Position numbers and translations under genes: made by a program
From: Picosynechococcus sp. PCC 7117
GTDB taxonomy: Bacteria; Cyanobacteriota; Cyanobacteriia; Cyanobacteriales; MRBY01
Length of the DNA: 64,000 nt
Assembly: GCF_001693275.1 (NCBI RefSeq)
Contig: NZ_CP016477.1
Span: 186,001 to 250,000 of the forward strand
Reading direction: 5' to 3'
The notes under the pieces: generated by a model
What the model was told of the DNA's origin: nothing
Database searches by the model: none
The model's input: only the letters and a program-made list of their open reading frames with translations
Part shown: one piece after another, positions 1-64,000 of the stretch
How the letters are laid out: every line of letters starts with the position of its first letter
How positions within the stretch are numbered: position 1 is the stretch's first letter

Positions 1-1
1 T

Positions 2-418
2 CTGCGGGTGCAATATTCTCCCCTCAAGGGTTGCACCATCGGCGGCGAGATTATTCCCCGGCTGATTGATGAAATTCCGATCCTGGCGGTGGCGGCCTGT
101 TTCGCAGCAGGAACAACGATCATCAAAGATGCTGAGGAGTTACGGGTCAAAGAAAGCGATCGCCTCGCAGTGATGGCCGCAGAATTGACGAAAATGGGCG
201 CGAATATTATCGAGCATCCCGACGGCCTAGAGATCATTGGGGGCGCCTCTTTAAACGGAGCAGAAATGGATAGCTACACTGACCATCGCATTGCCATGAG
301 TTTGGCGATCGCCGCTTTAAATGCCAAGGACGAAACCCGCATCCACCGGGCCGAAGCCGCTTCCATTTCCTATCCCACCTTTGTCGAAACCCTCACCAAC
401 GTTTGTCAGTTTGAATAA
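2..418 (+). CDS. aroA: 3-phosphoshikimate 1-carboxyvinyltransferase (EPSP synthase), C-terminal part
   Basis: This is the last 138 codons of EPSP synthase, which joins phosphoenolpyruvate to shikimate-3-phosphate in the chorismate pathway. The frame is open to the left edge, so the gene begins outside the window; the GTG at position 8 is an internal valine codon and not a start. Recognisable family segments are the KESDRL motif, the EELR just before it, and the DHRIAMS motif close to the C terminus, all typical of the C-terminal domain. The gene converges with the P450 gene on the other strand, with only nine bases between their stops and no clear terminator hairpin. Identity is secure from the conserved motifs; nothing can be said about its promoter. 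Confidence 0.95.
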
Positions 419-427
419 ACGCCCAGG

Positions 428-1795
428 CTAGATTTTGCTGCCGTTAAAGCGCATTTTCACCCCCGTTGCAGGAGACAAAACTAACCCCTTGCGTTTGGCG
501 GCGACGGGCACTTGATCCAGTAGGGTTAAATCGGCTTGGGTGGCGATCGCCGCAAGACCTAAGCGCAACTCCACCATCGCTAAAGCTTCCCCGGCACAAC
601 GGCGCACACCGCCCCCAAAGGGCATAAATTCGTAGGGCGTAAACTGCCGTTCGAGAAACCGTTCAGGGCGAAATTCCCTGGGGTTGGGGTAGAGATCCGG
701 GTGTTGGTGGAGCAGATAAATTGACCCCATCAGCACCGTGCCCCCCTCAATGGAATAATCGAGCAACTGGGTGGTGGCAACAGCTTGACGAGCAAAAGTG
801 AACATCGCCACGGGATTAATCCGTAGGGTTTCATTGCAAACGGCTGCGAGGTAAGGCAAACGGTAAATATCCATCGGGTCAGGATTTTTGCCCAAGGCTG
901 TGATTTCGGCGCGGACTTTTACCATCACCTCCGGGTGGGTATGGAGCCAATAGGTGCCCCAGGCCATGGCGATCGCCGTCGTTTCGTGGCCCGCAAACAA
1001 CAGCAACATCAGCTCATCGCGTAACTGTTGATCGTCCATGGTGTTGCCCGCTTCGTCAGTGGCTGCCATCAGCAAAGACAAAATGTCAGTTCGCTCCGGG
1101 TCGGGGTGGGCGCGGCGTTCCTGCAATTCGGCGTAGATCAACTCATCTAGGGCCTGGCGATCGCGGATAAAACTGCCCCAGGGACTCCAGGCCCCCAAAT
1201 CCTTTTGTAGCGACGTGAAAAAGAGAAAACTATTGGCGATGGGCGAGGTAAACCGATTTAAAATCTTGCGGGTCATCGCCATAATCGGCGCGTAGCGATC
1301 GCCCCCCTGCACCCCAAAGACCACCTCAATGATCGTGCGCAGGGTAATCTTTTGGGTGATGTCCTGCATCTGGAAAGCTTGGCCCGGCTTTAGCTGGGAC
1401 AACTCCTCCTCAATAATTTGGGTAATGAGCGCCCCATAGTTGTGCATCCGCGCCCCGTGGAAGGCTGGCATGATCAACTTTCTTTCTTGTCGATGGCGAT
1501 CGCCGCTCAAACTCACCAAAGACCGTTGCCCAACCAGGGGTTCAATAATGCCGTTTAACTCCCCAGGGGCCGCAAAAGCCTGGTTACTATTACTGAGCAA
1601 CTGCCGCATCGCCTCAGGATGATAGGCCAAAACCAAGGGCTGGTCATAGCCTGCCGCTGGCATATAGGCGAGATCCGGTGCCAAACTTGCTAAGCGGGTT
1701 AAATATCCCACAGGATTCAACAACGATTGTAATTTTTGCTGAAATTTTCCCGTAGATAAACGCGGAATGGACTTGAATTCAGTGGCGATCGCCAT
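428..1795 (-). CDS. cytochrome P450 (CYP110-like)
   Basis: A 455-residue cytochrome P450, a haem-thiolate monooxygenase of unknown substrate. The I-helix AGHETT oxygen-activation motif, the ETLR (ExxR) K-helix motif and the haem-binding FGGGVRRCAG loop with the axial cysteine are all present, so the enzyme should be active. The open frame runs a further 40 codons upstream to 1915, but the ATG at 1795 gives a normal P450 length and starts just before the conserved N-terminal region, so I prefer it. There is no obvious membrane anchor. Resemblance to the cyanobacterial CYP110 group (fatty-acid or terpenoid oxidation) is from memory and tentative. No redox partner gene lies next to it. It is divergent from the LysR gene, sharing an AT-rich intergenic region. 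Confidence 0.9.
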   Translation of the reverse strand: MAIATEFKSIPRLSTGKFQQKLQSLLNPVGYLTRLASLAPDLAYMPAAGYDQPLVLAYHPEAMRQLLSNSNQAFAAPGELNGIIEPLVGQRSLVSLSGDRHRQERKLIMPAFHGARMHNYGALITQIIEEELSQLKPGQAFQMQDITQKITLRTIIEVVFGVQGGDRYAPIMAMTRKILNRFTSPIANSFLFFTSLQKDLGAWSPWGSFIRDRQALDELIYAELQERRAHPDPERTDILSLLMAATDEAGNTMDDQQLRDELMLLLFAGHETTAIAMAWGTYWLHTHPEVMVKVRAEITALGKNPDPMDIYRLPYLAAVCNETLRINPVAMFTFARQAVATTQLLDYSIEGGTVLMGSIYLLHQHPDLYPNPREFRPERFLERQFTPYEFMPFGGGVRRCAGEALAMVELRLGLAAIATQADLTLLDQVPVAAKRKGLVLSPATGVKMRFNGSKI

Positions 1796-1973
1796 AGGTT
1801 TGACTCGATAGGGTGAAGGGCCTTGTTTCCCTATTGTGACACTTTTGTCCAGAGAACCATACTCGCTAAAAACGTCCCTAAGCCAGAAAAAATCAGAGTT
1901 TGACGGGAAGCCCAAGGGAATTTTTATAAATTTTTCTTATATAGAACCGAAACTATGACGATATTTTCTTGTA

Positions 1974-2002
1974 TTGACTCTAGTCTATGGTATTGCTAAA
2001 CT
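1974..2002 (+). promoter_or_regulatory. putative promoter of the LysR regulator gene
   Basis: TTGACT (1974-1979) and TAAACT (1997-2002) are separated by exactly 17 bases, a good sigma-70-type match. The predicted transcript would start near 2009, about 27 bases before the TTG start codon at 2036, with the ribosome site CAGGAG in between. LysR-type regulators usually autoregulate through sites overlapping this kind of promoter, but no operator can be assigned with confidence. Confidence 0.55.
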
Positions 2003-2035
2003 CAGGCATAACAGCACAAGTTCAGGAGTAAACCC

Positions 2036-2971
2036 TTGATCCCTGCAACTCTCCACCAACTGAAGGTGTTTGAAACTACGGCTCGCCACGGCAGTTTTAC
2101 CAAGGCAGCGGAGGAATTATCAATCACCCAACCGACGGTTTCTGGACAAGTGAAACAACTGACCCAGACCATCGGCATGCCACTGTTTGAACATATTGGC
2201 AGAAAGCTATATCTCACAGAAGCAGGTGAGGAACTCCTCGCAACCTGCCAAGAAATCTTTGAACGGTTGGATAACTTTGAGATGAAGTTGGCCGCCCTGC
2301 AGGGAGCGAAACGGGGTCAACTCCGCCTTGGGGTAATCACCACAACCAAATATTTTGTGCCGCGTATCCTGGGGGAATTTTGCCAAGATTACCCAGATAT
2401 TGACGTGTCTTTGCAGGTGATCAATCACCAACAGCTCCATGATCGGATGGCGAATAATCTAGATGATCTCTACATCCTGAGTAATTTGCCCGATGATCTT
2501 GATGTCCATGCGCAAGCATTTTTGGACAATCCCTTGGTGGTGGTCGCCCGCGCCGATCATCCCCTGGCTTGCCAGAAAAATCTCCCTCTGTCTGTGTTGG
2601 ACGGGGCCGATTTTGTGACGCGGGAAATGGGGTCGGGGACACGACTCGCGGTCGAAAAACTCCTGGCAGAACATGATGTGTCGGTGCAGGTGCGCCTGGA
2701 ACTGGGGTCAAATGAGGCGATTAAACAGGCGATCGCCGGTGGTCTAGGGATTTCTGTCTTGTCCCGCCATACTTTGATCACGGAGCCTCCCCACGGCGAA
2801 TTAACGGTGTTGGATGTGGAGCATTTTCCGATCCAGCGCCATTGGTATGTTGCCTACCTCGCCGGGAAACAACTGTCGGTGATTGCCCAAGCCTTTTTGG
2901 AGTTTATGGTCCGGTCTAGCCAGAAAACTCTCGAAAACTCAGGGCGGCGATCGCTTGCTCTGCAACCCTAA
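2036..2971 (+). CDS. ndhR: LysR-type regulator of inorganic carbon uptake (NdhR/CcmR-like)
   Basis: A 311-residue LysR-family transcription factor. The N-terminal winged helix-turn-helix (about residues 1-65, with SFTKAAEELSITQPTVSGQVKQL as its core) is followed by a LysR substrate-binding domain (about 90-295). The start is TTG, chosen because a ribosome site (CAGGAG) lies seven bases upstream and the family's first residues (TLHQLKVFE) follow directly. Its position immediately upstream of and co-directional with ndhF3-ndhD3-cupA-cupS matches NdhR/CcmR, the repressor of low-CO2 genes that responds to 2-oxoglutarate and 2-phosphoglycolate in other cyanobacteria. The paralogues RbcR and CmpR are similar, so assignment to NdhR rests mainly on neighbourhood. 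Confidence 0.85.
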   Translation: MIPATLHQLKVFETTARHGSFTKAAEELSITQPTVSGQVKQLTQTIGMPLFEHIGRKLYLTEAGEELLATCQEIFERLDNFEMKLAALQGAKRGQLRLGVITTTKYFVPRILGEFCQDYPDIDVSLQVINHQQLHDRMANNLDDLYILSNLPDDLDVHAQAFLDNPLVVVARADHPLACQKNLPLSVLDGADFVTREMGSGTRLAVEKLLAEHDVSVQVRLELGSNEAIKQAIAGGLGISVLSRHTLITEPPHGELTVLDVEHFPIQRHWYVAYLAGKQLSVIAQAFLEFMVRSSQKTLENSGRRSLALQP

Positions 2972-2983
2972 AAGCTCAAAATT

Positions 2984-3034
2984 GTTGGGCCATTTCCCGT
3001 GCCTTTGGTAGGTCGAAGTTGGTAATTGCCCAAC
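2984..3034. repeat. 7-bp inverted repeat between the regulator and ndhF3
   Basis: GTTGGGC (2984-2990) and GCCCAAC (3028-3034) form a perfect inverted repeat with a 37-base spacer in the only intergenic region between the LysR gene and ndhF3. It could be a regulator contact site or a weak hairpin. No good promoter hexamers were identified nearby, so its role is uncertain. Confidence 0.3.
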
Positions 3035-3098
3035 CAGTAAAAAAGATGGGTCATCAGCCCGCTTTTTCCTAAGCAAATTATTTCAGCGTCATCGTCAT

Positions 3099-4949
3099 AT
3101 GAATACTTTTTTCAGTCAGAGTGTCTGGCTTGTTCCCTGCTATCCTTTGCTGGGAATGGGTCTATCGGCACTATGGATGCCGAGCATCACCCGAAAAACA
3201 GGGCCACGGCCTGCGGGCTACGTCAATATGTTGCTTACTTTCATGGCCCTAGTCCATAGTTGTCTTGCCTTTATCGAGCGATGGGAACAGCCCGCCCTAA
3301 AACCATCGTTAACTTGGCTCCAGGCGGCGGACTTGACCCTCAGCATTGACCTCGATATTTCCAGCATTACTATCGGGGCGCTGATTCTGATCGCCGGGAT
3401 TAATTTACTCGCCCAACTCTATGCCGTGGCCTACTTAGAAATGGATTGGGGCTGGGCGAGATTTTTCGCGACCATGAGCTTATTTGAAGCGGGGATGTGT
3501 GCCTTGGTGCTCTGTAATTCCCTTTTCTTTAGCTATGTGGTACTCGAAATTTTGACCCTCGGTACTTATCTGTTAATTGGCTATTGGTTTAACCAGTCCC
3601 TGGTGGTCACGGGGGCACGGGATGCGTTTCTAACAAAACGGGTCGGCGATCTGTTCTTGCTGATGGGGGTTGTGGCTCTGTTGCCCCTTGCTGGTACTTG
3701 GAATTTTGATGGTCTGGCTGAATGGGCGGCAACGGCAGAACTCGATCCGACTTTGGCAACGCTGCTTTGCTTGGCCTTAATTGCGGGGCCGTTGGGGAAA
3801 TGCGCTCAATTTCCTTTACACCTCTGGCTTGATGAGGCGATGGAAAGTCCTGTCCCGGCAACGGTGGTGCGGAATAGTCTCGTGGTTGGTACTGGAGCCT
3901 GGGTGCTGATTAAGTTGCAGCCGATTTTTGCCCTCTCGGATTTTGCTTCTACTTTTATGATCGCGATTGGGGCAACGACGGCCTTGGGGGCGGCCATGGT
4001 GGCGATCGCCCAAATTGATATCAAACGTTCTTTGTCCTATTCCGTCAGTGCCTACATGGGCATGGTCTTTATGGCGGTGGGTTCCCAACAGGATCAAACG
4101 ACATTGGTCTTGCTGCTCACCTATGGCGTGGCGATGGCGATTCTCGTGATGGCGATCGGTGGCGTTGTTTTAGTCAATATCAGCCAAGATTTAACCCAAT
4201 ATGGCGGCCTCTGGTCACGGCGACCGATTACAGGGATTTGCTACCTTGTCGGTGCGGCTTCCCTCGTTGCCCTACCGCCGTTTGGTGGATTCTGGAGCCT
4301 GGCCCAACTGACAACAAATTTTTGGAAAACCAGTCCGATTCTGGCCGTGATTTTGATTACGGTCAATGCCTTGACTTCCTTTAGTATCATGCGAGAATTT
4401 GGCCTAATTTTTGGCGGTAAGCCGAAGCAGATGACCGTGCGATCGCCAGAAGGATTATGGGCCTTAGTCTTGCCGATGGTGATTCTTGCGGGTTTCGCCC
4501 TCCACAGTCCTTTTATTCTGGCGAAACTGAATTTTCTGCCGGATTGGCACCAGTTGAATCTGCCCCTAGCTGCAGTTTTGATTATTTCGACCATGGTCGG
4601 TGGCGGTACCGCGATGTATCTCTATCTCAATGAAAAAATCAGTAAACCGATCCATGTTTTTTCAGATCCGGTGCGGGAATTTTTCGCCAAGGATTTGTAC
4701 ACAGCAGAGTTGTATAAAAACACAGTTATTTTTGCCGTTGCCTTGATTTCCAAAATCATTGACTGGTTAGACCGCTATTTTGTCGATGGGGTGATCAACT
4801 TTCTCGGTTTAGCAACCCTTTTCGGTGGCCAAAGTTTGAAATATAACAACTCTGGGCAAAGCCAATCCTATGCCCTCTCAATTGTGGCCGGTATTCTCCT
4901 CTTTATTGCCGCTTTATCGTATCCCTTGCTGAAGCATTGGCAATTTTAA
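3099..4949 (+). CDS. ndhF3: NAD(P)H-quinone oxidoreductase subunit F3 (NDH-1MS)
   Basis: A 616-residue polytopic membrane protein of the NuoL/NdhF (proton-translocating antiporter-like) family. It belongs to the NDH-1MS complex in the thylakoid membrane, which drives high-affinity CO2 hydration under low inorganic carbon. Hydrophobic helices fill the whole length, with the typical core containing KRVGDLFLLMG and PLHLWLDEAMESPVPATVV (family signature around residues 180-260). The F3 rather than F1 assignment comes from the short length and from the following ndhD3, cupA and cupS genes. Start ATG at 3099. The gap to ndhD3 is 55 bases, consistent with one transcript starting upstream of this gene under control of the neighbouring LysR protein. 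Confidence 0.93.
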   Translation: MNTFFSQSVWLVPCYPLLGMGLSALWMPSITRKTGPRPAGYVNMLLTFMALVHSCLAFIERWEQPALKPSLTWLQAADLTLSIDLDISSITIGALILIAGINLLAQLYAVAYLEMDWGWARFFATMSLFEAGMCALVLCNSLFFSYVVLEILTLGTYLLIGYWFNQSLVVTGARDAFLTKRVGDLFLLMGVVALLPLAGTWNFDGLAEWAATAELDPTLATLLCLALIAGPLGKCAQFPLHLWLDEAMESPVPATVVRNSLVVGTGAWVLIKLQPIFALSDFASTFMIAIGATTALGAAMVAIAQIDIKRSLSYSVSAYMGMVFMAVGSQQDQTTLVLLLTYGVAMAILVMAIGGVVLVNISQDLTQYGGLWSRRPITGICYLVGAASLVALPPFGGFWSLAQLTTNFWKTSPILAVILITVNALTSFSIMREFGLIFGGKPKQMTVRSPEGLWALVLPMVILAGFALHSPFILAKLNFLPDWHQLNLPLAAVLIISTMVGGGTAMYLYLNEKISKPIHVFSDPVREFFAKDLYTAELYKNTVIFAVALISKIIDWLDRYFVDGVINFLGLATLFGGQSLKYNNSGQSQSYALSIVAGILLFIAALSYPLLKHWQF

Positions 4950-5004
4950 AGGGGGATGTGTTAACGATTTTCGCTGAAATATTTATGACCTTCTCCGAAA
5001 GATT

Positions 5005-6501
5005 ATGCTGAGTTTCTTACTGTTTTTACCGCTCGTCGGCATTGGGGCGATCGCCCTTTTCCCCAGGCCCCTGACCCGGATTGTGGCAACGGTGTTTACG
5101 GTTGTTACCCTGGCGATCAGTAGTGGCTTATTGATTAACCTCAACCTCCAAGATGCTGGTATGCAATATACCGAATTCCATAATTGGTTAAGCATCCTGG
5201 GCCTCAACTATAACCTCGGTGTGGACGGTTTATCTTTGCCGCTGATTGTCCTAAATAGTTTGCTGACATTGGTCGCGATCTATAGCATTGGTGAAAGCAA
5301 CCACCGTCCGAAGCTTTATTACTCCCTCATTTTGTTGATTAATAGTGGAATTACAGGGGCTTTGATTGCCAATAACCTGTTGCTCTTTTTCCTCTTTTAC
5401 GAAATTGAGTTGATTCCTTTTTACTTACTGATTGCCATTTGGGGTGGCGAGAAAAAAGGATATGCCTCGACTAAATTTTTGATTTACACTGCCATTTCTG
5501 GACTCTGTGTATTAGCGGCATTTTTAGGGATTGTGTGGCTTAGTCAATCGAGCAATTTTGACTTTGAGAATTTAACCCTAGAAAATCTTGAATTTAATAC
5601 CAAGGTAATCCTGCTCACGATTTTGTTGATTGGCTTTGGGATTAAAATTCCCCTTGTGCCTTTACACACCTGGCTGCCCGACGCCTATGTAGAAGCAAAT
5701 CCAGCGGTAACAGTTCTGTTGGGTGGTGTTTTTGCGAAATTGGGCACCTATGGTTTGGTGCGCTTCGGTTTGCAACTGTTCCCGGATGTGTGGTCTACGG
5801 TTTCCCCCGCCCTCGCAGTCATTGGTACGGTGAGTGTGATGTATGGTTCCCTGGCGGCGATCGCCCAACGGGATCTCAAGCGGATGGTGGCCTACAGTTC
5901 CATCGGTCACATGGGTTATATCTTGGTTTCGACCGCCGCCGGAACAGAGTTAAGCTTGCTCGGTGCCGTGGCGCAAATGATTAGCCACAGTTTAATTCTG
6001 GCGCTGTTGTTCCACCTCGTCGGCATTATCGAACGCAAAGTTGGCACGCGGGATTTGGATGTGTTGAATGGCTTGATGAATCCGGTACGGGGTTTGCCCC
6101 TCACCAGTAGCTTGCTAATTTTGGCAGGAATGGCGAGTGCCGGGATTCCTGGCTTGGTCGGTTTTGTCGCGGAATTCCTGGTGTTCCAAGGTAGCTTTAG
6201 CCGTTTCCCGATTCCGACCCTGTTCTGCATCATTGCCTCTGGTCTAACGGCGGTTTACTTTGTGATTTTGCTCAACCGCACCTGTTTCGGTCGCCTCGAC
6301 AGTCACACCGCCTACTACCCCAAAGTTTTCGCCAGTGAAAAAATTCCGGCGATCGCCTTGACGGTCATTATCCTTTTCCTTGGTTTACAACCCGCCTGGC
6401 TCACCCGCTGGATCGAACCGACCACTAGCCAATTCATTGCCGCCATTCCCACGGTTCAGACCATTGCCTTGACTCCCGCTGAATTGTCGAAAGCACCCTA
6501 G
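5005..6501 (+). CDS. ndhD3: NAD(P)H-quinone oxidoreductase subunit D3 (NDH-1MS)
   Basis: A 498-residue NuoM/NdhD family membrane subunit. The family landmarks are a buried FYEIELIPFYLLIAIWGG segment (about residue 130) with the conserved glutamates, and the KIPLVPLHTWLPDAYVEA segment (about residue 215) with a conserved lysine. Together with NdhF3 it forms the distal membrane arm that docks CupA. It is the second gene of the four-gene CO2-uptake cassette. D3 (inducible, CupA partner) is preferred over D4 (constitutive, CupB partner) because cupA and cupS follow directly. Confidence 0.94.
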   Translation: MLSFLLFLPLVGIGAIALFPRPLTRIVATVFTVVTLAISSGLLINLNLQDAGMQYTEFHNWLSILGLNYNLGVDGLSLPLIVLNSLLTLVAIYSIGESNHRPKLYYSLILLINSGITGALIANNLLLFFLFYEIELIPFYLLIAIWGGEKKGYASTKFLIYTAISGLCVLAAFLGIVWLSQSSNFDFENLTLENLEFNTKVILLTILLIGFGIKIPLVPLHTWLPDAYVEANPAVTVLLGGVFAKLGTYGLVRFGLQLFPDVWSTVSPALAVIGTVSVMYGSLAAIAQRDLKRMVAYSSIGHMGYILVSTAAGTELSLLGAVAQMISHSLILALLFHLVGIIERKVGTRDLDVLNGLMNPVRGLPLTSSLLILAGMASAGIPGLVGFVAEFLVFQGSFSRFPIPTLFCIIASGLTAVYFVILLNRTCFGRLDSHTAYYPKVFASEKIPAIALTVIILFLGLQPAWLTRWIEPTTSQFIAAIPTVQTIALTPAELSKAP

Positions 6502-6560
6502 TCAATCAGACGTTCTCGCTTGACCGATTCGCCCAGCATTTTCCTCAGGAACAAAGCACT

Positions 6561-7844
6561 ATGATCACCACGAAAATTCCCCCTTCAACCCATCCCCATG
6601 CTGATGTAATTCATCGCCTCGAAGCCGGGGGATCGATGTTACCCGACACCCCCGAAAACCTGATGCAGATTATCGGCATCTACAAAGCCTATGCCGTACC
6701 GATGGATTTCTACTGGCGGGATCTGCTGTACATTGCGGAACAAGTTTTCTTAGAGCCTTTTCGCTTCTTTAAATACTTCATTTCCGACGAATATCTAGAA
6801 CGGCAAAACCACTACGCGGGTGATCAAGCTGATCTCCGCATTTGGCGCGGCACAGGCTCAGCTCACCCGGAACTGTTGGAATTTATGAAAAAAGGGGAAA
6901 CCTTTAAATCCTCTAAACTCTTCCATCACCTGTTCCACGACCGGATCAACATGGAATTCGCCGAAGCCTGTATGCGGGCAATGCTGTGGCATGGGCGGGA
7001 CATGGGCCTGGGTAAATTTGATGCCTACCTCGATTCTGACGAATATAAAGCCAACGCCGACCGCGCGATCAAAGCCTACTTCAAGAAAAACCCGGTCATG
7101 TTGGGCTTATATAAACTTTTCCCCGATATGTTCCTGGAGCAGGTGCGCGAACTCTCCTATTACGCCAACCTCGGACTGTTTTGGGAGGTGATGGCCCCCG
7201 TCTTCTTTGAAATGTCCGATATCTACGATGAAGGCGGCTTTAAAGGTGTCCCCGATGCGATGAATTTTTTGGTGAATGGCATTTTTGCGATCGCCGGCCG
7301 ACCCATTTACCACCACGTCTATATCGATGGGGAATGTTTTGAAATTATTCCCAAATCCCAAGGCTTTACTTGGCTCTACGAAGCGGCCTTACCCTACGTC
7401 GAAGCCGTGTTTTACCGCACCGCACCTTTCCGGGGGACAAAATCCTACAATGCCCAGGCCCATGAAGTCCCCGACGAGCAGAAGGATTTCCACTACGGTA
7501 TTTTGTACGCCGATGTATTTCCCGTAGGAACCGCCGGCATTCCGCCGACATTGTTGATGGATGATATGTATCACTTCCTGCCGCAATATCTGAAGGATTA
7601 CTACAAGGAACATTGCCGGGGCGAAGATGATGAGCTGATCCAATTGGGCATTACCTTCCAGCGGTCGATGTACAACGTCACCTCTGCGGTGATTCAAGCC
7701 CTACGGACAGCCTTGCTTTATCCCCTTGATGATCCCAATCCGAAACATTTACAGAAAAACCGTGAATTTTTTGAAGCCCAAATGGATCGGTTTCTCCGGC
7801 CAGAAGCCCGCTTACGGGACATTCAAAACGCAGAATATCGTTAA
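6561..7844 (+). CDS. cupA: CO2 hydration protein CupA (ChpY)
   Basis: A 427-residue soluble or peripheral protein of the CupA/ChpY family. In the known NDH-1MS complex it carries out electron-flow-driven conversion of CO2 to bicarbonate, acting as a carbonic-anhydrase-like subunit on the NdhF3/NdhD3 arm. The sequence is rich in histidine, cysteine and aromatic residues (for example the HHLFHDRINMEFAEACMR region near residue 120 and YHHVYIDGECFE near 250), as expected for a metal-binding enzyme. No membrane helices were seen. ATG at 6561, 59 bases after ndhD3. The high conservation across the family and the gene order leave little doubt; CupB is the alternative paralogue but is not normally linked to ndhF3. 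Confidence 0.94.
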   Translation: MITTKIPPSTHPHADVIHRLEAGGSMLPDTPENLMQIIGIYKAYAVPMDFYWRDLLYIAEQVFLEPFRFFKYFISDEYLERQNHYAGDQADLRIWRGTGSAHPELLEFMKKGETFKSSKLFHHLFHDRINMEFAEACMRAMLWHGRDMGLGKFDAYLDSDEYKANADRAIKAYFKKNPVMLGLYKLFPDMFLEQVRELSYYANLGLFWEVMAPVFFEMSDIYDEGGFKGVPDAMNFLVNGIFAIAGRPIYHHVYIDGECFEIIPKSQGFTWLYEAALPYVEAVFYRTAPFRGTKSYNAQAHEVPDEQKDFHYGILYADVFPVGTAGIPPTLLMDDMYHFLPQYLKDYYKEHCRGEDDELIQLGITFQRSMYNVTSAVIQALRTALLYPLDDPNPKHLQKNREFFEAQMDRFLRPEARLRDIQNAEYR

Positions 7845-7887
7845 TCTATTTTGAATTTCTTTTATTTAGTCAATCGGAGTTTAAACA

Positions 7888-8289
7888 ATGCCAAGTATTG
7901 TGGATATTGCGGTTAATAATGAGGGTTTTTCGACCCTGGTGGCCGCCGTGCAAGCCGCAGGTTTAGTGGAAACCTTAGCCGGAGAAGGGGATTTTACCGT
8001 CTTTGCGCCCAACGATGACGCTTTCGCCAAATTGCCGCCGGGCACAGTACAAACCCTTGTGCAAAATCCGCCCCAGTTAGCGCGCATTCTTACTTATCAC
8101 GTCGCAGCGGGACGCTTAACTAAGGATGATTTAATCAAACTTGGGGAAGTGACTTCCATCGAAGGTTCCCCCATTCCCATTAATGGTGAAGATGATTTTG
8201 AGGTCAAAAATGCAACGGTTTTAGCGGCCGACATCGAAGCTGACAATGGCATTATTCATGTAATTGATAATGTTATTTTGATGGGCTGA
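7888..8289 (+). CDS. cupS: CupS, fasciclin-domain subunit of NDH-1MS
   Basis: A 133-residue protein made of a single fasciclin (FAS1) domain: the [15 protein letters not shown] stretch (residues about 32-46) and the later [11 protein letters not shown] and [12 protein letters not shown] segments are the two classic FAS1 blocks. There is no signal peptide, so it is cytoplasmic or stromal, as CupS of NDH-1MS is. It is the last gene of the cassette and is followed by a strong hairpin. Its role in the complex is probably structural or accessory; the catalytic role is given to CupA. Confidence 0.93.
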
Positions 8290-8311
8290 TTTTTGTCTCA
8301 TTATTTAAAAC

Positions 8312-8352
8312 AGTAGGAGTCTACCATGGTAAACCCCTACTACAAATTTTTT
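8312..8352 (+). terminator. Rho-independent-type terminator after cupS
   Basis: AGTAGG (8312-8317) pairs with CCTACT (8336-8341), with a second internal palindrome TACCATGGTA, and is followed by a T-rich run. It lies between convergent genes, 22 bases after the cupS stop, and probably ends the NDH-1MS transcript. Confidence 0.7.
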
Positions 8353-8368
8353 GGTTAAATTTAACAGT

Positions 8369-9184
8369 CTATGGCGTGGTGATCGCGGCGAGTTTTTCTT
8401 CGTATTCCTGCAGATCTAATGCCCCGGAGAAGGTTTCAAATTTCCCAGTTTCCGTCGATGCCAAAATAAAGAAAGGCGTACCGTTTAGACCCAACTGTTG
8501 AGCCAGTTCAAGATCCTGTTGAATAGCCGGTTGGGCATTTTGGCGATCGCCTTCAAACTTTTCTAGATCCAGACCTAGATTTGTCGCAATTTCTTGGTAG
8601 AGTTCTTCCCCAAGACGGTCTTGATTTTCAAAAAGCTGATCATGGTATTCCCAGAATTTCCCCTGTTGTTGGGCGGCCCAAGATGCCTCTGCTGCCGGGA
8701 TTGCTTGGGGGTGAATTTGAGCCAAAGGCAAGTGCTTATAGACAAGAGTAACAGTGTCACTGTTTTGAGCCATAAACGTTTGCAAAGTGCTATGGGCGCG
8801 GGCACAGAACGGACATTCAAAGTCAGAAAATTCGATCAAGACCACGTTCAGATCCTCAGCACCCAGGGTGGGGCTATCGCCAATGACCGTCTGTGGTTCC
8901 GTCAAGACCTGCTGTTGAAAATCCTCAGCCGCCTTTTGTTGTTCTTCCTGTTGGGCCTGTTGTTGGGAGAGTTGGTAGTTTTGTACCGCATCAATCAACA
9001 CTTGGGGATTGTCCCGAATCACCTGGAGGATTTGCGCTTCCAGTTCCGGATCGACATTGACATCCGCTTGGGCTGTCTCTTGATCGCCATTACAGCCCCA
9101 GAGACCAAACCCAAGACAAAGGGCAGAAAAAAGGACAAGCATTTTTCGGGAAAAACCTTGCCCCATAGATAACGAAAGAATCAT
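8369..9184 (-). CDS. DsbA-like thiol oxidoreductase lipoprotein
   Basis: A 271-residue exported protein with a thioredoxin-fold DsbA/DsbG-like domain (about residues 95-268) holding the redox motif CPFC after FSDFE. The N terminus is a lipoprotein signal: a basic region, a hydrophobic core and a lipobox ending LWGC, so the mature protein should be tethered to a membrane facing the periplasm or lumen side. A glutamine/glutamate-rich linker (QQQAQQEEQQ) separates anchor and domain. The likely role is disulfide formation or exchange in exported proteins. A second ATG six codons downstream (9166) would give an equally good signal peptide. It stands alone on this strand after the aminotransferase gene. 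Confidence 0.88.
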   Translation of the reverse strand: MILSLSMGQGFSRKMLVLFSALCLGFGLWGCNGDQETAQADVNVDPELEAQILQVIRDNPQVLIDAVQNYQLSQQQAQQEEQQKAAEDFQQQVLTEPQTVIGDSPTLGAEDLNVVLIEFSDFECPFCARAHSTLQTFMAQNSDTVTLVYKHLPLAQIHPQAIPAAEASWAAQQQGKFWEYHDQLFENQDRLGEELYQEIATNLGLDLEKFEGDRQNAQPAIQQDLELAQQLGLNGTPFFILASTETGKFETFSGALDLQEYEEKLAAITTP

Positions 9185-9218
9185 TAGATCTTCAATAAAA
9201 ATTGCGCTTCTAGTCTAT

Positions 9219-10367
9219 CTAAAAGAGAACCTGTTTTAGGGCAGCCAACAGAAGCGTCACATTTTCCTTGCGGGCGTTATAACCCATCAGGCCAACACGC
9301 CAAACTTTACCCGCCAGATCCCCTAAGCCCCCAGCAATTTCGATGTTGTACTCTTTCATCAACTGAGCAGCCACGGCAGCACCATCGACCCCATCGGGAA
9401 TGCGCACTGTGGTGAGGGTCGGCAGACGGATTTCACGATCCACATGGCACTGTAACCCCATCTCTTCGAGGCCCGCCCAGAGGAGATCTGCTGCCTCCTG
9501 GTGCCGTTGCCAACGGGCTTCTAATCCTTCCTCGGCGACGAGCATCAAGGCTTCCCGCAGGGCATAATTCATATTAACCGGGGCGGTGTGGTGATAGACC
9601 CGTTTCCCAGTGCCCCAATATTTGCTGACCATGGACATATCCAAATACCAGTTTTTCACCGGCGTCTTGCGATTATTCAGGACATCCAGGGCGCGGGGGC
9701 TGAGGGTCAGGGGGCCAAGGCCAGGGGGACAAGCGAGGGCTTTTTGGGTGCCGCTGTAGGCGAGGTCAACGCCCCATTCATCAAGGAAAAGAGGCACACC
9801 GCTCAAGCTGGTCACGGTATCGATTAAGAGCATCGTGCCGTGTTTTTCACAAATTTCCTTGACACCTTCGAGGGGTTGTCTGGCTCCCGTAGAAGTTTCG
9901 GCGTGGACAAGGGCCAGGATTTTCGGCTCGTGCTGGGCAACGGCAGCACTGATTTCTTCGAGGGTGAAAGCTTTACCCCAAGCAGTGGAAAAAGTATGCA
10001 CCTCGGCATCGTAACGGCTCGCCATGTCCACGAGGCGGTGGCCGAAGTAACCATTGATGCCAATCAGGACTTTATCGCCGGGTTCGACCATGTTGGCGAG
10101 GGTGGCTTCCATGGCGGCGCTGCCAGTACCACTGACAGAAATCGTGAAGGGGTTTGCGGTCTGCCAGGTGTAGCGGAGGAGATCCTTGACGTCCTCCATA
10201 ATTTCAAGATACTTCGGATCGAGGTGGCCGATGGGAGGCATAGCGAGGGCAGCTAAAACCCTGGGGTGGGCATTGGATGGGCCAGGGCCGAGGAGGAGCC
10301 GGGGCGGTAAATCCAGTTGTTTAACGGGCTTACGGTAAGTATTTTGGACGGTGGGGCGATCGCTCAT
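9219..10367 (-). CDS. class V aminotransferase (alanine/serine-glyoxylate type)
   Basis: A 382-residue PLP enzyme of the alanine-glyoxylate / serine-pyruvate aminotransferase family, likely acting in photorespiratory glyoxylate metabolism. The PLP lysine lies in the segment YSGTQKALACPPG, and the cofactor-binding HAETSTG and LLIDTVTSLSG motifs precede it. The length is normal for the family. Members in cyanobacteria have been labelled soluble hydrogenase 42-kDa subunit in older annotation; nothing here looks like a hydrogenase (no metal-binding cysteine motifs), so that name should not be used even though a true hydrogenase locus lies 18 kb away. Transcribed towards the DsbA-like gene with a 34-base gap. 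Confidence 0.9.
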   Translation of the reverse strand: MSDRPTVQNTYRKPVKQLDLPPRLLLGPGPSNAHPRVLAALAMPPIGHLDPKYLEIMEDVKDLLRYTWQTANPFTISVSGTGSAAMEATLANMVEPGDKVLIGINGYFGHRLVDMASRYDAEVHTFSTAWGKAFTLEEISAAVAQHEPKILALVHAETSTGARQPLEGVKEICEKHGTMLLIDTVTSLSGVPLFLDEWGVDLAYSGTQKALACPPGLGPLTLSPRALDVLNNRKTPVKNWYLDMSMVSKYWGTGKRVYHHTAPVNMNYALREALMLVAEEGLEARWQRHQEAADLLWAGLEEMGLQCHVDREIRLPTLTTVRIPDGVDGAAVAAQLMKEYNIEIAGGLGDLAGKVWRVGLMGYNARKENVTLLLAALKQVLF

Positions 10368-10471
10368 GGATAGTTAAGCTCTAAGGACTGTATTTAATCA
10401 GATTTTTATCGGGTTCAATTTTCCCATATTGTCGGGGCCATCAAGCGAGGGAAGTCTGATGTTTAAAGAAT

Positions 10472-13117
10472 TTAAACTTTGAAAATATTTAATTGTTCCG
10501 ATACCCTTTGGGGATCTTCTGGCGTGGTAGTGGTTATTTTCTTGGGGATGCCTTTGCGTAGACCGACGGCAATTTTACTGTGCTTTTCAATTTGGGTCAT
10601 GACTTGTTTTGCCCGTTGAATGACGCTCTTGGGTAAACCCGCTAAACGTCCGGCTTCAATCCCATAGGAACGGTCAGCGCCACCAGGTCGAACTTGGTGC
10701 AAAAAGATGATTTCTTCGGGCATTTCTTGAACTGTGACTTGATAATTGGCGACATTTTCAAGGAGCGACGCTAACTCATTTAACTCGTGATAATGGGTCG
10801 CAAAAATTGTTTTCGCTTTGATTTCCGTGGCGAGGTATTCTGATACCGACCAGGCGATGGAAAGGCCATCAAAAGTTGCAGTTCCCCGGCCAATTTCGTC
10901 GATTAAAACCAAAGATTTTTCCGTGGCATGGTTGAGGATATTGGCGGTTTCATTCATCTCCACCATAAAGGTTGATTGGCCCGTGGCGAGGTCATCGACA
11001 GCGCCGACCCTAGTAAAAATGCGATCGCAAATGGGAATTACAGCACTTTGGGCAGGGACAAAACTGCCCACCTGGGCCATCAGTTGAATCAAGCCCGTTT
11101 GCCGGAGATAACAACTTTTGCCGCTGGCATTGGGGCCAGTAAGGATAATCAAATCAGGATAGGAATTCTGAGTGCGACCAAGGTAAGTGGAGTTGGGCAC
11201 AAAGAGGCCCATACCCAGGGACTTTTCGACGACGGGGTGACGACCAGCTTCAATTTCGAGGGTTTTTTCGGTGGTAATCTCCGGACGGCAATACCCTTGG
11301 TACACGGCGGTTTCCGCGAAGCTCGTCAATACATCCAGGGCGGCGATCGCCTTGGCGGTGGTGCGAATTTGGTCGGTATGTTCAGCGACCTCGGCGCGGA
11401 GGGTGGTGAAAATTTCGTATTCCAAGCTGCAAATGTCGTCCTTAGCAGTGAGGATGCGACTTTCTCGCTCCTTTAACTCCGGCGTAATATAACGTTCCTC
11501 GTTAGCGAGGGTCTGTTTGCGGAGATATTCGTCGGGGGCCTTGTCCGCCTGGGAGCGGGGCAAACTAATGTAATAGCCGAAGGTTTTGTTATAGCCGACT
11601 TTGAGCTTACTGACCCCCGTCCGTTCCCGTTCGGTAACTTCTAAATTCGCCAGCCATTCCCGGTCTTCCACTTGGGAGCGCCGCAGAAAATCGAGGTTTT
11701 CATCAACCCCATCCCGAATTAAACCCCCTTCTTTGATGTGGATCGGCGGCGAATCTACGAGGTATTGCAAAACGTGCTGTCCCAGGGCTTCTAATTCCGG
11801 CGGAAAATCTTTCACTGCCTGGAGATAAGGCGATCGCCCCTCGGTGGCCAATTCCGCGAGATAGGTTAATTTCGTTAAAGATTCCGCTAAAGCGTATAAA
11901 TCGCGGGCATTCGCACTACCAGAGCCAATTCTCCCAGCAATCCGCTCTAAATCGTAAATTTGCTTCAGCAACTGCCGGATATCTTGACGGAGATTTGTAT
12001 TTTCTACCAGTTCTGCGACGGAATCTAATCGCTTGGCGATCGCCTTTGGATCTAATAAAGGTTGCAACAACCAACGGCGGAGGGCGCGGCCCCCCATATT
12101 TGTACAGGTCACATCCAGCGCCCAGAGTAGGGAACCGTAAAAACTGCCATCCCGCACCGTCTGGGTAATTTCGAGGTTGCGCCTCGTCTGGTGATCCAGT
12201 TGCAAAAAGGCGTCGATGCTGTAGGTTTTGAGGCTTTCAAAGGGCACCTTGTAGGCCTGCTGGGTTTCCTCCACATAGGCCAAGAGTCCCCCCGCCGCCC
12301 GCACCGCCAGGGGTAAATGTTCGCAGCCAACTCCCTCCAGGGAACGCCACTGGAAAGTCATCAAAAGCTTGGGTTTCGCCTCATTGAGGTCAAATTCCCT
12401 GGGCGATCGCAACGCATAACAAAAGTCCGACGGCAAACAATCAGGCAGATGGTTTTGTAATAATGTTTGGCGATCGCTGGGACGCATCAAACGATTTAAA
12501 TCTGGAGCATCGCTGGGATAGAGCACTTCCGAAGGCTGAAGGCGGAGGAGTTCTAGGTTTAAGGCTGCCAAATCCTGGGCCTGGGTCGTACAAAATTCCC
12601 CCGTAGAAATGTCGGCATAGGCCAACCCCCAATGGTTGCCGGCGATCACCACCGCCGCAAGATAGTTATTTTGCCGCGCCCGCAACATCCCATCGTCGGT
12701 GAGGGTGCCAGGGGTCAAAACCTTTTGCACTTCCCGCCGCACCATTCGTTTTTCGGCGTGGGCGGTGGCGGCGTCTTCTACTTGGTCACAGATCACCACC
12801 CCATAGCCTTTTTCTAAAAGCTGGGTGCTGTAACGTTCGAGGGCATGGTGGGGCACCCCTGTCATGGGGACGCGACCAATGCCTTTGCCGGATTCTTTGC
12901 TGGTGCAGACCAACTCCAATTCGCGAGAAACGGTGATCGCATCCATGAAAAAACACTCGAAAAAGTCGCCGACCCGGTAGAGCAAGATATTGTTGGGATA
13001 CTTATCCTTAAGGTCTGCGTAGTGCTGCATCATCGGTGTGAGGAGTTCCCGATCGAGCTGGCGATAATCTGCGTTGGGAATGTCTTCGGCGCTGGGGTTA
13101 CGGTTGGCAGCAGGCAT
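10472..13117 (-). CDS. mutS: DNA mismatch repair protein MutS
   Basis: An 881-residue MutS1-type mismatch recognition ATPase. The N-terminal mismatch-binding domain carries the family's [10 protein letters not shown] motif (about residues 45-54, phenylalanine of the F-x-E mismatch wedge), followed by connector, lever and clamp domains, and the C-terminal ATPase with Walker [11 protein letters not shown], the DEIGRGT Walker B region and the THYHEL motif. All catalytic elements are intact, so the protein should be functional. A divergent MutS2 is excluded because the N-terminal mismatch domain is present. Start ATG at 13117. Confidence 0.97.
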
Positions 13118-13220
13118 GAAACTTGGCTTCAGTCACGGACAAGTATTCTATCTTAGCGGCGATCGCCTTTTTCCTTAGGAGTCTCCTGGGAGATTGCCCC
13201 AAAAACCTGGGTAATAAAGT

Positions 13221-13481
13221 TTAAGCCAGATATCCAGCTAATTTTTCTTCGAGTTTAGCCACGGCCATGCGGGGCGGAAAACGGGGCAATTCTTTTTCCT
13301 GACCATTTTCGAGCAGACACAAAACCGGAATTTCGTACTGGTAGCGCGCAAACCACTGGAGATTTGTCGTAATGTCGCGCATTTCGAGTTGGAATTCTAC
13401 CTGGGTCACCTGGGCCAACTTTTCGGCGAGGCCCTCACAGAGATGACAACCGGGTTTTGTGTAAAAAATAATTTGCTTCAC
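13221..13481 (-). CDS. glutaredoxin-like protein (DUF836 family)
   Basis: An 86-residue small thioredoxin-fold protein. It begins directly with the beta strand IIFYTKPGCHLCEG, which holds a CHLC redox motif, then follows the glutaredoxin pattern to a conserved IPVL cis-proline segment. Such proteins are common in cyanobacteria and are assumed to be thiol-disulfide exchange proteins with unknown partners. It lies about 100 bases upstream of mutS on the same strand. Confidence 0.82.
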   Translation of the reverse strand: MKQIIFYTKPGCHLCEGLAEKLAQVTQVEFQLEMRDITTNLQWFARYQYEIPVLCLLENGQEKELPRFPPRMAVAKLEEKLAGYLA

Positions 13482-13690
13482 AGTACGATCGGTAACAAAA
13501 ACGTTTAAGAAAAGTAAAGATCCGATGAGAAATGTAGAGAATTTAGGGGGTGATTACATGATTGTTCCTGGCTATCCTTGATAATTTTTTTAGTATTTCA
13601 GCTTATTGACAAACTGAATTGATCTTACATCTAAGGAAATTGTGGCCTTGTTTCCGTGGGAAATCAGGTGGCAAAGCTAAAGCGAGAAGT

Positions 13691-13885
13691 ATGGAATGTC
13701 AGCAAATGAACCCTTTATTAGAAACCATTGATCATGTATTTTCTTCAGGTACTTTAACCAAGCAGGATGCAAGGGTGATCAATCAATGGCTCTGGAAAAC
13801 TCCCATGAGTGATGCTCTGTATCAAGCGTTAGACCAGTTGTTGCAAGACATCGAAGCGGGTTATATCGCCGTACGTGGTACCTAA
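13691..13885 (+). CDS. small conserved-type hypothetical protein
   Basis: A 64-residue helical protein with no recognised domain. The frame is open from 13619, but the sequence before the ATG at 13691 is basic and looks non-coding, whereas the part from MNPLLETIDHVF onwards looks like a compact three-helix protein with a TKQDARVINQW segment and an acidic-hydrophobic C terminus. A second ATG at 13706 is an equally possible start. I believe similar small proteins occur in cyanobacteria, but cannot name a family. It stands alone on the plus strand between minus-strand genes. Confidence 0.55.
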   Translation: MECQQMNPLLETIDHVFSSGTLTKQDARVINQWLWKTPMSDALYQALDQLLQDIEAGYIAVRGT

Positions 13886-14002
13886 GAAACTAAAACAGCA
13901 CGATTACATCAATTACAAAGCAGTTGTGTCGAGGCGATCGCCACCCAAGCAAACGGGCAAAAAGAGAGAGCCCGGGTCAAGCAGCGATCTAAACGTCGTT
14001 TT

Positions 14003-14539
14003 TTAGAAGTTAGGCCGGGTAAATTCGCGACTGACAAAGCCGATTTCTAGCAGTTGTTGGTAGGCCTTTTCGCCGAGGTCGCTGGTAGGACTTTGGGAGC
14101 GAATCACCTGGATCAGGAGGGGCACTGCCAATTCGGGTTTTTCTTGGACACGGTGGACGAGGGCCAAACGGTAGGTGGCGGTGTCGCGCATTTCCCCAGC
14201 GGCGATCGCCGAACGTCGCTCTGTATCATAAACAGAATTGTCTAAACCCTGGAAACTATTGGCTAGATCTAGGTGAAAATTAGAAAGCTGATTATAAACT
14301 TGACGCGCTTCCTGGAGTTTAGAGACGGCAACCTCGTAATCTTTGGCAGAAATGGCGGCGATCGCCTCATCCATCACCTGGGAAGCCCCGGACATACTGA
14401 GGATGCTGCTCTGGAGGGGGCGGAGTTCGCTGCTACTCCCTTGGACAGCCTCAGGCTGCGCCGAAACGGATGGCATCATGGCCAAGGAACACCCCATTGC
14501 CAAACTAGCGAGTGGAATCAAACGGTCGATAAAATTCAT
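14003..14539 (-). CDS. exported hypothetical protein with helical repeats
   Basis: A 178-residue protein from the ATG at 14539, chosen because it places a standard Sec signal peptide at the N terminus (hydrophobic stretch followed by SVSAQ); the open frame extends 18 codons further. The mature part is alpha-helical, with a TPR-like pattern (SKLQEARQVYNQL, ANSFQGL, ALVHRVQEKPELAVPLL). No catalytic motif is visible, and the function is unknown. The first bases are divergent from the pseudo-subtilase gene at 14635, so the two share a promoter region of about 95 bases. Confidence 0.7.
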   Translation of the reverse strand: MNFIDRLIPLASLAMGCSLAMMPSVSAQPEAVQGSSSELRPLQSSILSMSGASQVMDEAIAAISAKDYEVAVSKLQEARQVYNQLSNFHLDLANSFQGLDNSVYDTERRSAIAAGEMRDTATYRLALVHRVQEKPELAVPLLIQVIRSQSPTSDLGEKAYQQLLEIGFVSREFTRPNF

Positions 14540-14634
14540 AATGTTCGTCAAGTCTTGTTTTGACACAATAACAGTACTGATTATGTTGTACATCTTGATC
14601 CCACAGTGGGAACAGACAAGGAGAGCTTAGGCCT

Positions 14635-16218
14635 ATGGCACGCCCAGGGGGGACACCACAGCAACAAGGTCTTATTTTACAACGGGGACATACGGAACTT
14701 TTACTTCATCAGTTAGAGGATCGCCTCCTGGTGGCATTTCGCAGTTCTGATGTGGATCTTCTCGATATTGTTCCAGGATTAATGTATCGTCCCTTACCAT
14801 CGGGGCAGCCAGATATTTTATTCGAAGAAATTCTTGTACCGCCAGAGGATTTCGCCACCTCCTTGAGGGCCGCACGCCAACATCCTGATATTCTCTTTGC
14901 TTACCCGGTTTATCAGCTAGCAGACTCGGCTGAGGGCTTTGTCTATCTGACCCAGCAAATCACCCTCCAATTCGCCCCGGAGGTTTCCCCAGCAGCCCAA
15001 AAAGCGATTGGCGATCGCCACCACCTTAAAAAAATTCGTCCGCTTCTGGGGGTCGATCAAACGTTTATTTATGAACTAACGGCGCAAACTGACTGCGATC
15101 CCCTCCGGTTAACCCAAATCCTCCAGCAAGATCCGGCGATCGCCCTCGCTGAACCCAATGTTTTACTTCCCCTTGCGGTGCGGCAAATGTCCTTGGCGAC
15201 AAATCCCCAAAGCCGCCACTGGTACCTAGACGCCATTCAAATCCCCCAAGCTTGGCAAATGACCAAAGGCGATCGCCAGACGACCATTGCCGTGTTGGCC
15301 CCTGACCTCGATTTAGAAAATTCTGCCGAGCCAACCGCTGAAACAAGCGAAACTCCCTATGGTGCCATTCCAGAAATTCGGCCCACGACCTGGGGTAATA
15401 CCATTGCCCAGTTGACGATCGATGTGGCCCCAGAATGCACCCTATTACTCCTGCAACTGCCCCAGTACTTAGATGATGCACTCCTCGAAAAAGTCATCGA
15501 AGCGGCGATCGCCCAGGGGGCCGCAGTGATTCTTTTGGCTTGGCAACTGGCGACGATCAATGGGCCTCTCTCCCTGCGGCAAAGTTTAGCTCTCCGCCGG
15601 GCTGCTACCCAGGGAAACCGGGGTCAAGGTTGTCTGTTGGTAACGGGAGCCGGGGATGCCAATCGCCCCCTCGCCGGAATAATTTACGAACGTCACTGGC
15701 CGAATCAACTTTTTCAGGGGCCGACCGCTTGGCTCGATGGGAAAGGTAATCATCCGGCAGTTGTGACCGTTAGTGGTTGTACTGAGGCAAACAAAAAAGC
15801 TAGCTATAGCAACTGGGGAGAGGCGGTCAGCCTTTGTGGGCCAACAAATCCAGGCACACCAATTCTTTGGCTACCAGAACAAGGGATGGTCGCGGTACCA
15901 CCGGAAATTAATGATGACCTGGGGGCCGAGATAGATCCGGTTGAAGCTTTAAATCAGCAGGGCAGCACCTTAGAAGCTGCTGCTTTAGTGGCGGGGGTCG
16001 CGGCATTGGTTTGGTCAGTAAATCCGAAGCTGACGGGGTGGGCCGTGCGGGAGATTTTACAAACCACAGCCGAAAAAATTGTCGATTTAAGCGGCGATCG
16101 CCAATTGCAGTTAACCTTGGGCACCTACGACGTCCAGGGCCATTCCCAATGGTTTGGTTACGGTCGTGTGAATGCCTTGGCAGCGGTTTCCTTCGCTCAG
16201 GGAAATCAACCGGACTAA
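14635..16218 (+). CDS. subtilisin-fold protein lacking catalytic residues (pseudo-subtilase)
   Basis: A 527-residue protein whose C-terminal two thirds follow the S8 subtilase fold: the entry segment WYLDAIQIPQAW (residues 196-207), strand TTIAVL (216-221), and the closing helix ALVAGVAALVWSVNP (450-464) are unmistakable. The catalytic positions are all replaced: Asp becomes Ala222 (AVLA in place of AVLD), His of the HGT motif becomes Trp253 (WGN), the oxyanion Asn region reads TGAGDAN, and by ungapped alignment from VAG the GTS serine is Leu446. The N-terminal about 185 residues form a separate cyanobacterial-type domain (FAYPVYQLA, FVYLTQQITLQFAP). No signal peptide. A non-proteolytic binding or scaffold role is an inference. 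The frame is intact and HIP1-bearing, so it is not a decaying pseudogene. Confidence 0.78.
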   Translation: MARPGGTPQQQGLILQRGHTELLLHQLEDRLLVAFRSSDVDLLDIVPGLMYRPLPSGQPDILFEEILVPPEDFATSLRAARQHPDILFAYPVYQLADSAEGFVYLTQQITLQFAPEVSPAAQKAIGDRHHLKKIRPLLGVDQTFIYELTAQTDCDPLRLTQILQQDPAIALAEPNVLLPLAVRQMSLATNPQSRHWYLDAIQIPQAWQMTKGDRQTTIAVLAPDLDLENSAEPTAETSETPYGAIPEIRPTTWGNTIAQLTIDVAPECTLLLLQLPQYLDDALLEKVIEAAIAQGAAVILLAWQLATINGPLSLRQSLALRRAATQGNRGQGCLLVTGAGDANRPLAGIIYERHWPNQLFQGPTAWLDGKGNHPAVVTVSGCTEANKKASYSNWGEAVSLCGPTNPGTPILWLPEQGMVAVPPEINDDLGAEIDPVEALNQQGSTLEAAALVAGVAALVWSVNPKLTGWAVREILQTTAEKIVDLSGDRQLQLTLGTYDVQGHSQWFGYGRVNALAAVSFAQGNQPD

Positions 16219-16260
16219 CTGAAATAACTGGCGTTGAATATTTTTGTGAATTAATTCAGA

Positions 16261-16333
<73 letters not shown>

Positions 16334-16392
16334 GCTTTTGCGAGAATTTATTGTACTACATTTTTCTGCGGCGCTTGGGGAAAATTTTACGG

Positions 16393-17598
16393 CTATTGGT
16401 GCATGAGTTGGGCCAGCTTTTGCTTGAGGCGTTTGGCTTCGGCGGGATTTTGGGTTTCGTGGAGGGCGATCGCCTGCTTAAAGAATTTCTGGCTTTCGGC
16501 GATTTGGCCAATGCGGAACAGGAGCGCGGCTAAATTTTGGTGCGTCCAAGGATTGAGGGGGTTTAATTTCAAGGATTTTTCGTAGGCATCAATGGCTTCG
16601 CCCACTTGACCCAGGGCTTTGTAGGCCAAACCGAGATTGTAGTAGCCAGGGGCAAAGGTCGGATCGATTTTTAAGGTGATCTGATGTTGGGCGATCGCCG
16701 CATCGGGTTTGCCGAGGGTCTGTAAAAGCGCGCCGAGGTTGTGGTAAGCCCCAATTTTTAGCTTGTCTTGGAGGGGCTGCTCTCCGGCGAGTTGATAATG
16801 CTTGATTGCTTTTTCGGGTTCGTGGTTTTGGCGGAAAGCGTTACCCAGATGGTAATGCAACTCATAGCGGAGGTTGGCGCTTTCGTTCGCGCTGTATTTC
16901 AAACCCTGCTTGAGAATCTTGAGGGCCTGTTTGGGTAACCCTTCACCCAAGTAAATGCCCCCCAACTTACTGCACACATAGGGATCATTGGGATGGCCTT
17001 CGTAATAGGCCTCCATCGCCAATTTGGCCCGGGTGCTCTTTTCTAATTTGGCGATCGCCGTCCGTTGATAGCCCGTATGGAAAATCGCCACCTGCGGTAA
17101 CTCTGTAATCTGCCATTGGGGTTCTGTGGCCAACAAAGTCTGGACGCTATCATCGATCATTGCGTGGTAGGGCCGCGAAAATTCTAGGGAGGGGTGACGG
17201 CGAAATAACCGCGACACCAGGGAATAGGGAGATTGACTCGCACCAATTTCATAGCGGAGCAGATTGACCACCAAAGTATCCGGCTTGGCGATCGCCGCTT
17301 CGATGGCCGGAATTACCTTCGGGTTTAAGGTCTCATCCGCATCCAAAACCAAGACCCATTCTTTCGTCACCAGCTTGAGGGCTTCGTTCCGGGCCGCCGC
17401 AAAATCTTGATTCCAGTCGAAATGGCCCACCGTCGCGCCAAATTCCTTGGCGATCGCCACCGTTTCATCCGTTGACCCCGTATCGAGAATCGCGATTTCC
17501 CCCACGAGATCCTGCACACTCTTGAGACAATCCCCCAGGGCATCCGCTTCATTCTTGACGATCATGCACAAACTTAAGCGATCTTTTATGGCGGCCAC
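16393..17598 (-). CDS. family 2 glycosyltransferase with TPR repeats
   Basis: A 401-residue protein, reading from a GTG at 17598 with a GGGATG-like ribosome site just upstream. The open frame reaches 17730, but the extra N-terminal part has no homology-like features. Residues about 8-130 are a GT2 (GT-A fold) domain: LCMIVKNEADAL, ILDTGSTDET and the metal-binding VLDADET motif. From about residue 200 there are at least four tetratricopeptide repeats (for example FAPGYYNLGLAYKALGQVGEAIDAYEKSL). This architecture is common in cyanobacteria and is assumed to glycosylate proteins or cell-surface material; the acceptor is unknown. It is transcribed away from the tRNA-Thr gene side by side on the same strand. 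Confidence 0.85.
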   Translation of the reverse strand: MAAIKDRLSLCMIVKNEADALGDCLKSVQDLVGEIAILDTGSTDETVAIAKEFGATVGHFDWNQDFAAARNEALKLVTKEWVLVLDADETLNPKVIPAIEAAIAKPDTLVVNLLRYEIGASQSPYSLVSRLFRRHPSLEFSRPYHAMIDDSVQTLLATEPQWQITELPQVAIFHTGYQRTAIAKLEKSTRAKLAMEAYYEGHPNDPYVCSKLGGIYLGEGLPKQALKILKQGLKYSANESANLRYELHYHLGNAFRQNHEPEKAIKHYQLAGEQPLQDKLKIGAYHNLGALLQTLGKPDAAIAQHQITLKIDPTFAPGYYNLGLAYKALGQVGEAIDAYEKSLKLNPLNPWTHQNLAALLFRIGQIAESQKFFKQAIALHETQNPAEAKRLKQKLAQLMHQ

Positions 17599-17776
17599 TG
17601 GTTTACATCCCAAACTCAATACAACATTCAGGCAAATTGTACCGGAAAGTGCTTCACTCTCTTTTCCAATCGCTAGACAAAAAAATAAGGGAGTTACCTC
17701 CCCTTGGCGAATCTTGAAATCATTCAGCAAAAGCTAGTTGGTATATCAACTGCTCAGCACTACGCCTGTAAAATCT

Positions 17777-18121
17777 TTAAGCTAAGAGATTCACCGTAAT
17801 GGCCGCACCAATCAATAGAACTCCCACAGCTAAGGCAATTACCCCTAGCATCGTGTAATCCAGTCGTCTCTGCGCCGAGGACTTTTCCTCTTCATAAACC
17901 TCAGGCGTTACCGCGTAGTTATTGACTAAACCCTGCTCACTGACTGTATAACCAGCCGTTGTATCAACGCTCTTATCTGTTTCTTGTTTCGGGTCTGGGG
18001 TGAATTCGCCTTCCCGCGCTTTCCTTGCTGCGACTTCTGCCGGCACAAGCTCTTCACCACTACTAATATCTTCAGGTTTTAGGTTTTCAGGAACAGAAAT
18101 ATTTTGGGTATCCTTATCCAT
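17777..18121 (-). CDS. single-span membrane protein, Psb34-like C terminus
   Basis: A 114-residue protein with one C-terminal membrane helix (about residues 90-112). ATG at 18121 is preferred over the upstream one at 18148. The C-terminal half, beginning AGYTVSEQGLVNNYAVTPEVY and ending in the helix, follows the pattern I recall for Psb34 (Ssl1498/Tsl0063), a small photosystem II assembly protein that competes with HLIPs on CP47. If so, this copy carries about 55 extra, highly charged N-terminal residues. The match is from memory of a short motif and could be wrong. The nearby HLIP gene on the same strand supports a photosystem role. Confidence 0.6.
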   Translation of the reverse strand: MDKDTQNISVPENLKPEDISSGEELVPAEVAARKAREGEFTPDPKQETDKSVDTTAGYTVSEQGLVNNYAVTPEVYEEEKSSAQRRLDYTMLGVIALAVGVLLIGAAITVNLLA

Positions 18122-18212
18122 AAAATGAAATGCCTCGCTTTCTTGCAATAAAGATTAAAATTGACGATTTTCCAAAGCTTTGAAGCTTATTTCAATTTTA
18201 ATCGACACTTTC

Positions 18213-18218
18213 ATTATA
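18213..18218 (-). promoter_or_regulatory. candidate -10 box for the Psb34-like gene
   Basis: On the minus strand the sequence reads TATAAT, a perfect -10 element, placing a transcript start near 18206 and an AT-rich leader of about 85 bases. No convincing -35 is seen 16-18 bases upstream, so this may be an activator-dependent promoter or a chance match. Confidence 0.35.
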
Positions 18219-18392
18219 ACAATTCAATGACAGGCCATCATCTATCGAACGTAAGAGATTAGTGCCAATCAATAATATTTATTATTCTGCTTTTTTCTCT
18301 TTTAAGAAGAGTTACCTTGGTTTTTTTAAATAATTCTTAGGCTTGATTTAAATGACTCAAATAACTGACTTTCACTAACCTTAATCCGGTAG

Positions 18393-18656
18393 TTACCGTC
18401 GTGGAATCAAGCTACAAACAAACTTTCGTCGATCATTTGCCAAGTCGAGGTTGTGGAGGCAATCAAACTTTTGTACCGGAATTTTTTTGCCATTAATGCG
18501 TAATACAGCGCGATACTCCCAATAATACTTTGCACTGCGCTTCAGAGATACCAAACAAATTTGTTGTTCCCCATAAACACGGCATAACTCACCGTAGGCT
18601 GGTGCTGCCCACCAACAAAGCCCGATTAGAATAACGAAATAAATAACGCGCCCCAT
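18393..18656 (-). CDS. small exported cysteine-containing hypothetical protein
   Basis: An 87-residue protein with a clear signal peptide (VIYFVILIGLCWWAAPAYG), leaving a mature peptide of about 65 residues. The mature part has four cysteines (in ELCRVY, QQICLV, FDCLH and FVCSL), which could form two disulfides after export, and a basic C terminus ending IPRR. No family recognised. It sits between the Psb34-like and HLIP genes on the same strand. Codon use is AT-richer than neighbours. Confidence 0.6.
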   Translation of the reverse strand: MGRVIYFVILIGLCWWAAPAYGELCRVYGEQQICLVSLKRSAKYYWEYRAVLRINGKKIPVQKFDCLHNLDLANDRRKFVCSLIPRR

Positions 18657-18746
18657 ACTGCCCTAAACAAAAAAAAGCCGAATACCAACTATAGTATCCA
18701 GCCCTCGGAGATTGACAATGAAAATTGAAGAGGTTAGTGCAAAGAC

Positions 18747-18884
18747 TTAGAGGAGACCGAAGAAGTGGAGTACCCCTTGACCTGTTGCTACTTCGAGAAT
18801 GATCGCTGCGATGAAACCGATCATTGCCATGCGGCCGTTGAGGTTTTCAGCAGAAGCGGTGAAACCAAATTTCTTGTCGTCCAT
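18747..18884 (-). CDS. hli: high-light-inducible protein (HLIP/Scp)
   Basis: A 45-residue single-helix chlorophyll-binding protein. The diagnostic motif [13 protein letters not shown] (residues 12-24) matches the ExxNxRxAMIGF signature of the LHC/HLIP helix, whose Glu, Asn and Arg bind chlorophyll; the helix continues [19 protein letters not shown]. HLIPs dissipate energy and protect newly made chlorophyll-proteins of photosystem II. An HLR1-like direct repeat lies 47 bases upstream. The ATG at 18884 is the only in-frame start. The Psb34-like and exported small protein genes follow on the same strand. Confidence 0.95.
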
Positions 18885-18930
18885 GATGGGTACCTATGTG
18901 AAGAAAATAAAATTGCTTGCTGGTATCAGC

Positions 18931-18948
18931 TTAACAAACTGTTACGTT
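18931..18948. promoter_or_regulatory. HLR1-like element (possible RpaB site) upstream of hli
   Basis: TTAACAAA-CT-GTTACGTT matches the HLR1 direct-repeat consensus (K TTACAWW, two-base gap, K TTACAWW) at 14 of 16 fixed positions. HLR1 is the known binding site of RpaB, the high-light response regulator that controls hli genes in other cyanobacteria. The site is on the plus strand relative to a minus-strand gene. No clear -10 box was found between it and the start codon. Confidence 0.5.
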
Positions 18949-19119
18949 GATCCGCCACAACTCTGGGGCCATGATTGTTTGATTTAAGTTTTGAAATTTA
19001 TAAGCAAAAATTATATTTCGACCTAGATAACCGTGAAGCAGGAGAGCCAAACAGACAAAAAAGTAGCCGTAGGCTTAAAGCTACGGCCTTTGCAGTCAAG
19101 GGACAATCATGTTTGGTGG

Positions 19120-20064
19120 TTAATAGCCAGATTCTTCTTCGTATTCGTATTCTTTCTTTTTCTCCGGAATGTTAACCGCCGGAGGTTGGTAGGGAGTTTC
19201 GTCAAGGGTGTCGTCGTCCCAAACGTCACCGGCGACGTCTTGGGGATAGCTAGGGGCTGGTTCTTCGTACTCATAGGCTGTGTCGTCGCCCCAGTTGCTA
19301 CTTTCGTCGTAGTCGTCATAGCTCATGGCGCGGGCCTGCTGGCGTTGGGGTGGGGGTGGGGCGATCGCCTCTTCTTCCCACTCATCTTCCCAGGTATTAA
19401 TCGGTTGGCGCGTTTCCACAGGACGAGAAATCGGCTGCTGGAGGGGCACCCCCGTACCCAGTTGATTTTCCGGGCGGGCAGTGGGCGCGTAGTAGATATC
19501 TTCCTGTTCCCGTTCCCAGGGAGGGCGACCAATGCCTAGGCGTTCGAGGAAACCCACACTAATTTGACTGAGGCGCTCTTCGGCCCCTTCAAAAACAATG
19601 AGTCGGTTAGGGCCGCTGCTCACGACTTCTTCAATGGGGAGTTCGTAGGTGCTGATCACCTGTTCTGGAATTTGGGGCAAGCCAATGGAAGCGATAATGA
19701 TCGAAGAGACGGTGCCGCTTTCGAGGTCAAACTGAAAATCACGCACCCGGCCTAGGGGTTCGCCCGCTTCCGTAATTACTTCGCTGTTGATCAGAGGACT
19801 GTAAGCTTCGACATCCACATCAGCCAGCACATCCTCATCTTCAACGAGAATGACATCTCCGGTTTTGGTGATCGCCTCTAGATACATATATTTGGGCATT
19901 CCAGAGACCGAGAAAATACTATCCCGTAGCCCTAGGGAAACGACTTCGCGACGGTCAATGTCCACTAATACATCCTTGACAACCCCTAGGCGCGTCCCTC
20001 GATTGCGGGTAATCACCTGGGTGTTAATGAATTCGTTGCGTAGGCGGATAGAATCAATGCTCAT
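19120..20064 (-). CDS. PRC-barrel protein with acidic tyrosine-rich tail
   Basis: A 314-residue protein. Two PRC-barrel domains are visible (about residues 5-85, beginning LRNEFINTQVITRNRGTRLG, and about 88-170, beginning SPLINSEVITEAGEPLGRV). The remaining 140 residues are low-complexity, rich in Pro, Gln, Asp, Glu, Tyr and Trp (for example SYDDYDESSNWGDDTAYEYEEP) and end in EYEYEEESGY, so they are probably disordered. PRC-barrel proteins of this layout are common in cyanobacteria, with unknown function. No membrane helix or signal peptide. It is divergent from prfB across 361 bases. Confidence 0.82.
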   Translation of the reverse strand: MSIDSIRLRNEFINTQVITRNRGTRLGVVKDVLVDIDRREVVSLGLRDSIFSVSGMPKYMYLEAITKTGDVILVEDEDVLADVDVEAYSPLINSEVITEAGEPLGRVRDFQFDLESGTVSSIIIASIGLPQIPEQVISTYELPIEEVVSSGPNRLIVFEGAEERLSQISVGFLERLGIGRPPWEREQEDIYYAPTARPENQLGTGVPLQQPISRPVETRQPINTWEDEWEEEAIAPPPPQRQQARAMSYDDYDESSNWGDDTAYEYEEPAPSYPQDVAGDVWDDDTLDETPYQPPAVNIPEKKKEYEYEEESGY

Positions 20065-20425
20065 ATTGTCTAAATTAATGGCGATGCGTTAGTGGAAACA
20101 GGAAAAATCAGCTTAAAGGTAACGGGGACATGTGAAGGTTCAGGGGAAACAGCACCGGAAAGTTCCGTACAATAGCAAAAGCAAAATGTTGAGAGAATTG
20201 ATCTCGACTGTGCACCGTAGCCTAGGGGCAATTATTCAGCAGACTCTATCATTTCGGGGTATTCTTGACAACTTTTCCATTGCGTGGGTGGTTTTATTTT
20301 AGCGAATCGCGCCGGAAATTTGAGATGATCATTTTTTTCCAGCAAGGGATTTCGTTATAATTGACTGCCGATATTGTCAGCTATTTCCATATTTTTTGCG
20401 TATTTGCCACAACTCCCAAAGATCT
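20065..20425. other. 361-base intergenic region between the PRC-barrel gene and prfB
   Basis: No gene was seen on either strand. A perfect -35 sequence TTGACA occurs at 20275-20280, but its nearest -10 candidate is only 14 bases away. A perfect -10 sequence TATAAT at 20356-20361 lacks a matching -35. The latter is the better candidate for prfB transcription, about 60 bases before its ATG. Confidence 0.5.
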
Positions 20426-21542
20426 ATGGTGGAATTAACCGATTTAAAGCGTTCCCTCGAAACTGTCCAAGCGCACCTGGGGAAAACCCAGGACTATCTT
20501 TGACCTAAAAACCTTAGACGCGAAGATTTTTGACCTCGAACAACAGGCGGCCCAGCCAGAATTTTGGGAGGATCAACAAGGGGCCCAAGACATCCTCCAA
20601 GAGCTGACGGAGCTAAAGGGTACCGTGGCCCAGTATCAACAGTGGCAAGGTCAGTTTGAAGATGCGGCGGCGATCGCCGAATTATTGACCGAAGCAGAAG
20701 ACCCGGCCCTCCTCACGGAAGCGATGGAAAACCTTGATGGTCTCCAGAAGGAACTAAACCGCTGGGAACTGCAACAGATGCTCTCCGGGGAATATGACAA
20801 CCTCGGTGCTGTGCTGACGATTAATGCCGGGGCTGGGGGCACCGATGCCCAGGACTGGGCGGAAATGCTGTTGCGGATGTACACCCGCTGGAGCGAAAAA
20901 CCAGGCTATAAGGTGCGGCTGGCAGAAATTTCCGAAGGGGACGAAGCAGGCTTAAAATCGGCCACCCTCGAAGTGAGCGGGCGTTACGCTTTCGGGTATC
21001 TCAAGCATGAAAAAGGCACCCACCGCTTAGTCCGAATCTCACCCTTTAATGCCAATGGCAAACGCCAAACGAGCTTTGCCGGGGTGGAAGTGATGCCCAT
21101 TTTGGGAGACGATGCTGTTAAAGTCGATATTCCCGAAAAAGATTTAGAGATCACCACATCCCGTGCAGGCGGCAAGGGGGGACAAAACGTCAATAAAGTT
21201 GAAACGGCGGTACGGATTGTCCATTTACCTACGGGGGTGGCTGTGCGCTGTACCCAAGAGCGATCGCAGTTACAAAACAAAGAAAAAGCCCTGGCGATCC
21301 TCAAGGCAAAATTATTAATCATTGCCCAGGAACAACGGGCCCAGGAAATCGCCGAAATTCGGGGAGACATGGTAGAGGCCGCCTGGGGAAATCAGATCCG
21401 GAACTATGTTTTTCACCCTTATCAAATGGTCAAGGATCTGCGCACCAACCACGAAACGACCGATGTGGATGGTGTCATGGATGGCGACCTCGATGCTTTT
21501 ATTGAAGCCTCCCTGCGCCAGGACACCTGGGTGGGAGACTAG
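20426..21542 (+). CDS. prfB: peptide chain release factor 2 with programmed +1 frameshift
   Basis: RF2, 371 residues after frameshifting, recognises UGA and UAA stops. Translation begins at the ATG at 20426, reads 25 codons to an in-frame TGA (20501-20503), and must shift +1 at CTT-TGA-C to continue from GAC at 20502 to the stop at 21542. The downstream frame has the RF2 tripeptide SPF (in RISPFNANG), which reads the stop codon, and the GGQ peptide-hydrolysis motif (in [11 protein letters not shown]). The N-terminal peptide [15 protein letters not shown] joins smoothly to [13 protein letters not shown], as in other RF2 proteins. Frameshifting gives autoregulation: low RF2 slows UGA reading and favours the shift. 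Confidence 0.95.
20490..20504 (+). promoter_or_regulatory. RF2 programmed frameshift site
   Basis: The slippery sequence CTT TGA C (20498-20504) is the standard RF2 recoding site. An internal Shine-Dalgarno-like AGGA (20490-20493) lies four bases before CTT; it is weaker than the E. coli AGGGGG element but in a similar position. Confidence 0.9.
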
Positions 21543-21591
21543 CACCGGGGAATGGGGAACGGTGAGCTAAAATGCAAGGTGGCAAAATTTC

Positions 21592-23058
21592 GTGGCTTCT
21601 TCAGTTTTGGATATTTTTCGCCTCAAACGCTTCGATCAAGTCGTCCTCGCTGCCCTTTTTAGCCTTACGTTAGCGGTGGCACTGCTGTGGGGATTTGGCG
21701 ATCGCACCCTCACCCAAGTGCAGGCTTTCAGTTGGGAGGGGCAACAAATTGGGGTAGCAGACCAAAAATTTCAACTGTCCTTTAACCAGGCCCTCGATCC
21801 AGCCATCGTCACGGAAAATTTCACCATTGAACCACCCCTGGCAGGCCGTTGGAGTTGGGTCGGCAAAACATTTTTCTATAGCCTTGATGAACGCCCCATC
21901 TACGGCCAGGATTATCAATTCAAACTAGCTGCTCCTACCCCAGAAGCGGCAGAGAAGCCCAATATCGTGCCTTTCTTGAGTCGGGTAAAAAGTCGAGACC
22001 GGGCCTTTGCTTACATTGGCACCGACGGCACTGACCGGGGCCGCTTGATTTTGTATAACCTGACTCGCCAGGAAAAAAGTGTCCTCACCCCAGCCGACCT
22101 CATCGTTCTCAATTTGGATGTGTATCCTGAAGGCGATCGCCTGTTATTTTCTGCCATTCCCCGCGGATCGGCCCAGGCTGAGATTGGCGACCAACAACTC
22201 TATACCGTGAGCACAGGCTTAAATTTCCAAGGCTCTACCGACAGCCCCCCACCTGCCGGGCGCATTCAATCGGTTCTTACAGCTAAAGACTATCGCAATG
22301 GGGCCTTTCAACTTGCGGACAATGGAGAACGGATCATTATTCAGCGCACAAATCGAGAGAATCCCCGCGATCGCAGTTTGTGGGTCATCGAAGGTCAAGC
22401 CGAGCCCCGCGCCCTAGGGATTCCCGCCGATGACTTCCTCCTCGCCCCCAATGCTGAAGTTGTTGCCATTTCCCAACAAAATAAACTCTCCCTCGTGCCC
22501 CTAAATCGTAATGGTGGTGCCGTCCAAGCCAAGGAAGAATTTACGAAGCTCCTCGCTTTTTCCCCCGACCAAACCCAACAAATCGCCCTCCAGCAGGCCA
22601 ATGGCGTTTACTCCCTCCACCGCATCGACGCCCAGGGTGAAGCCACAGAAATTTTACGCACCCTCACGCCGATTATTGATTGTCGCTTTGAACCCCGCGC
22701 GGCGGAACTTTTGTATTGCCTCAAGCTGGATCGAAATGAAACCTCAGGCCAAGTGCTTGAGGAACCTTTTCTCAGTGCCTTGAATCTCAAAACAGGGGAA
22801 GAAACTGCCCTCCTCGCTTTACCGAATTACCGGGATGTGGGCCTGAGCATTGCCGCCGATGGGGTTGCCCTCCTCTTCGATCAGGTGGTCACGACTCCAC
22901 CAACGCCCACCAGCGATCTGTTTACTTCCACGGGCCTGGCGGTGGAAGGGGGCCGACTCTGGCTATTGGCGCTCCCGGAGTTGGAGACAGATACAGAAAT
23001 TCAGCCTGTTCCACCGGAATCTCTGCTGCCGGGCTATCAACCCCAGTGGATTCCTTAA
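21592..23058 (+). CDS. membrane-anchored Ig-like/beta-propeller protein (paralogue 1)
   Basis: A 488-residue protein with an N-terminal membrane segment (VVLAALFSLTLAVALLWGF, about residues 17-35), then a Big_5-type Ig-like domain (about 40-125: FQLSFNQALDP, IEPPLAGRW, YGQDYQF), then a region of WD/TolB-like propeller repeats (VYPEGDRLLFSAI, LLAPNAEVVAIS). No enzyme motif. Function unknown; the architecture suggests an extracytoplasmic binding protein. GTG start at 21592, since no in-frame ATG gives the membrane segment. The next gene is a clear paralogue in tandem, 57 bases downstream, so they are probably co-transcribed. Confidence 0.75.
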   Translation: MASSVLDIFRLKRFDQVVLAALFSLTLAVALLWGFGDRTLTQVQAFSWEGQQIGVADQKFQLSFNQALDPAIVTENFTIEPPLAGRWSWVGKTFFYSLDERPIYGQDYQFKLAAPTPEAAEKPNIVPFLSRVKSRDRAFAYIGTDGTDRGRLILYNLTRQEKSVLTPADLIVLNLDVYPEGDRLLFSAIPRGSAQAEIGDQQLYTVSTGLNFQGSTDSPPPAGRIQSVLTAKDYRNGAFQLADNGERIIIQRTNRENPRDRSLWVIEGQAEPRALGIPADDFLLAPNAEVVAISQQNKLSLVPLNRNGGAVQAKEEFTKLLAFSPDQTQQIALQQANGVYSLHRIDAQGEATEILRTLTPIIDCRFEPRAAELLYCLKLDRNETSGQVLEEPFLSALNLKTGEETALLALPNYRDVGLSIAADGVALLFDQVVTTPPTPTSDLFTSTGLAVEGGRLWLLALPELETDTEIQPVPPESLLPGYQPQWIP

Positions 23059-23115
23059 CGATTTTTTTGCTGCACTTTCCTTTTTTAATGGGAGCAATTA
23101 GCCCCCGTAGATCCT

Positions 23116-24600
23116 ATGACCGTTTTGAAAACCATGACCCGCATTGATCGTCTTGCCCTCCTGTTGATTGTGATCTTTAGCCTGATGATCGGCATCGGTG
23201 TCGGCGGTGAGCAACTGTGTGGCGTGGATTGTCCGATTAATACCGGGCCGAGGGTGCGGGAATTTTCTTGGCAGGAACAACGCATTGGTGGTGATGATAC
23301 GGCCTTTATTTTGACCTTCGACCGACCGATGGATGCGGTGGGGGTCGAGGACAATTTAGTTATTGATCCACCGCTCCCTGGCAAGACCAGTTGGGCGGGT
23401 AAACGCTTGGCCTATACGCTGTTGGCACCGGCTCCCTATGGCCAGGATTATCAATTAACCTTACGGGGGGCGCGGGAAAAATTTGCGGCTTCGGGAAATC
23501 TAGGCAAGACGATGCAGCCATTTTCCAGTAGTTTTCGCACCCGCGATCGCGCCCTGGCCTATGTGGGCACCGATGAGACACAACAGGAAAAGGGACGGTT
23601 AATTTTATACAACTGGACAAAGGACGAGAAACGCATTTTAACGCCGCCGAATTTGGTGGTGCTGGACTTTCAGGTGTATCCAGAGGGGAAAGCAATTTTG
23701 TTTAGTGCGGTGGATCGGACGCGCCCAGCAGAAGGGATTCAGGATAGTCAGCTTTATCGGGTGAGCACAGGCCTTGGAGAAGATGATGCGTCTGCGGATT
23801 TGGAACTGGTTTTAGATAATCGCACCTACCAAAATTTGCAGTTTCAGTTGGCCGCCGATGGGGAGGCGATCGCCGTGCAGCGGGTCAAGCGGGATGATCC
23901 AGCGGACTTTGGGCTGTGGCTCGTGATGCCTGGGGAAGAGCCGCAACCGTTGGGCTTGTCGGGGGGAGATTTTGCGATCGCCCCGGACGGGAAAACCATT
24001 GCTCTGCCCCAGGGGAAAGGGATTGGTATTTTCTCCCTAGAAGATATTCAAGAAGAACCCCTCGACTTTTTGCCCCGTTTCGGTCAGGTGGTGACGTTTT
24101 CGCCCGATGGGACAACGGCGGTACTGGTGGATTTCAACAGTGATAATCCGGAGTTACGCTATCGGCGATCGCTTTATTTGGTCAATAGTCGTAACCAAGA
24201 ACAAAAATTACTGGATACGGACGGCTCGGTGCTGGATTGCGACTTTAACCCCACGGAAACCCAGCTTTACTGTTTGCTGACGGAATTAATCCCTGGGGAC
24301 GAATACCGGGAGCAACCCTACTTTGCCCAGATTGATCTCGAAACCCAGGCAGTTTATCGCCTCGCCCAGTTGACCCAATACCAAGATATTGCCCTCAGCA
24401 TGGCCCCCGATGGCCTGGGGTTGCTCTTCAGCCAGGTGGTGACGGACATTACCGACGTGGAAGAACCCTTTTTCCGGACGGCATCCGGGGAGGCGATCGC
24501 CGGGGGGCAACTTTGGCTTATTGTTCCTGGTGAAACCCCCGACCAAACTCAGTTGGAGGCCCTACCCTTTGCGGGAGTTTATCCCCGTTGGCTGCCCTAG
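23116..24600 (+). CDS. membrane-anchored Ig-like/beta-propeller protein (paralogue 2)
   Basis: A 494-residue tandem paralogue of the preceding gene. Shared landmarks include an N-terminal membrane segment (LALLLIVIFSLMIGIGVG), an EFSWQEQRIG strand, the DRPMD and IDPPLPGKTSW segments of the Ig-like domain, the DRALAYVGTD motif (DRAFAYIGTD in paralogue 1), GRLILYNWTKDEKRILTP, VYPEGKAILFSAV and the C-terminal LALSMAPDGLGLLFSQVVT-type stretch. It carries two cysteines just after the anchor (LCGVDC) that paralogue 1 lacks. Function unknown. Confidence 0.76.
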   Translation: MTVLKTMTRIDRLALLLIVIFSLMIGIGVGGEQLCGVDCPINTGPRVREFSWQEQRIGGDDTAFILTFDRPMDAVGVEDNLVIDPPLPGKTSWAGKRLAYTLLAPAPYGQDYQLTLRGAREKFAASGNLGKTMQPFSSSFRTRDRALAYVGTDETQQEKGRLILYNWTKDEKRILTPPNLVVLDFQVYPEGKAILFSAVDRTRPAEGIQDSQLYRVSTGLGEDDASADLELVLDNRTYQNLQFQLAADGEAIAVQRVKRDDPADFGLWLVMPGEEPQPLGLSGGDFAIAPDGKTIALPQGKGIGIFSLEDIQEEPLDFLPRFGQVVTFSPDGTTAVLVDFNSDNPELRYRRSLYLVNSRNQEQKLLDTDGSVLDCDFNPTETQLYCLLTELIPGDEYREQPYFAQIDLETQAVYRLAQLTQYQDIALSMAPDGLGLLFSQVVTDITDVEEPFFRTASGEAIAGGQLWLIVPGETPDQTQLEALPFAGVYPRWLP

Positions 24601-24609
24601 AATCAGCTT

Positions 24610-25935
24610 TTAAAGCAGGATTGAGGCCCGTTCTGCCAATGGCGATCGCTCACCTTTGAGGAGGGTAATGTGACCGGCGATCGCCTCCTGTTTAAATTTT
24701 TCTACCACATAGGTCAGCCCATTACTGGACGCATCCACATAAGGATTATCAATCTGCTCGACGTCCCCGGTGAGGATAATCTTGGTGCCTTCCCCGGCTC
24801 TGGTCAAAATGGTTTTTACCTCGTGGGGCGTTAAATTTTGCGCCTCATCAACGATCAAAATTTGCCGGGGAATCGTACGGCCTCGGATGTAGGTCAAGGG
24901 TTCGATTTGCAACAAGCCTAATTCCATCAGTTCCTCGTAGCCGTGCCGCCAGTGGCGCGGTTTGTCTTTGAGGTCTTGGGTATTGAAAATCAGATCTAAG
25001 TTGTCGTAAAGGGGCTGCATCCAGGGGGTAAGTTTCTCTTTTATTTCCCCCGGCAGATAGCCCAAATCTTTCCCCATGGGCACAATGGGCCGTGAAATGA
25101 GCAGTTGATTATAAAGACGTTCCCCGGCCACTTTCGCTACCCCAGCAGCGAGGGCCAAGAGGGTTTTACCTGTGCCCGCTTTCCCGACCAACGTCACCAG
25201 TTGAATCTCATCCTGCAGCAATAATTCCAGGGCAAATTTTTGTTCACGGTTGCGCGCTTGGATATTGGAAACCGGGGCTTTCGTTGCTTTATGGAGGGGC
25301 ACCACCTGATGCTCATCGCCGCGACAAATCCCCAGGGCAGTGTGGGTTGGCTTTAGGCGATCAACGAGGGTTACCGCCTGATTAGGAAAAAAGCTTTCGG
25401 GTAGGGTCACAGTTCCGTCTTGGTAAAATTTGGCGATCGCCTCTGCATCTACAAGAACTTCCGCCGTTCCCCCATAAAACTCATCGAGGTTGACCTTGCC
25501 CGTTTCATAATCTTCCGTAGTCAGGCCCAAGACACCGGCTTTAATGCGTAGGTTCGTGTCCTTACTGACGAGGACGACCGGACATTGACAATTATTTTGT
25601 TCCGTTAGGGCCACCGCCAAGATTTCATTATCGCCAGAATCCCCTGCCAATTCCGTCGGCAAAGTTTCGAGAATTTCTGGTTTACAGAGGGCGACCCGCA
25701 GCAAGCCTCCCTGATCGAGGGTGATTCCCTGCACCAAAGATCCCCCATGGCTGAGGGCATCAAGGGTACGGGAAACTTGCCGGGCATTGCGACCGATGGA
25801 ATCGACTTGTTTCTTGAAACGGTCTAATTCTTCAATAATCGTGATCGGCAAGACCACTTCGTTATCCGCAAAGGACAGCATCGCCTTGGGATCATGGAGC
25901 AGGACATTCGTATCCAGGACAAAGACTTTTTTCAT
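24610..25935 (-). CDS. PIN domain-PhoH ATPase (PhoH2-like)
   Basis: A 441-residue fusion. The N-terminal PIN ribonuclease domain (about residues 1-145) starts KVFVLDTNVLLHDP with the first catalytic Asp and has further acidic residues (DNEVVL, GDNEILA, SKDTNLRIKA). The C-terminal PhoH domain (about 225-441) has Walker A GKAGTGKT and the Walker B segment ILIVDEAQNLTP. Such PhoH2 proteins are RNA helicase-ribonucleases in other bacteria. No antitoxin gene precedes it, so a toxin-antitoxin pair is not supported. ATG at 25935 chosen because the family starts at KKVFVLDTN; the frame extends seven codons further. Confidence 0.9.
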   Translation of the reverse strand: MKKVFVLDTNVLLHDPKAMLSFADNEVVLPITIIEELDRFKKQVDSIGRNARQVSRTLDALSHGGSLVQGITLDQGGLLRVALCKPEILETLPTELAGDSGDNEILAVALTEQNNCQCPVVLVSKDTNLRIKAGVLGLTTEDYETGKVNLDEFYGGTAEVLVDAEAIAKFYQDGTVTLPESFFPNQAVTLVDRLKPTHTALGICRGDEHQVVPLHKATKAPVSNIQARNREQKFALELLLQDEIQLVTLVGKAGTGKTLLALAAGVAKVAGERLYNQLLISRPIVPMGKDLGYLPGEIKEKLTPWMQPLYDNLDLIFNTQDLKDKPRHWRHGYEELMELGLLQIEPLTYIRGRTIPRQILIVDEAQNLTPHEVKTILTRAGEGTKIILTGDVEQIDNPYVDASSNGLTYVVEKFKQEAIAGHITLLKGERSPLAERASILL

Positions 25936-26063
25936 AGAGATCTGCCAAAGGATCAATAGCTCATAGTTCTATCGTCCTTTGTTTGATCCCGTCAGTGTTA
26001 CCTTTGCAATAAAAATTCTTTTAGGAAGAACCGAGCTTATGGGTTAATAAAGTATTTAGGCAA

Positions 26064-26642
26064 TTAATTCTCAACAAAGTTAACCCGTTTATATAATTCT
26101 GAAAGTTTAATTTCTAGCGCAGCAAATTTGAATTTGATGACAGCATTTTCCCCCATTAATTCAGTTAATAACCATTGGCGATCGCCTACCTTTTGATAAA
26201 GCTCTACCCGTGGGTGGGTCTGATCGATTAACAAATACTCTTGTAACTGGGGAATCGTGCGATAAAGGGCAAATTTTTGATTTTTATCAAATCCTTCGGT
26301 GGAGTTAGAAAGTACCTCAGCGATCATAGAAGGATTTGTCACCGCCATTTGGCTCTCGTCAAGAAAAACTGGTGCACCTTCAATCATCATCACATCAGGA
26401 TAAAGATAACTAGCCACATCTGGTAACCAAAGACGCATATCACTGACGAAGATTTCGTATTGGCGATCGCTGATTTCAAACGGCAATAAGCGACTTAGAT
26501 TTAAAGTCAAACGATTGTGATTTGCGGAAGCCCCTGCCATGGGAATAATTTTTCCTTGAATAAATTCATGTCTTAAGACTGATCTCGCTTCCTGTTCGAG
26601 ATAATCTTCTACCGTAAAAAGTTGAGGGACTGTAGAAATCAT
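26064..26642 (-). CDS. Uma2 family protein (DUF820, PD-(D/E)XK fold)
   Basis: A 192-residue member of the Uma2/DUF820 family, which is expanded in cyanobacteria and has a restriction-endonuclease-like fold. The core is LWLPDVASYLYPDVMMIEG followed by PSMIAEVLSNSTEGFDKNQKFALYRTIPQLQEYLLID, with the catalytic D/E-x-K type residues in place. Biological role unknown; mobile-element or defence functions have been proposed for the family but no other element genes are adjacent here. Confidence 0.86.
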   Translation of the reverse strand: MISTVPQLFTVEDYLEQEARSVLRHEFIQGKIIPMAGASANHNRLTLNLSRLLPFEISDRQYEIFVSDMRLWLPDVASYLYPDVMMIEGAPVFLDESQMAVTNPSMIAEVLSNSTEGFDKNQKFALYRTIPQLQEYLLIDQTHPRVELYQKVGDRQWLLTELMGENAVIKFKFAALEIKLSELYKRVNFVEN

Positions 26643-26734
26643 TATCGATCTCCGATTTCATTGAGCCGATAGACGGTTAACGTTGCTTTGAAGCCAATAT
26701 TAAGAGTCTTTTTCTATTTTTAACAAGATGGTCT

Positions 26735-28444
26735 TTAAAATAAAAAGTAACGTTGGGCCATGGGTAAAACAGTGGCCGGTTCACAGACGAGCATTTCCCC
26801 ATCGGCCCGCACATGGTAGGTTTCAGGATCTACTTCCATTCTAGGCAGGTAATCATTCAACTTCAGGTCGCGCTTCGTCAGGTTGCGGCAGTTGGTAACA
26901 GGTAAAACGGTTCTCTGGAGACCCAATCGTGTCGCCACATCTGCTTCCATGGCCGCTTGGGAAACAAAGGTGAAGGCGGTAGATTGCATTGATTTCCCAA
27001 AATTGGCGAACATTGGCCGCATGTGGATTGGTTGCGGTGTGGGGATGCTGGCATTGGGATCGCCCATCTGGGCGTAGGCGATCGCCCCCCCTTTGATCAC
27101 CAGTTCCGGTTTGACCCCAAAGAAAGCAGGTTTCCAGAGACAGAGATCGGCGTATTTTCCTTCCTCAATGGAGCCAACATAATTAGAAATGCCGTGGGTG
27201 ATCGCTGGGTTAATTGTGTATTTGGCAACGTAGCGTTTAATGCGGAAATTGTCGTTCTCCCCAGTATCCTGGGCCAGAGCGCCCCGCTGAACTTTCATCT
27301 TATGGGCCGTCTGCCAGGTGCGAATGATTGTTTCCCCAACGCGCCCCATGGCCTGGGAATCTGAGGAAATCATGCTAAAGGCCCCCAGGTCATGCAAAAT
27401 ATCTTCGGCGGCAATGGTTTCCCGACGGATGCGCGACTCGGCAAAGGCGACATCTTCAGGGATACTGCGATCGAGGTGATGGCAAACCATCAACATATCC
27501 AGGTGTTCTTCTAGGGTGTTGAGGGTGTAGGGACGGGTCGGGTTTGTTGAAGATGGCAATACATTCGCTTCACCACAAACTTTGATAATGTCCGGTGCGT
27601 GGCCACCCCCAGCCCCCTCGGTGTGGTAGGTGTGGATGACACGATTTTTAAAGGCGGCGATCGTATCTTCCACAAAACCTGCTTCGTTTAGGGTATCGGT
27701 GTGGATTGCGACTTGCACATCAAATTGATCGGCGACCGAAAGGCAATTGTCGATGGCGGCGGGGGTTGTACCCCAGTCTTCGTGGAGTTTGAGGCCGATT
27801 ACCCCGGCACGAACCTGTTCGATTAGTCCTTCTGGTTTGGCACTGTTGCCCTTCCCTGTAAACCCAAGGTTAATGGGAAACCCTTCGGCGGCTTCGAGCA
27901 TCCGAGAAATGTGCCATTCCCCAGGGGTGCAAGTGGTTGCGTTGGTACCGGTGGCGGGGCCAGTGCCGCCACCAATCATCGTCGTGATCCCAGAGGCGAT
28001 CGCCACCTCGATTTGTTGGGGACAAATAAAATGCACGTGGCTATCGATGCCCCCAGCGGTAAGGATATGGCCTTCACCGGCGATCGCCTCCGTGCCGGGG
28101 CCAATAATAATGTCGATATTGTCTTGGATGTCAGGGTTGCCAGCTTTGCCGATTTTGTAAATTTTGCCGTCTTTGATGCCGACATCGGCCTTGACGATGC
28201 CCCACCAGTCCACGATCAGCGCATTGGTGATTACGGTATCCACCGCCCCATCAGCACGCGTCACGGCGGATTGCCCCATGCCGTCGCGGATCACCTTCCC
28301 GCCCCCAAATTTCACCTCATCCCCATAGGTGGTGAAATCCTGTTCCACTTCCAGCCACAGTTCCGTATCTGCCAAGCGCAGGCGATCGCCCACCGTGGGG
28401 CCATAGGTTTCTGCATAGGCACGGCGCGACATCCGGTAACTCAT
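26735..28444 (-). CDS. ureC: urease alpha subunit
   Basis: A 569-residue UreC, the catalytic subunit that hydrolyses urea to ammonia and carbamate in the cytoplasm. The nickel ligands and active-site residues are visible: HVHFICP, the carbamylated lysine in GLKLHEDWG, the [10 protein letters not shown] and [17 protein letters not shown] segments, and the mobile-flap motif [22 protein letters not shown]. The gene is alone, without ureA, ureB or accessory genes, which is usual in cyanobacteria where urease genes are scattered. It needs Ni2+, like the Hox hydrogenase beside it; the two genes diverge across 212 bases. Confidence 0.97.
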
Positions 28445-28656
28445 GGGGACTCCTTCTTGCGTTGAGGCTCAAATTCTCAGTCCAGATTACCCCATCTCCT
28501 AAGCCCCGAACCGTAGCTGAGACAACTTGTTAGATCAGCGATATTTCACCCGCAAACTTCAGGATTTGAACTTTCATTACCCAAAGTGATGGCGGGGTTC
28601 TTTTTCCCTTGGGGAGGCGCTACCTTAAACGAAAAAATAGCAAGCAATACGCCCCC

Positions 28657-29703
28657 ATGGATTTAACCTGCCCGCTTCCCTTACAAAATACTTCCCATGT
28701 ACTGTTAGCCCATGGCGGCGGTGGCAAACTGATGCAAGACCTCATCGACAAAATGTTTGCCACGGTCTTTGGTGAGCCTTGCACGAGCCATGATGCGGCG
28801 GCCTTACCCGTATCGGCGGAGAAACTCGCGTTTACGACGGATTCCTATGTGGTGCAGCCCCTCTTTTTTCCGGGGGGAGACATTGGCAAATTAGCGATTT
28901 ACGGCACGGTGAATGATCTGGCGATGGCGGGAGCGCGTCCCTTGTACCTTAGTGTGGGCTTTATTTTAGAAGAAGGCTTACCCTTAGAAACCCTCTGGCG
29001 GGTGGTGGTCTCGATGCAGCAGGCGGCCCAGGTCGTCGGCGTACAGATCGTCACGGGGGATACGAAGGTGGTGGAGCGGGGTAAGGGAGATGGTCTGTTT
29101 ATCAACACATCAGGCATTGGCATTATTGAATCTGGGCTTAATATTCAACCGAAGGCGATCGCCCCTGGGGATGCGATTTTAGTCAGCGGAGATCTCGGTC
29201 GCCATGGCATCGCGATTATGGCCCAGCGGGAAGGGTTAGCCTTTGAAAGTCCCATTGAAAGTGACTGTGCTCCCTTGGTGGAGCCGGTACAGGCTTTGTT
29301 AAAAGCGGGAATTGAGATTCATTGTTTACGGGATATCACGCGGGGCGGGCTAGGGGCGGTCTTGAATGAGTTGGCGATCGCCGCTGGATATCAGTTTAAA
29401 GTCCATGGCAATCAAATTCCTGTAATTGAAGCGGTGCGCGGGGCTTGTGAAATTTTTGGCTTTGACCCGGTACATATCGCCAATGAGGGCCGCTTTGTGG
29501 CGATTTTGCCAGCAGCAAAGGCGGCGGAAGGCCTAGCGATTTTGCAGCACCACAACCCCAACGCCCGTCAAATTGGTCTCGTGACAACCCAAAACTGTGG
29601 GGAACAACATTTGGCGATCGCCCCCGTGATTGTAGAAAATGATCTGGGGGTAACACGCATTTTAGAACGTCTGAGTGGTGAACAATTACCGCGAATTTGT
29701 TAA
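28657..29703 (+). CDS. hypE: hydrogenase maturation protein HypE
   Basis: A 348-residue HypE. It uses ATP to dehydrate the carbamoyl group on its C-terminal cysteine to a thiocyanate, the source of the CN ligands of the NiFe centre. The AIR-synthase-like fold is shown by AHGGGGKLM near the N terminus (the usual HypE GGGG motif), the [21 protein letters not shown] segment, and the exact HypE ending PRIC with the reactive cysteine as last residue. ATG at 28657 is preferred over upstream TTG at 28609. It precedes hoxE by 293 bases and is separate from the other hyp genes. Confidence 0.95.
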
Positions 29704-29996
29704 GTATTTTTTGTACGTTGATTAAAATTATGAGCTGCCAAATTTTTCCGGAATTAAACAATAAAATAATTGTTTTATAGCGCGATCAAATTTATCTTAA
29801 TTCGCAAAAAGCTGGTGCTAATCTTTATACAATCAAGGTTCGTTTGTAAGACTTAACATTTTAGAGAAAAAGCTTAAATTTTTCTGTAGAATTCTGAGGT
29901 TTCAAGGCGTTTAATTGATCCTTGGGATTAATCCTTTTTAAGATGAAAGCAAAGGCGATCGCCGCCTGATTTTTACTGTCATTTGAGACGATTACC
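29704..29996. other. 293-base region upstream of hoxE
   Basis: No gene was seen. Features are AAACAAT (29756-29762) with ATTGTTT (29769-29775), a short AT-rich hairpin followed by TTTTATAG, which could terminate hypE or act as an operator, and a possible promoter TTGTTT-17-TATCTT (29770-29775 and 29793-29798). Both are weak. LexA- or AbrB-type control of hox genes is known elsewhere, but no clear site is seen here. Confidence 0.4.
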
Positions 29997-30488
29997 ATGG
30001 CCATTTCCCATGCGGTTCCTGCGGATAAACGTTTTCGGGTGCTGGAAGTCGCCATGAAACGGAATCAATATCGCCAAGATACTCTGATCGAGATTCTGCA
30101 CAAGGCCCAGGAAGTCTTTGGTTACCTCGAAGATGAGGTGCTTGAATACGTGGCGCGGGGGTTAAAACTGCCCCTCAGTCGAGTGTACGGGGTGGCGACG
30201 TTTTATCATTTATTTTCTTTAAAGCCGAAAGGAAAACATACCTGTGTCGTCTGTTTGGGGACGGCATGCTATGTGAAAGGCTCCCAAGAACTCCTCGATA
30301 AAATTGATGAAACTCTCCACATTAAACCGGGGGAAACAACCCCTGATGATCAAATTTCTTTGGTGACGGCGCGCTGTATTGGAGCCTGTGGGATTGCGCC
30401 GGCGGTGGTTTATGACGATGAGGTGTGCGGCAAACAGAACGCTGAGCAGGTGATGGCAAGGCTTCAGCAGTTATCTGAAGGAAGTTAA
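29997..30488 (+). CDS. hoxE: bidirectional hydrogenase diaphorase subunit HoxE
   Basis: A 163-residue thioredoxin-like [2Fe-2S] protein of the NuoE family. The four cluster cysteines lie in CLGTACYVKG and CIGACGIAPAV. In the Hox complex HoxE helps pass electrons between the diaphorase (HoxFU) and NAD(P)H or ferredoxin/flavodoxin. ATG at 29997. It opens the operon hoxE-F-U-Y-CBS/CP12-H-W-hypA-B-F-C-D; the following gap of 56 bases to hoxF is short enough for co-transcription. Confidence 0.96.
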   Translation: MAISHAVPADKRFRVLEVAMKRNQYRQDTLIEILHKAQEVFGYLEDEVLEYVARGLKLPLSRVYGVATFYHLFSLKPKGKHTCVVCLGTACYVKGSQELLDKIDETLHIKPGETTPDDQISLVTARCIGACGIAPAVVYDDEVCGKQNAEQVMARLQQLSEGS

Positions 30489-30544
30489 CAGGTATCAGGG
30501 ATCAGGTTTCGGTGTTTTATTTGTAGGCAGGATTTGCGGGAAAG

Positions 30545-32149
30545 ATGACAGATTTAGCGGAATTGTTTGAAATTGCTGAGGCGGAACAGGATAGCCATCG
30601 GAAAATTCAGATTCGCTGTTGTACGGCGGCGGGTTGTATGTCCTCTGGGAGTTTGGCGGTAAAAGAAGAGATTGAGAAACGGATTAAAGAAAAAAATTTG
30701 GGCGATCGCCTGGAGGTGGTTCCCGTCGGTTGCATGAAACTCTGTGGGTTTGCGCCGTTGGTGGATGTGAGCGATGAGACTTGTTTCCAGCAGGTGATGC
30801 CAGAAGTTGCCCCAGAGATCGTCGATGTAGTATTGGGGGAAACGCCCTCGAATAAGCTGGAAATTTGCGATCGCCAAGCGCCATTTTTCACATTACAAAA
30901 ACCCGTGGTGCTGGAAAATAGCGGCAAAATTGACCCCGAACGGATTGAGGCCTATATCGCCCGGGGCGGCTATCGGTCATTGCACCAAGTGCTCGAAGAC
31001 ATGACCCCGATGGCAGTCGTCGAAGAAATCACCCAGAGCGGGCTACGGGGGCGCGGCGGCGGCGGTTATCCCACAGGCTTAAAATGGGCCACTGTCGCGA
31101 AAATGCCGGGGGATCAAAAATATGTCGTCTGTAACGCCGACGAGGGGGATCCGGGGGCATTCATGGATCGGGCGGTGCTCGAAAGTGACCCCCACCGCGT
31201 CCTCGAAGGGATGGCGATCGCCGGCTATGCCGTGGGCGCAAACCACGGATATATTTACATTCGGGCAGAATATCCCCTCGCGATCCAACGCCTCGAAAAA
31301 GCAATCAAACAGGCTAAGAGCAAAGGTTTACTCGGTAGCCAGATTTTTAATTCCCCCTTCAATTTCACCATCGACATCCGCATTGGCGCAGGGGCATTCG
31401 TTTGTGGCGAAGAAACCGCCCTAATTGCCTCCATCGAAGGCGGACGGGGAACCCCCAGACCTAGACCTCCCTACCCCGCCCAGTCCGGACTATGGGGACA
31501 TCCCACCCTAATTAATAATGTCGAAACCTACGCCAACATCGTCCCGATCATCCGTGAAGGGGCAGACTGGTTTAGCAGCATCGGCACCGAAAAAAGCAAA
31601 GGCACAAAAGTCTTTGCCCTCACCGGAAAAGTGAAAAATAATGGCTTAATCGAAGTGCCAATGGGAACCCCTGTCCGACAAATTGTCGAGCAAATGGGCG
31701 GTGGCATCCCCGACGGCGGCACAGTCAAATCCGTCCAAACCGGAGGGCCCTCCGGCGGTTGTATTCCGGCGGACTACCTTGATACGCCTATTGAATATGA
31801 TTCCTTGATCAAACTCGGCACAATGATGGGTTCCGGCGGCATGATCGTCATGGACGAAGCCACTAGCATGGTTGATGTGGCGAAGTTTTACATGGAATTT
31901 TGTCAGTGCGAATCCTGCGGTAAATGTATCCCCTGCCGTGCTGGAACGGTGCAGATGTCGGGACTGTTAAGCAAAATGCTCAAGGGACAGGCTGCCCCCA
32001 AGGATATCGAACTGCTCGAACAACTTTGTCACATGGTCAAGGACGCGAGTTTATGTGGGTTAGGACAGAGTGCGCCCAATCCAATTTTGAGTACCCTGCG
32101 CTATTTCCGCGCGGAATATGATGCCTTCGTGGGGAGTAACGCCGATTAA
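30545..32149 (+). CDS. hoxF: bidirectional hydrogenase NAD(P)-binding diaphorase subunit HoxF
   Basis: A 534-residue NuoF-like subunit. The N-terminal ferredoxin-like part has [11 protein letters not shown] and GCMKLCG (2Fe-2S), the middle holds the FMN/NAD(P)H site ([30 protein letters not shown]), and the C terminus has the [4Fe-4S] motif [13 protein letters not shown] with the fourth cysteine about 40 residues later. The enzyme exchanges electrons with the nicotinamide pool in the cytoplasm or at the membrane. ATG at 30545, with a GGGAAAG-like ribosome site. Confidence 0.97.
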
Positions 32150-32219
32150 ATTTCCTCTAAAAATTCAAAGAATTCCATGCAGTCCTTAAAACAAGCATCC
32201 TAAGCAACAAAGCAAAACT

Positions 32220-32936
32220 ATGGCAGTCAACACCTTAACGATAAATGATCAGCTAATCAGCGCCCGTGCTGGGGAAACGATCCTTGAAGCCGCCCGTGAT
32301 GCGGGGATTCACATTCCGACCCTGTGCCATCTGGAGGGGGTGTCCGATGTGGGAGCTTGTCGCCTCTGTCTCGTGGAAATTGAGGGGAGTAATAAACTCC
32401 AGCCCGCCTGTGTGACGGAGGTGATGGAGGGGATGGTTGTCCAGACCCACACAGAAAAATTAGAAGAATATCGTCGGATGACGGTGGAATTGCTCTTCGC
32501 GGAAGGGAACCATGTTTGTGCCGTCTGTGTGGCGAATGGCAATTGTGAGTTGCAGGATATGGCGGTGGAGGTGGGGATGGATCATTCGCGCTTTCCGTAC
32601 CAATATCCAAAACGGGAGGTGGATATTTCCCACAAGCAATTTGGCATTGACCATAATCGCTGTATCCTTTGCACCCGCTGTGTTCGGGTCTGTGATGAGA
32701 TCGAGGGGGCGCACGTCTGGGATGTGGCAAATCGGGGTGGTGAATCGAAAATTGTCTCTGGTTTAAATCAGCCTTGGGGGGCGGTGGATGCCTGTACGAG
32801 TTGTGGCAAATGTGTGGATGCTTGTCCAACGGGATCGATTTTCCGCAAGGGAGCTACAGTAGGCAGTAAACTCGGTGATCGCCAAAAACTCGAATTTTTA
32901 ATTACCGCACGTACAAAAGGGGAGTGGACAAGATAA
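32220..32936 (+). CDS. hoxU: bidirectional hydrogenase diaphorase subunit HoxU
   Basis: A 238-residue NuoG-like iron-sulfur subunit that wires HoxF to HoxY. Cysteine motifs in order: plant-type [2Fe-2S] ([15 protein letters not shown] and a later Cys), the His-Cys3 cluster ([12 protein letters not shown]), and two [4Fe-4S] ferredoxin motifs ([11 protein letters not shown] and [15 protein letters not shown]). The stop overlaps the start of hoxY by one base (TAATG at 32934-32938), implying translational coupling. Confidence 0.97.
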
Positions 32937-33502
32937 TGGCGCAAGAAACCCAAGAAAAAATTCGGTTTGCAACAATTTGGTTGGCGGGTTGTTCCGGTTG
33001 TCACATGTCATTTTTAGACCTCGATGAATTTTTAATTGAGTTGACAAAATATGTGGATGTGGTCTTTAGTCCCGTCGGTTCCGATGTCAAAGATTACCCT
33101 AAAAATGTCGATGTTTGTCTCATTGAAGGGGCTGTTGCTAACCAAGAAAATTTGGAATTATTAGAAAAAGTTCGCCAAAATACAAAGCTATTAATTGCCT
33201 TTGGGGACTGTGCCGTAACGACCAATGTCACGGGCATTCGTAACCAAAAAGGTGATGCCCAAACCATTTTAGAACGGGGCTATAAAGAACTCACTGAAGA
33301 ACACCAATTACCCCAACAAATTACCGGAGGAATTTTGCCGCCCTTATTACCCAGAGTTTTGCCCATCCATGAAGTCGTTGATATCGATTTATTTCTCCCC
33401 GGTTGCCCCCCCGATGCCGACCGAATTAAAGCGGCGATCGCCCCCTTATTAGAAGGAAAATTGCCGGAAATGGAAGGACGAGAAATGATCAAATTCGGCT
33501 AG
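32936..33502 (+). CDS. hoxY: NiFe hydrogenase small subunit HoxY
   Basis: A 188-residue small subunit of group 3d NiFe hydrogenase. It carries the proximal [4Fe-4S] cluster, with cysteines in WLAGCSGCHMSFL, in FGDCAV and in FLPGCPPDADRI. It is truncated relative to uptake-type small subunits, lacking the twin-arginine signal and the extra clusters, which is normal for HoxY. ATG at 32936 overlaps the hoxU stop by one base; the longer GTG frame at 32924 is less likely. Confidence 0.97.
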   Translation: MAQETQEKIRFATIWLAGCSGCHMSFLDLDEFLIELTKYVDVVFSPVGSDVKDYPKNVDVCLIEGAVANQENLELLEKVRQNTKLLIAFGDCAVTTNVTGIRNQKGDAQTILERGYKELTEEHQLPQQITGGILPPLLPRVLPIHEVVDIDLFLPGCPPDADRIKAAIAPLLEGKLPEMEGREMIKFG

Positions 33503-33507
33503 ATTTT

Positions 33508-34152
33508 ATGTCCCAAACATTTGCCATGCTGACTGCCGCCGATATCATGAATCCCAATGTGGTGACCATCAAAGGTTTAGCGACCATTGCCAGTGCCACC
33601 CAATGTATGCGAGTGAATAAAACCCGTGTATTAATAGTTGATCGTCGCCATGTTCACGATGCCTACGGCATTTTGACCGCCACCGATATCGTCAGTAAAG
33701 TGATCGCCTATGGTCGTGATCCAAGGGCAATACGGGTCTATGAAATTATGACCAAACCTTGCATTTTCGTGAGTCCCGATCTGGCGGTTGAATATGTTGC
33801 CCGCCTATTTAGCCAATGGAATTTGCACAGTGCCCCCGTCATGACTGACAAACTTTTAGGGATAATTACCGTTGAAGATTTAATTAGCAAAAGTGATTTT
33901 TTAGAACGTCCCAAAGAACTATTATTTGCCGCAGAAATGCAAGCCGCCATTCAACAAGCAAAATTAATCTGTCAAGAAAAAGGATATGATTCGAGTGACT
34001 GTATTCAAGCATGGGCAATGGTGGAAGAACTACAAGCTGAAACCGCCTACCAACAATCCCAAAAAGTGGACAAAACCGCCCTTGAAGAATATTTAGAAAA
34101 AAATCCAGAAGCCATCGATCATTTAATGGTTGACAATTGGTGTAGTGGTTAA
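33508..34152 (+). CDS. CBS-domain protein with CP12-like C-terminal domain
   Basis: A 214-residue protein. Residues about 8-130 are two CBS domains (TAADIMNPNVVTI, GILTATDIVSKVIAYG; then YEIMTKPCIFVS, GIITVEDLISKSDF), which usually bind adenine nucleotides. Residues about 145-208 resemble CP12: Cys155 and Cys165 with nine residues between, then the core AWAMVEELQAE (168-178; CP12 consensus AWxxVEEL) and LEEYLEKNPEA. The C-terminal Cys pair that CP12 uses against GAPDH is absent (Leu/His there; a lone Cys at 212). CBS-CP12 fusions are known in cyanobacteria. It sits in the hox operon, five bases after hoxY, 78 before hoxH, so redox or energy control of hydrogenase or carbon flow is an inference. 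Confidence 0.85.
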   Translation: MSQTFAMLTAADIMNPNVVTIKGLATIASATQCMRVNKTRVLIVDRRHVHDAYGILTATDIVSKVIAYGRDPRAIRVYEIMTKPCIFVSPDLAVEYVARLFSQWNLHSAPVMTDKLLGIITVEDLISKSDFLERPKELLFAAEMQAAIQQAKLICQEKGYDSSDCIQAWAMVEELQAETAYQQSQKVDKTALEEYLEKNPEAIDHLMVDNWCSG

Positions 34153-34230
34153 CAGTCATAATTCGTTAAAACAAAAACTTTAATCAACACATTTTTAGCG
34201 TCCGTTTGAAAAAGCATCTAGGAGTAAAAA

Positions 34231-35655
34231 ATGTCTAAAACAATCATTATTGATCCCGTAACTCGCATCGAAGGACATGCCAAAATTTCCATTTATCTAG
34301 ATGATCAAGGGGAAGTGAATGAAGCCCGTTTTCATGTAGGGGAATTTCGGGGGTTTGAGAAATTTTGTGAAGGTCGTCCTTTCTGGGAAATGCCCGCCTT
34401 AACTTCCCGAATCTGTGGCATTTGTCCCGTCAGTCACCTAATTGCATCCTCAAAAACAGGGGATCAATTATTAGCTGTAAAAATTCCTGCAGCGGCAGAA
34501 AAATTACGGCGAATGATTAATCTTGCCCAGATTACCCAATCCCATGCCCTCAGTTTTTTCCACCTCAGTAGTCCTGATTTAATCTTTGGTTGGGACGGCG
34601 ATCCAAAGACGAGAAATGTATTTGGTTTAATTGCCGCTGATCCTGATTTAGCACGGGGTGGAATTCGTCTAAGAAAATTTGGACAGGACATTATTAAAAT
34701 CCTTGGGAGCCAAAAAGTTCACCCCGCCTGGTCAATCCCCGGTGGTGTGCGATCATCGCTAACAAAAGAAGGACAAACTTACATTAAAGAGGGTTTATCG
34801 GAAGCAAAAAATACCGTTAAAAATGCCCTGAGTTTATTTAAAAAAATTCTTGACTCCCATCAGGAAGAAGTGGCAGTTTTCGGCAATTTTCCGAGTCTTT
34901 ATCTCGGCTTAGTGGGCGAGTCCGGTGCATGGGAACATTATGGCGGCATTTTGCGAATGATCGATAGCCACGGCAATATTGTGGGCGATCGCCTTGATCC
35001 GAACAATTACCGTGAATTTCTTGGGGAAAAATTACAGGAAGATTCCTACTTAAAATCCCCCTATTACAAACTTTTTGGCGAAACGGGTGTTTACCGCGTC
35101 GGGCCTTTAGCACGGCTAAATATTTGTGAACATTTTGGCACAGAAGCCGCTGATCAAGAACTGATTGAATATCGACAACGGCACGGCAAAATTGTGCAGG
35201 CTTCCTTTGTTTATCACCATGCCAGACTGATTGAAATATTAGGTTCCCTCGAAAGAATTGAGCGGATGATTGATGATCCCGATTTATTTTCTAATCGTTT
35301 ACAAGCAGAGGCGGGGGTCAATCAAACCGAAGCTGTTGGTGTGAGTGAAGCACCACGAGGAACCCTATTTCACCATTATCAAGTGGATGAAAATGGACTG
35401 CTTCAAAAAATTAATTTAGTGATTGCTACGGGACAAAACAATTTTGCGATTAACCGTACTGTGACCCAAATTGCCAAGCATTATATTCATGGTGAAAATG
35501 TCGCCGAAGGTATTTTAAATCGGGTAGAAGCTGGGGTGAGAAATTATGATCCTTGTTTGAGTTGTTCAACCCATGCCGCCGGACAAATGCCGATGATTTT
35601 ACAATTAATTTCCCCTGATGGTTCCATTGTCAAAGAAATTCGTCGTGATAGTTAA
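34231..35655 (+). CDS. hoxH: NiFe hydrogenase large subunit HoxH
   Basis: A 474-residue precursor of the catalytic NiFe subunit. The NiFe ligands are Cys62 and Cys65 in [10 protein letters not shown] near the N terminus, and Cys442 and Cys445 in DPCLSCSTH near the C terminus. After His448 there are 26 extra residues that the endoprotease removes once nickel is in place. The downstream hoxW is the expected protease. ATG at 34231, ribosome site AGGAG. The stop overlaps the hoxW start by one base. Confidence 0.98.
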
Positions 35656-36086
35656 TGAAACAAACTTTAATGATTGGTTACGGCAATACATTACGCTCTG
35701 ATGATGGAGCTGGACAAAAGGTTGCGGAAGCTTTTTTTGATCAGGAAAAGATAAAGGCGATCGCCACCCATCAACTCACCCCTGAATTAGTGGAAGATTT
35801 GTTACAAGTGAAGCAGGTTTACTTTATCGATGCAGCTCCCGTTAAGACCGTAACGATTAAACCTATTCAACGGAGAGATAATGAACACAATTTTGGACAT
35901 TTTATTGACCCCAAAAGCCTTTTGAATTTAGCCCAAGAAATTTATCATTATGTGCCCGATGCTTACTTAGTTTTAATCCCTGCCCAAGATTTTAAACTGG
36001 GGGAAAGCTATTCTGATATAACCCAAAAAGCAATCGAAACAGCGATTCATCTTTTGCAAGAACGACTCACACCATGCATGAAGTAG
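35655..36086 (+). CDS. hoxW: HoxH-specific maturation endopeptidase HoxW
   Basis: A 143-residue member of the hydrogenase maturation protease (HybD/HycI) family. It has the N-terminal GYGNTLRSDDGAG motif, with the nickel-binding Asp, and later hydrophobic strands typical of the fold. It removes the HoxH C-terminal tail after NiFe assembly. It begins at the last base of hoxH and overlaps hypA by 13 bases, so it is translated from the same messenger. Confidence 0.93.
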   Translation: MKQTLMIGYGNTLRSDDGAGQKVAEAFFDQEKIKAIATHQLTPELVEDLLQVKQVYFIDAAPVKTVTIKPIQRRDNEHNFGHFIDPKSLLNLAQEIYHYVPDAYLVLIPAQDFKLGESYSDITQKAIETAIHLLQERLTPCMK

Positions 36087-36415
36087 CCATTATGACAGAA
36101 ACCGTGGCGATCGCCTGTGCCTCAGCCGAGAAACAAAATGCCGCCAAAATTTTAAACTTGACCATGCGAATTGGGGCAATCAGTGGTGTCGTGCCGGAAG
36201 CCCTGAGTTTTGCCTTTGAGGCGGTGGCAGGCGGAACCCTTGCCGAACAGGCTAAACTAACTATTGAAACGGTTCCTGTAACCTGTTATTGCGCCGAATG
36301 CGATCGCCCCTTTACACCCCCCGATTTATTTTATGAATGTCCGTTATGTAGTAGTTTAAGTCAACATATTTTAAGTGGTAAAGAAGTCGAATTAAAATCC
36401 TTAGAGGTGATTTAA
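36074..36415 (+). CDS. hypA: hydrogenase nickel insertion protein HypA
   Basis: A 113-residue HypA, which delivers Ni2+ to HoxH. The N-terminal MHEVAIM holds the nickel-ligand His2 and Glu3, and the zinc-binding pair CYCAEC and CPLCSS has the C-x2-C motifs. A TMRIG strand is the usual fold. It overlaps hoxW by 13 bases and ends three bases before hypB. Confidence 0.95.
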   Translation: MHEVAIMTETVAIACASAEKQNAAKILNLTMRIGAISGVVPEALSFAFEAVAGGTLAEQAKLTIETVPVTCYCAECDRPFTPPDLFYECPLCSSLSQHILSGKEVELKSLEVI

Positions 36416-36418
36416 ATT

Positions 36419-37234
36419 ATGTGTGGAAATTGCGGTTGTAACGCTGTTGAAAAACCTGTGAAAATTCATACCCACGCCCATGATCATTCCCACGGGCATC
36501 ATGACCATCATCACCCCCATGATCATGAACATCACCATAATCATGATGGGAACCATAGCCATGCCATTAATATTAATCAATCTATTTTTGCAAAAAATGA
36601 TCGTCTAGCTGAGCGTAATCGCGGCTATTTTTTAGCGAAAAATTTATTTGTTATTAATGTCGTTTCAAGTCCCGGATCAGGGAAAACGGCATTATTAGAA
36701 CGCACCATTAAGCAATTAAAAAATAAACTGAATTCAGCCGTCATCGTGGGCGATTTAGAAACGGATAACGATGCCCAACGGCTGCGAAAAAATAATATTC
36801 CGATTGCCCAAATTACTACAGGAACACTTTGTCACCTTGATGCGGCAATGGTCTTAAATGCCGCCCAAAAACTTGCCCTTGATGGTGTTAATTTATTAAT
36901 CATTGAAAATGTGGGCAATTTAGTTTGTCCTGCTGCCTATGACCTCGGTGAACATAAAAGGATTGTCCTACTTTCCACAACTGAAGGGGAAGATAAACCC
37001 TTAAAATATCCGACGATGTTTAAGTCCGCTGATGTCGTCATTATTAACAAAATTGATATTGCTGAAGTTGTTGGTTTTGACCGTAATTTGGCATTAGAAA
37101 ATATCAAGAAAATGTGTCCCCAAGCGCAAATTTTTGAGCTATCTGCCCGCACGGGGGAAGGCATGGAAAGCTGGTTAAACTATCTTCAAAGCCAGTATCA
37201 AGACGTTGTTTCCCAAGCTGTAATCACTGTATAA
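36419..37234 (+). CDS. hypB: hydrogenase nickel insertion GTPase HypB
   Basis: A 271-residue HypB with the GTPase core. The N terminus is MCGNCGCN, a metal site, then a histidine-rich block (about residues 17-48, roughly half His) thought to store or bind nickel. Walker A SSPGSGKT is at 83-90, followed by [19 protein letters not shown] and NKIDIAE. The His-rich tract varies in length between species. It works with HypA. Ends eight bases before hypF. Confidence 0.96.
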
Positions 37235-37241
37235 ATTACTT

Positions 37242-39536
37242 GTGAAACGACGGTTAAGGTTAGAGATTCAAGGTACAGTGCAGGGGGTTGGTTTTCGTCC
37301 CTTTGTTTACCAATTAGCGACAGCACTCAATTTATTTGGTTGGGTGAATAACTCGGCTGCGGGGGTCACTATTGAAGTAGAAGGTGGGCGATCGCCTTTA
37401 AATTTATTTCTCGAAAAACTGCAAGCAGAATTGCCCTCTAATGCCAAAATTAATACTTTGAAATATCAATATTTAGAGCCAGTTAATTTTAAAAAATTTC
37501 AAATTCGGGTCAGTCAAACTGGAGAAAAAATTGCCGTTGTTTTACCCGATTTAGCCACCTGTTCTGAATGCATTGCAGAAATTTTTAATCCTCAAAATCG
37601 CCGTTATCAATATCCTTTTACGAACTGCACCCATTGCGGCCCCCGCTACAGCATTATTGAAACCCTGCCCTACGATCGCTCCCTAACGTCAATGGCAGAT
37701 TTTCCGATGTGTGCCGACTGTCAACGGGAATACGAAGACCCCGGCGATCGCCGTTTCCATGCCCAACCCAATGCCTGCCCAATTTGTGGCCCTAAACTTG
37801 AATTTTTGAGTCATTGCCAAGGGCAAGAAAATACAAATCAATCACCTTTAGAGGCAGCAATTCAATATATTCGTGATGGAAAAATTGTTGCCCTAAAAGG
37901 CTTAGGCGGATTCCAGTTATTAGTTGATGCCAGAAATAAAAAAGCAGTGCAACAATTGCGTGGACGGAAACAACGTCCTGATAAACCCTTTGCGGTGATG
38001 TATCCTGATTTGCCGTCCATTAAAAATGATTGTTTTCTGTCACAATTAGAAGAAGAATTTTTGACTTCCCAAGCTAGTCCGATTATTTTATTACAGAAGA
38101 AAAAAGAATTTAATCTTGCTGAAAATGTTGCGCCGCACAATCCGAATTTAGGAGTAATGTTGCCCTATACTCCGCTACACCATTTGTTATTAAAAGGCCT
38201 GAATTTTCCAGTCATTGCAACCAGTGGTAACCGCAGTGATGAACCCATTTGCATTGATGAAACTGAAGCGCTAGAGAGGCTCAAAAATATTGCCGATGGC
38301 TTTTTAATTCATAATCGCCGAATTTTGCGTCCGGTGGATGATTCAGTGGTGCAGGTGATGAACAATAGGCCTATAATTTTGCGGCGATCGCGGGGCTATG
38401 CGCCAGAGCCACTCACCTTAAAACGAACGCTCTCGAAAAGTGTTTTGGCAATGGGGGCACATCTAAAAAATACGGTGGCGATCGCCCAAAAAAATCGTAT
38501 TTTTCTAAGTCAGCATATTGGTGATCTATCCAATCAATTAACACTGCAAGCGATGGAAAAAACATTGCAGAAATTAAGTCAAATTTATGACTTTCAACCT
38601 GATATTATTGCCTGTGATTTACATCCTGATTACCTCTCTACTCAATACGCTAAAAATCTCGCGCAGAAACTGAATATTTCTTTGATTTCAGTGCAGCACC
38701 ACCATGCCCATATATATGCTTGTATGGCGGAACATCAGCTTGAATCGCCGCTGTTAGGTGTGGCTTGGGATGGGACGGGATATGGCGAAGATGGCACAAT
38801 TTGGGGCGGTGAGTTTTTCTGGGTGACAAAACAGGGTTGTGAAAAAATTGCCCACTTTAAACCGTTTCCGTTACCGGGGGGAGATCAAGCGAGTCGAGAA
38901 CCCCGTCGCAGTGCTTTAGGTTTGTTGTCTCAACTCTATGATTTGCAGGTATTGAAAAAGTTAAATTTACCCACAATTCAGGCTTTTTCTGCAACAGAAT
39001 TGGAATTGCTTTTATCAATGTCAAAAAAAGACATTAATACACCATTCACTTCTAGTGTTGGACGCTTATTTGATGGGGTTGCCTCTCTGCTTGATTTAAG
39101 GCAAAGTGAAAGTTTTGAAGGACAGGCAGCGATGGCTTTAGAATTTTCAATTGATAGTTTGCAAATACCAGATTTTTATCAGTTTCAATACACAAAAAAT
39201 GATTCAATCTTAGAGATTGATAGTCGTGGTATATTTCAGGGTATTATTCAGGATTTGCAAAATGACTTGCCTAAAAATTTTATTGCGGCAAAATTTCACA
39301 ATACCTTGGTAGAAATTATTTTTGCTATTTATCTGCATACCCTTAAGCTTGGTTTTAATTCTCGAAAAAATATTGTCTTAGCGGGGGGCTGTTTTCAAAA
39401 TAAATATTTATTAGAGCAAACGATCCAAAAGTTAGAATCTAGTGAGGCAAATATCTATTATCCACAGAAATTTCCGCCCAATGATGGGGCGATCGCCTTG
39501 GGGCAGATTATGGCGGTTGCTGGACAAGCGATCTGA
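37242..39536 (+). CDS. hypF: hydrogenase carbamoyltransferase HypF
   Basis: A 764-residue HypF, which makes carbamoyl-adenylate from carbamoyl phosphate and passes it to HypE. The acylphosphatase domain (about 1-90, GTVQGVGFRPFVYQLA) is followed by two zinc fingers (CSECIAEI...CTHC and CADC...CPIC), a YrdC-like domain (GLGGFQLLVDA, RGRKQRPDKPF) and the C-terminal Kae1-like domain (HHHAHIYACMAEH, GVAWDGTGYGEDGTIWGGEF). GTG start at 37242. AT-rich relative to surrounding genes. A 132-base gap follows before hypC. Confidence 0.96.
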   Translation: MKRRLRLEIQGTVQGVGFRPFVYQLATALNLFGWVNNSAAGVTIEVEGGRSPLNLFLEKLQAELPSNAKINTLKYQYLEPVNFKKFQIRVSQTGEKIAVVLPDLATCSECIAEIFNPQNRRYQYPFTNCTHCGPRYSIIETLPYDRSLTSMADFPMCADCQREYEDPGDRRFHAQPNACPICGPKLEFLSHCQGQENTNQSPLEAAIQYIRDGKIVALKGLGGFQLLVDARNKKAVQQLRGRKQRPDKPFAVMYPDLPSIKNDCFLSQLEEEFLTSQASPIILLQKKKEFNLAENVAPHNPNLGVMLPYTPLHHLLLKGLNFPVIATSGNRSDEPICIDETEALERLKNIADGFLIHNRRILRPVDDSVVQVMNNRPIILRRSRGYAPEPLTLKRTLSKSVLAMGAHLKNTVAIAQKNRIFLSQHIGDLSNQLTLQAMEKTLQKLSQIYDFQPDIIACDLHPDYLSTQYAKNLAQKLNISLISVQHHHAHIYACMAEHQLESPLLGVAWDGTGYGEDGTIWGGEFFWVTKQGCEKIAHFKPFPLPGGDQASREPRRSALGLLSQLYDLQVLKKLNLPTIQAFSATELELLLSMSKKDINTPFTSSVGRLFDGVASLLDLRQSESFEGQAAMALEFSIDSLQIPDFYQFQYTKNDSILEIDSRGIFQGIIQDLQNDLPKNFIAAKFHNTLVEIIFAIYLHTLKLGFNSRKNIVLAGGCFQNKYLLEQTIQKLESSEANIYYPQKFPPNDGAIALGQIMAVAGQAI

Positions 39537-39540
39537 TTTT

Positions 39541-39660
39541 TTACTGTTGGGAAATCATCCAGAAGAGCCTCAACAAAAAGCTTAATAAAAAACTTAAAAC
39601 TAATAACATCAAGGCGAAAAATTCGTTAGGATAAACAGTAGCCAATCCAATCAAAATATT
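39541..39660 (-). other. hydrophobic open frame antisense between hypF and hypC
   Basis: On the minus strand a frame without a convincing start ends in TAA at 39541-39543 and reads through a strongly hydrophobic stretch (LLVLSFLLSFLLRLFWM) preceded by WNILIGLATVYPNEFFALM. TTG starts are possible, with a GGA upstream. It may be a small membrane peptide, the tail of a lost gene, or simply AT-rich sequence read by chance. I do not annotate it as a gene. Confidence 0.2.
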
Positions 39661-39668
39661 CCAAAAAT

Positions 39669-39908
39669 ATGTGCCTTGCTGTGCCGGGAAAAATTTTAGA
39701 AATTACAGGGGATGACCCCCTTTTTAAAATGGGTCGCGTTAGTTTTAGCGGTGTGGTGCGGGAGGTGAGCCTCGCCTATGTGCCGGAAGCCCAAGTGGGG
39801 GATTATGCGGTGGTTCACGCGGGGTTTGCCCTGAGTGTTTTGGATGAAGTGGCGGCAACAGAAACCCTTGCCACTTTGGCCGAAATGGAGTCCTTTGCGG
39901 GGGGATAG
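39669..39908 (+). CDS. hypC: hydrogenase maturation chaperone HypC
   Basis: A 79-residue HypC, with the essential Cys2 in MCLAVPGKILEI. It works with HypD to carry the Fe(CN)2CO unit to HoxH. OB-fold typical. It is followed by hypD after three bases (39912). Confidence 0.96.
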   Translation: MCLAVPGKILEITGDDPLFKMGRVSFSGVVREVSLAYVPEAQVGDYAVVHAGFALSVLDEVAATETLATLAEMESFAGG

Positions 39909-39911
39909 TGA

Positions 39912-40997
39912 ATGAAATTTGTAGATGAATTTCGCGATCCCGCAGCGGTTCAGAAATATGTGCAGGCGATCGCCAATGTTGTGACCCGTCCGTGGCAAAT
40001 CATGGAAATTTGTGGCGGACAAACCCACAGCATCGTTAAATACGGCATCGATCAACTGCTCCCCCCAGAAATTACGCTAATCCATGGCCCCGGTTGTCCG
40101 GTCTGTGTTACTCCCGCTGAACTCATTGATCAGGCGATCTCCCTGGCTCAGTTGCCCGATGTGGTGTTGTGTTCCTTTGGTGATATGTTGCGCGTGCCGG
40201 GGACAAGGCTCGATTTGCTTGCGGTGAAGGCGCAGGGAGCAAACGTAAAAATGGTTTATTCCCCCCTCGATGCCCTAAAAATGGCCCAGGAAAATCCCGA
40301 TAAAGAGGTGATTTTTTTTGCGGTGGGCTTTGAAACGACAGCACCAACCACGGCGATGGCAGTCTACCAAGCCGCCAAATTAGGACTAACCAATTTTTCC
40401 CTCTTGGTCGCCCATGTGTTAGTGCCGCCAGCGATGGAAGCGATTTTGTCCGCCCCGGATCGAACCATTCAGGGTTTTTTGCTCGCGGGTCATGTTTGTA
40501 CTGTGATGGGCTATCAGGAATACGAGGCGATCGCCGAAAATCACCAAATCCCCCTGATCGTGACAGGCTTTGAACCGTTGGACATTGTGCAAGGCATTTA
40601 TCTGTGCGTGAAACAATTAGAAGAAGGGCGAGCCGCAATCGAAAATCAATACCGTCGCGTCGTCCAAGCCGCAGGGAATGCCACGGCCCAGCAATTAGTG
40701 ACCGAAATTTTTGAAATTGTGCCACGTACTTGGCGCGGGATTGGTGAAATTCCCCAGAGTGGTCTCGGATTACTGCAAAAATATGCCGCTTTTGATGCCT
40801 CTCGCAAATTTAAGCTAGATTTGACGCATTTCCAGCCCCAAGCACCTTCTTCTTGTATCAGCGGCGAAATTCTGCAAGGTCGAAAAAAACCCAAGCAATG
40901 TCCCGCCTTTGGAAAAAGCTGTACTCCAGAACATCCCCTCGGTGCACCGATGGTCTCCTTCGAAGGGGCTTGTGCCGCCTATTACCGTTACGGCTAA
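39912..40997 (+). CDS. hypD: hydrogenase maturation iron-sulfur protein HypD
   Basis: A 361-residue HypD, the [4Fe-4S] scaffold on which the Fe(CN)2CO unit is built with HypC. Conserved cysteine motifs are [22 protein letters not shown] and the C-terminal [41 protein letters not shown]. Start ATG at 39912, ribosome site GGGGG upstream. It is the last gene of the hydrogenase cluster; the downstream gene is on the opposite strand. Confidence 0.96.
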
Positions 40998-41033
40998 ATT
41001 TCCCTTGGCGATGACATCAGAAAATAAGGAAAA

Positions 41034-41426
41034 TTAACGACGTCGCCTGGATTTTTTACGGGGCGATCGCCAAAACGTTTGCCAAGCCGTCTGGAATCCC
41101 GTCCAAGTACTACGTCCCCCCCGTTGCACCTGTTGAATTTGTCGTTGGGTGTGCTTCAGTCCTTTTTCTGTCTGCTGGAGAATCCCCCGGGCACTTTTAA
41201 AACTGGCTTCGAGTTCATCGGTTAATTCGGTAATATCTCCCCCCGTACGCCGGAGGGCATCAAGGGTGCGCGGCAGTTCTCGGTTGAGGGTATCGAGGAG
41301 TTTTTCTGCGCTACGGGCCGCCCGTCCCAGTTCCAAAAAGGCCGGGAAAGCAGCGGCGAGGACAGCGGTAAGGCTGAGGGCAACGAGCAAAAAAGACAGG
41401 AGTAGCCAAAAAAGGGGATCTTGCAC
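41034..41426 (-). CDS. small membrane protein, DUF948-like
   Basis: A 130-residue protein with an N-terminal membrane helix (LFWLLLSFLLVALSLTAVLAAAFPAF) followed by a long amphipathic, probably coiled-coil stretch (LLDTLNRELPRTLDALRRTGGDITELTDELEASFK) and a very basic C terminus ending KKSRRRR. This matches the layout of DUF948 proteins, whose function is unknown. Next to a YtxH-type gene 15 bases away on the same strand, a common pairing. Confidence 0.7.
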   Translation of the reverse strand: MQDPLFWLLLSFLLVALSLTAVLAAAFPAFLELGRAARSAEKLLDTLNRELPRTLDALRRTGGDITELTDELEASFKSARGILQQTEKGLKHTQRQIQQVQRGGRSTWTGFQTAWQTFWRSPRKKSRRRR

Positions 41427-41441
41427 TGTAAATGAAACGGT

Positions 41442-41789
41442 TTAATTTTGGGACGGGTCAATCTCTTGGACAGGGAGGAGTTCCTCTTCTTCGGCATCGA
41501 GACGTTGGGCTTCGGTTTGGCTCGCTTCAATCCCAGCGGCGATCGCCTCCTGTAACCGTTGCAGGGTATCTTCCCAATTGCGACGGGCCGTTTCCGAGAG
41601 TTGATCAGCGTGGAGTTGTAGACTATCCGAGAGATCCTCCGCCAGTTCTGGCAACGCTTCGAGGGATTTTTTGAGAATTTTTCGGGTATCTTTACCAGAG
41701 TGCGGTGCGAATAATAAACCGGCGATCGCCCCCACAGCGCCCCCAATGAGCACACCGCCCACAAAGGCCCCACCATTTCGCTCAGCCAT
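41442..41789 (-). CDS. YtxH-like small protein
   Basis: A 115-residue protein with a glycine-rich N-terminal membrane segment (GGVLIGGAVGAIAGLLFAP), followed by SGKDTRKILKKSLEAL and a helical, probably coiled-coil tail, as in YtxH proteins, whose role is unknown but often linked to stress. Co-directional and 15 bases upstream of the DUF948-like gene, so likely an operon. Confidence 0.72.
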   Translation of the reverse strand: MAERNGGAFVGGVLIGGAVGAIAGLLFAPHSGKDTRKILKKSLEALPELAEDLSDSLQLHADQLSETARRNWEDTLQRLQEAIAAGIEASQTEAQRLDAEEEELLPVQEIDPSQN

Positions 41790-41855
41790 ACTGAAGTTCT
41801 CCCATTACACAAATCGCCTCCATTGTAGTATTCAACCCGGCTTCTACTAAAACCG

Positions 41856-42311
41856 ATGAAAATTGTTCTCCAACGGGTGCAACAATCCCACGTCAGCGTC
41901 AATCAGCACATTGTTGGCCAAATCAACCAAGGCTTAACGCTCCTCGTCGGCATTTCCCCCACCGACACCGACGCCGAATTACAGTGGCTCGCCCGCAAAT
42001 GCCTTGATCTGCGCCTCTTTCCGGATCCTGAGGGCAATCCCTGGCAAGCCTCGATCCAAGATATCCAAGGGGAAATCCTCGTGGTTAGTCAATTTACCCT
42101 CTATGGCGACTGTCGTAAGGGCCGACGACCATCCTTTAGTGGTTCTGCCAAACCAGATCAAGCCGAACAGATTTACGACAAATTTGTGGCTTTCTTGCGC
42201 CAAAGTGGGCTGAAGATCGAAACCGGACAATTTGGCGCCATGATGCAGGTGGAAATCAGCAACGATGGCCCCGTGACCTTCCTCCTAGAGTGCGAAGCTA
42301 AACCCGCCTGA
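41856..42311 (+). CDS. dtd: D-aminoacyl-tRNA deacylase
   Basis: A 151-residue DTD, which hydrolyses D-aminoacyl-tRNAs and glycyl-tRNA(Ala). The family motifs SQFTLYGDC (about residue 79) and [10 protein letters not shown] (about 135) carry the catalytic threonine and the cross-subunit Gly-Pro cis-peptide that gives chiral selection. Full length. It is divergent from the YtxH-like gene with 66 bases between. Confidence 0.95.
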
Positions 42312-43582
<1,271 letters not shown>

Positions 43583-43629
43583 TTTCTATCCTGATTCCTA
43601 TTCCTTAAGAGAGTAATTTAATTGTTAAC

Positions 43630-43655
43630 ATCTCCCATCAAGGGAGATTTTTTTT
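43630..43655 (+). terminator. Rho-independent-type terminator after por
   Basis: ATCTCCC (43630-43636), loop ATCAA, GGGAGAT (43642-43648), then a run of T. A perfect 7-bp stem, 48 bases after the por stop. Confidence 0.9.
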
Positions 43656-43817
43656 CTCACGAAATATTCTCCCTTGCCTATATTTTTAGGGTTTAAAGTC
43701 GCGTATTAGGGCAAGTATCAAGGGTCGAGGCGATCGCCTTGGGGAATCTCTGCCGAAAGGGGCGCGGATTCTTGGTTTCGCGTCTATATTGGACACTAGC
43801 GCAACCCTTACGTCTCT

Positions 43818-44921
43818 ATGCTAAACAAAAACACTCTTTTCCTGGCCCTGCTCGTTTTTATCCCAATTTCCTTGGCTGGTCACTTCCTCGAATGGAGTCC
43901 CGTGACTGTATTTTGTACAGCGGCGATCGCCATTGTGCCCCTAGCCGCTTTCATGGGAGAAGCCACCGAAGAAATTGCCGTTGTCGTCGGCCCCAACCTT
44001 GGCGGTCTGTTAAATGCCACCTTTGGTAATGCCACCGAATTAATTTTGGCTTTTATCGCCCTCAAGTCCGGCTTAGTCGATGTTGTCAAGGCCACGATCA
44101 CCGGATCAATCATTAGTAACCTGCTGCTGGTGATGGGTTTTGCGATGCTCCTGGGTGGCCTCAAGTTCAAAGAACAAGACTTTCAGCCCACCGCTGCCCG
44201 CCTTAATGCTTCGTCCATGAACTTGGCGGTAATTGCGATCCTAATTCCTACCGCCGTAGAGTACACCTCCGCTGGTATCGGCCAAGCAACTCTCCAAAAT
44301 CTTTCCGTTGCCGTAGCCATTGTGCTCATTCTGGTCTATGGCCTCACTTTATTGTTCTCGATGAAAACCCACTCCTATCTATATGATGTGGGGGTCGCAG
44401 AAATCGAAGAAGAAGGGGAAACAGAAGAAGAAGCCAAGGCAAAAGTTAACCTTTGGCTCTGGGTTGGAGTCCTACTGATTGTTACCCTCGCCGTTGCCAT
44501 TGAGTCGGAACTCCTAGTCGGTTCCCTCGAAGCAGCCACCGAAAGCCTTGGCCTCAGTCCTCTCTTTACAGGGGTGATCCTCCTGCCCATCATCGGTAAT
44601 GCCGCAGAACATGCCACCGCTGTTACCGTTGCCCTAAAAAATAAAATGGATCTGTCTGTGTCCGTTGCCGTTGGCTCTAGTTTACAAATTGCCCTCTTCG
44701 TCGCCCCGGTCTTAGTGATTGCTGGTTGGGTCATTGGTCAACCGATGGATCTTGATTTTAATCCTTTTGAACTGGTGGCCGTGGCCGTGGCTGTACTGAT
44801 TGCCAACTCCATTAGTTCTGACGGCAACTCCAACTGGTTAGAAGGAAGCTTGTTGCTAGCGACCTATACAGTGCTCGGATTGGCCTTTTTCTTCCATCCT
44901 GCCGTACCTGGATTGGCCTAG
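43818..44921 (+). CDS. cax: Ca2+/H+ antiporter (CaCA family, Cax-type)
   Basis: A 367-residue membrane protein of the cation/Ca2+ exchanger superfamily. Two copies of the alpha-repeat are visible, with the signature GNATELILAFIAL (first half, about residue 72) and GNAAEHATAVTVAL (second half, about residue 258). An acidic cytoplasmic loop (AEIEEEGETEEEAKAK) separates the halves. It likely expels Ca2+ from the cytoplasm in exchange for H+, giving salt tolerance, as in the Synechocystis and Aphanothece homologues. About 11 helices. Two hairpins follow. Confidence 0.9.
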   Translation: MLNKNTLFLALLVFIPISLAGHFLEWSPVTVFCTAAIAIVPLAAFMGEATEEIAVVVGPNLGGLLNATFGNATELILAFIALKSGLVDVVKATITGSIISNLLLVMGFAMLLGGLKFKEQDFQPTAARLNASSMNLAVIAILIPTAVEYTSAGIGQATLQNLSVAVAIVLILVYGLTLLFSMKTHSYLYDVGVAEIEEEGETEEEAKAKVNLWLWVGVLLIVTLAVAIESELLVGSLEAATESLGLSPLFTGVILLPIIGNAAEHATAVTVALKNKMDLSVSVAVGSSLQIALFVAPVLVIAGWVIGQPMDLDFNPFELVAVAVAVLIANSISSDGNSNWLEGSLLLATYTVLGLAFFFHPAVPGLA

Positions 44922-44961
44922 GCCGAGATATTCAACACAATCAAGCTGCTAATTTTTTTGG

Positions 44962-44987
44962 GCGAACCTTGGTTCGTCTTTATTTTT
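44962..44987 (+). terminator. hairpin terminator after the antiporter gene
   Basis: CGAACC (44963-44968) pairs with GGTTCG (44971-44976), followed by TCTTTATTTTT. It lies about 40 bases after the stop codon. Confidence 0.7.
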
Positions 44988-45011
44988 AGCCACCATAAAT
45001 AATGCTGATCT

Positions 45012-45046
45012 AATCGGGAAATCTTCATCGCTCTTCCCGATTTTAA
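45012..45046 (+). terminator. second hairpin before the C-terminal protease gene
   Basis: AATCGGGAA (45012-45020) and TTCCCGATT (45034-45042) form a perfect 9-bp stem with a 13-base loop, followed by TTAAGTTT. It may be a backup terminator or a leader element of the downstream gene; the T run is weak. Confidence 0.5.
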
Positions 45047-45132
45047 GTTTGCTGCATTAGCATAGGTATAGTGGCTGTCGTGCAAATTATTGATGGGGGC
45101 AGTCCCAATTTACTAATTATCTGAAGCCTTCC

Positions 45133-46455
45133 ATGTCAAACTCTAAACCCTTTGTACTCGGTGCAACAGCTCTAGTGTTAACCACTGTGGCGGTTACAGG
45201 GGCAGGGCTGCACTACTCTAAAAGTCAAGCCTACCTCAAAGACAGCCCAAAGGAAATTGTGGACGAGGTTTGGTATGTCATCAACAAAGAATATGTTGAT
45301 GCGACCTTTAACCAAAATGACTGGCGTCAGGTGCGGCAAAAGTTTCTCAGCAAAGACTATGCCAACACGGACGAAGCCTACGATGCAATTCGGGAAATGT
45401 TAGATCTCCTGGGAGATCCTTACACCCGGTTTATGCCCCCCCAAGATTTTGAAAATTTACAGGTTGATACGTCCGGTGAGTTGACCGGGGTCGGCATTCA
45501 GATCGCCAAGGATAAAGATACAGAAGAGGTGGTCGTGATTGCGCCCATTGAGGAGACGCCAGCCTTTGAAGCGGGCATTATGGCCCAAGATGTGATCGTT
45601 GCTGTGGATGAGCAACCCACCGAAGGGATGGAACTCAACGATGTGGTGAATTTGATCCGGGGCCAACGGGGTACGGAGGTCACCCTCACCATTCGCCGAG
45701 ATGAGCGAGTATTAGAATTTCCCATTGTCCGGGAAGTGATTCAGATTCACCCGGTAAAGGCACGGATTAATGAGAGTCCCATTGGGGATGTGGGCTATAT
45801 TCGCTTGACCCAATTTAGCGCCCAGGCAACGGCAGAGATGCGCGAGGCGATCGCCGATCTAGAGTCCCAAAATGTCGATGGCTACGTTTTAGATCTGCGT
45901 TCAAATCCTGGGGGACTGCTCTACGCCAGCATTGACATCGCCCAAATGTGGCTCGACGGTGGTGGGATTGTTTCGACGGTAAACCGTGTCGGGGAAGTGG
46001 ATCGCCAGGAGGCCAGTGACCGTGCCCTAACGGATAAACCCCTGATCGTTTTAGTGGACGGGGGATCCGCCAGTGCCAGCGAAATCCTTTCTGGCGCGCT
46101 CCAGGACAATCAACGGGCGGTACTTGTAGGGACGCAAACCTTCGGTAAGGGCCTAGTCCAGTCTGTCCGCCGCCTAGGGGATGATTCTGGGGTTGCCGTG
46201 ACGGTGGCAAAATATTTGACCCCCTCTGGTCGGGATATCAATAAAGAAGGCATTGCGCCGGACTTTATCGTGGAACTTGATGAAGCTGATCAAGAAACAT
46301 TGCAAGAAGATCGCACAAAAATTGGTACAATGGCTGACCCGCAATATGCCAAGGCGATCCAACTGCTCGACGAACAACTCCGTACTGGGACGATTGTGAT
46401 CCCCGAAAAACAGGCCAGTACTGAGCGACCGAGCCGCCCCGCCCAGGATAGCTAA
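45133..46455 (+). CDS. C-terminal processing serine protease (CtpA family, S41)
   Basis: A 440-residue exported protease. An N-terminal hydrophobic signal or anchor (FVLGATALVLTTVAVTGAGL), a PDZ domain (about residues 100-185) and the S41 catalytic domain follow. The Ser-Lys dyad motifs are GGSASASEILSGAL (Ser) and TFGKGLVQSV (Lys). CtpA cleaves the C-terminal extension of the D1 protein of photosystem II in cyanobacteria; the CtpB and CtpC paralogues have other substrates, and this sequence alone does not tell which it is. ATG at 45133. The C-terminal end is proline-rich. Confidence 0.87.
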   Translation: MSNSKPFVLGATALVLTTVAVTGAGLHYSKSQAYLKDSPKEIVDEVWYVINKEYVDATFNQNDWRQVRQKFLSKDYANTDEAYDAIREMLDLLGDPYTRFMPPQDFENLQVDTSGELTGVGIQIAKDKDTEEVVVIAPIEETPAFEAGIMAQDVIVAVDEQPTEGMELNDVVNLIRGQRGTEVTLTIRRDERVLEFPIVREVIQIHPVKARINESPIGDVGYIRLTQFSAQATAEMREAIADLESQNVDGYVLDLRSNPGGLLYASIDIAQMWLDGGGIVSTVNRVGEVDRQEASDRALTDKPLIVLVDGGSASASEILSGALQDNQRAVLVGTQTFGKGLVQSVRRLGDDSGVAVTVAKYLTPSGRDINKEGIAPDFIVELDEADQETLQEDRTKIGTMADPQYAKAIQLLDEQLRTGTIVIPEKQASTERPSRPAQDS

Positions 46456-46564
46456 ACTCCCTAGTCCTTGGTTTCAGCGATCGCCCTTTAAAAGGCCGTT
46501 ACAAATCTTGTTGCGGTGGCGATCGCCCCCCGGATCCCAGGCCCAACTTCCCTGGATTTACAGC

Positions 46565-46586
46565 CTTAAGATTTGCTTAAGATTTT
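46565..46586. repeat. 11-bp tandem direct repeat upstream of the Rep-like gene
   Basis: CTTAAGATTTG (46565-46575) is followed at once by CTTAAGATTTT (46576-46586), a tandem repeat about 80 bases before the start of the CyRepA1-like gene. It resembles a minimal iteron pair, but two copies are too few to claim an origin. Confidence 0.4.
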
Positions 46587-46664
46587 TTTTAAAATAAAGT
46601 TGCGCACCAGATATAGAGTGGAGTATGCTTAGTTACCCTACATCTAGCGTCTGAGGTGCAACCC

Positions 46665-49600
46665 ATGGATCATGTTCAAGAATGGCAGCAAAGCTGTGTT
46701 GATCCTGAACTCATCCAACTGAATGTTATTTCCCTAGAGGGCGATCGCCCTTTGGATTATTTGCTCTATTCAGAGGCGTTGCCCCGACGAAATGATGGTC
46801 GTTTGGGGGACAGTTACCTCCAGCGCTATCAACACACCGAGGCCGGGGGCTGGTGGTGTTCTGGCGTCGATATTTTGACGGGAAAGGCTGACCTTTGGGG
46901 CTGTTTCAAACCGGAACAACCCCGCGTCAATCCAGAAAAAGGCAAACCCATCAAGTACGAACACCCCCCGAAAACGAGTACGGGCCTGTTTGCGTTACGC
47001 CTGCCGCCCCATGTGTGGGAACGGGTGGCCCGCCGCCATCAACTGGAATTTAGCCAAGACGATTGGGACGATACCCAGCCCGATGGGGGCTTTTGGCAAT
47101 GGCTAAAGGAACATCCCCAAATTCCCTTGATTATTACTGAAGGGGCGAAAAAAGCAGGCTCTCTCCTCAGTGCCGGCTACGGGGCGATCGCCCTGCCGGG
47201 AATTTACGGAGCAATCCGGACGCCCAAGGATGAATTTGGCCACCGCATCGGCCAATCTCGACTGATTCCCCAACTGAAAAAACTGATTCACGGGCAGCGC
47301 ACCATTTACATTGCCTTTGACCAGGACGAAAAACCCACCACCATCCGGGCCGTGCGCAGTGCCATCCGGAAAACGGGTTATTTACTCAAACAAGCCGGTT
47401 GCCCCGTCAAGGTGATCACCTGGGACCGTCGTGCTGGGAAAGGGGTGGATGATCTCATTGCAAACCAAGGTCAAGCCGCCTTTGAAGCTGCCTTTCAAGA
47501 CGCCCCCAGCCTCGATCTCTGGAAAGCCCAAGACCTTGAACAACTCACCTATCCCCGTCACCAAATCCTCCACCAGCGGTATCTCCCGGAGCAGTTAACA
47601 ATTCCCCCAGCAGCCAAGTTAATTGCGCTCAAATCTCCCAAAGGAACGGGCAAAACCCGTTGGCTAGAATCAGTTGTTGCAGGGGCGATCGCCCGCCAAC
47701 AGCCCGTCCTTGTGATTGGGCACCGCATTCGTCTCGTCGAAGAACTCTGTCAGCGGTTTGGCCTCGATTACATCCGTGATCTTCCCCGGGGCAAAGATCG
47801 ATCCAAGGAACCCAACCTAAAAATTAATGGCTATGGCCTCTGCATTGATTCTCTGCATGGCAAATCCCAGGCCCGTTTCAATCCCCATCACTGGGGTGAT
47901 GCCCTGATTATTTTTGACGAAGTAGAACAAGTGCTATGGCACGGGTTAAATTCCAGCACCTGTCGCGATAACCGGGTCAATATTCTCCAGAGCCTCAAGC
48001 ACCTGCTGCAAAATGTCTTTGTCGGCGAAGGCCAAATTTACATCAGTGATGCCGACTTGAGTGATGTTTCCATTGACTATCTCCTGACCCTGGGAGGCCA
48101 GAAGCTTCAGCCCTATCTCATTGAAAATACTTGGCAAGCGGATACCACCACCCACTACACCCTCAATCACTATCCCGATGGCACACCAAAACGGCTAGTC
48201 AAGGACTTGGTGCAACATATCCAAGGGGGCGGGCGGCCTTTTATCTGTCTCTCTGCCCAAAAACTCAAGAGCCAATGGAGCACTTCGACCCTCGAAATTT
48301 ACCTCAAAAATCAGTTTCCTGACCGCAAAATTCTCCGCCTTGATGCGGAATCCCTGGCGGATCCTGAACATCCTGCCTACGGTGCCATGGGCCAAATTAA
48401 CCAAACCCTCGCCCAGTATGATGTGGTTTTAGCGAGTCCAGCTGTGGAAACGGGGATTAGTCTCGATTTGCAGGGACATTTCACCTCGGTGTGGGCGATC
48501 GCCCAGGGGGTACAAACGGTTAATTCCATCTGCCAGGCCCTGAGTCGAGTGCGTGAAAATATTCCGCGTCATCTCTGGGTGGCCAAATATGGCTTTAACA
48601 CCATCGGCAATGGGGCCACTTCCATTCCGGCACTACTCACCTCCAGTCAAAGGCTCACCCAAACGAATATCCGCCTGCTGCAACAGTCTGACTTTATCGC
48701 CCTTGATGATTTAGACACTGCTTTTCAGGCTGAATCCCTTCTGTGTTGGGCCAAATTTGCGGTGCGGATTAATGCGGGCATGGTGAACTACCGCGAGGCC
48801 GTGCTCGCTCATCTTCAGCGGGAAGGACATCAGTTGTCGGCGGTACCAAAACACCGCAAAACGACGGCGACTCAAAGCCAACCCGATAATCAATTGGCCA
48901 CGGCGATTAATTCCATTCGCGATACGAACTACCAAGCAGAATGTTTGGCGATCGCCCAGGCAACCCCCTTGAGTACCAAAGACTACCAACGCCTGAAAAA
49001 GAAACTCCTGAAAAGCCCCTCTGAACGACAACAACTCCGCAAATACGAACTCCAGAAACGCTACAATCTCCCCGTCACCGCTTCCCTAGTGGCCAAAGAT
49101 GACGACCACTGGTACCAAAAGCTGCGGCGTCACTATTTCCTGACCCTGGGTCGCCCTTACCTGGCGGATCGAGATGCCCTCATCGCCACTCACCTGATGC
49201 AACAGGGGGGCGGGCAAATTTTCCAGCCTGATTTTAACCACTCCCAAATGGGGGCAATCATCGGCACCATGGAAATTTTGGGGATCACCACTCTCCTCGC
49301 CCAGGCCAATCGACCGCTCCACAACCTCGATCCAGAGATGCAACGACTGGCGGCGATCGCCTTAGAAAATCGAGATGCCATCAAGACCACCGTTGGCATT
49401 GGCCTCGCGAAAAATTCTACCCCGATCATGATTCTGCGTCGCTTCCTCGAACTACTCGGCCTCGAACTGAAATACCTCAAGATCACCACCATTCAGAAAA
49501 AACGCACCCGTATTTACCAAATCAGTCAGCCCCAGGATCAACGCCAAACGGTCTTCCAACATTGGCTACAAACCGACCAAAATTGCCCAGGCACCTCCGC

Positions 49601-49715
49601 TTTCTGGCAAGAAGACTGCCAAAAATACCTGGCTAAGCTTCAGGAAACCCGGCACCAAACGGAATCAAACTATGTCCAACTGACGTTTGAGTTACCGACC
49701 CCAGAGGCGTCCTAA
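46665..49715 (+). CDS. CyRepA1-like plasmid-type replication protein (toprim-like/DUF3854 plus helicase)
   Basis: A 1016-residue protein. An N-terminal part with conserved aromatic and Gly residues is followed by a DUF3854/toprim-like domain (about residues 155-262: PLIITEGAKKAGSLLSAGYGAI, TIYIAFDQDEK) and a helicase-like region with Walker A SPKGTGKT (about 324-331), Walker B IIFDEVEQ (about 415-422), SAVETGISL-like motifs and a motif VI-like QALSRVREN. This layout matches the plasmid replication proteins of cyanobacteria now called CyRepA1 (homologues of the pCC5.2 Rep). It is likely a primase-helicase/initiator. ATG at 46665 with ribosome site GAGGTG is preferred to the upstream GTG. No partition or transfer genes adjoin. 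Confidence 0.75.
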   Translation: MDHVQEWQQSCVDPELIQLNVISLEGDRPLDYLLYSEALPRRNDGRLGDSYLQRYQHTEAGGWWCSGVDILTGKADLWGCFKPEQPRVNPEKGKPIKYEHPPKTSTGLFALRLPPHVWERVARRHQLEFSQDDWDDTQPDGGFWQWLKEHPQIPLIITEGAKKAGSLLSAGYGAIALPGIYGAIRTPKDEFGHRIGQSRLIPQLKKLIHGQRTIYIAFDQDEKPTTIRAVRSAIRKTGYLLKQAGCPVKVITWDRRAGKGVDDLIANQGQAAFEAAFQDAPSLDLWKAQDLEQLTYPRHQILHQRYLPEQLTIPPAAKLIALKSPKGTGKTRWLESVVAGAIARQQPVLVIGHRIRLVEELCQRFGLDYIRDLPRGKDRSKEPNLKINGYGLCIDSLHGKSQARFNPHHWGDALIIFDEVEQVLWHGLNSSTCRDNRVNILQSLKHLLQNVFVGEGQIYISDADLSDVSIDYLLTLGGQKLQPYLIENTWQADTTTHYTLNHYPDGTPKRLVKDLVQHIQGGGRPFICLSAQKLKSQWSTSTLEIYLKNQFPDRKILRLDAESLADPEHPAYGAMGQINQTLAQYDVVLASPAVETGISLDLQGHFTSVWAIAQGVQTVNSICQALSRVRENIPRHLWVAKYGFNTIGNGATSIPALLTSSQRLTQTNIRLLQQSDFIALDDLDTAFQAESLLCWAKFAVRINAGMVNYREAVLAHLQREGHQLSAVPKHRKTTATQSQPDNQLATAINSIRDTNYQAECLAIAQATPLSTKDYQRLKKKLLKSPSERQQLRKYELQKRYNLPVTASLVAKDDDHWYQKLRRHYFLTLGRPYLADRDALIATHLMQQGGGQIFQPDFNHSQMGAIIGTMEILGITTLLAQANRPLHNLDPEMQRLAAIALENRDAIKTTVGIGLAKNSTPIMILRRFLELLGLELKYLKITTIQKKRTRIYQISQPQDQRQTVFQHWLQTDQNCPGTSAFWQEDCQKYLAKLQETRHQTESNYVQLTFELPTPEAS

Positions 49716-49724
49716 TCTGCGGTG

Positions 49725-49761
49725 AAAAATAAAAAAAAGGGGCTATTTTACCCAAGCCCCT
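49725..49761 (-). terminator. terminator of msrA (minus strand)
   Basis: On the minus strand AGGGGCT (49755-49761), loop, AGCCCCT (49738-49744) then a run of T (49731-49738 and beyond). A 7-bp GC-rich stem with U-tract, just downstream of the msrA stop. Confidence 0.9.
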
Positions 49762-49792
49762 GATGTTCAAAAATTATGCGATCCGAGAGTCA

Positions 49793-50452
49793 CTAGGATT
49801 TAGCTTCGAGACCCACGGGACAGCCGACCCCTGTACCACCGAGGCCACAGTAGCCCCCTGGATTTTTTGCGAGATACTGCTGATGGTATTCTTCCGCGTA
49901 ATAAAATTCCGGTGCCTCCAAAATTTCCGTTGTGATCGCGCCATAACCCTCGGCCTTTAAAGCATCTTGGTAGGCCTCTAGGGATGTCTGGGCCAATTGT
50001 TTTTGAGCCTCGGAGTAGGTGTAAATACCAGAACGGTACTGGGTGCCTACATCGTTACCTTGGCGCATGCCTTGGGTGGGATTATGGCTTTCCCAAAAAA
50101 CCTTGAGGAGAGTCTCGTAGGACACTTGCGTAGGATCATAGGCAACAAGAACCACCTCATTGTGGCCCGTCATCCCAGAGCAGACTTCCTGATAGGTTGG
50201 ATTGGGGGTGTGGCCAGCCGCATAGCCCACCGCTGTACTAAAAACGCCGGGGGTTTGCCAAAATTTGCGCTCTGCCCCCCAAAAACAGCCCAGACCAAAC
50301 ATCGCAAGTTTGATCCCTGCGGGGAAGGGGGGAGCAATGGGATTGCCATTGACGAAATGCTGATCGGGGATAGGCATTGTTTGGGTACGACCGGGTAAAG
50401 CCTCCTGGGGCGTAGGCATCTGGGTCTTTTTACCGAGCAAACCAAAAAACAT
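49793..50452 (-). CDS. msrA: peptide-methionine (S)-S-oxide reductase MsrA
   Basis: A 219-residue MsrA, which reduces methionine-S-sulfoxide in oxidised proteins. The active-site motif [11 protein letters not shown] (Cys followed by FWG) is at about residue 55, with later [12 protein letters not shown] and the [20 protein letters not shown] region. The C-terminal cysteines in [13 protein letters not shown] could act as resolving cysteines. ATG at 50452. The first about 45 residues look like a spacer before the conserved domain. Confidence 0.95.
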
Positions 50453-50563
50453 AGGACTTAAATTTTAACCATGGTGACTGCCTTGATTGTAGACAAAAAG
50501 ATCTGGCGGATGGGGCGGCCTTTTTCTCTGCATGGGGGGAGGGGGCGATCGCTTTCTGATAAA

Positions 50564-50575
50564 ATTCTATAGAAT
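50564..50575. repeat. 12-bp palindrome upstream of ycf39
   Basis: ATTCTATAGAAT is a perfect palindrome 31 bases before the ycf39 ATG. Its TATAGA could be a -10 element; no -35 is evident. Confidence 0.3.
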
Positions 50576-50606
50576 CTTAAAAAAACGTTACTTAACCGGA
50601 ATTTAA

Positions 50607-51593
50607 ATGAATTTACTGGTGGTCGGTGCTACTGGCACATTAGGCAGGCAAGTCGCGCGACGGGCATTGGATGAAGGACATCAAGTCCGTTGTCTCGTCC
50701 GGAATCCCCGTAAAGCTTCCTTTCTCAAGGAGTGGGGTGCAGAATTAATCGGCGGAAATTTATGCCAGCCCGAGTCTTTGCTCCCAGCCCTAGAAGGGGT
50801 TGATGCTGTCATTGATGCTGCCACGGCCCGGGCAACGGATTCTATTGGTGTTAAGGAAGTTGACTGGGAAGGGCAAGTAAACCTGATCCAAGCCGCCAAG
50901 GAAGCTGGGGTTGAGCGATTTATTTTCTTCTCAATTCTTAATGCAGAGCAGCACCGTGATGTGCCTTTGATGGATGCAAAATATTGCGTCGAGGAATATC
51001 TCAAGGAAGCGGGCATGAATTATACAATCCTGCGCTTGAGTGGGTTTATGCAGGGGTTGATTGCCCAATACGCGATTCCCATTCTTGAAAATCAAGCAGT
51101 CTGGATCACTGGGGAGAGTTCGCCGATCGCCTACATGAACACCCAAGACATTGCGAAGTTTGCGGTGCAGGCGGTGAAAATTCCGGCCACGGAAAAACAA
51201 ACATTTCCAGTGGTGGGCACCCGGGCTTGGAAAGGGGAAGAAATTATCGCCATTTGTGAGCGTTATTCTGGCCAAACTGCCAGCATTGCCCGACTATCTC
51301 TAGGTTTTCTGCGGTTAATGCGCCGGGTCAGCCGCTTTTTCCAATGGGGGCAAAATGCGTCGGATCGCTTGGCTTTTGCAGAAGTGATGGCCACGGGTAA
51401 GCCTTTGGACGCGCCGATGGAAGATGTTTACAAAACCTTTGGGCTTGATCCCGCCGAAACAACGACCCTCGAAAGTTATTTACAGGAATACTTCAGCCGC
51501 ATTATGCAAAAGCTGAAGGAAATTGACTACGAGAAAAATAAGGGCAAAAAGAAAAACGGGAAGAAAAAGCCGAATATTCGGACACCGTTTTAG
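50607..51593 (+). CDS. ycf39: photosystem II assembly factor Ycf39 (atypical short-chain dehydrogenase)
   Basis: A 328-residue NAD(P)-binding protein (NmrA-like/Ycf39, HCF244 in plants). The N-terminal Rossmann motif VVGATGTLGRQVARRAL is followed by CLVRNPRKA and the AAKEAGVERFIFFSIL segment. In Synechocystis Ycf39 with HliD forms a complex that delivers chlorophyll to newly made D1. The C terminus here is very basic and Lys-rich (KNKGKKKNGKKKPNIRTPF). The ATG at 50607 gives a standard start. Confidence 0.88.
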   Translation: MNLLVVGATGTLGRQVARRALDEGHQVRCLVRNPRKASFLKEWGAELIGGNLCQPESLLPALEGVDAVIDAATARATDSIGVKEVDWEGQVNLIQAAKEAGVERFIFFSILNAEQHRDVPLMDAKYCVEEYLKEAGMNYTILRLSGFMQGLIAQYAIPILENQAVWITGESSPIAYMNTQDIAKFAVQAVKIPATEKQTFPVVGTRAWKGEEIIAICERYSGQTASIARLSLGFLRLMRRVSRFFQWGQNASDRLAFAEVMATGKPLDAPMEDVYKTFGLDPAETTTLESYLQEYFSRIMQKLKEIDYEKNKGKKKNGKKKPNIRTPF

Positions 51594-51766
51594 GGACGTT
51601 TTACTACAGTTGTGTTCCCCTGGAGTGAGGCCTGGGGGGATGCTGCTGAAGAATTAAAAACTTGACGTTTCATTAGTGGCGATCGCCAACCGTATAGGTA
51701 TTAAGGGAAACGGTTTGAGTGATACCCTATTGTTTATATCCTTAAGTTTGTAGGACACTTCTACTT

Positions 51767-52708
51767 GTGCCCAAAGCCGGCATTATCTATAACGACATCA
51801 AACCCATTGCCTGCCAAGTCGCTCAGGAATTAGCCAAAACCTTGAGGAATAAAGGGTGGGAAGTGTTTACGGCCACTGGATTTGGCGGTCTACTTGGCTA
51901 TGCAGAATGTCCGCCAACCCAGGAAACGGGCCACCAACAGCCCGTGTGTCACACCAAAATTGAGCAATTGGTGCCCCCCAACTTTGATGAAAATATGCAG
52001 TTTGCCGTGGTTCTGGGGGGAGATGGCACAGTCTTGTCAGCCGCACGCCAGGTTGCCCCAAAGGGAATCCCGTTGCTAACGGTCAATACGGGACACCTCG
52101 GATTTTTAACGGAAATGTATCTCCAGCACCTCGATGAGGCGATCGCCCAGCTTTTAGCCGGAGAATACGAAATCGAAGACCGTTCGATGATTACCGTGCA
52201 GCTTTTCCGCGACGGGGAACTCCTTTGGGAAGCCCTCAGTCTCAATGAAATGGTGCTCCACCGGGAACCCCTAGCCGGGATGTGCCACTTTGAAATCCAG
52301 ATTGGTCGCCATGCCCCCGTTGATATTGCCGCCGATGGCATTATGATTTCAACCCCCACCGGCTCCACGGCCTATTCCCTCAGTGCGGGTGGCCCCGTCG
52401 TTACCCCCGATGTGCCCGTTTTCCAGCTCGCCCCCATTTGTCCCCATTCCCTCGCGTCCCGGGCCCTCGTCTTTTCGGACACAGAACCGGTAAATATTTT
52501 TCCGGCAACGTCCCACCGCTTGGTGATGGTCGTCGATGGTAACGGTGGGGCCTATGTCTTGCCGGAGGATCAAGTCCATTTAGAGCGATCGCCTTACAAT
52601 GCCCGCTTTGTGCGCCTCCACCGACCCGAATTTTTCCGAATCCTCCGGGAGAAGCTGGGCTGGGGACTCCCCCACGTGGCGAAGCCCACATCCCGCAAAG
52701 TTCTTTAG
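51767..52708 (+). CDS. nadK: NAD kinase
   Basis: A 313-residue ATP-NAD kinase, which makes NADP from NAD. The [11 protein letters not shown] motif (about residue 85) holds the catalytic Asp, and the conserved GHLGFLTEM and the [17 protein letters not shown] segments are present. GTG start (51767) is chosen; the sequence starts with PKAGIIYN, typical of the family. Cyanobacteria have two paralogues; which this is cannot be told. Confidence 0.94.
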
Positions 52709-52850
52709 GGAAATGGCATCAGAAGCAAAGATTCATGAAAATTTGTCTTTCCCTAAATTGAGCCTTTCTAGAATCAAAAAGATTACCCCTTGAGCTTTTT
52801 TATTTAGCCACATTTATTTTTCTTTGTTCGGAAGATTTCGATAGCTTGAT

Positions 52851-53576
52851 ATGCCCCAAAGCCAATATGCCGCCGATGGTTTAGCCTATGTTCTCCTCGT
52901 TGGGACGGATCAAGAGTTTACACAACGGGCCACCCTAGATCTTGCTGATCTCGGCTATCAAACCATTACCGTTGAAACGGTAGAACAAGCCCAACAACGC
53001 CTCCAACAGTTACCAGCAGGCATGGTAATTGTGGACTATCCCCTCCTGGGACAACGGGGGATCGACTTTTGTCGCAGTCTCCGCAAAGCGCAATTTGTGC
53101 GGCCCATTTTATTTCTGGTGACCCAGGATCGCGTTGAGGAACGGGTAATCTGCCTGGAAGCGGGTGCCGATGATTATGTGCTGCAACCCTACCAACAGGA
53201 ACGCTTTTTACGACTCCTCGAAATTTATCTCCAGCCCCAAACAGGCCAACGGGAGCAACTTTTTTTTGGGGATTTAATCTTAGATCTCAATACCCGTCAG
53301 GTGTGGCGATCGCCAGGCCAAAGTAGCGACTCGCCCCGTCCCATTGAACTAACAGTCAAAGAATTTGAACTGTTGAAATATTTGATGTCCCATCCCCAAC
53401 AGGTCTTAACACGGGAGCAAATCCTGGAAAATGTCTGGGGCAACGAATTTCAAGGGGAATCTAACGTGATTGAAGTCTATATTCGTTATTTACGCCTTAA
53501 AATTGAAGCAAAAGGCCAGAAACGCCTGATTCAAACTGTGCGGGGAGTCGGTTATGTCCTCAAAAAAGATCCCTAG
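52851..53576 (+). CDS. OmpR-family response regulator with atypical receiver
   Basis: A 241-residue DNA-binding response regulator. The receiver (about 13-125) has Asp62 in MVIVDYP at the phosphorylation site and a Thr in LFLVTQ, but the acidic pair before strand 1 is altered (GTD, one acid lost) and the conserved switch Lys is replaced by Gln112 (DDYVLQPY for DDYVxKP). The C-terminal winged helix (about 155-240) with LTVKEFELLKYLM and VIEVYIRYLRLKIE is normal OmpR. It may resemble NblR, whose receiver is also non-canonical, but no close match is claimed. No sensor kinase gene is adjacent. Confidence 0.88.
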   Translation: MPQSQYAADGLAYVLLVGTDQEFTQRATLDLADLGYQTITVETVEQAQQRLQQLPAGMVIVDYPLLGQRGIDFCRSLRKAQFVRPILFLVTQDRVEERVICLEAGADDYVLQPYQQERFLRLLEIYLQPQTGQREQLFFGDLILDLNTRQVWRSPGQSSDSPRPIELTVKEFELLKYLMSHPQQVLTREQILENVWGNEFQGESNVIEVYIRYLRLKIEAKGQKRLIQTVRGVGYVLKKDP

Positions 53577-53632
53577 GTTTTAAAATGCGTTCCAACTGCC
53601 TCCCTTCGATCTCCACCATTTAACTAAGCACC

Positions 53633-54169
53633 ATGTCTTTTACTTCCCGTCTTTGTCTGGCTCTCTGTGGCACCGTCTTGGTTGGGTGTGTCCCATTTCC
53701 GGTTGATGATTCTGGCCTCAGTACGCCTCCCAGTGAGACCCCGGTGAGCCAATCCGCCCCCAGACCCCAGGGGCAAATGCTCCCGATTACGGCAACGGCC
53801 AAGATCGTCGGATCGGAGCAACGGTTTGGGTTAGAGGTTGCAGAAACCGCCGAACAACAGCGGTTAGGGCTGATGTATCGGGAATTTTTACCGGATAATC
53901 GGGGGATGTTATTTGAGTTTGATCCCGCCCGCCCAGTCAGTTTTTGGATGAAAAATTGCTTGATCAATCTGGATATGATTTTCCTGCGGGAGGGGGTGGT
54001 GCAGGCGATCGCCCATGATGTCCCCCCTTGTGAAAATGATCCTTGTCCTACCTATGGGCCGCCAACGACCGTCAATATTGATCAAGTGATTGAAATTCGG
54101 GGCGGTTTGGCGAAGGAAATTAACCTCCAAGCAGGCGATCGCATCGAGGTCACCAAGACCAACGAATAA
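53633..54169 (+). CDS. DUF192 lipoprotein
   Basis: A 178-residue protein with lipoprotein signal (LCLALCGTVLVGC, lipobox LVGC) and a proline-rich linker. The DUF192 domain (about 60-175) is recognised by GLEVAETAEQQRLGLMYREFLPDNRGMLFEF and FWMKNCLINLDMIFL. Function of the family is unknown. It lies 57 bases downstream of the response regulator gene and just before radC. Confidence 0.88.
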   Translation: MSFTSRLCLALCGTVLVGCVPFPVDDSGLSTPPSETPVSQSAPRPQGQMLPITATAKIVGSEQRFGLEVAETAEQQRLGLMYREFLPDNRGMLFEFDPARPVSFWMKNCLINLDMIFLREGVVQAIAHDVPPCENDPCPTYGPPTTVNIDQVIEIRGGLAKEINLQAGDRIEVTKTNE

Positions 54170-54216
54170 TGAAATCCCCATCGTCAAGTTGTGTGCATTG
54201 ATCTGTTAAGAACTAG

Positions 54217-54948
54217 ATGAACTACAGCCCCCGGATCCAAGATATTCCCGCTAGCGAACGACCGCGCGAACGCCTGGTGGCAGTGGGGGCCAAATATTTA
54301 TCCAATGCCGAATTAATTGCCATCTTGATCAGCACTGGCGATCGCCACCGCAACCTCTCCGCCGTCGGCCTCGCCCAATTTATTTTGCACACCTGCAGTC
54401 AGGGTAAGCGGGATCCCTTTGATGTGTTGCGCCACACGACCCCCCAGGAACTGACCAGCATCCCTGGAGTGGGCCTTGCCAAAGCTGCCCAGATCCTCGC
54501 CGGGATCGAACTCGGCAAACGAATTTTCCAGGCGAAACCCAGCGAAAAAATCATCGTTGATAGTCCCGAAGCAGCGGCGATCGCCCTCAGCAACGATCTC
54601 ATGTGGCAAGACCAAGAACGCTTTGCCGTCCTCTGCCTCGATGTGAAAAATACCCTAATCGCCACGAGGGTTGTCACCATTGGTTTAGCCACCGAAACCC
54701 TAGCCCACCCCAGGGAAATTTTCCGCGAAGTCATCAAACATGGAGCCACTCGCTTGATCATCGCCCACAATCATCCTTCCGGTAATGTCGATCCCAGTCC
54801 CGAAGATTTACAACTCACCGAACGCTTACTACAATCCGCCCAAATTCTCGGCATTCCCCTCCTCGATCACCTGATCCTTGGCCGTGATAACTTCGGCAGC
54901 CTACGCCAAAAAACAGCCCTCTGGGACTCTTACCCCCAACCAGAATAA
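54217..54948 (+). CDS. radC: RadC family (JAMM/MPN domain) protein
   Basis: A 243-residue RadC. The N-terminal helix-hairpin-helix segment ([21 protein letters not shown]) is followed by a JAMM domain with the metal-binding [14 protein letters not shown] motif. Despite its name, a role in DNA repair is unproven. ATG at 54217. Confidence 0.93.
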
Positions 54949-55352
54949 GAAATATTTTTCGATAAACTTTTCCAATAAAAATTGTTTCAACTCAAAACAA
55001 TAATGTATGGAATCTGTCGACTTTATAGGCCTTTTGGTGACATTTATTTCCGTATTTTCTTCCATTGATCTTGGTCACAACGATAAACTAAAAATTAGAA
55101 AAATATGGCCTAAAGCCTTGATAAACCGAGAGAATCACCGTTTTAAAAAAGGCAAAGCCACCATAGTGAAGTCTTAAATCAACCTTAAACCGTCACGAAC
55201 TCACAATAATTTGAAGAACTTTTCACAGATCCTTGATCGATATTTAAGAAACACGACAAATGATGACCGAATTCTGAGCAAGATCAGACCCACACGCTAA
55301 CGTAAAAGAAAAGAAGACCTCACACGCTTAGAAAAACAACTCAACACTCAAT
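54949..55352. other. 404-base intergenic region between radC and gnd
   Basis: AT-rich, with no gene seen on the plus strand. A 57-residue minus-strand frame overlapping the radC end is judged spurious. A short inverted repeat ATTGTTT/AAACAAT occurs near 54980-55002. No convincing promoter hexamer pair for gnd was found, so the leader of gnd may be long. Confidence 0.45.
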
Positions 55353-56771
55353 ATGACTAAACGAACCTTTGGCGTCATCGGCCTCGCGGTAATGGGCGAA
55401 AACCTAGCCCTCAACGTTGAACGTAATGGCTTCCCGATTGCCGTGTACAACCGCACCGCCAGCAAAACAGAAGAATTTATGGCGACCCGCGCCGTCGGCA
55501 AGGACATCAAAGCCGCCTATAGCCTCGAAGAATTTGTCCAACTCCTCGAACGTCCCCGCAAAATTTTGGTGATGGTTAAAGCCGGGGCTCCCGTTGACTA
55601 TGTAATCAATGACCTCAAACCGCTTCTAGAAGAAGGCGACATGATCATCGATGGCGGTAATTCCCTCTATGAAGACACTGAACGTCGCACCAAGGATCTC
55701 GAAGCCACAGGTTTAGGTTTCGTTGGTATGGGAGTCAGTGGTGGCGAAGAAGGTGCCCTCAACGGCCCTAGTCTGATGCCCGGTGGAACAGAAGCCGCTT
55801 ATAGGGAGCTCGAACCGATCCTGACAAAAGTTGCCGCCCAGGTAAACGATGGCCCCTGCGTTACCTTTATTGGGCCAGGCGGTGCAGGTCACTACGTCAA
55901 AATGGTGCACAATGGCATTGAGTACGGTGATATGCAGCTGATCGCCGAAGCCTACGATCTCTTAGCAAACGCCGCAAAGCTAAACCATACGGAACTCCAT
56001 GAGGTCTTTACGGAATGGAATCAAACCGATGAGCTCAATTCTTTCTTAATTGAGATTACCGCTGATATTTTTAAAAAAATTGACCCTGAAACCAATCAGC
56101 CCCTGGTAGAACTGATCCTCGACAGTGCAGGGCAAAAGGGCACTGGACGCTGGACAGTGGTGAGTTCCCTGGAGTTGGGTGTGCCAATTCCGACGATCTA
56201 TGCCGCTGTGAATGCAAGGGTGATGTCAGCCTATAAAGATGAACGGAAAGCCGCATCCTTGGAGTTACCCTCACCGGAGCGCGTTTATCGGGGTGATATT
56301 AAAACCTTTATTAACCAAGTACGGGATGCGCTTTATTGCTCGAAGATGTGTTCCTATGCCCAAGGGATGGCCCTGCTGGGTAAAGCTTCAGCGGAGTATG
56401 GCTACAACCTAGACCTCGGTGAAACAGCGCGGATCTGGAAGGGGGGCTGTATCATTCGGGCAGGCTTCCTCGACAAGATTAAGGCGGCCTATGTGGAAAA
56501 TCCAAATCTGCCGAATTTGTTACTGGCGCCGGAATTTAAACAGTCAATTATCGATCGCCAAACTGCGTGGCGGACAGTTATTTTGGCGGCAAATGAATTG
56601 GGGATTGCAGTACCAGCTTTTAGCGCCTCGTTAGATTATTTTGATAGCTATCGTCGGGCGCGTTTACCCCAAAATCTGACCCAAGCCCAGCGGGATTACT
56701 TTGGGGCCCACACCTACGAACGAACCGATAAATCCCGGGGTGAGTTTTTCCATACGGCCTGGGCAGAGTAA
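55353..56771 (+). CDS. gnd: 6-phosphogluconate dehydrogenase, decarboxylating
   Basis: A 472-residue Gnd of the oxidative pentose phosphate pathway, which produces NADPH and ribulose-5-phosphate in the dark. The N-terminal GLAVMGENLALNVERNGF motif binds NADP, GGEEGALNGPSLMPGG is the typical substrate site, and the C terminus ends NxxQAQRDYFGAHTYERTD, normal for the long family form. ATG at 55353. Confidence 0.97.
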   Translation: MTKRTFGVIGLAVMGENLALNVERNGFPIAVYNRTASKTEEFMATRAVGKDIKAAYSLEEFVQLLERPRKILVMVKAGAPVDYVINDLKPLLEEGDMIIDGGNSLYEDTERRTKDLEATGLGFVGMGVSGGEEGALNGPSLMPGGTEAAYRELEPILTKVAAQVNDGPCVTFIGPGGAGHYVKMVHNGIEYGDMQLIAEAYDLLANAAKLNHTELHEVFTEWNQTDELNSFLIEITADIFKKIDPETNQPLVELILDSAGQKGTGRWTVVSSLELGVPIPTIYAAVNARVMSAYKDERKAASLELPSPERVYRGDIKTFINQVRDALYCSKMCSYAQGMALLGKASAEYGYNLDLGETARIWKGGCIIRAGFLDKIKAAYVENPNLPNLLLAPEFKQSIIDRQTAWRTVILAANELGIAVPAFSASLDYFDSYRRARLPQNLTQAQRDYFGAHTYERTDKSRGEFFHTAWAE

Positions 56772-56846
56772 GTCCTGTATTGGGCCAACAGATTCAATGA
56801 GCGGCTATTCATTCAAATGATATAGATATTTTCCGCAAAACATTCT

Positions 56847-56877
56847 CCCTTCTATCGACTGTGGTGGAAGGGTTTTT
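56847..56877 (+). terminator. terminator after gnd
   Basis: CCCTTC (56847-56852) pairs with GAAGGG (56867-56872), followed by TTTTT. About 75 bases after the gnd stop. Confidence 0.8.
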
Positions 56878-56917
56878 GTTGTTTTAATAGAAAAAGTTTC
56901 AATGGATAGCACTCGAC

Positions 56918-58234
56918 ATGGTAGCGACGGCATCACAATTAATTTCCCAAGCTCAGGCCTTTGACTGGATTGAAAAAATTATTCGGGCGGCAGAATCGGA
57001 CGGGGTCATGGTGGCGATCGCCGAACGGGAATCTACCCTAGGCCGATTTGGAGAGAACCAAATTCGGCAAAATTTACAAAAAAATCAGTTTGAAATAACA
57101 ATCACAAGTTCTTTCGGCTCCCGTAGTGCCAGTGTCACCACCGTCGAACAAGACTGGGAGCAGATCCAGGTGGCGTTACGGCGGAGTGAAGATTTAGCGA
57201 GGCTTGCCCCAGAGGATCCCGAATGGGTACCGCTTTTAGCAAAACAAGTGTACGCAGCGCGGACGGCAAAATTTGATGCCGCAACGTTGCAGCGATCGCC
57301 TTTACAGCGGGGAGAATTAATTCAGCAGGTGTGCCAGTGGAGCGAGGCAGCCGGAGTAAACGGGTCAGGAATTTTAAGTACCAGTGCTAAGGTTTATGCC
57401 CTGGGGAATTCGGCGGGCTTACGGGCAGGCGATCGCCAAACCCAGGCAGAATTTAGTTACACGGCCAAAATTGGCAATGGCTCCAGTTGGCAGAGTCGCA
57501 CAGCCTGGGGGATTGATGAGTTGCCCATCGAGCAAATGGTACTGACCACCATGGAGCGGGCAAAGCGATCACAAAATCCCCGTCGGGTTGAACCCGGTAC
57601 TTACCCAGTGGTTCTGGGAGCCGGAGCAGTTGCTAATCTGATCCCCCGATTAGTTTGGTATATGTCGGCACGGGCTGCCGCCGAGGGACGCAGTTATTTT
57701 GCCAAACATCCCCTCGGTGAACAAATCTTTAGCCCATTGGTGAATCTATACCGTGATCCGGCCCATTCCCTGTTACAAACCGGAGCCTTTGACAGTCAGG
57801 GTTTGCCCTGTAATCCATTGGCGATCGCCACTGAAGGGATTCCGAGAACCCTGAGCTATGACCGTTACTGGGCGCAGCAAACCGGCCAAGAACCCACTGG
57901 GAGCCTTTTTCCCCTGGTGATGACGGGTAGTGACCAGACTGTCGCTGATTTAATTGCCCAGACAGAACGGGGAATTTTTATCAATCGTGCTTGGTATGTG
58001 CAGGCGGTGAATCCTCAAACCCTCGAATTTACAGGCATGACCCGCGACGGCACTTTTTGGATCGAAAATGGGAAACTTGCTTACCCGATCTGTAATCTAC
58101 GTTTTAATCAATCTTTGCCCGATTTACTCCGGGATGTGGAGGCGATCGCCACCCCAGAACGCCACGGCAGTACCGTGGTTCCGGCCCTTAAGGTGAAAAA
58201 TTTTCACTTCAGCAGCGTTACCGACAGTATCTAG
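56918..58234 (+). CDS. TldD/PmbA family protein, TldE-like (no metal motif)
   Basis: A 438-residue member of the TldD/PmbA family. The family elements GSFGSRSASVTT-like strand, EPGTYPVVLGAGAVANLI, the GGFDSQGLPCNPL-like segment and C-terminal LAYPICNLRFNQSLPDLLRDV are present. TldD subunits carry HExxxH; at the matching place here the sequence is RLVWYMSARAAAEG with no such motif, so this is the TldE/PmbA-type partner, probably non-catalytic alone. A TldD gene is expected elsewhere. Confidence 0.85.
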   Translation: MVATASQLISQAQAFDWIEKIIRAAESDGVMVAIAERESTLGRFGENQIRQNLQKNQFEITITSSFGSRSASVTTVEQDWEQIQVALRRSEDLARLAPEDPEWVPLLAKQVYAARTAKFDAATLQRSPLQRGELIQQVCQWSEAAGVNGSGILSTSAKVYALGNSAGLRAGDRQTQAEFSYTAKIGNGSSWQSRTAWGIDELPIEQMVLTTMERAKRSQNPRRVEPGTYPVVLGAGAVANLIPRLVWYMSARAAAEGRSYFAKHPLGEQIFSPLVNLYRDPAHSLLQTGAFDSQGLPCNPLAIATEGIPRTLSYDRYWAQQTGQEPTGSLFPLVMTGSDQTVADLIAQTERGIFINRAWYVQAVNPQTLEFTGMTRDGTFWIENGKLAYPICNLRFNQSLPDLLRDVEAIATPERHGSTVVPALKVKNFHFSSVTDSI

Positions 58235-58264
58235 AAGCTTAAATACTTCAAAACTATTTTTAGA

Positions 58265-58346
58265 TGGGCAGAGGGGGACTTGAACCCCCATGACCGAAGT
58301 CGCCACATTTTGAGTGTGGTGCGTCTACCAATTTCGCCATCCGCCC
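58265..58346 (-). tRNA. tRNA-Leu (anticodon CAA)
   Basis: An 82-base class II tRNA: acceptor GGGCGGA/TCTGCCC, D arm GCG/CGC, anticodon stem CCACA/TGTGG with loop CTCAAAA (anticodon CAA), a long variable arm CGACTTCGGTCAT, and T arm GGGGG-TTCAAGT-CCCCC. The M48 protease gene overlaps its first 22 bases. Confidence 0.97.
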
Positions 58347-59191
58347 TTGGATGAACCTTTGTGATTATAAACTGAATCTCTGTTTTGAAGCAAGAGGGAA
58401 TATTCCTGGGAACTCGCCCACCGCCAGATTTCCTGGGCGCGCACCACCGGTAGGGGATGGGTGAGTTGGGTGGTTTGAGTTTCCTGCAACAGTTGACCCA
58501 ACTGATTTTGGCTCAAATATTCGTAGGTTTTGGCCTGTTCCATGAACGCATCCAGGTTCAACAACGGGGCCAAACTCGGCGAGCCTCCCGCTAATTTCAT
58601 CAGCACCGACATCATAATTTTTGGATCTTGACTCACCAAAAAAGCAGCGCGATCGCAACTCAGTTCCGCACAACGTAACCAGGCCAACATCTGATTTTGC
58701 AGAGACTGGGAAAGTAAGCTTCCCCACACTGGGAGGGCATTAGTGGCCAGCATTAGCAGATTCGCCAGGGTCAGATAAACGCCATGTTCGCACTTGAGGT
58801 GCCCCAGTTCGTGGGCCATAACCGCCTGGAGTTCTGCTTCTGTGAGGATTTCTACCAGGGCCGTGTGGATCACCATAAAGGGTTTTTGGCCCCGCATAGC
58901 AAAAGTATAGGCATTGGGCACAGGATTTTGTTGGATGTAGAGATCCGGCGGCGTCAGATCCAGTACCTGGGCGGCTTCCTGGAGGAGGTGATGGAGGTGG
59001 GGCAGTTGGCGATCGCCCACCAAAATGCTCGACGCGAGATTATTGAACTGAAAAACCTGCTCTGCCGTTGACCCCAAAAAAGAGCGTACCAACAGATCCA
59101 AACCAGGGAGGCGGCGGAGGGCGGCAGTGGCTTCTTGATCTAGGGGATGGCGAAACTGATCTGCGGTTAGGCCGGTAAAATAATGCTTCAC
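58325..59191 (-). CDS. M48 family zinc metalloprotease
   Basis: A 288-residue peptidase with the HELGHLKCEH active site (HExxH with a third ligand later, in CAELSCDRAAF) and hydrophobic segments around LTLANLLMLATNALPVWGSLL. It resembles HtpX-like M48 proteases, which cleave membrane proteins. GTG at 59191 is preferred, as GAGGTGATT lies upstream; another GTG at 59203 is possible. The reading frame ends with TAG at 58325-58327, inside the D loop of tRNA-Leu, so the last codons overlap the tRNA by 22 bases on the same strand. Confidence 0.85.
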   Translation of the reverse strand: MKHYFTGLTADQFRHPLDQEATAALRRLPGLDLLVRSFLGSTAEQVFQFNNLASSILVGDRQLPHLHHLLQEAAQVLDLTPPDLYIQQNPVPNAYTFAMRGQKPFMVIHTALVEILTEAELQAVMAHELGHLKCEHGVYLTLANLLMLATNALPVWGSLLSQSLQNQMLAWLRCAELSCDRAAFLVSQDPKIMMSVLMKLAGGSPSLAPLLNLDAFMEQAKTYEYLSQNQLGQLLQETQTTQLTHPLPVVRAQEIWRWASSQEYSLLLQNRDSVYNHKGSSKGGWRNW

Positions 59192-59215
59192 GCCAATAAT
59201 CACCTCTACTGTTGT

Positions 59216-59647
59216 TTACTCAGACAGCCAGTTCTTCACCTTGGCCAACTCTTTCCAATCCGGTCTCCGCTTGAGGCCATCGTCAATATTTTCAAAAATA
59301 TCTTGGCGCACCTCTTCACTGAAATCCATCACCTTTTGCACCAGTTCGATGTGCTTGCGTACCCCTTTACCCCCAGTACCAAGGAGCGCAAGGGCGAGAT
59401 TTACATGGGCTTGGGGATTGCGGTGGTCAATTTTGACACTGCGTTGGGCGGCAGGGAGGGCGAGGTCTGCTTTCCCCCGGAGTAAATGTAACCAAGCCAC
59501 ACAGCTCCAGGCGGCGGCATTTTTCGGATCGAGCCGACAGATTTCGATAAATTCTGGCAGCAGGGCATCCGGGGACTCGCCGGCATCGTAACGCTTAAAA
59601 CCAGCTTCAAACCGTTGTTCGATGGTTAATTCGGTCATAGTTGTCAT
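59216..59647 (-). CDS. TPR-like hypothetical protein
   Basis: A 143-residue alpha-helical protein. Two TPR-like repeats are visible (DPKNAAAWSCVAWLHLLRGKADLALPAAQRSV and the following HRNPQAHVNLALALLG). Function unknown, likely protein binding. It lies immediately upstream of the M48 gene on the same strand and is downstream of the IscA-like gene, so they may share a transcript. Confidence 0.8.
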   Translation of the reverse strand: MTTMTELTIEQRFEAGFKRYDAGESPDALLPEFIEICRLDPKNAAAWSCVAWLHLLRGKADLALPAAQRSVKIDHRNPQAHVNLALALLGTGGKGVRKHIELVQKVMDFSEEVRQDIFENIDDGLKRRPDWKELAKVKNWLSE

Positions 59648-59708
59648 TCAGGCTCATAAAAAACAGGCACCTTGCCGACCGCATGAGGGGCAAAGACGCG
59701 ATTTTCTA

Positions 59709-60062
59709 TTAAACCCCAAAAGATTTCCCACAACCACAGGTTTGGTTGGCATTGGGGTTGGTGAACTGGAACCCACCGCCAATCATTGCATTGCTGTAAT
59801 CCAGGACGAGGCCATAGAGATAAAGCATACTTTTGCGATCGCAGATGATCTTAAAACCGCCTTCGTAGTCAAATACTTCATCATGTTCGCTGACATTGTC
59901 GGGGCGATCAAAGTCCATCATGTAGGACATTCCCGAACATCCCCCCTGGCGCACACCCACTCGCAACCAGAGGTCTTGGCCCTGTTGTTCGCGGAGCATC
60001 AGGACGTGCTTGAGGGCGGTTTCAGTGAGTTGGATGCCGGGGGCAGTAGTTGTTTGTGTCAT
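59709..60062 (-). CDS. A-type iron-sulfur carrier (IscA/SufA family)
   Basis: A 117-residue HesB/IscA family protein, which carries Fe-S clusters or iron to target proteins. The three conserved cysteines are in QGGCSGMSYMM and TCGCGKSF. ATG at 60062 places the family's start (IQLTETALKHVLMLREQQG) near the N terminus; the frame extends upstream to 60143 without motif. IscA versus SufA cannot be told from this alone. Confidence 0.93.
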   Translation of the reverse strand: MTQTTTAPGIQLTETALKHVLMLREQQGQDLWLRVGVRQGGCSGMSYMMDFDRPDNVSEHDEVFDYEGGFKIICDRKSMLYLYGLVLDYSNAMIGGGFQFTNPNANQTCGCGKSFGV

Positions 60063-60111
60063 GGCTGCTCGATGATTTCCACACAATCTATGGGCTGAAC
60101 ATGACCCTATT

Positions 60112-62040
60112 TTAACTGTTCTCTGGAAGCTCAGGCAGGGCAACCGGGGCGATCGCCTGGGGAGAGCGGGGTAATTTTTCCACTTCCGGTAATGTTTCTA
60201 AGAGGAGGCGCGGCGCTTGCATTCCCCCCGAAAGTCGTTTTAGAAGCTGAGGTCGGGGGTCATGGAGGAGGTAAATAAGTTCGTCTTCGGCCTTGAGATC
60301 CTCTAGCGATCGCACGATCATGAGGCTGGCTTGGCGGCGGATGAGCAGGGGCAAAAATTTACCGGCATCAATGAGGGTTTGGAAGGGTAAAGTCTGGTTT
60401 TTATCCCTGGGGCCAATGGTTGTTTTTCCCAATTTGACCTGTTGATCAAGGATATATTGATTCCAAACTTTGACAGAAAAGCCGCCCCCAAAGACCTGAC
60501 TGATTTTGCCCTTGTTGGCGATCGCATTGTCCGGATCCCCCTGTTCAAAAAACGCCGCTACCCTCGGCGGATGAAACTCTTCCATGATCCGTTGGGCCAA
60601 CACTAAATTGACTTCCCCGTTGGTGGTGAGGGCGACAAAGGCTCCCATGGAGCTAATGCCAATTTCCTCTAGCACATCTCCATCTAGGGCGCTGCTTTGG
60701 TACACTTCCAACTGCTCCGTGCGGGCCGCTTCACAGGCTTTGGGGTCTGTATCGATGATCACCACCGACTCCCCCTGCTGCTGAAACAGCTGGGCCAACA
60801 GGCGACTGAGGGGACTAGAACCAACGATCACCGCTCCCCGCGCCTCAATGGAGGTAATTTTTAACTGCCGTGCAATCCATTTGGCCGACAAGCCTTGGAT
60901 AAATACCGTCATCAAAATTGTCAAAAAAACCAAGGCCTTAATGGAAGCACCACCATTAAACCCTTTTTCCGTCAAAATAATCGCAAATAGAGAGGCGACC
61001 GAGGCCGAGACGATGCCCCGTGGCGCAACCCAAGCAACAAAAAATTTCTGCTTCCAATCCAGATCGCTATTGGCCGTACAAAGAGCAACGCTAATGGGGC
61101 GTACCACAAACATCAGCACCGCCACCGTAAAGAAACTCCCCCAACCCAAAGCAAAAATACTGGCAATGGACAAATCCGCCGCCAACAAAATAAACAAAAC
61201 AGACACACAAAGAACCGTGAGCTGACTCTTAAACCGCCTTAGTAGCCGCTCTTCTGGGATGGAAAAGGCCCGGAGGACAATCCCTGCCACCACCGCTGTC
61301 ATTAAGCCCGATTCTCCTCGCACTGACTGGGCAAAACCAAAGAGGCCCCAGATTCCCGCCAGCACCAACAAATTTTTTAAATCTTCAGACAGGAAGTTTG
61401 CCAGGCGCAAAAATTGACCCATGAGCCAGCCACCAGCGGCCCCAATAACGGCCCCGATCCCCAAACGGAGGGCCAAACCACTGGCCACTTCTCCCAGGCC
61501 CGCATCCACGTTCAAAATCGTATCGAGCACCACCACCGCCAGAATGGCCCCCACTGGGTCGATCAGTACACCCTCCCCCTCCAGGAGGGTTGCCACCTTA
61601 CGGTCAACGGCCACTTGTTTTAGGAGCGGCCCCACCACCGTCGGCCCCGTCACCACCACCAAAGAGGCATACAAAAAGGCGATCGCCCAGGGAAACTCAG
61701 CGAGGTAATGGGCCGCAAGGCCTCCCCCCACCAAAGTGATTAAAGTACCGATGGTGACGAGGTTACGGAGGCTCCCGGAAACTTCATTTAATTCCTTCAG
61801 TTTGAGATTTAACCCTCCCTCAAACAGGATGACGGCCACCGCTAGGGCGACCAAGACCTCCAGGCCGACGCCAAATTCACTCGGATGCAAGATCCCAAAG
61901 CCATCTCCCCCCAGGGCAATGCCAAAAATCAGGAGGAGCACAATGCTCGGAATCTTTAAAAACTCACCACACACCTGGGCACTAATGCCCGCAAAGACGG
62001 TGATGATAATTTGCAACGTAAGATCAAAAGAATCTGTCAT
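60112..62040 (-). CDS. cation/proton antiporter with TrkA-N domain (CPA1/NhaP-like)
   Basis: A 642-residue membrane antiporter. About 12 helices precede a cytoplasmic RCK/TrkA-N nucleotide-binding domain (about residues 400-520: GAVIVGSSPLSRLLAQLFQQQGESVVIIDTD). GPTVVGPLL and the Asp in LLEGEGVLIDPVGAI belong to the ion-binding part. It probably exchanges Na+ or K+ for H+ and responds to NAD(H). ATG at 62040. Confidence 0.88.
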   Translation of the reverse strand: MTDSFDLTLQIIITVFAGISAQVCGEFLKIPSIVLLLIFGIALGGDGFGILHPSEFGVGLEVLVALAVAVILFEGGLNLKLKELNEVSGSLRNLVTIGTLITLVGGGLAAHYLAEFPWAIAFLYASLVVVTGPTVVGPLLKQVAVDRKVATLLEGEGVLIDPVGAILAVVVLDTILNVDAGLGEVASGLALRLGIGAVIGAAGGWLMGQFLRLANFLSEDLKNLLVLAGIWGLFGFAQSVRGESGLMTAVVAGIVLRAFSIPEERLLRRFKSQLTVLCVSVLFILLAADLSIASIFALGWGSFFTVAVLMFVVRPISVALCTANSDLDWKQKFFVAWVAPRGIVSASVASLFAIILTEKGFNGGASIKALVFLTILMTVFIQGLSAKWIARQLKITSIEARGAVIVGSSPLSRLLAQLFQQQGESVVIIDTDPKACEAARTEQLEVYQSSALDGDVLEEIGISSMGAFVALTTNGEVNLVLAQRIMEEFHPPRVAAFFEQGDPDNAIANKGKISQVFGGGFSVKVWNQYILDQQVKLGKTTIGPRDKNQTLPFQTLIDAGKFLPLLIRRQASLMIVRSLEDLKAEDELIYLLHDPRPQLLKRLSGGMQAPRLLLETLPEVEKLPRSPQAIAPVALPELPENS

Positions 62041-62243
62041 GCGGACGTTCTAGCTTGCCCCGGAGGGATCTGCAGCAATGCCATAAAATTAATCAAAGTA
62101 TAGCTTCTCCCCTAATTTGTCCCTAGGGCGATCGCCTTTCCCCGTGGTGACTGCTCCGGATCTATCGCCGCAAACGAAAAAGCTGACTTTGCACTTTATA
62201 CCGCTGGCCAGATTCATAAATTAAAGAAAGTTTACGGATTATG

Positions 62244-62261
62244 TCATAATTTTTCATAATT
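62244..62261. repeat. direct repeat TCATAATT upstream of rubA
   Basis: TCATAATT at 62244-62251 and again at 62254-62261, 10 bases apart (about one helical turn), 37 bases before rubA. Possibly a regulator site or part of the promoter; no experimental support. Confidence 0.3.
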
Positions 62262-62297
62262 ACTTCCTTGGTTTGCTAGTCAAATACCCTCTGAACG

Positions 62298-62645
62298 ATG
62301 AGCGATCGCCCCATAGAAAAAACCCTCGCCGAAAAGGCTCCCGCCAGTTACGAATGCCCCAGCTGCGGTTACATTTACACCCCTGCAAAGGGAGAAAGCC
62401 GTACCAACACACCACCGGGCACCGCCTTTGAAGATCTGCCCCTCATTTGGAACTGTCCTGTTTGTAGCGTTGATCGCGCCCAATTTCGCAATATTGGTGC
62501 AGCGGATGCCCCCTCAGGTTTTGAAGAAAATCTGAAATATGGTTTTGGTGTGAATAATCTCAGCTCCAACCAAAAAAACCTACTCATTTTTGGGGCCATG
62601 GGCTTGGCAATCCTTTTCTTCCTGAGCCTTTATGGTCTGGACTAA
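62298..62645 (+). CDS. rubA: membrane-anchored rubredoxin RubA
   Basis: A 115-residue rubredoxin with C-terminal membrane helix (LLIFGAMGLAILFFLSLYGL). The two iron-binding pairs are ECPSCGY (residues 19-25) and NCPVCSV. RubA is needed for photosystem assembly in cyanobacteria and chloroplasts. It is followed by ycf48 and psbE, the conserved order in cyanobacteria. ATG at 62298. Confidence 0.96.
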   Translation: MSDRPIEKTLAEKAPASYECPSCGYIYTPAKGESRTNTPPGTAFEDLPLIWNCPVCSVDRAQFRNIGAADAPSGFEENLKYGFGVNNLSSNQKNLLIFGAMGLAILFFLSLYGLD

Positions 62646-62710
62646 AGACCCCCATAGCAAAGCCTTGTCTTAATTCCAAATTTTTACTTTTATTGCTTTT
62701 ATATTGCGCT

Positions 62711-63733
62711 ATGACTTCAGTTTTAGGTCTATTAAAACCCTTAAAAAAAGCCATTGCGGCGATCGCCGTTTTGGTATTGTGCATCGGCTGTGTCCAAGCA
62801 CCAACCATTAGCGAAAATCCCTGGCAAGAAATCGACTTAAATACCGATTCGACCTTTGCCAATATTGCCTTTACCGACGACCTCCAACATGGCTGGCTTG
62901 TCGGTACCAAAGAAACCCTCTTTGAAACTACCGATGGCGGCAAGACCTGGGCCGAGCGAATTATTGATCTCGGTGACGAAAAAGAAAGTTTTACCGGTGT
63001 TAGCTTCTCTGGCCAAGAAGGCTGGATTACCGGACGGCCTTCGATCCTGCTCCATACCGACGATGGTGGTGAGCACTGGAGTCGCATCGCCCTCAGCAGT
63101 CAATTGCCCGGTGCCCCCTACAACATCACTGCCCTAGGGCCAAACACCGCCGAAATGGTCACCGACCTTGGGGCCATTTACAAAACCACCGACGGCGGCA
63201 AAAACTGGAAAGCCCTTGTCGAAGGTGCCGTTGGCGTTGCCCGTACCATTGAACGTTCTGCCGATGGTAAATATGTGGCCGTTTCTGCCCGGGGTAATTT
63301 TTATTCCACTTGGTCGCCTGGGGATACAGAATGGACGCCCCATAACCGGAATTCTTCCCGTCGCCTTCAGAGCATGGGCTTTAATGGCGAAGATAAACTC
63401 TGGTTGTTAGCCCGTGGGGGAGTTGTGCAATTTAGCGACGATACAAATCCAGACAATGCAGAAGCCTGGAGCGAACCGGTGACACCGCAGTATCGCAACA
63501 GTGTTGGTTTGTTGCACATTGGCTATCGTACTCCCGCAGAACTATGGGTCGTCGGTGGTAGTGGCAGTGTTGTTGTGAGTAAAGATGGTGGCGACACTTG
63601 GTTCCGGGACGCTGCCCTAGAAGAGATCCCGACAAACTTTTACCGGGTCGTTTTCTTAAATGAGAATAAAGGCTTCATCCTTGGGCAACAGGGGGTGATT
63701 TTACGGTACGATACATCCACGGAAGCGGCCTAA
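62711..63733 (+). CDS. ycf48: photosystem II assembly factor Ycf48 (HCF136)
   Basis: A 340-residue lipoprotein. ATG at 62711 gives a signal AIAVLVLCIGCVQAP with lipobox CIGC. The rest is a seven-bladed beta-propeller with repeats such as TTDGGKTWAERI, HTDDGGEHWSRI and TTDGGKNWKAL. It binds newly made D1 and assists PSII reaction-centre assembly. It lies between rubA and psbE. Confidence 0.96.
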   Translation: MTSVLGLLKPLKKAIAAIAVLVLCIGCVQAPTISENPWQEIDLNTDSTFANIAFTDDLQHGWLVGTKETLFETTDGGKTWAERIIDLGDEKESFTGVSFSGQEGWITGRPSILLHTDDGGEHWSRIALSSQLPGAPYNITALGPNTAEMVTDLGAIYKTTDGGKNWKALVEGAVGVARTIERSADGKYVAVSARGNFYSTWSPGDTEWTPHNRNSSRRLQSMGFNGEDKLWLLARGGVVQFSDDTNPDNAEAWSEPVTPQYRNSVGLLHIGYRTPAELWVVGGSGSVVVSKDGGDTWFRDAALEEIPTNFYRVVFLNENKGFILGQQGVILRYDTSTEAA

Positions 63734-63748
63734 GGGCAACCCATTCTA

Positions 63749-63778
63749 TTGTGGGAGTGTCTGTTAATTCCGTATGAT
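63749..63778 (+). promoter_or_regulatory. candidate psbE promoter
   Basis: TTGTGG (63749-63754) and TATGAT (63773-63778) with an 18-base spacer, about 58 bases before the psbE ATG. The fit is moderate. Confidence 0.45.
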
Positions 63779-63836
63779 ATAGGCTAATTTGTTTAATAAG
63801 TTTTTTTTCATTAACAATTGAGAGGAGAATAGTCGC

Positions 63837-64000
63837 ATGGCAGGTTCTACCGGAGAACGCCCGTTTTCTGACATTGTGACCAGTATTCGCTACTGGGTTA
63901 TTCACAGCATCACCATTCCGATGTTATTTATTGCTGGCTGGCTCTTTGTGAGCACTGGCTTGGCTTACGATACTTTCGGGACACCCCGTCCTGACCAATA
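63837..64000 (+). CDS. psbE: cytochrome b559 alpha subunit, N-terminal part
   Basis: The first 54 codons of PsbE, the alpha subunit of cytochrome b559 in photosystem II; the gene runs off the window. The haem-ligand His is in [14 protein letters not shown], the single membrane helix follows ([15 protein letters not shown]), and the N terminus [13 protein letters not shown] is typical. A strong ribosome site AGAGGAG (63821-63827) precedes the ATG by nine bases. psbF, psbL and psbJ are expected to follow. Confidence 0.98.

Follow-up and report, generated by a model that had tools for sequence, protein, structure and literature searches.

The CBS-CP12 gene of a cyanobacterial hox operon: a WCSG-tailed variant and putative regulator of the bidirectional hydrogenase

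Described CP12 and CBS-CP12 proteins

The CBS-CP12 fusion family, in which two CBS domains are followed by a CP12 domain, is already known. Its member from Microcystis aeruginosa (PDB 5nmu, 5npl, 5nvd) is hexameric and is reported, in the passages of later papers that cite Hackenberg 2018, to bind AMP (PMC9406205) and to inhibit the activation of PRK without forming a ternary complex (PMC9406205, PMC9514657). From Synechococcus PCC 7002 the CBS-CP12 protein A0199 was unable to replace CP12 in Synechocystis (PMC9514657). The class CP12-N-CBS (Stanley et al. 2013) comprises, according to passages of a review, CBS fusions with the N-terminal cysteine pair only; it rests on cysteines, and in these passages a WCSG ending, the loss of AWD or a link to hox is not mentioned (PMC3906501). 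By these cysteines the protein described here, a CBS fusion with only the N-terminal pair, belongs to the class as it is worded there. The Synechococcus protein that exemplifies the class is possibly the ortholog from PCC 7002. In the open literature we found no link of CBS-CP12 to hox; Stanley 2013 and Hackenberg 2018 may mention one. Within this known family the subtype tied to Hox appears to be a new variant.

The protein in question is encoded in the hox operon of Picosynechococcus sp. PCC 7117, within the window (the whole stretch of 64,000 nucleotides that was analyzed). It passes the Pfam cut-offs for CBS and CP12 and shares domain order and fold with the Microcystis protein, its closest solved relative (5nmu, phmmer 2.2e-63 over residues 7-208); the Microcystis structures are also the best Foldseek matches of its model (E 7e-23, 54-55% identity). 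By gene number and position A0199 is probably its ortholog. A near-identical copy of the solved Microcystis protein (L173) has, unlike the window protein, four CP12 cysteines, AWD and no WCSG, and it adjoins a thioredoxin gene instead of hox. With canonical CP12, the switch of GAPDH and PRK, the window protein has the CP12 fold, the N-terminal cysteine pair and the VEEL core in common, but it differs in the absence of the C-terminal pair used for GAPDH binding, in AWA, in the CBS pair and in the added WCSG.

The hox operon and its CBS-CP12 gene

The operon has the order hoxE-F-U-Y-(CBS-CP12)-H-W-hypA-hypB-hypF. The names of hoxE, F, U, Y, H and of the hoxW-type gene come from Pfam or NCBIfam, those of the hyp genes from translation and position only.

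29997..30488, + strand: hoxE (Pfam 2Fe-2S_thioredx, 4.5e-48)
30545..32149, + strand: hoxF (Pfam Complex1_51K, 8.4e-49)
32220..32936, + strand: hoxU (Pfam Fer2_4 and NADH-G_4Fe-4S_3)
32924..33502, + strand: hoxY, small hydrogenase subunit (Pfam Oxidored_q6, 9.9e-27)
33508..34152, + strand: gene of the CBS-CBS-CP12 protein, 214 amino acids, ATG start (open reading frame, domains, sequence and structure matches)
33541..33885, + strand: two CBS domains, about residues 12-126 (Pfam CBS, 2.7e-19, in two stretches)
33934..34128, + strand: CP12 domain, residues 143-207 (Pfam CP12, 1.8e-18)
33970..34002, + strand: N-terminal CP12 pair Cys155 and Cys165, their codons at the two ends of the stretch
34009..34032, + strand: core AWAMVEEL, residues 168-175, with the aspartate of canonical AWD replaced by alanine and VEEL kept
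34138..34149, + strand: C-terminal W-C-S-G extension with Cys212, beyond the usual end of CP12
34231..35655, + strand: hoxH, large NiFe subunit (Pfam NiFeSe_Hases, 7.9e-29)
35655..36086, + strand: hoxW-type hydrogenase maturation protease in the hoxW position (NCBIfam TIGR00072, over cut-off)

The reading frame starts 5 nt past the hoxY stop and ends 78 nt ahead of hoxH, and no terminator-like site was found on the + strand of the hoxY-hoxH interval. The gene is under strong purifying selection, its dN/dS compared with a congener (G231) being 0.031 and thus as low as that of hoxU (0.034) and hoxH (0.042). A phage origin was considered and rejected, as there was no phage match.

A first-pass annotation had described two CBS domains and a CP12-like tail with AWAMVEEL, encoded between hoxY and hoxH, and had staked its reading on a CP12 profile match of this tail; the domain and flanking gene assignments bear this out, and the CP12 match is strong (67.5 bits, cut-off 22.7). 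Its N-terminal pair is present and invariant in an alignment of 21 sequences, and the C-terminal pair is missing as it had said, YC...EC of canonical CP12 being replaced by YL...DH. Cys212 is not equivalent to these canonical C-terminal cysteines. The replacement of AWD by AWA, Cys212 in WCSG and the membership of a distinct subtype go beyond that annotation. GhhTxxD is an adenine-nucleotide motif, and each CBS domain carries one (GILTATD and GIITVED), with G54, D60, G118 and D124 invariant in the same alignment. In the AlphaFold2 model (pLDDT 88.7) the CP12 part forms a helical hairpin (136-158 and 163-182), and residues 212-214 are of low confidence. Apart from the one in the hox operon the host genome has a single CP12 gene, which is canonical and encodes four cysteines. 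A 4.7-kb plasmid of this host shows 91.5% identity to a PCC 7002 plasmid over 81% of its length, in line with the assignment to Picosynechococcus.

Distribution among Cyanobacteriia

The survey covered 390 genomes of Cyanobacteriia, and hoxH was detected in 126 of them (125 at E 1e-100 and one partial copy). A first pass based on CBS-CP12 matches gave 35 genomes with a copy at most 30 kb from hoxH on the same contig, most of these copies immediately preceding hoxH in the same orientation. With a CP12 profile applied to the hox loci, a CP12-domain gene was found in the hox cluster of 49 of the 126 hoxH genomes (15 families) and between hoxY and hoxH in 44 genomes (12 families). This profile was built here from the sequences of this study and a sample of its matches was checked with Pfam; one counted genome (G141) was assigned by a tblastn match and its translation. 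Assuming five CP12 genes per 5 Mb, about 0.8 genomes with such a gene within 3 kb are expected by chance. The operon position is therefore not accidental, and the linkage beyond chance on which the first-pass annotation had relied is seen across related genomes. Because of the kinship among genomes these counts are not independent, and the number of families is a more reliable guide. In most of the 126 hoxH genomes, including two Synechocystis-like ones, no CP12 gene was found in the hox cluster, which means that it is not essential to the Hox enzyme.

Four forms occupy the slot between hoxY and hoxH, namely CBS-CP12 proteins ending like EARxYDL (mostly in Nostocaceae-type genomes), CBS-CP12 proteins ending in WCSG (the window, Prochloron and others), short divergent CBS-CP12 proteins adjoining hoxY, and stand-alone CP12 proteins of 72-82 amino acids. 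All seven stand-alone proteins of hox clusters that were checked pass Pfam CP12 (8e-23 to 6e-29). On an Acaryochloris plasmid with hoxEFU-Y-H this slot holds two CBS-CP12 genes; each product passes Pfam CP12 and one of them ends in WCSG.

The WCSG-tailed subtype

In the alignment of 21 sequences 15 tailed proteins reach four residues past the six untailed ones. A scan of all 390 genomes with the pattern [DE]-x-W-C-S-G-stop matched, in long frames, CBS-CP12 proteins and a single CBS protein that has no CP12. After addition of the spellings FCSG, WCAG and WCGG from fetched loci there were 30 genomes with a tailed CBS-CP12. Each of these 30 (tails WC[SAG]G or FCSG) has hoxH, versus 96 of the other 360 genomes (Fisher p 1.4e-16, a statistic that ignores phylogeny), and in several of them hoxH is present with the CBS-CP12 gene lying away from hox. 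The window protein, with its WCSG ending and hoxH in the genome, fits this proposed Hox-associated subtype.

When non-W endings such as LCSG are included, 40 distinct xC[SAG]G-tailed proteins are available. The N-terminal cysteine pair is kept in 39 of them and the GAPDH-type C-terminal pair in none; AWD is kept in eight, versus 106 of 141 other CBS-CP12 proteins (12 of the remainder were not scorable). It is also kept in the hox-linked CP12s of Nostocaceae-type genomes and in stand-alone CP12s. In the reconstructed tree the tail occurs in two lineages, each with hox-linked members. A single clade of all tailed proteins is rejected (p-AU 0.0012), while 19 tailed rows are compatible with one clade (p 0.70) if the forms of Calothrix and of G276, which group with Nostoc-type hox-linked CBS-CP12, are left out.

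The CBS protein without CP12 mentioned above ends in YDNWCSG (L200:1451-1945) and belongs to a genome with no detectable hoxH (G191); in another, incomplete genome (G200) a CBS-CP12 ends in NLCSG and hoxH was not detected. The tail is thus not strictly a mark of Hox. That WCSG is simply a common protein ending was rejected, as the sole other match spelled with AGY or TCN codons in the host (L209) terminates none of the listed open reading frames and three matches in other genomes sit in very short frames. A comparison of Hox subunit columns between tailed and untailed genomes revealed no residue or cysteine that segregates cleanly as the mark of a binding site, the best column having a total-variation score of about 0.6 that is confounded by phylogeny.

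Possible function

The presence of hoxH throughout the genomes with tailed CBS-CP12 suggests that the protein senses redox state and energy to regulate hydrogen metabolism and is not an ordinary CP12 of the Calvin cycle. We give an even chance to the reading that the window gene encodes a regulator dedicated to the bidirectional Hox hydrogenase which senses adenylates and thiols, the direct target being deduced from gene context. The CBS pair would bind an adenylate, a property reported of the Microcystis homolog, and the pair Cys155/Cys165 would open or close the CP12 hairpin with the redox state of the cell. The mobile tail ending in WCSG may dock on a Hox subunit, possibly via Cys212, and this docking would tune activity or stability of the hydrogenase as light, oxygen and energy charge shift. 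The usual means of holding GAPDH are lost and binding of PRK is probably poor, which is why we propose a CP12 with changed target. How Hox is switched between making and using H2 in cyanobacteria is unsettled, and Synechocystis, in which much of the work on Hox was done, appears to have no CP12 gene at its hox locus. An operon-encoded regulator that reads energy charge and thiol state would open H2 production to experimental tests and would extend the action of CP12 beyond the Calvin cycle.

The first-pass annotation had suggested a regulator that ties hydrogen metabolism to energy charge or to the state of the Calvin cycle. The former part has gained from the GhhTxxD motifs of both CBS domains and from the AMP binding ascribed to Microcystis CBS-CP12 in the cited passages (PMC9406205). 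The latter has become weaker in view of the missing GAPDH-type pair, the AWA core, the separate four-cysteine CP12 of the host and the failure of the PCC 7002 protein, probably the ortholog, to replace CP12 in Synechocystis (PMC9514657). The main rival nevertheless lies here: the protein might bind AMP and restrain PRK like its Microcystis relative, so that carbon fixation slows down whenever cells produce the hydrogenase in darkness or anoxia. We regard this as unlikely. It agrees with the activities reported for the Microcystis protein (PMC9406205, PMC9514657), with the N-terminal pair and VEEL kept in the window protein, and with AWDxVEE kept in many hox-linked CP12s of other shapes. However, the window protein has AWA in place of AWD, and most of its tailed relatives lack AWD too. 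A four-cysteine CP12 is already present in the host, and PRK as target would not account for the co-occurrence of the tail with hoxH in genomes where the two are unlinked.

Two further explanations retain the hox context. Instead of regulating activity, the protein might assist in building or protecting the enzyme, e.g., by serving HoxY or HoxH as redox-gated chaperone or thiol donor in maturation or after damage by oxygen. This would suit a gene near hoxH, hoxW and the hyp genes, as well as Roseofilum-like loci where CBS-CP12 follows hypB by 42-59 bp; the Hox enzyme of Synechocystis is reportedly reactivated and stabilized by glutathione (PMC11780932). Sensing of adenylates by CBS domains is atypical of a chaperone, and many hox operons do without a CP12 gene, so that such a role is distinctly improbable. 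Alternatively, a general redox and energy sensor could simply be co-expressed with hox and have no specific target in the hydrogenase. Some CBS-CP12 genes do lie at a distance from hox or downstream of it, and other genes have been inserted in hox operons, e.g., the VapBC-like pair of Synechocystis-like genomes. Yet the recurrent use of one slot in 12 families by several architectures and the association of unlinked tailed forms with hoxH make mere co-expression very unlikely compared with a dedicated regulator of Hox.

Other CBS-CP12 clades and hox loci

Of 15 CBS-CP12 rows that form a supported clade, ten have neighbours typical of nif clusters (hesA, hesB, fdxB, cupin or mod genes), two of these ten being assigned by cupin alone; a near-copy of one member that is outside the tree (L194) has such neighbours too, and the nif cluster of a Pseudanabaena plasmid contains a related CBS-CP12. 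This subgroup has the architecture of the window protein and is likewise placed among the genes of a low-potential enzyme, here a different one, but it differs in core and tail sequences, has often lost the cysteines and has no WCSG. Together with the four-cysteine CBS-CP12 genes that lie by thioredoxin or ferredoxin genes, this suggests that there may be one CBS-CP12 paralog per electron system. A set in which WCSG-tailed or hox-linked forms serve Hox, a second form nitrogenase, and four-cysteine forms thioredoxin, ferredoxin and the Calvin cycle is a tentative and somewhat doubtful assignment; if true, CP12 would serve generally as a module that switches with redox state and energy and whose targets can be exchanged.

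CBS-CP12 genes adjoining nif genes, with cysteines often lost, were seen in L172, L176, L179, L180, L181, L193, L194 and L195, and further ones in L196, L199, L201 and L352:8001-8642. Others, many with four cysteines, lie near a gene of plant-type 2Fe-2S ferredoxin and/or thioredoxin (L042, L044, L064, L069, L076, and also L173, L175, L178, L182, L189-L191, L198).

Some hox loci have a peculiar gene content. In the Synechocystis-like genomes two small genes, VapBC-like by eye, lie between hoxY and hoxH (L211:5292-6013, L212:6316-7037), and this pair of toxin-antitoxin type occupies the place of the CP12 gene. In Roseofilum and a related genome (L010, L012, L015) CBS-CP12 is located 42-59 bp downstream of hypB on contigs with hoxW-, hypA- and hypB-like genes from which hoxH is absent. 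In L249:8874-10998 and L217:966-2993 hoxH and hoxW are separated by three genes, the products being a small protein that contains cysteine, a PAS protein and a phosphatase of SpoIIE type; Pfam identified the latter two in L249. Finally, a cluster in L222:4919-11746 combines hoxY with hoxU, a HoxE/F-like fusion, a molybdopterin oxidoreductase of 932 amino acids (formate dehydrogenase-like) and an FdhD gene, and it possibly represents a formate-linked hydrogenase.

What the first reader, a model, noticed from the sequence alone, without database searches (positions are those of the whole stretch)
46456..49715. CyRepA1-like plasmid replication protein in a chromosomal setting with an iteron-like tandem repeat
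A 1016-residue toprim-like plus helicase protein resembles Rep proteins of cyanobacterial plasmids, but it is embedded among housekeeping genes (a C-terminal protease and msrA). An 11-bp tandem repeat (CTTAAGATTT) lies about 80 bases upstream. It may be a domesticated plasmid replicon, a relict of an integrated plasmid, or a chromosomal helicase-primase with a new role.
Basis: partly seen in the sequence, partly recalled or inferred. Interest (0 to 1): 0.65.

Follow-up and report, generated by a model that had tools for sequence, protein, structure and literature searches.

The report
Chromosomal primase-helicase tied to dNTP supply
A gene whose known relatives copy plasmids has become a permanent chromosomal gene in many cyanobacteria, and its switch carries the same paired NrdR control sites as the genes that make DNA building blocks, which points to a role in copying or repairing the chromosome itself.

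Summary
The gene is real: CDS 46665-49715, 1016 aa, CyRepA1 family (NF042913, 509 bits), a DnaG-fold primase core fused to a UL9/origin-binding-protein-type SF2 helicase with intact motifs. It lies on a 3.09-Mb chromosome. It is not a plasmid relict: it belongs to a monophyletic chromosomal clade (52-100% identity; about 75 of 194 sampled genomes of the order) under strong purifying selection (dN/dS 0.03). All plasmid copies found are below 50% identity and fall outside the clade. The 11-bp 'iteron' is a two-copy repeat at chance level and poorly conserved. A matrix trained only on ribonucleotide-reductase promoters ranks this pair first in the window. The pair recurs at 3- or 4-turn spacing in 41 of 49 chromosomal orthologs, in 0 of 13 plasmid copies, and in 0 of 11 diverged chromosomal copies from genomes lacking NrdR. 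Most likely this is a domesticated primase-helicase made alongside ribonucleotide reductase, serving chromosome replication or repair. Chromosomal CyRepA homologs were known, function unknown; I found no report of the NrdR link. A role in DnaA-independent initiation is now testable.

The parts
46665..49715 (+). chromosomal CyRepA-family primase-helicase gene, 1016 aa (ATG start; GTG at 46656 is the alternative)
   Evidence: NF042913 508.7 bits, DUF3854 2e-51; orthologs in 6/6 congeners; dN/dS 0.03 against G002
46665..47564 (+). N-terminal DnaG-fold primase core, residues 1-300, with Toprim/DUF3854 at residues 143-271; acidic residues E159, D219, D221, D262
   Evidence: AlphaFold2 pLDDT 85.8; matches to DnaG and T7 gp4 primase cores, Z 13-14 over about 195-226 residues; residue conservation
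47613..48848 (+). SF2 helicase core, residues 317-728: Walker A GTGKT 327-331, DEVE 418-421, QALSRVR 624-630
   Evidence: closest solved relatives are HSV-1 origin-binding protein: E 2e-9 by profile, Z 23 by structure; motifs conserved in all groups
46604..46619 (.). NrdR box 1 (GCACCAGATATAGAGT), starting within the -35 hexamer and lying between -35 and -10
   Evidence: RNR-trained matrix 16.1 bits; best pair in the 64-kb window; matches the published NrdR-box expression
46635..46650 (.). NrdR box 2 (ACCCTACATCTAGCGT), 31 bp downstream of box 1, just after the -10 hexamer
   Evidence: 17.8 bits; only zero-mismatch pair in the genome for a 31-bp degenerate pair pattern derived from these boxes
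46600..46605 (+). -35 hexamer TTGCGC of the sigma70-type promoter
   Evidence: TTGCGC or TTGCAC in all six congeners
46624..46629 (+). -10 hexamer TATGCT (18-bp spacing)
   Evidence: TATGCT, TATTGT or TATTCT at the same spacing in all six congeners
46565..46585 (+).
   Evidence: TRF; chance-level; absent in L006, degenerate in L007 and L009

Best explanation
The gene is an anciently domesticated, vertically inherited chromosomal member of the CyRepA plasmid-replicase family: a DnaG-type primase core fused to a UL9-like SF2 helicase. It is transcribed from its own promoter, which NrdR represses through two boxes on one face of the DNA. When dATP is high, NrdR shuts the promoter. When dATP falls because DNA synthesis is active or needed, the gene is derepressed together with ribonucleotide reductase. 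The protein then unwinds and primes DNA on the chromosome, most likely in replication initiation, restart or fork rescue. Shown here: domain content, chromosomal location, clade, purifying selection, box sequence, spacing and phylogenetic distribution. Inferred: that NrdR binds, the direction of regulation, that the primase and helicase are active, and that the substrate is the chromosome.
For: A monophyletic chromosomal clade of 49 sampled members has 100% support, and its families mostly group as families. No plasmid record of 240 holds a match above 49.5%. A matrix trained only on 16 RNR promoters of these genomes finds the cyRepA pair as the best in 64 kb (33.9 bits; all lower-ranked listed pairs reuse one of its boxes or overlap it; 1.46-kb stretches elsewhere in the window never exceed 8.4). 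In-phase pairs score at least 18 bits in 41/49 chromosomal orthologs, 0/13 plasmid copies, 0/11 diverged chromosomal copies from NrdR-less genomes, and in no CDS control. NrdR is present in all 58 sampled genomes outside family f28 and absent in all 11 of f28. With spacing left free, 35/44 pairs are in phase, p 5e-13 by a simple binomial that ignores relatedness; NrdR is known to accept 14-17 or 24-27 bp spacers (PMC12051234). The matrix also recovers pairs at 41-42 bp in four RNR genes not used for training. Box C4 and G13 are near-invariant, as in the NrdR-DNA structure (PMC9110341). The boxes overlap a conserved promoter. Primase and helicase folds. dN/dS 0.03-0.17.
Against: No binding, expression or phenotype data. 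Three orthologs of one genus (f2 g48) and L044 have NrdR but no boxes at cyRepA, so the link can be lost. Only 12/49 promoters pass the strict published two-box expression (background about 1%); the window's own pair does, but it is one of six in-phase matches in 64 kb by that weaker test. Five of 49 orthologs also reach 18 bits at out-of-phase spacing, mostly because one box is very strong. The NrdR-less control is a single family, so it counts as about one evolutionary event, and its CyRepA copies belong to the other chromosomal clade. The plasmid control is likewise a difference between lineages.
Confidence: 0.7

Rival explanations
1. Chromosomal replication initiator: the protein acts as the missing initiator that lets these cyanobacteria start chromosome replication without DnaA-oriC.
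For: Synechococcus sp. PCC 7002 (Picosynechococcus), by its pAQ1-like plasmid and genome layout a close relative of this strain, replicates from one origin near dnaA but does not need dnaA, initiator unknown (PMC7198777). CyRepA1 is required for pSYSA replication (PMC9978351). Fold resembles herpesvirus origin-binding protein. Two 2.8-3.0-Mb genomes without dnaA (G162, G171) keep the gene intact.
Against: No positive association with dnaA loss: by my count 7 of about 75 carriers lack dnaA against about 23 of 119 others, and dnaA-less family f13 lacks the clade in the genomes listed. Distance from dnaA is not conserved. No iteron-like origin beside the gene.
Confidence: 0.15
2. Helper in trans: a chromosome-encoded replicase that maintains the cell's plasmids.
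For: Same family as plasmid Reps; plasmids with their own CyRepA in the same genome.
Against: Own plasmid C2 encodes its own CyRepA. The clade is kept in apparently plasmid-free single-contig genomes such as G012, G014, G045, G162 and G171. Control together with RNR suggests a general DNA-synthesis role.
Confidence: 0.1
3. Relict of a plasmid integrated into this chromosome.
For: Family is best known from plasmids.
Against: Shared across genus and order in one chromosomal clade, strong purifying selection, no plasmid genes nearby, GC and GC3 like neighbours.
Confidence: 0.03
4. The paired boxes are bound by another dimeric regulator, not NrdR.
For: No binding data.
Against: Same motif and spacing at RNR genes of the same genomes; absent where NrdR is absent; fits the published NrdR spacer rule.
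Confidence: 0.07

Closest known systems
CyRepA1 plasmid replication protein (Slr7037 of pSYSA; B0001 of pAQ1)
   Same: Same domain order and motifs, NF042913 family; about 40% identity
   Different: Chromosomal clade separate from all plasmid copies examined; NrdR boxes instead of the pSYSA sRNA/asRNA control region; no plasmid around it
Chromosomal CyRepA homologs counted by the CyRepX paper (PMC10899382: 80 of 145 cyanobacteria)
   Same: This gene is of that kind; their function was left open there
   Different: That paper, in the passages read here, gives no clade structure, regulation or role for them
Herpesvirus origin-binding protein UL9 (9hgj, 9hgi) and giant-virus origin-binding helicases
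   Same: Closest solved and predicted structures for the helicase part
   Different: UL9 lacks the primase domain (own knowledge); origin-specific binding not shown here
DnaG / T7 gp4 / Twinkle primase cores
   Same: Residues 1-300 take the same fold, Z 11-14
   Different: No zinc-binding domain in front; the SF2 helicase is unlike the DnaB-type helicase of gp4 (family knowledge); lysine (K163) at the place of a DnaG acidic residue, by motif comparison from memory
NrdR regulon of ribonucleotide reductase genes
   Same: Box sequence, spacing and promoter overlap
   Different: Target is a primase-helicase, not an RNR gene

Membership tests
CyRepA1 family (NF042913) | Profile score above curated cut-off | tested here: met
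   508.7 bits against 200
CyRepA1 family (NF042913) | N-terminal DUF3854 Toprim and C-terminal DEXDc helicase | tested here: met
CyRepA1 family (NF042913) | Supports autonomous plasmid replication | not testable with these tools
   needs transformation assay
NrdR regulon | Two palindromic boxes of the NrdR type | tested here: met
   RNR-trained matrix 33.9 bits, first in window; fits published expression
NrdR regulon | Box centres an integral number of helix turns apart | tested here: met
   31 bp here; 31 or 41-43 bp in most orthologs
NrdR regulon | nrdR gene in the genome | tested here: met
   G000:C1:1007420-1007860, 212 bits
NrdR regulon | NrdR binds and represses | not testable with these tools
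   no binding or expression data held
DnaG-type primase | DnaG RNA-polymerase-domain fold | tested here: met
   Z 14.0, 226 residues, rmsd 4.0
DnaG-type primase | Zinc-binding domain | tested here: not met
   protein starts at the position of DnaG residue about 139; no zinc-ribbon profile hit
DnaG-type primase | Metal-binding acidic residues | tested here: inconclusive
   E159, D219 and D262 conserved in all members checked, D221 in most; one DnaG acidic place holds K163 by motif comparison
Iteron-controlled plasmid replicon | Array of direct repeats (iterons) beside rep | tested here: not met
   two copies only, chance-level, not conserved
Integrated plasmid remnant | Plasmid backbone genes in flanks, restricted distribution | tested here: not met

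The most novel reading that the evidence does not exclude
The NrdR-controlled chromosomal CyRepA is the initiator, or one of the initiators, behind DnaA-independent chromosome replication in cyanobacteria: a plasmid- or virus-type origin-binding primase-helicase that took over chromosome starting and is set by the dATP pool.
Probability: 0.12. Interest if true: 0.92.

Novelty: new variant of a known kind. Interest (0 to 1): 0.62.

Why it matters
Chromosomal CyRepA homologs have been counted in more than half of the cyanobacteria examined, but what they do was left open. Placing one ancient chromosomal clade under the repressor of ribonucleotide reductase gives a first handle on function: it ties a plasmid-type primase-helicase to the cell's DNA-precursor supply. 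It also offers a concrete candidate for the unknown machinery that starts or rescues chromosome replication in cyanobacteria that do not need DnaA, testable in Picosynechococcus PCC 7002, a tractable laboratory strain.

Tried and rejected
Iteron reading of the 11-bp repeat: rejected (chance-level count, not conserved). Pho-box reading of the same repeat (8-bp units, 11-bp period, SphR consensus PyTTAAPyPy(T/A) from memory): the units CTTAAGAT do not fit at positions 6-7, and pst/pho promoters were not compared. Plasmid relict: rejected. DnaA replacement: tested by dnaA presence across 194 genomes; no positive association. Conserved neighbourhood: only ctp is shared within the genus; flanks differ between families. 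Literature searches for an NrdR-CyRepA link gave nothing; RegPrecise itself could not be opened, so an entry there cannot be excluded.

Full report
What is there. The reading frame is 46665-49715 (+), 1016 aa, downstream of ctp (45133-46455) and upstream of the convergent msrA (49793-50452, -). It lies on contig C1 of 3,087,720 bp, the chromosome. It passes the NCBIfam CyRepA1 model with 508.7 bits and carries DUF3854. The same genome has a separate 4.7-kb plasmid whose CyRepA is only 41% identical.

The protein. AlphaFold2 on 29 aligned relatives gives mean pLDDT 84.7 and pTM 0.83. The first 300 residues, folded alone, take the fold of the DnaG RNA-polymerase domain and the T7 gp4 primase (Z 13-14). 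The Toprim acids E159, D219 and D262 are conserved in all members checked and D221 in most; one DnaG acidic place appears to be lysine. Residues 317-728 are an SF2 helicase, and its nearest solved relative by sequence profile and by structure is the HSV-1 origin-binding protein. Walker A, DEVE and the arginine motif are intact in chromosomal and plasmid members alike. Weak phage relatives are annotated as primases or replication proteins. So it is built as a primase-helicase; activity is inferred.

Not a plasmid relict. All six genomes of the genus carry it, the five others at 75-98% identity. In the order, about 75 of 194 genomes (my count from the table) have an ortholog of 54% identity or more, many in single-contig chromosomes. 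In a tree of 84 proteins the 49 chromosomal orthologs form one group with 100% support, and most families in it group as families. No plasmid record reaches 50% identity. dN/dS is 0.03 within the genus. GC and GC3 are close to those of ctp next door, and no plasmid gene is nearby.

The repeat. CTTAAGATTTG in two copies is at chance level for a 64-kb window and is lost or degraded in relatives.

The promoter. Comparing congeners exposed a conserved promoter, TTGCGC-18 bp-TATGCT, overlapped by two palindromes whose starts are 31 bp apart. They look like NrdR boxes. To test this without circularity, a matrix was trained only on the promoters of ribonucleotide reductase genes in 16 of these genomes. 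It was seeded with the NrdR consensus as I remember it and refined on those promoters. It then ranked the cyRepA pair first in the whole window, 33.9 bits; 1.46-kb stretches drawn from the rest of the window never exceed 8.4. A degenerate 31-bp pair pattern, drawn from these boxes, has no other zero-mismatch match in the genome; the only other hit has three mismatches. Among chromosomal orthologs 41 of 49 have in-phase pairs of 18 bits or more, most spaced 31 or 41-43 bp. None of 13 plasmid copies does. Published binding work shows that NrdR accepts box spacers of 14-17 or 24-27 bp and binds others far less well (PMC12051234), and those are the spacings seen. NrdR is present in 58 of 69 genomes checked; the 11 without it are all of one family, and their diverged chromosomal copies show no boxes. 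A second chromosomal clade, 34-37% identical, carries boxes in several NrdR-positive members. In genus g48 the boxes are kept at RNR but lost at cyRepA.

Mechanism. NrdR represses when dATP rises (PMC9110341). By inference cyRepA is derepressed together with RNR when DNA synthesis draws dATP down. A primase-helicase made at that time most simply serves chromosome replication, restart or repair. PCC 7002 replicates from one origin without needing DnaA (PMC7198777), so the initiator reading is open. But carriers of the gene are not enriched for dnaA loss, and its distance from dnaA varies, so I give that reading 0.12-0.15.

Limits. The NrdR-less control is one family and therefore roughly one evolutionary event, and the plasmid control is likewise a difference between lineages. 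The strict published two-box expression catches 12 of 49 promoters against a background of about 1%. Out-of-phase pairs reach the threshold in five orthologs because one box is very strong. The binomial on spacing ignores relatedness. Nothing here measures binding, expression or phenotype.

Known against new. Chromosomal CyRepA homologs were reported in 80 of 145 cyanobacteria with function unvalidated (PMC10899382). I found no report of NrdR control in the library at hand; RegPrecise could not be checked.

Noticed in passing
L111-L130: A second chromosomal CyRepA-like clade (34-37% identity to the window protein) occurs in families f11, f19, f26, f27 and f28; no sampled genome in the listed rows has both clades. 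Several NrdR-positive members (L117-L119, L124, L126) also have paired NrdR-like boxes.
   Followed up: partly
G054, G140, G190, G102, G152, G170, G034, G086, G185 (f28); G023, G083, G030, G038: Genomes with the second clade gave no match to the RNR large-subunit model PF02867, while all tested genomes with the first clade did; the CyRepA clade and the RNR type go together in this sample, possibly only through phylogeny.
   Followed up: no
L095, L097, L106 (G068, G128, G115): Genus g48 keeps NrdR and RNR boxes but has lost the boxes at cyRepA; two of the three genomes also lack dnaA.
   Followed up: partly
L072-L077: RNR large-subunit genes of G014, G081 and G113 are interrupted, as if by an intron or intein.
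   Followed up: no
G162, G171 (L102, L092): Small single-contig genomes (2.8-3.0 Mb) without dnaA keep an intact chromosomal cyRepA with NrdR-like boxes.
   Followed up: partly
L003 (G000:C6), L004 (G000:C4): Two larger DUF3854-type or helicase-type relatives (open frames of 1271 and 1156 aa) lie on other contigs of the same genome, probably plasmids.
   Followed up: no
G071:C5, G188:C24: Two orthologs are truncated (open frames of 754 and 705 aa), possibly decaying copies.
   Followed up: no
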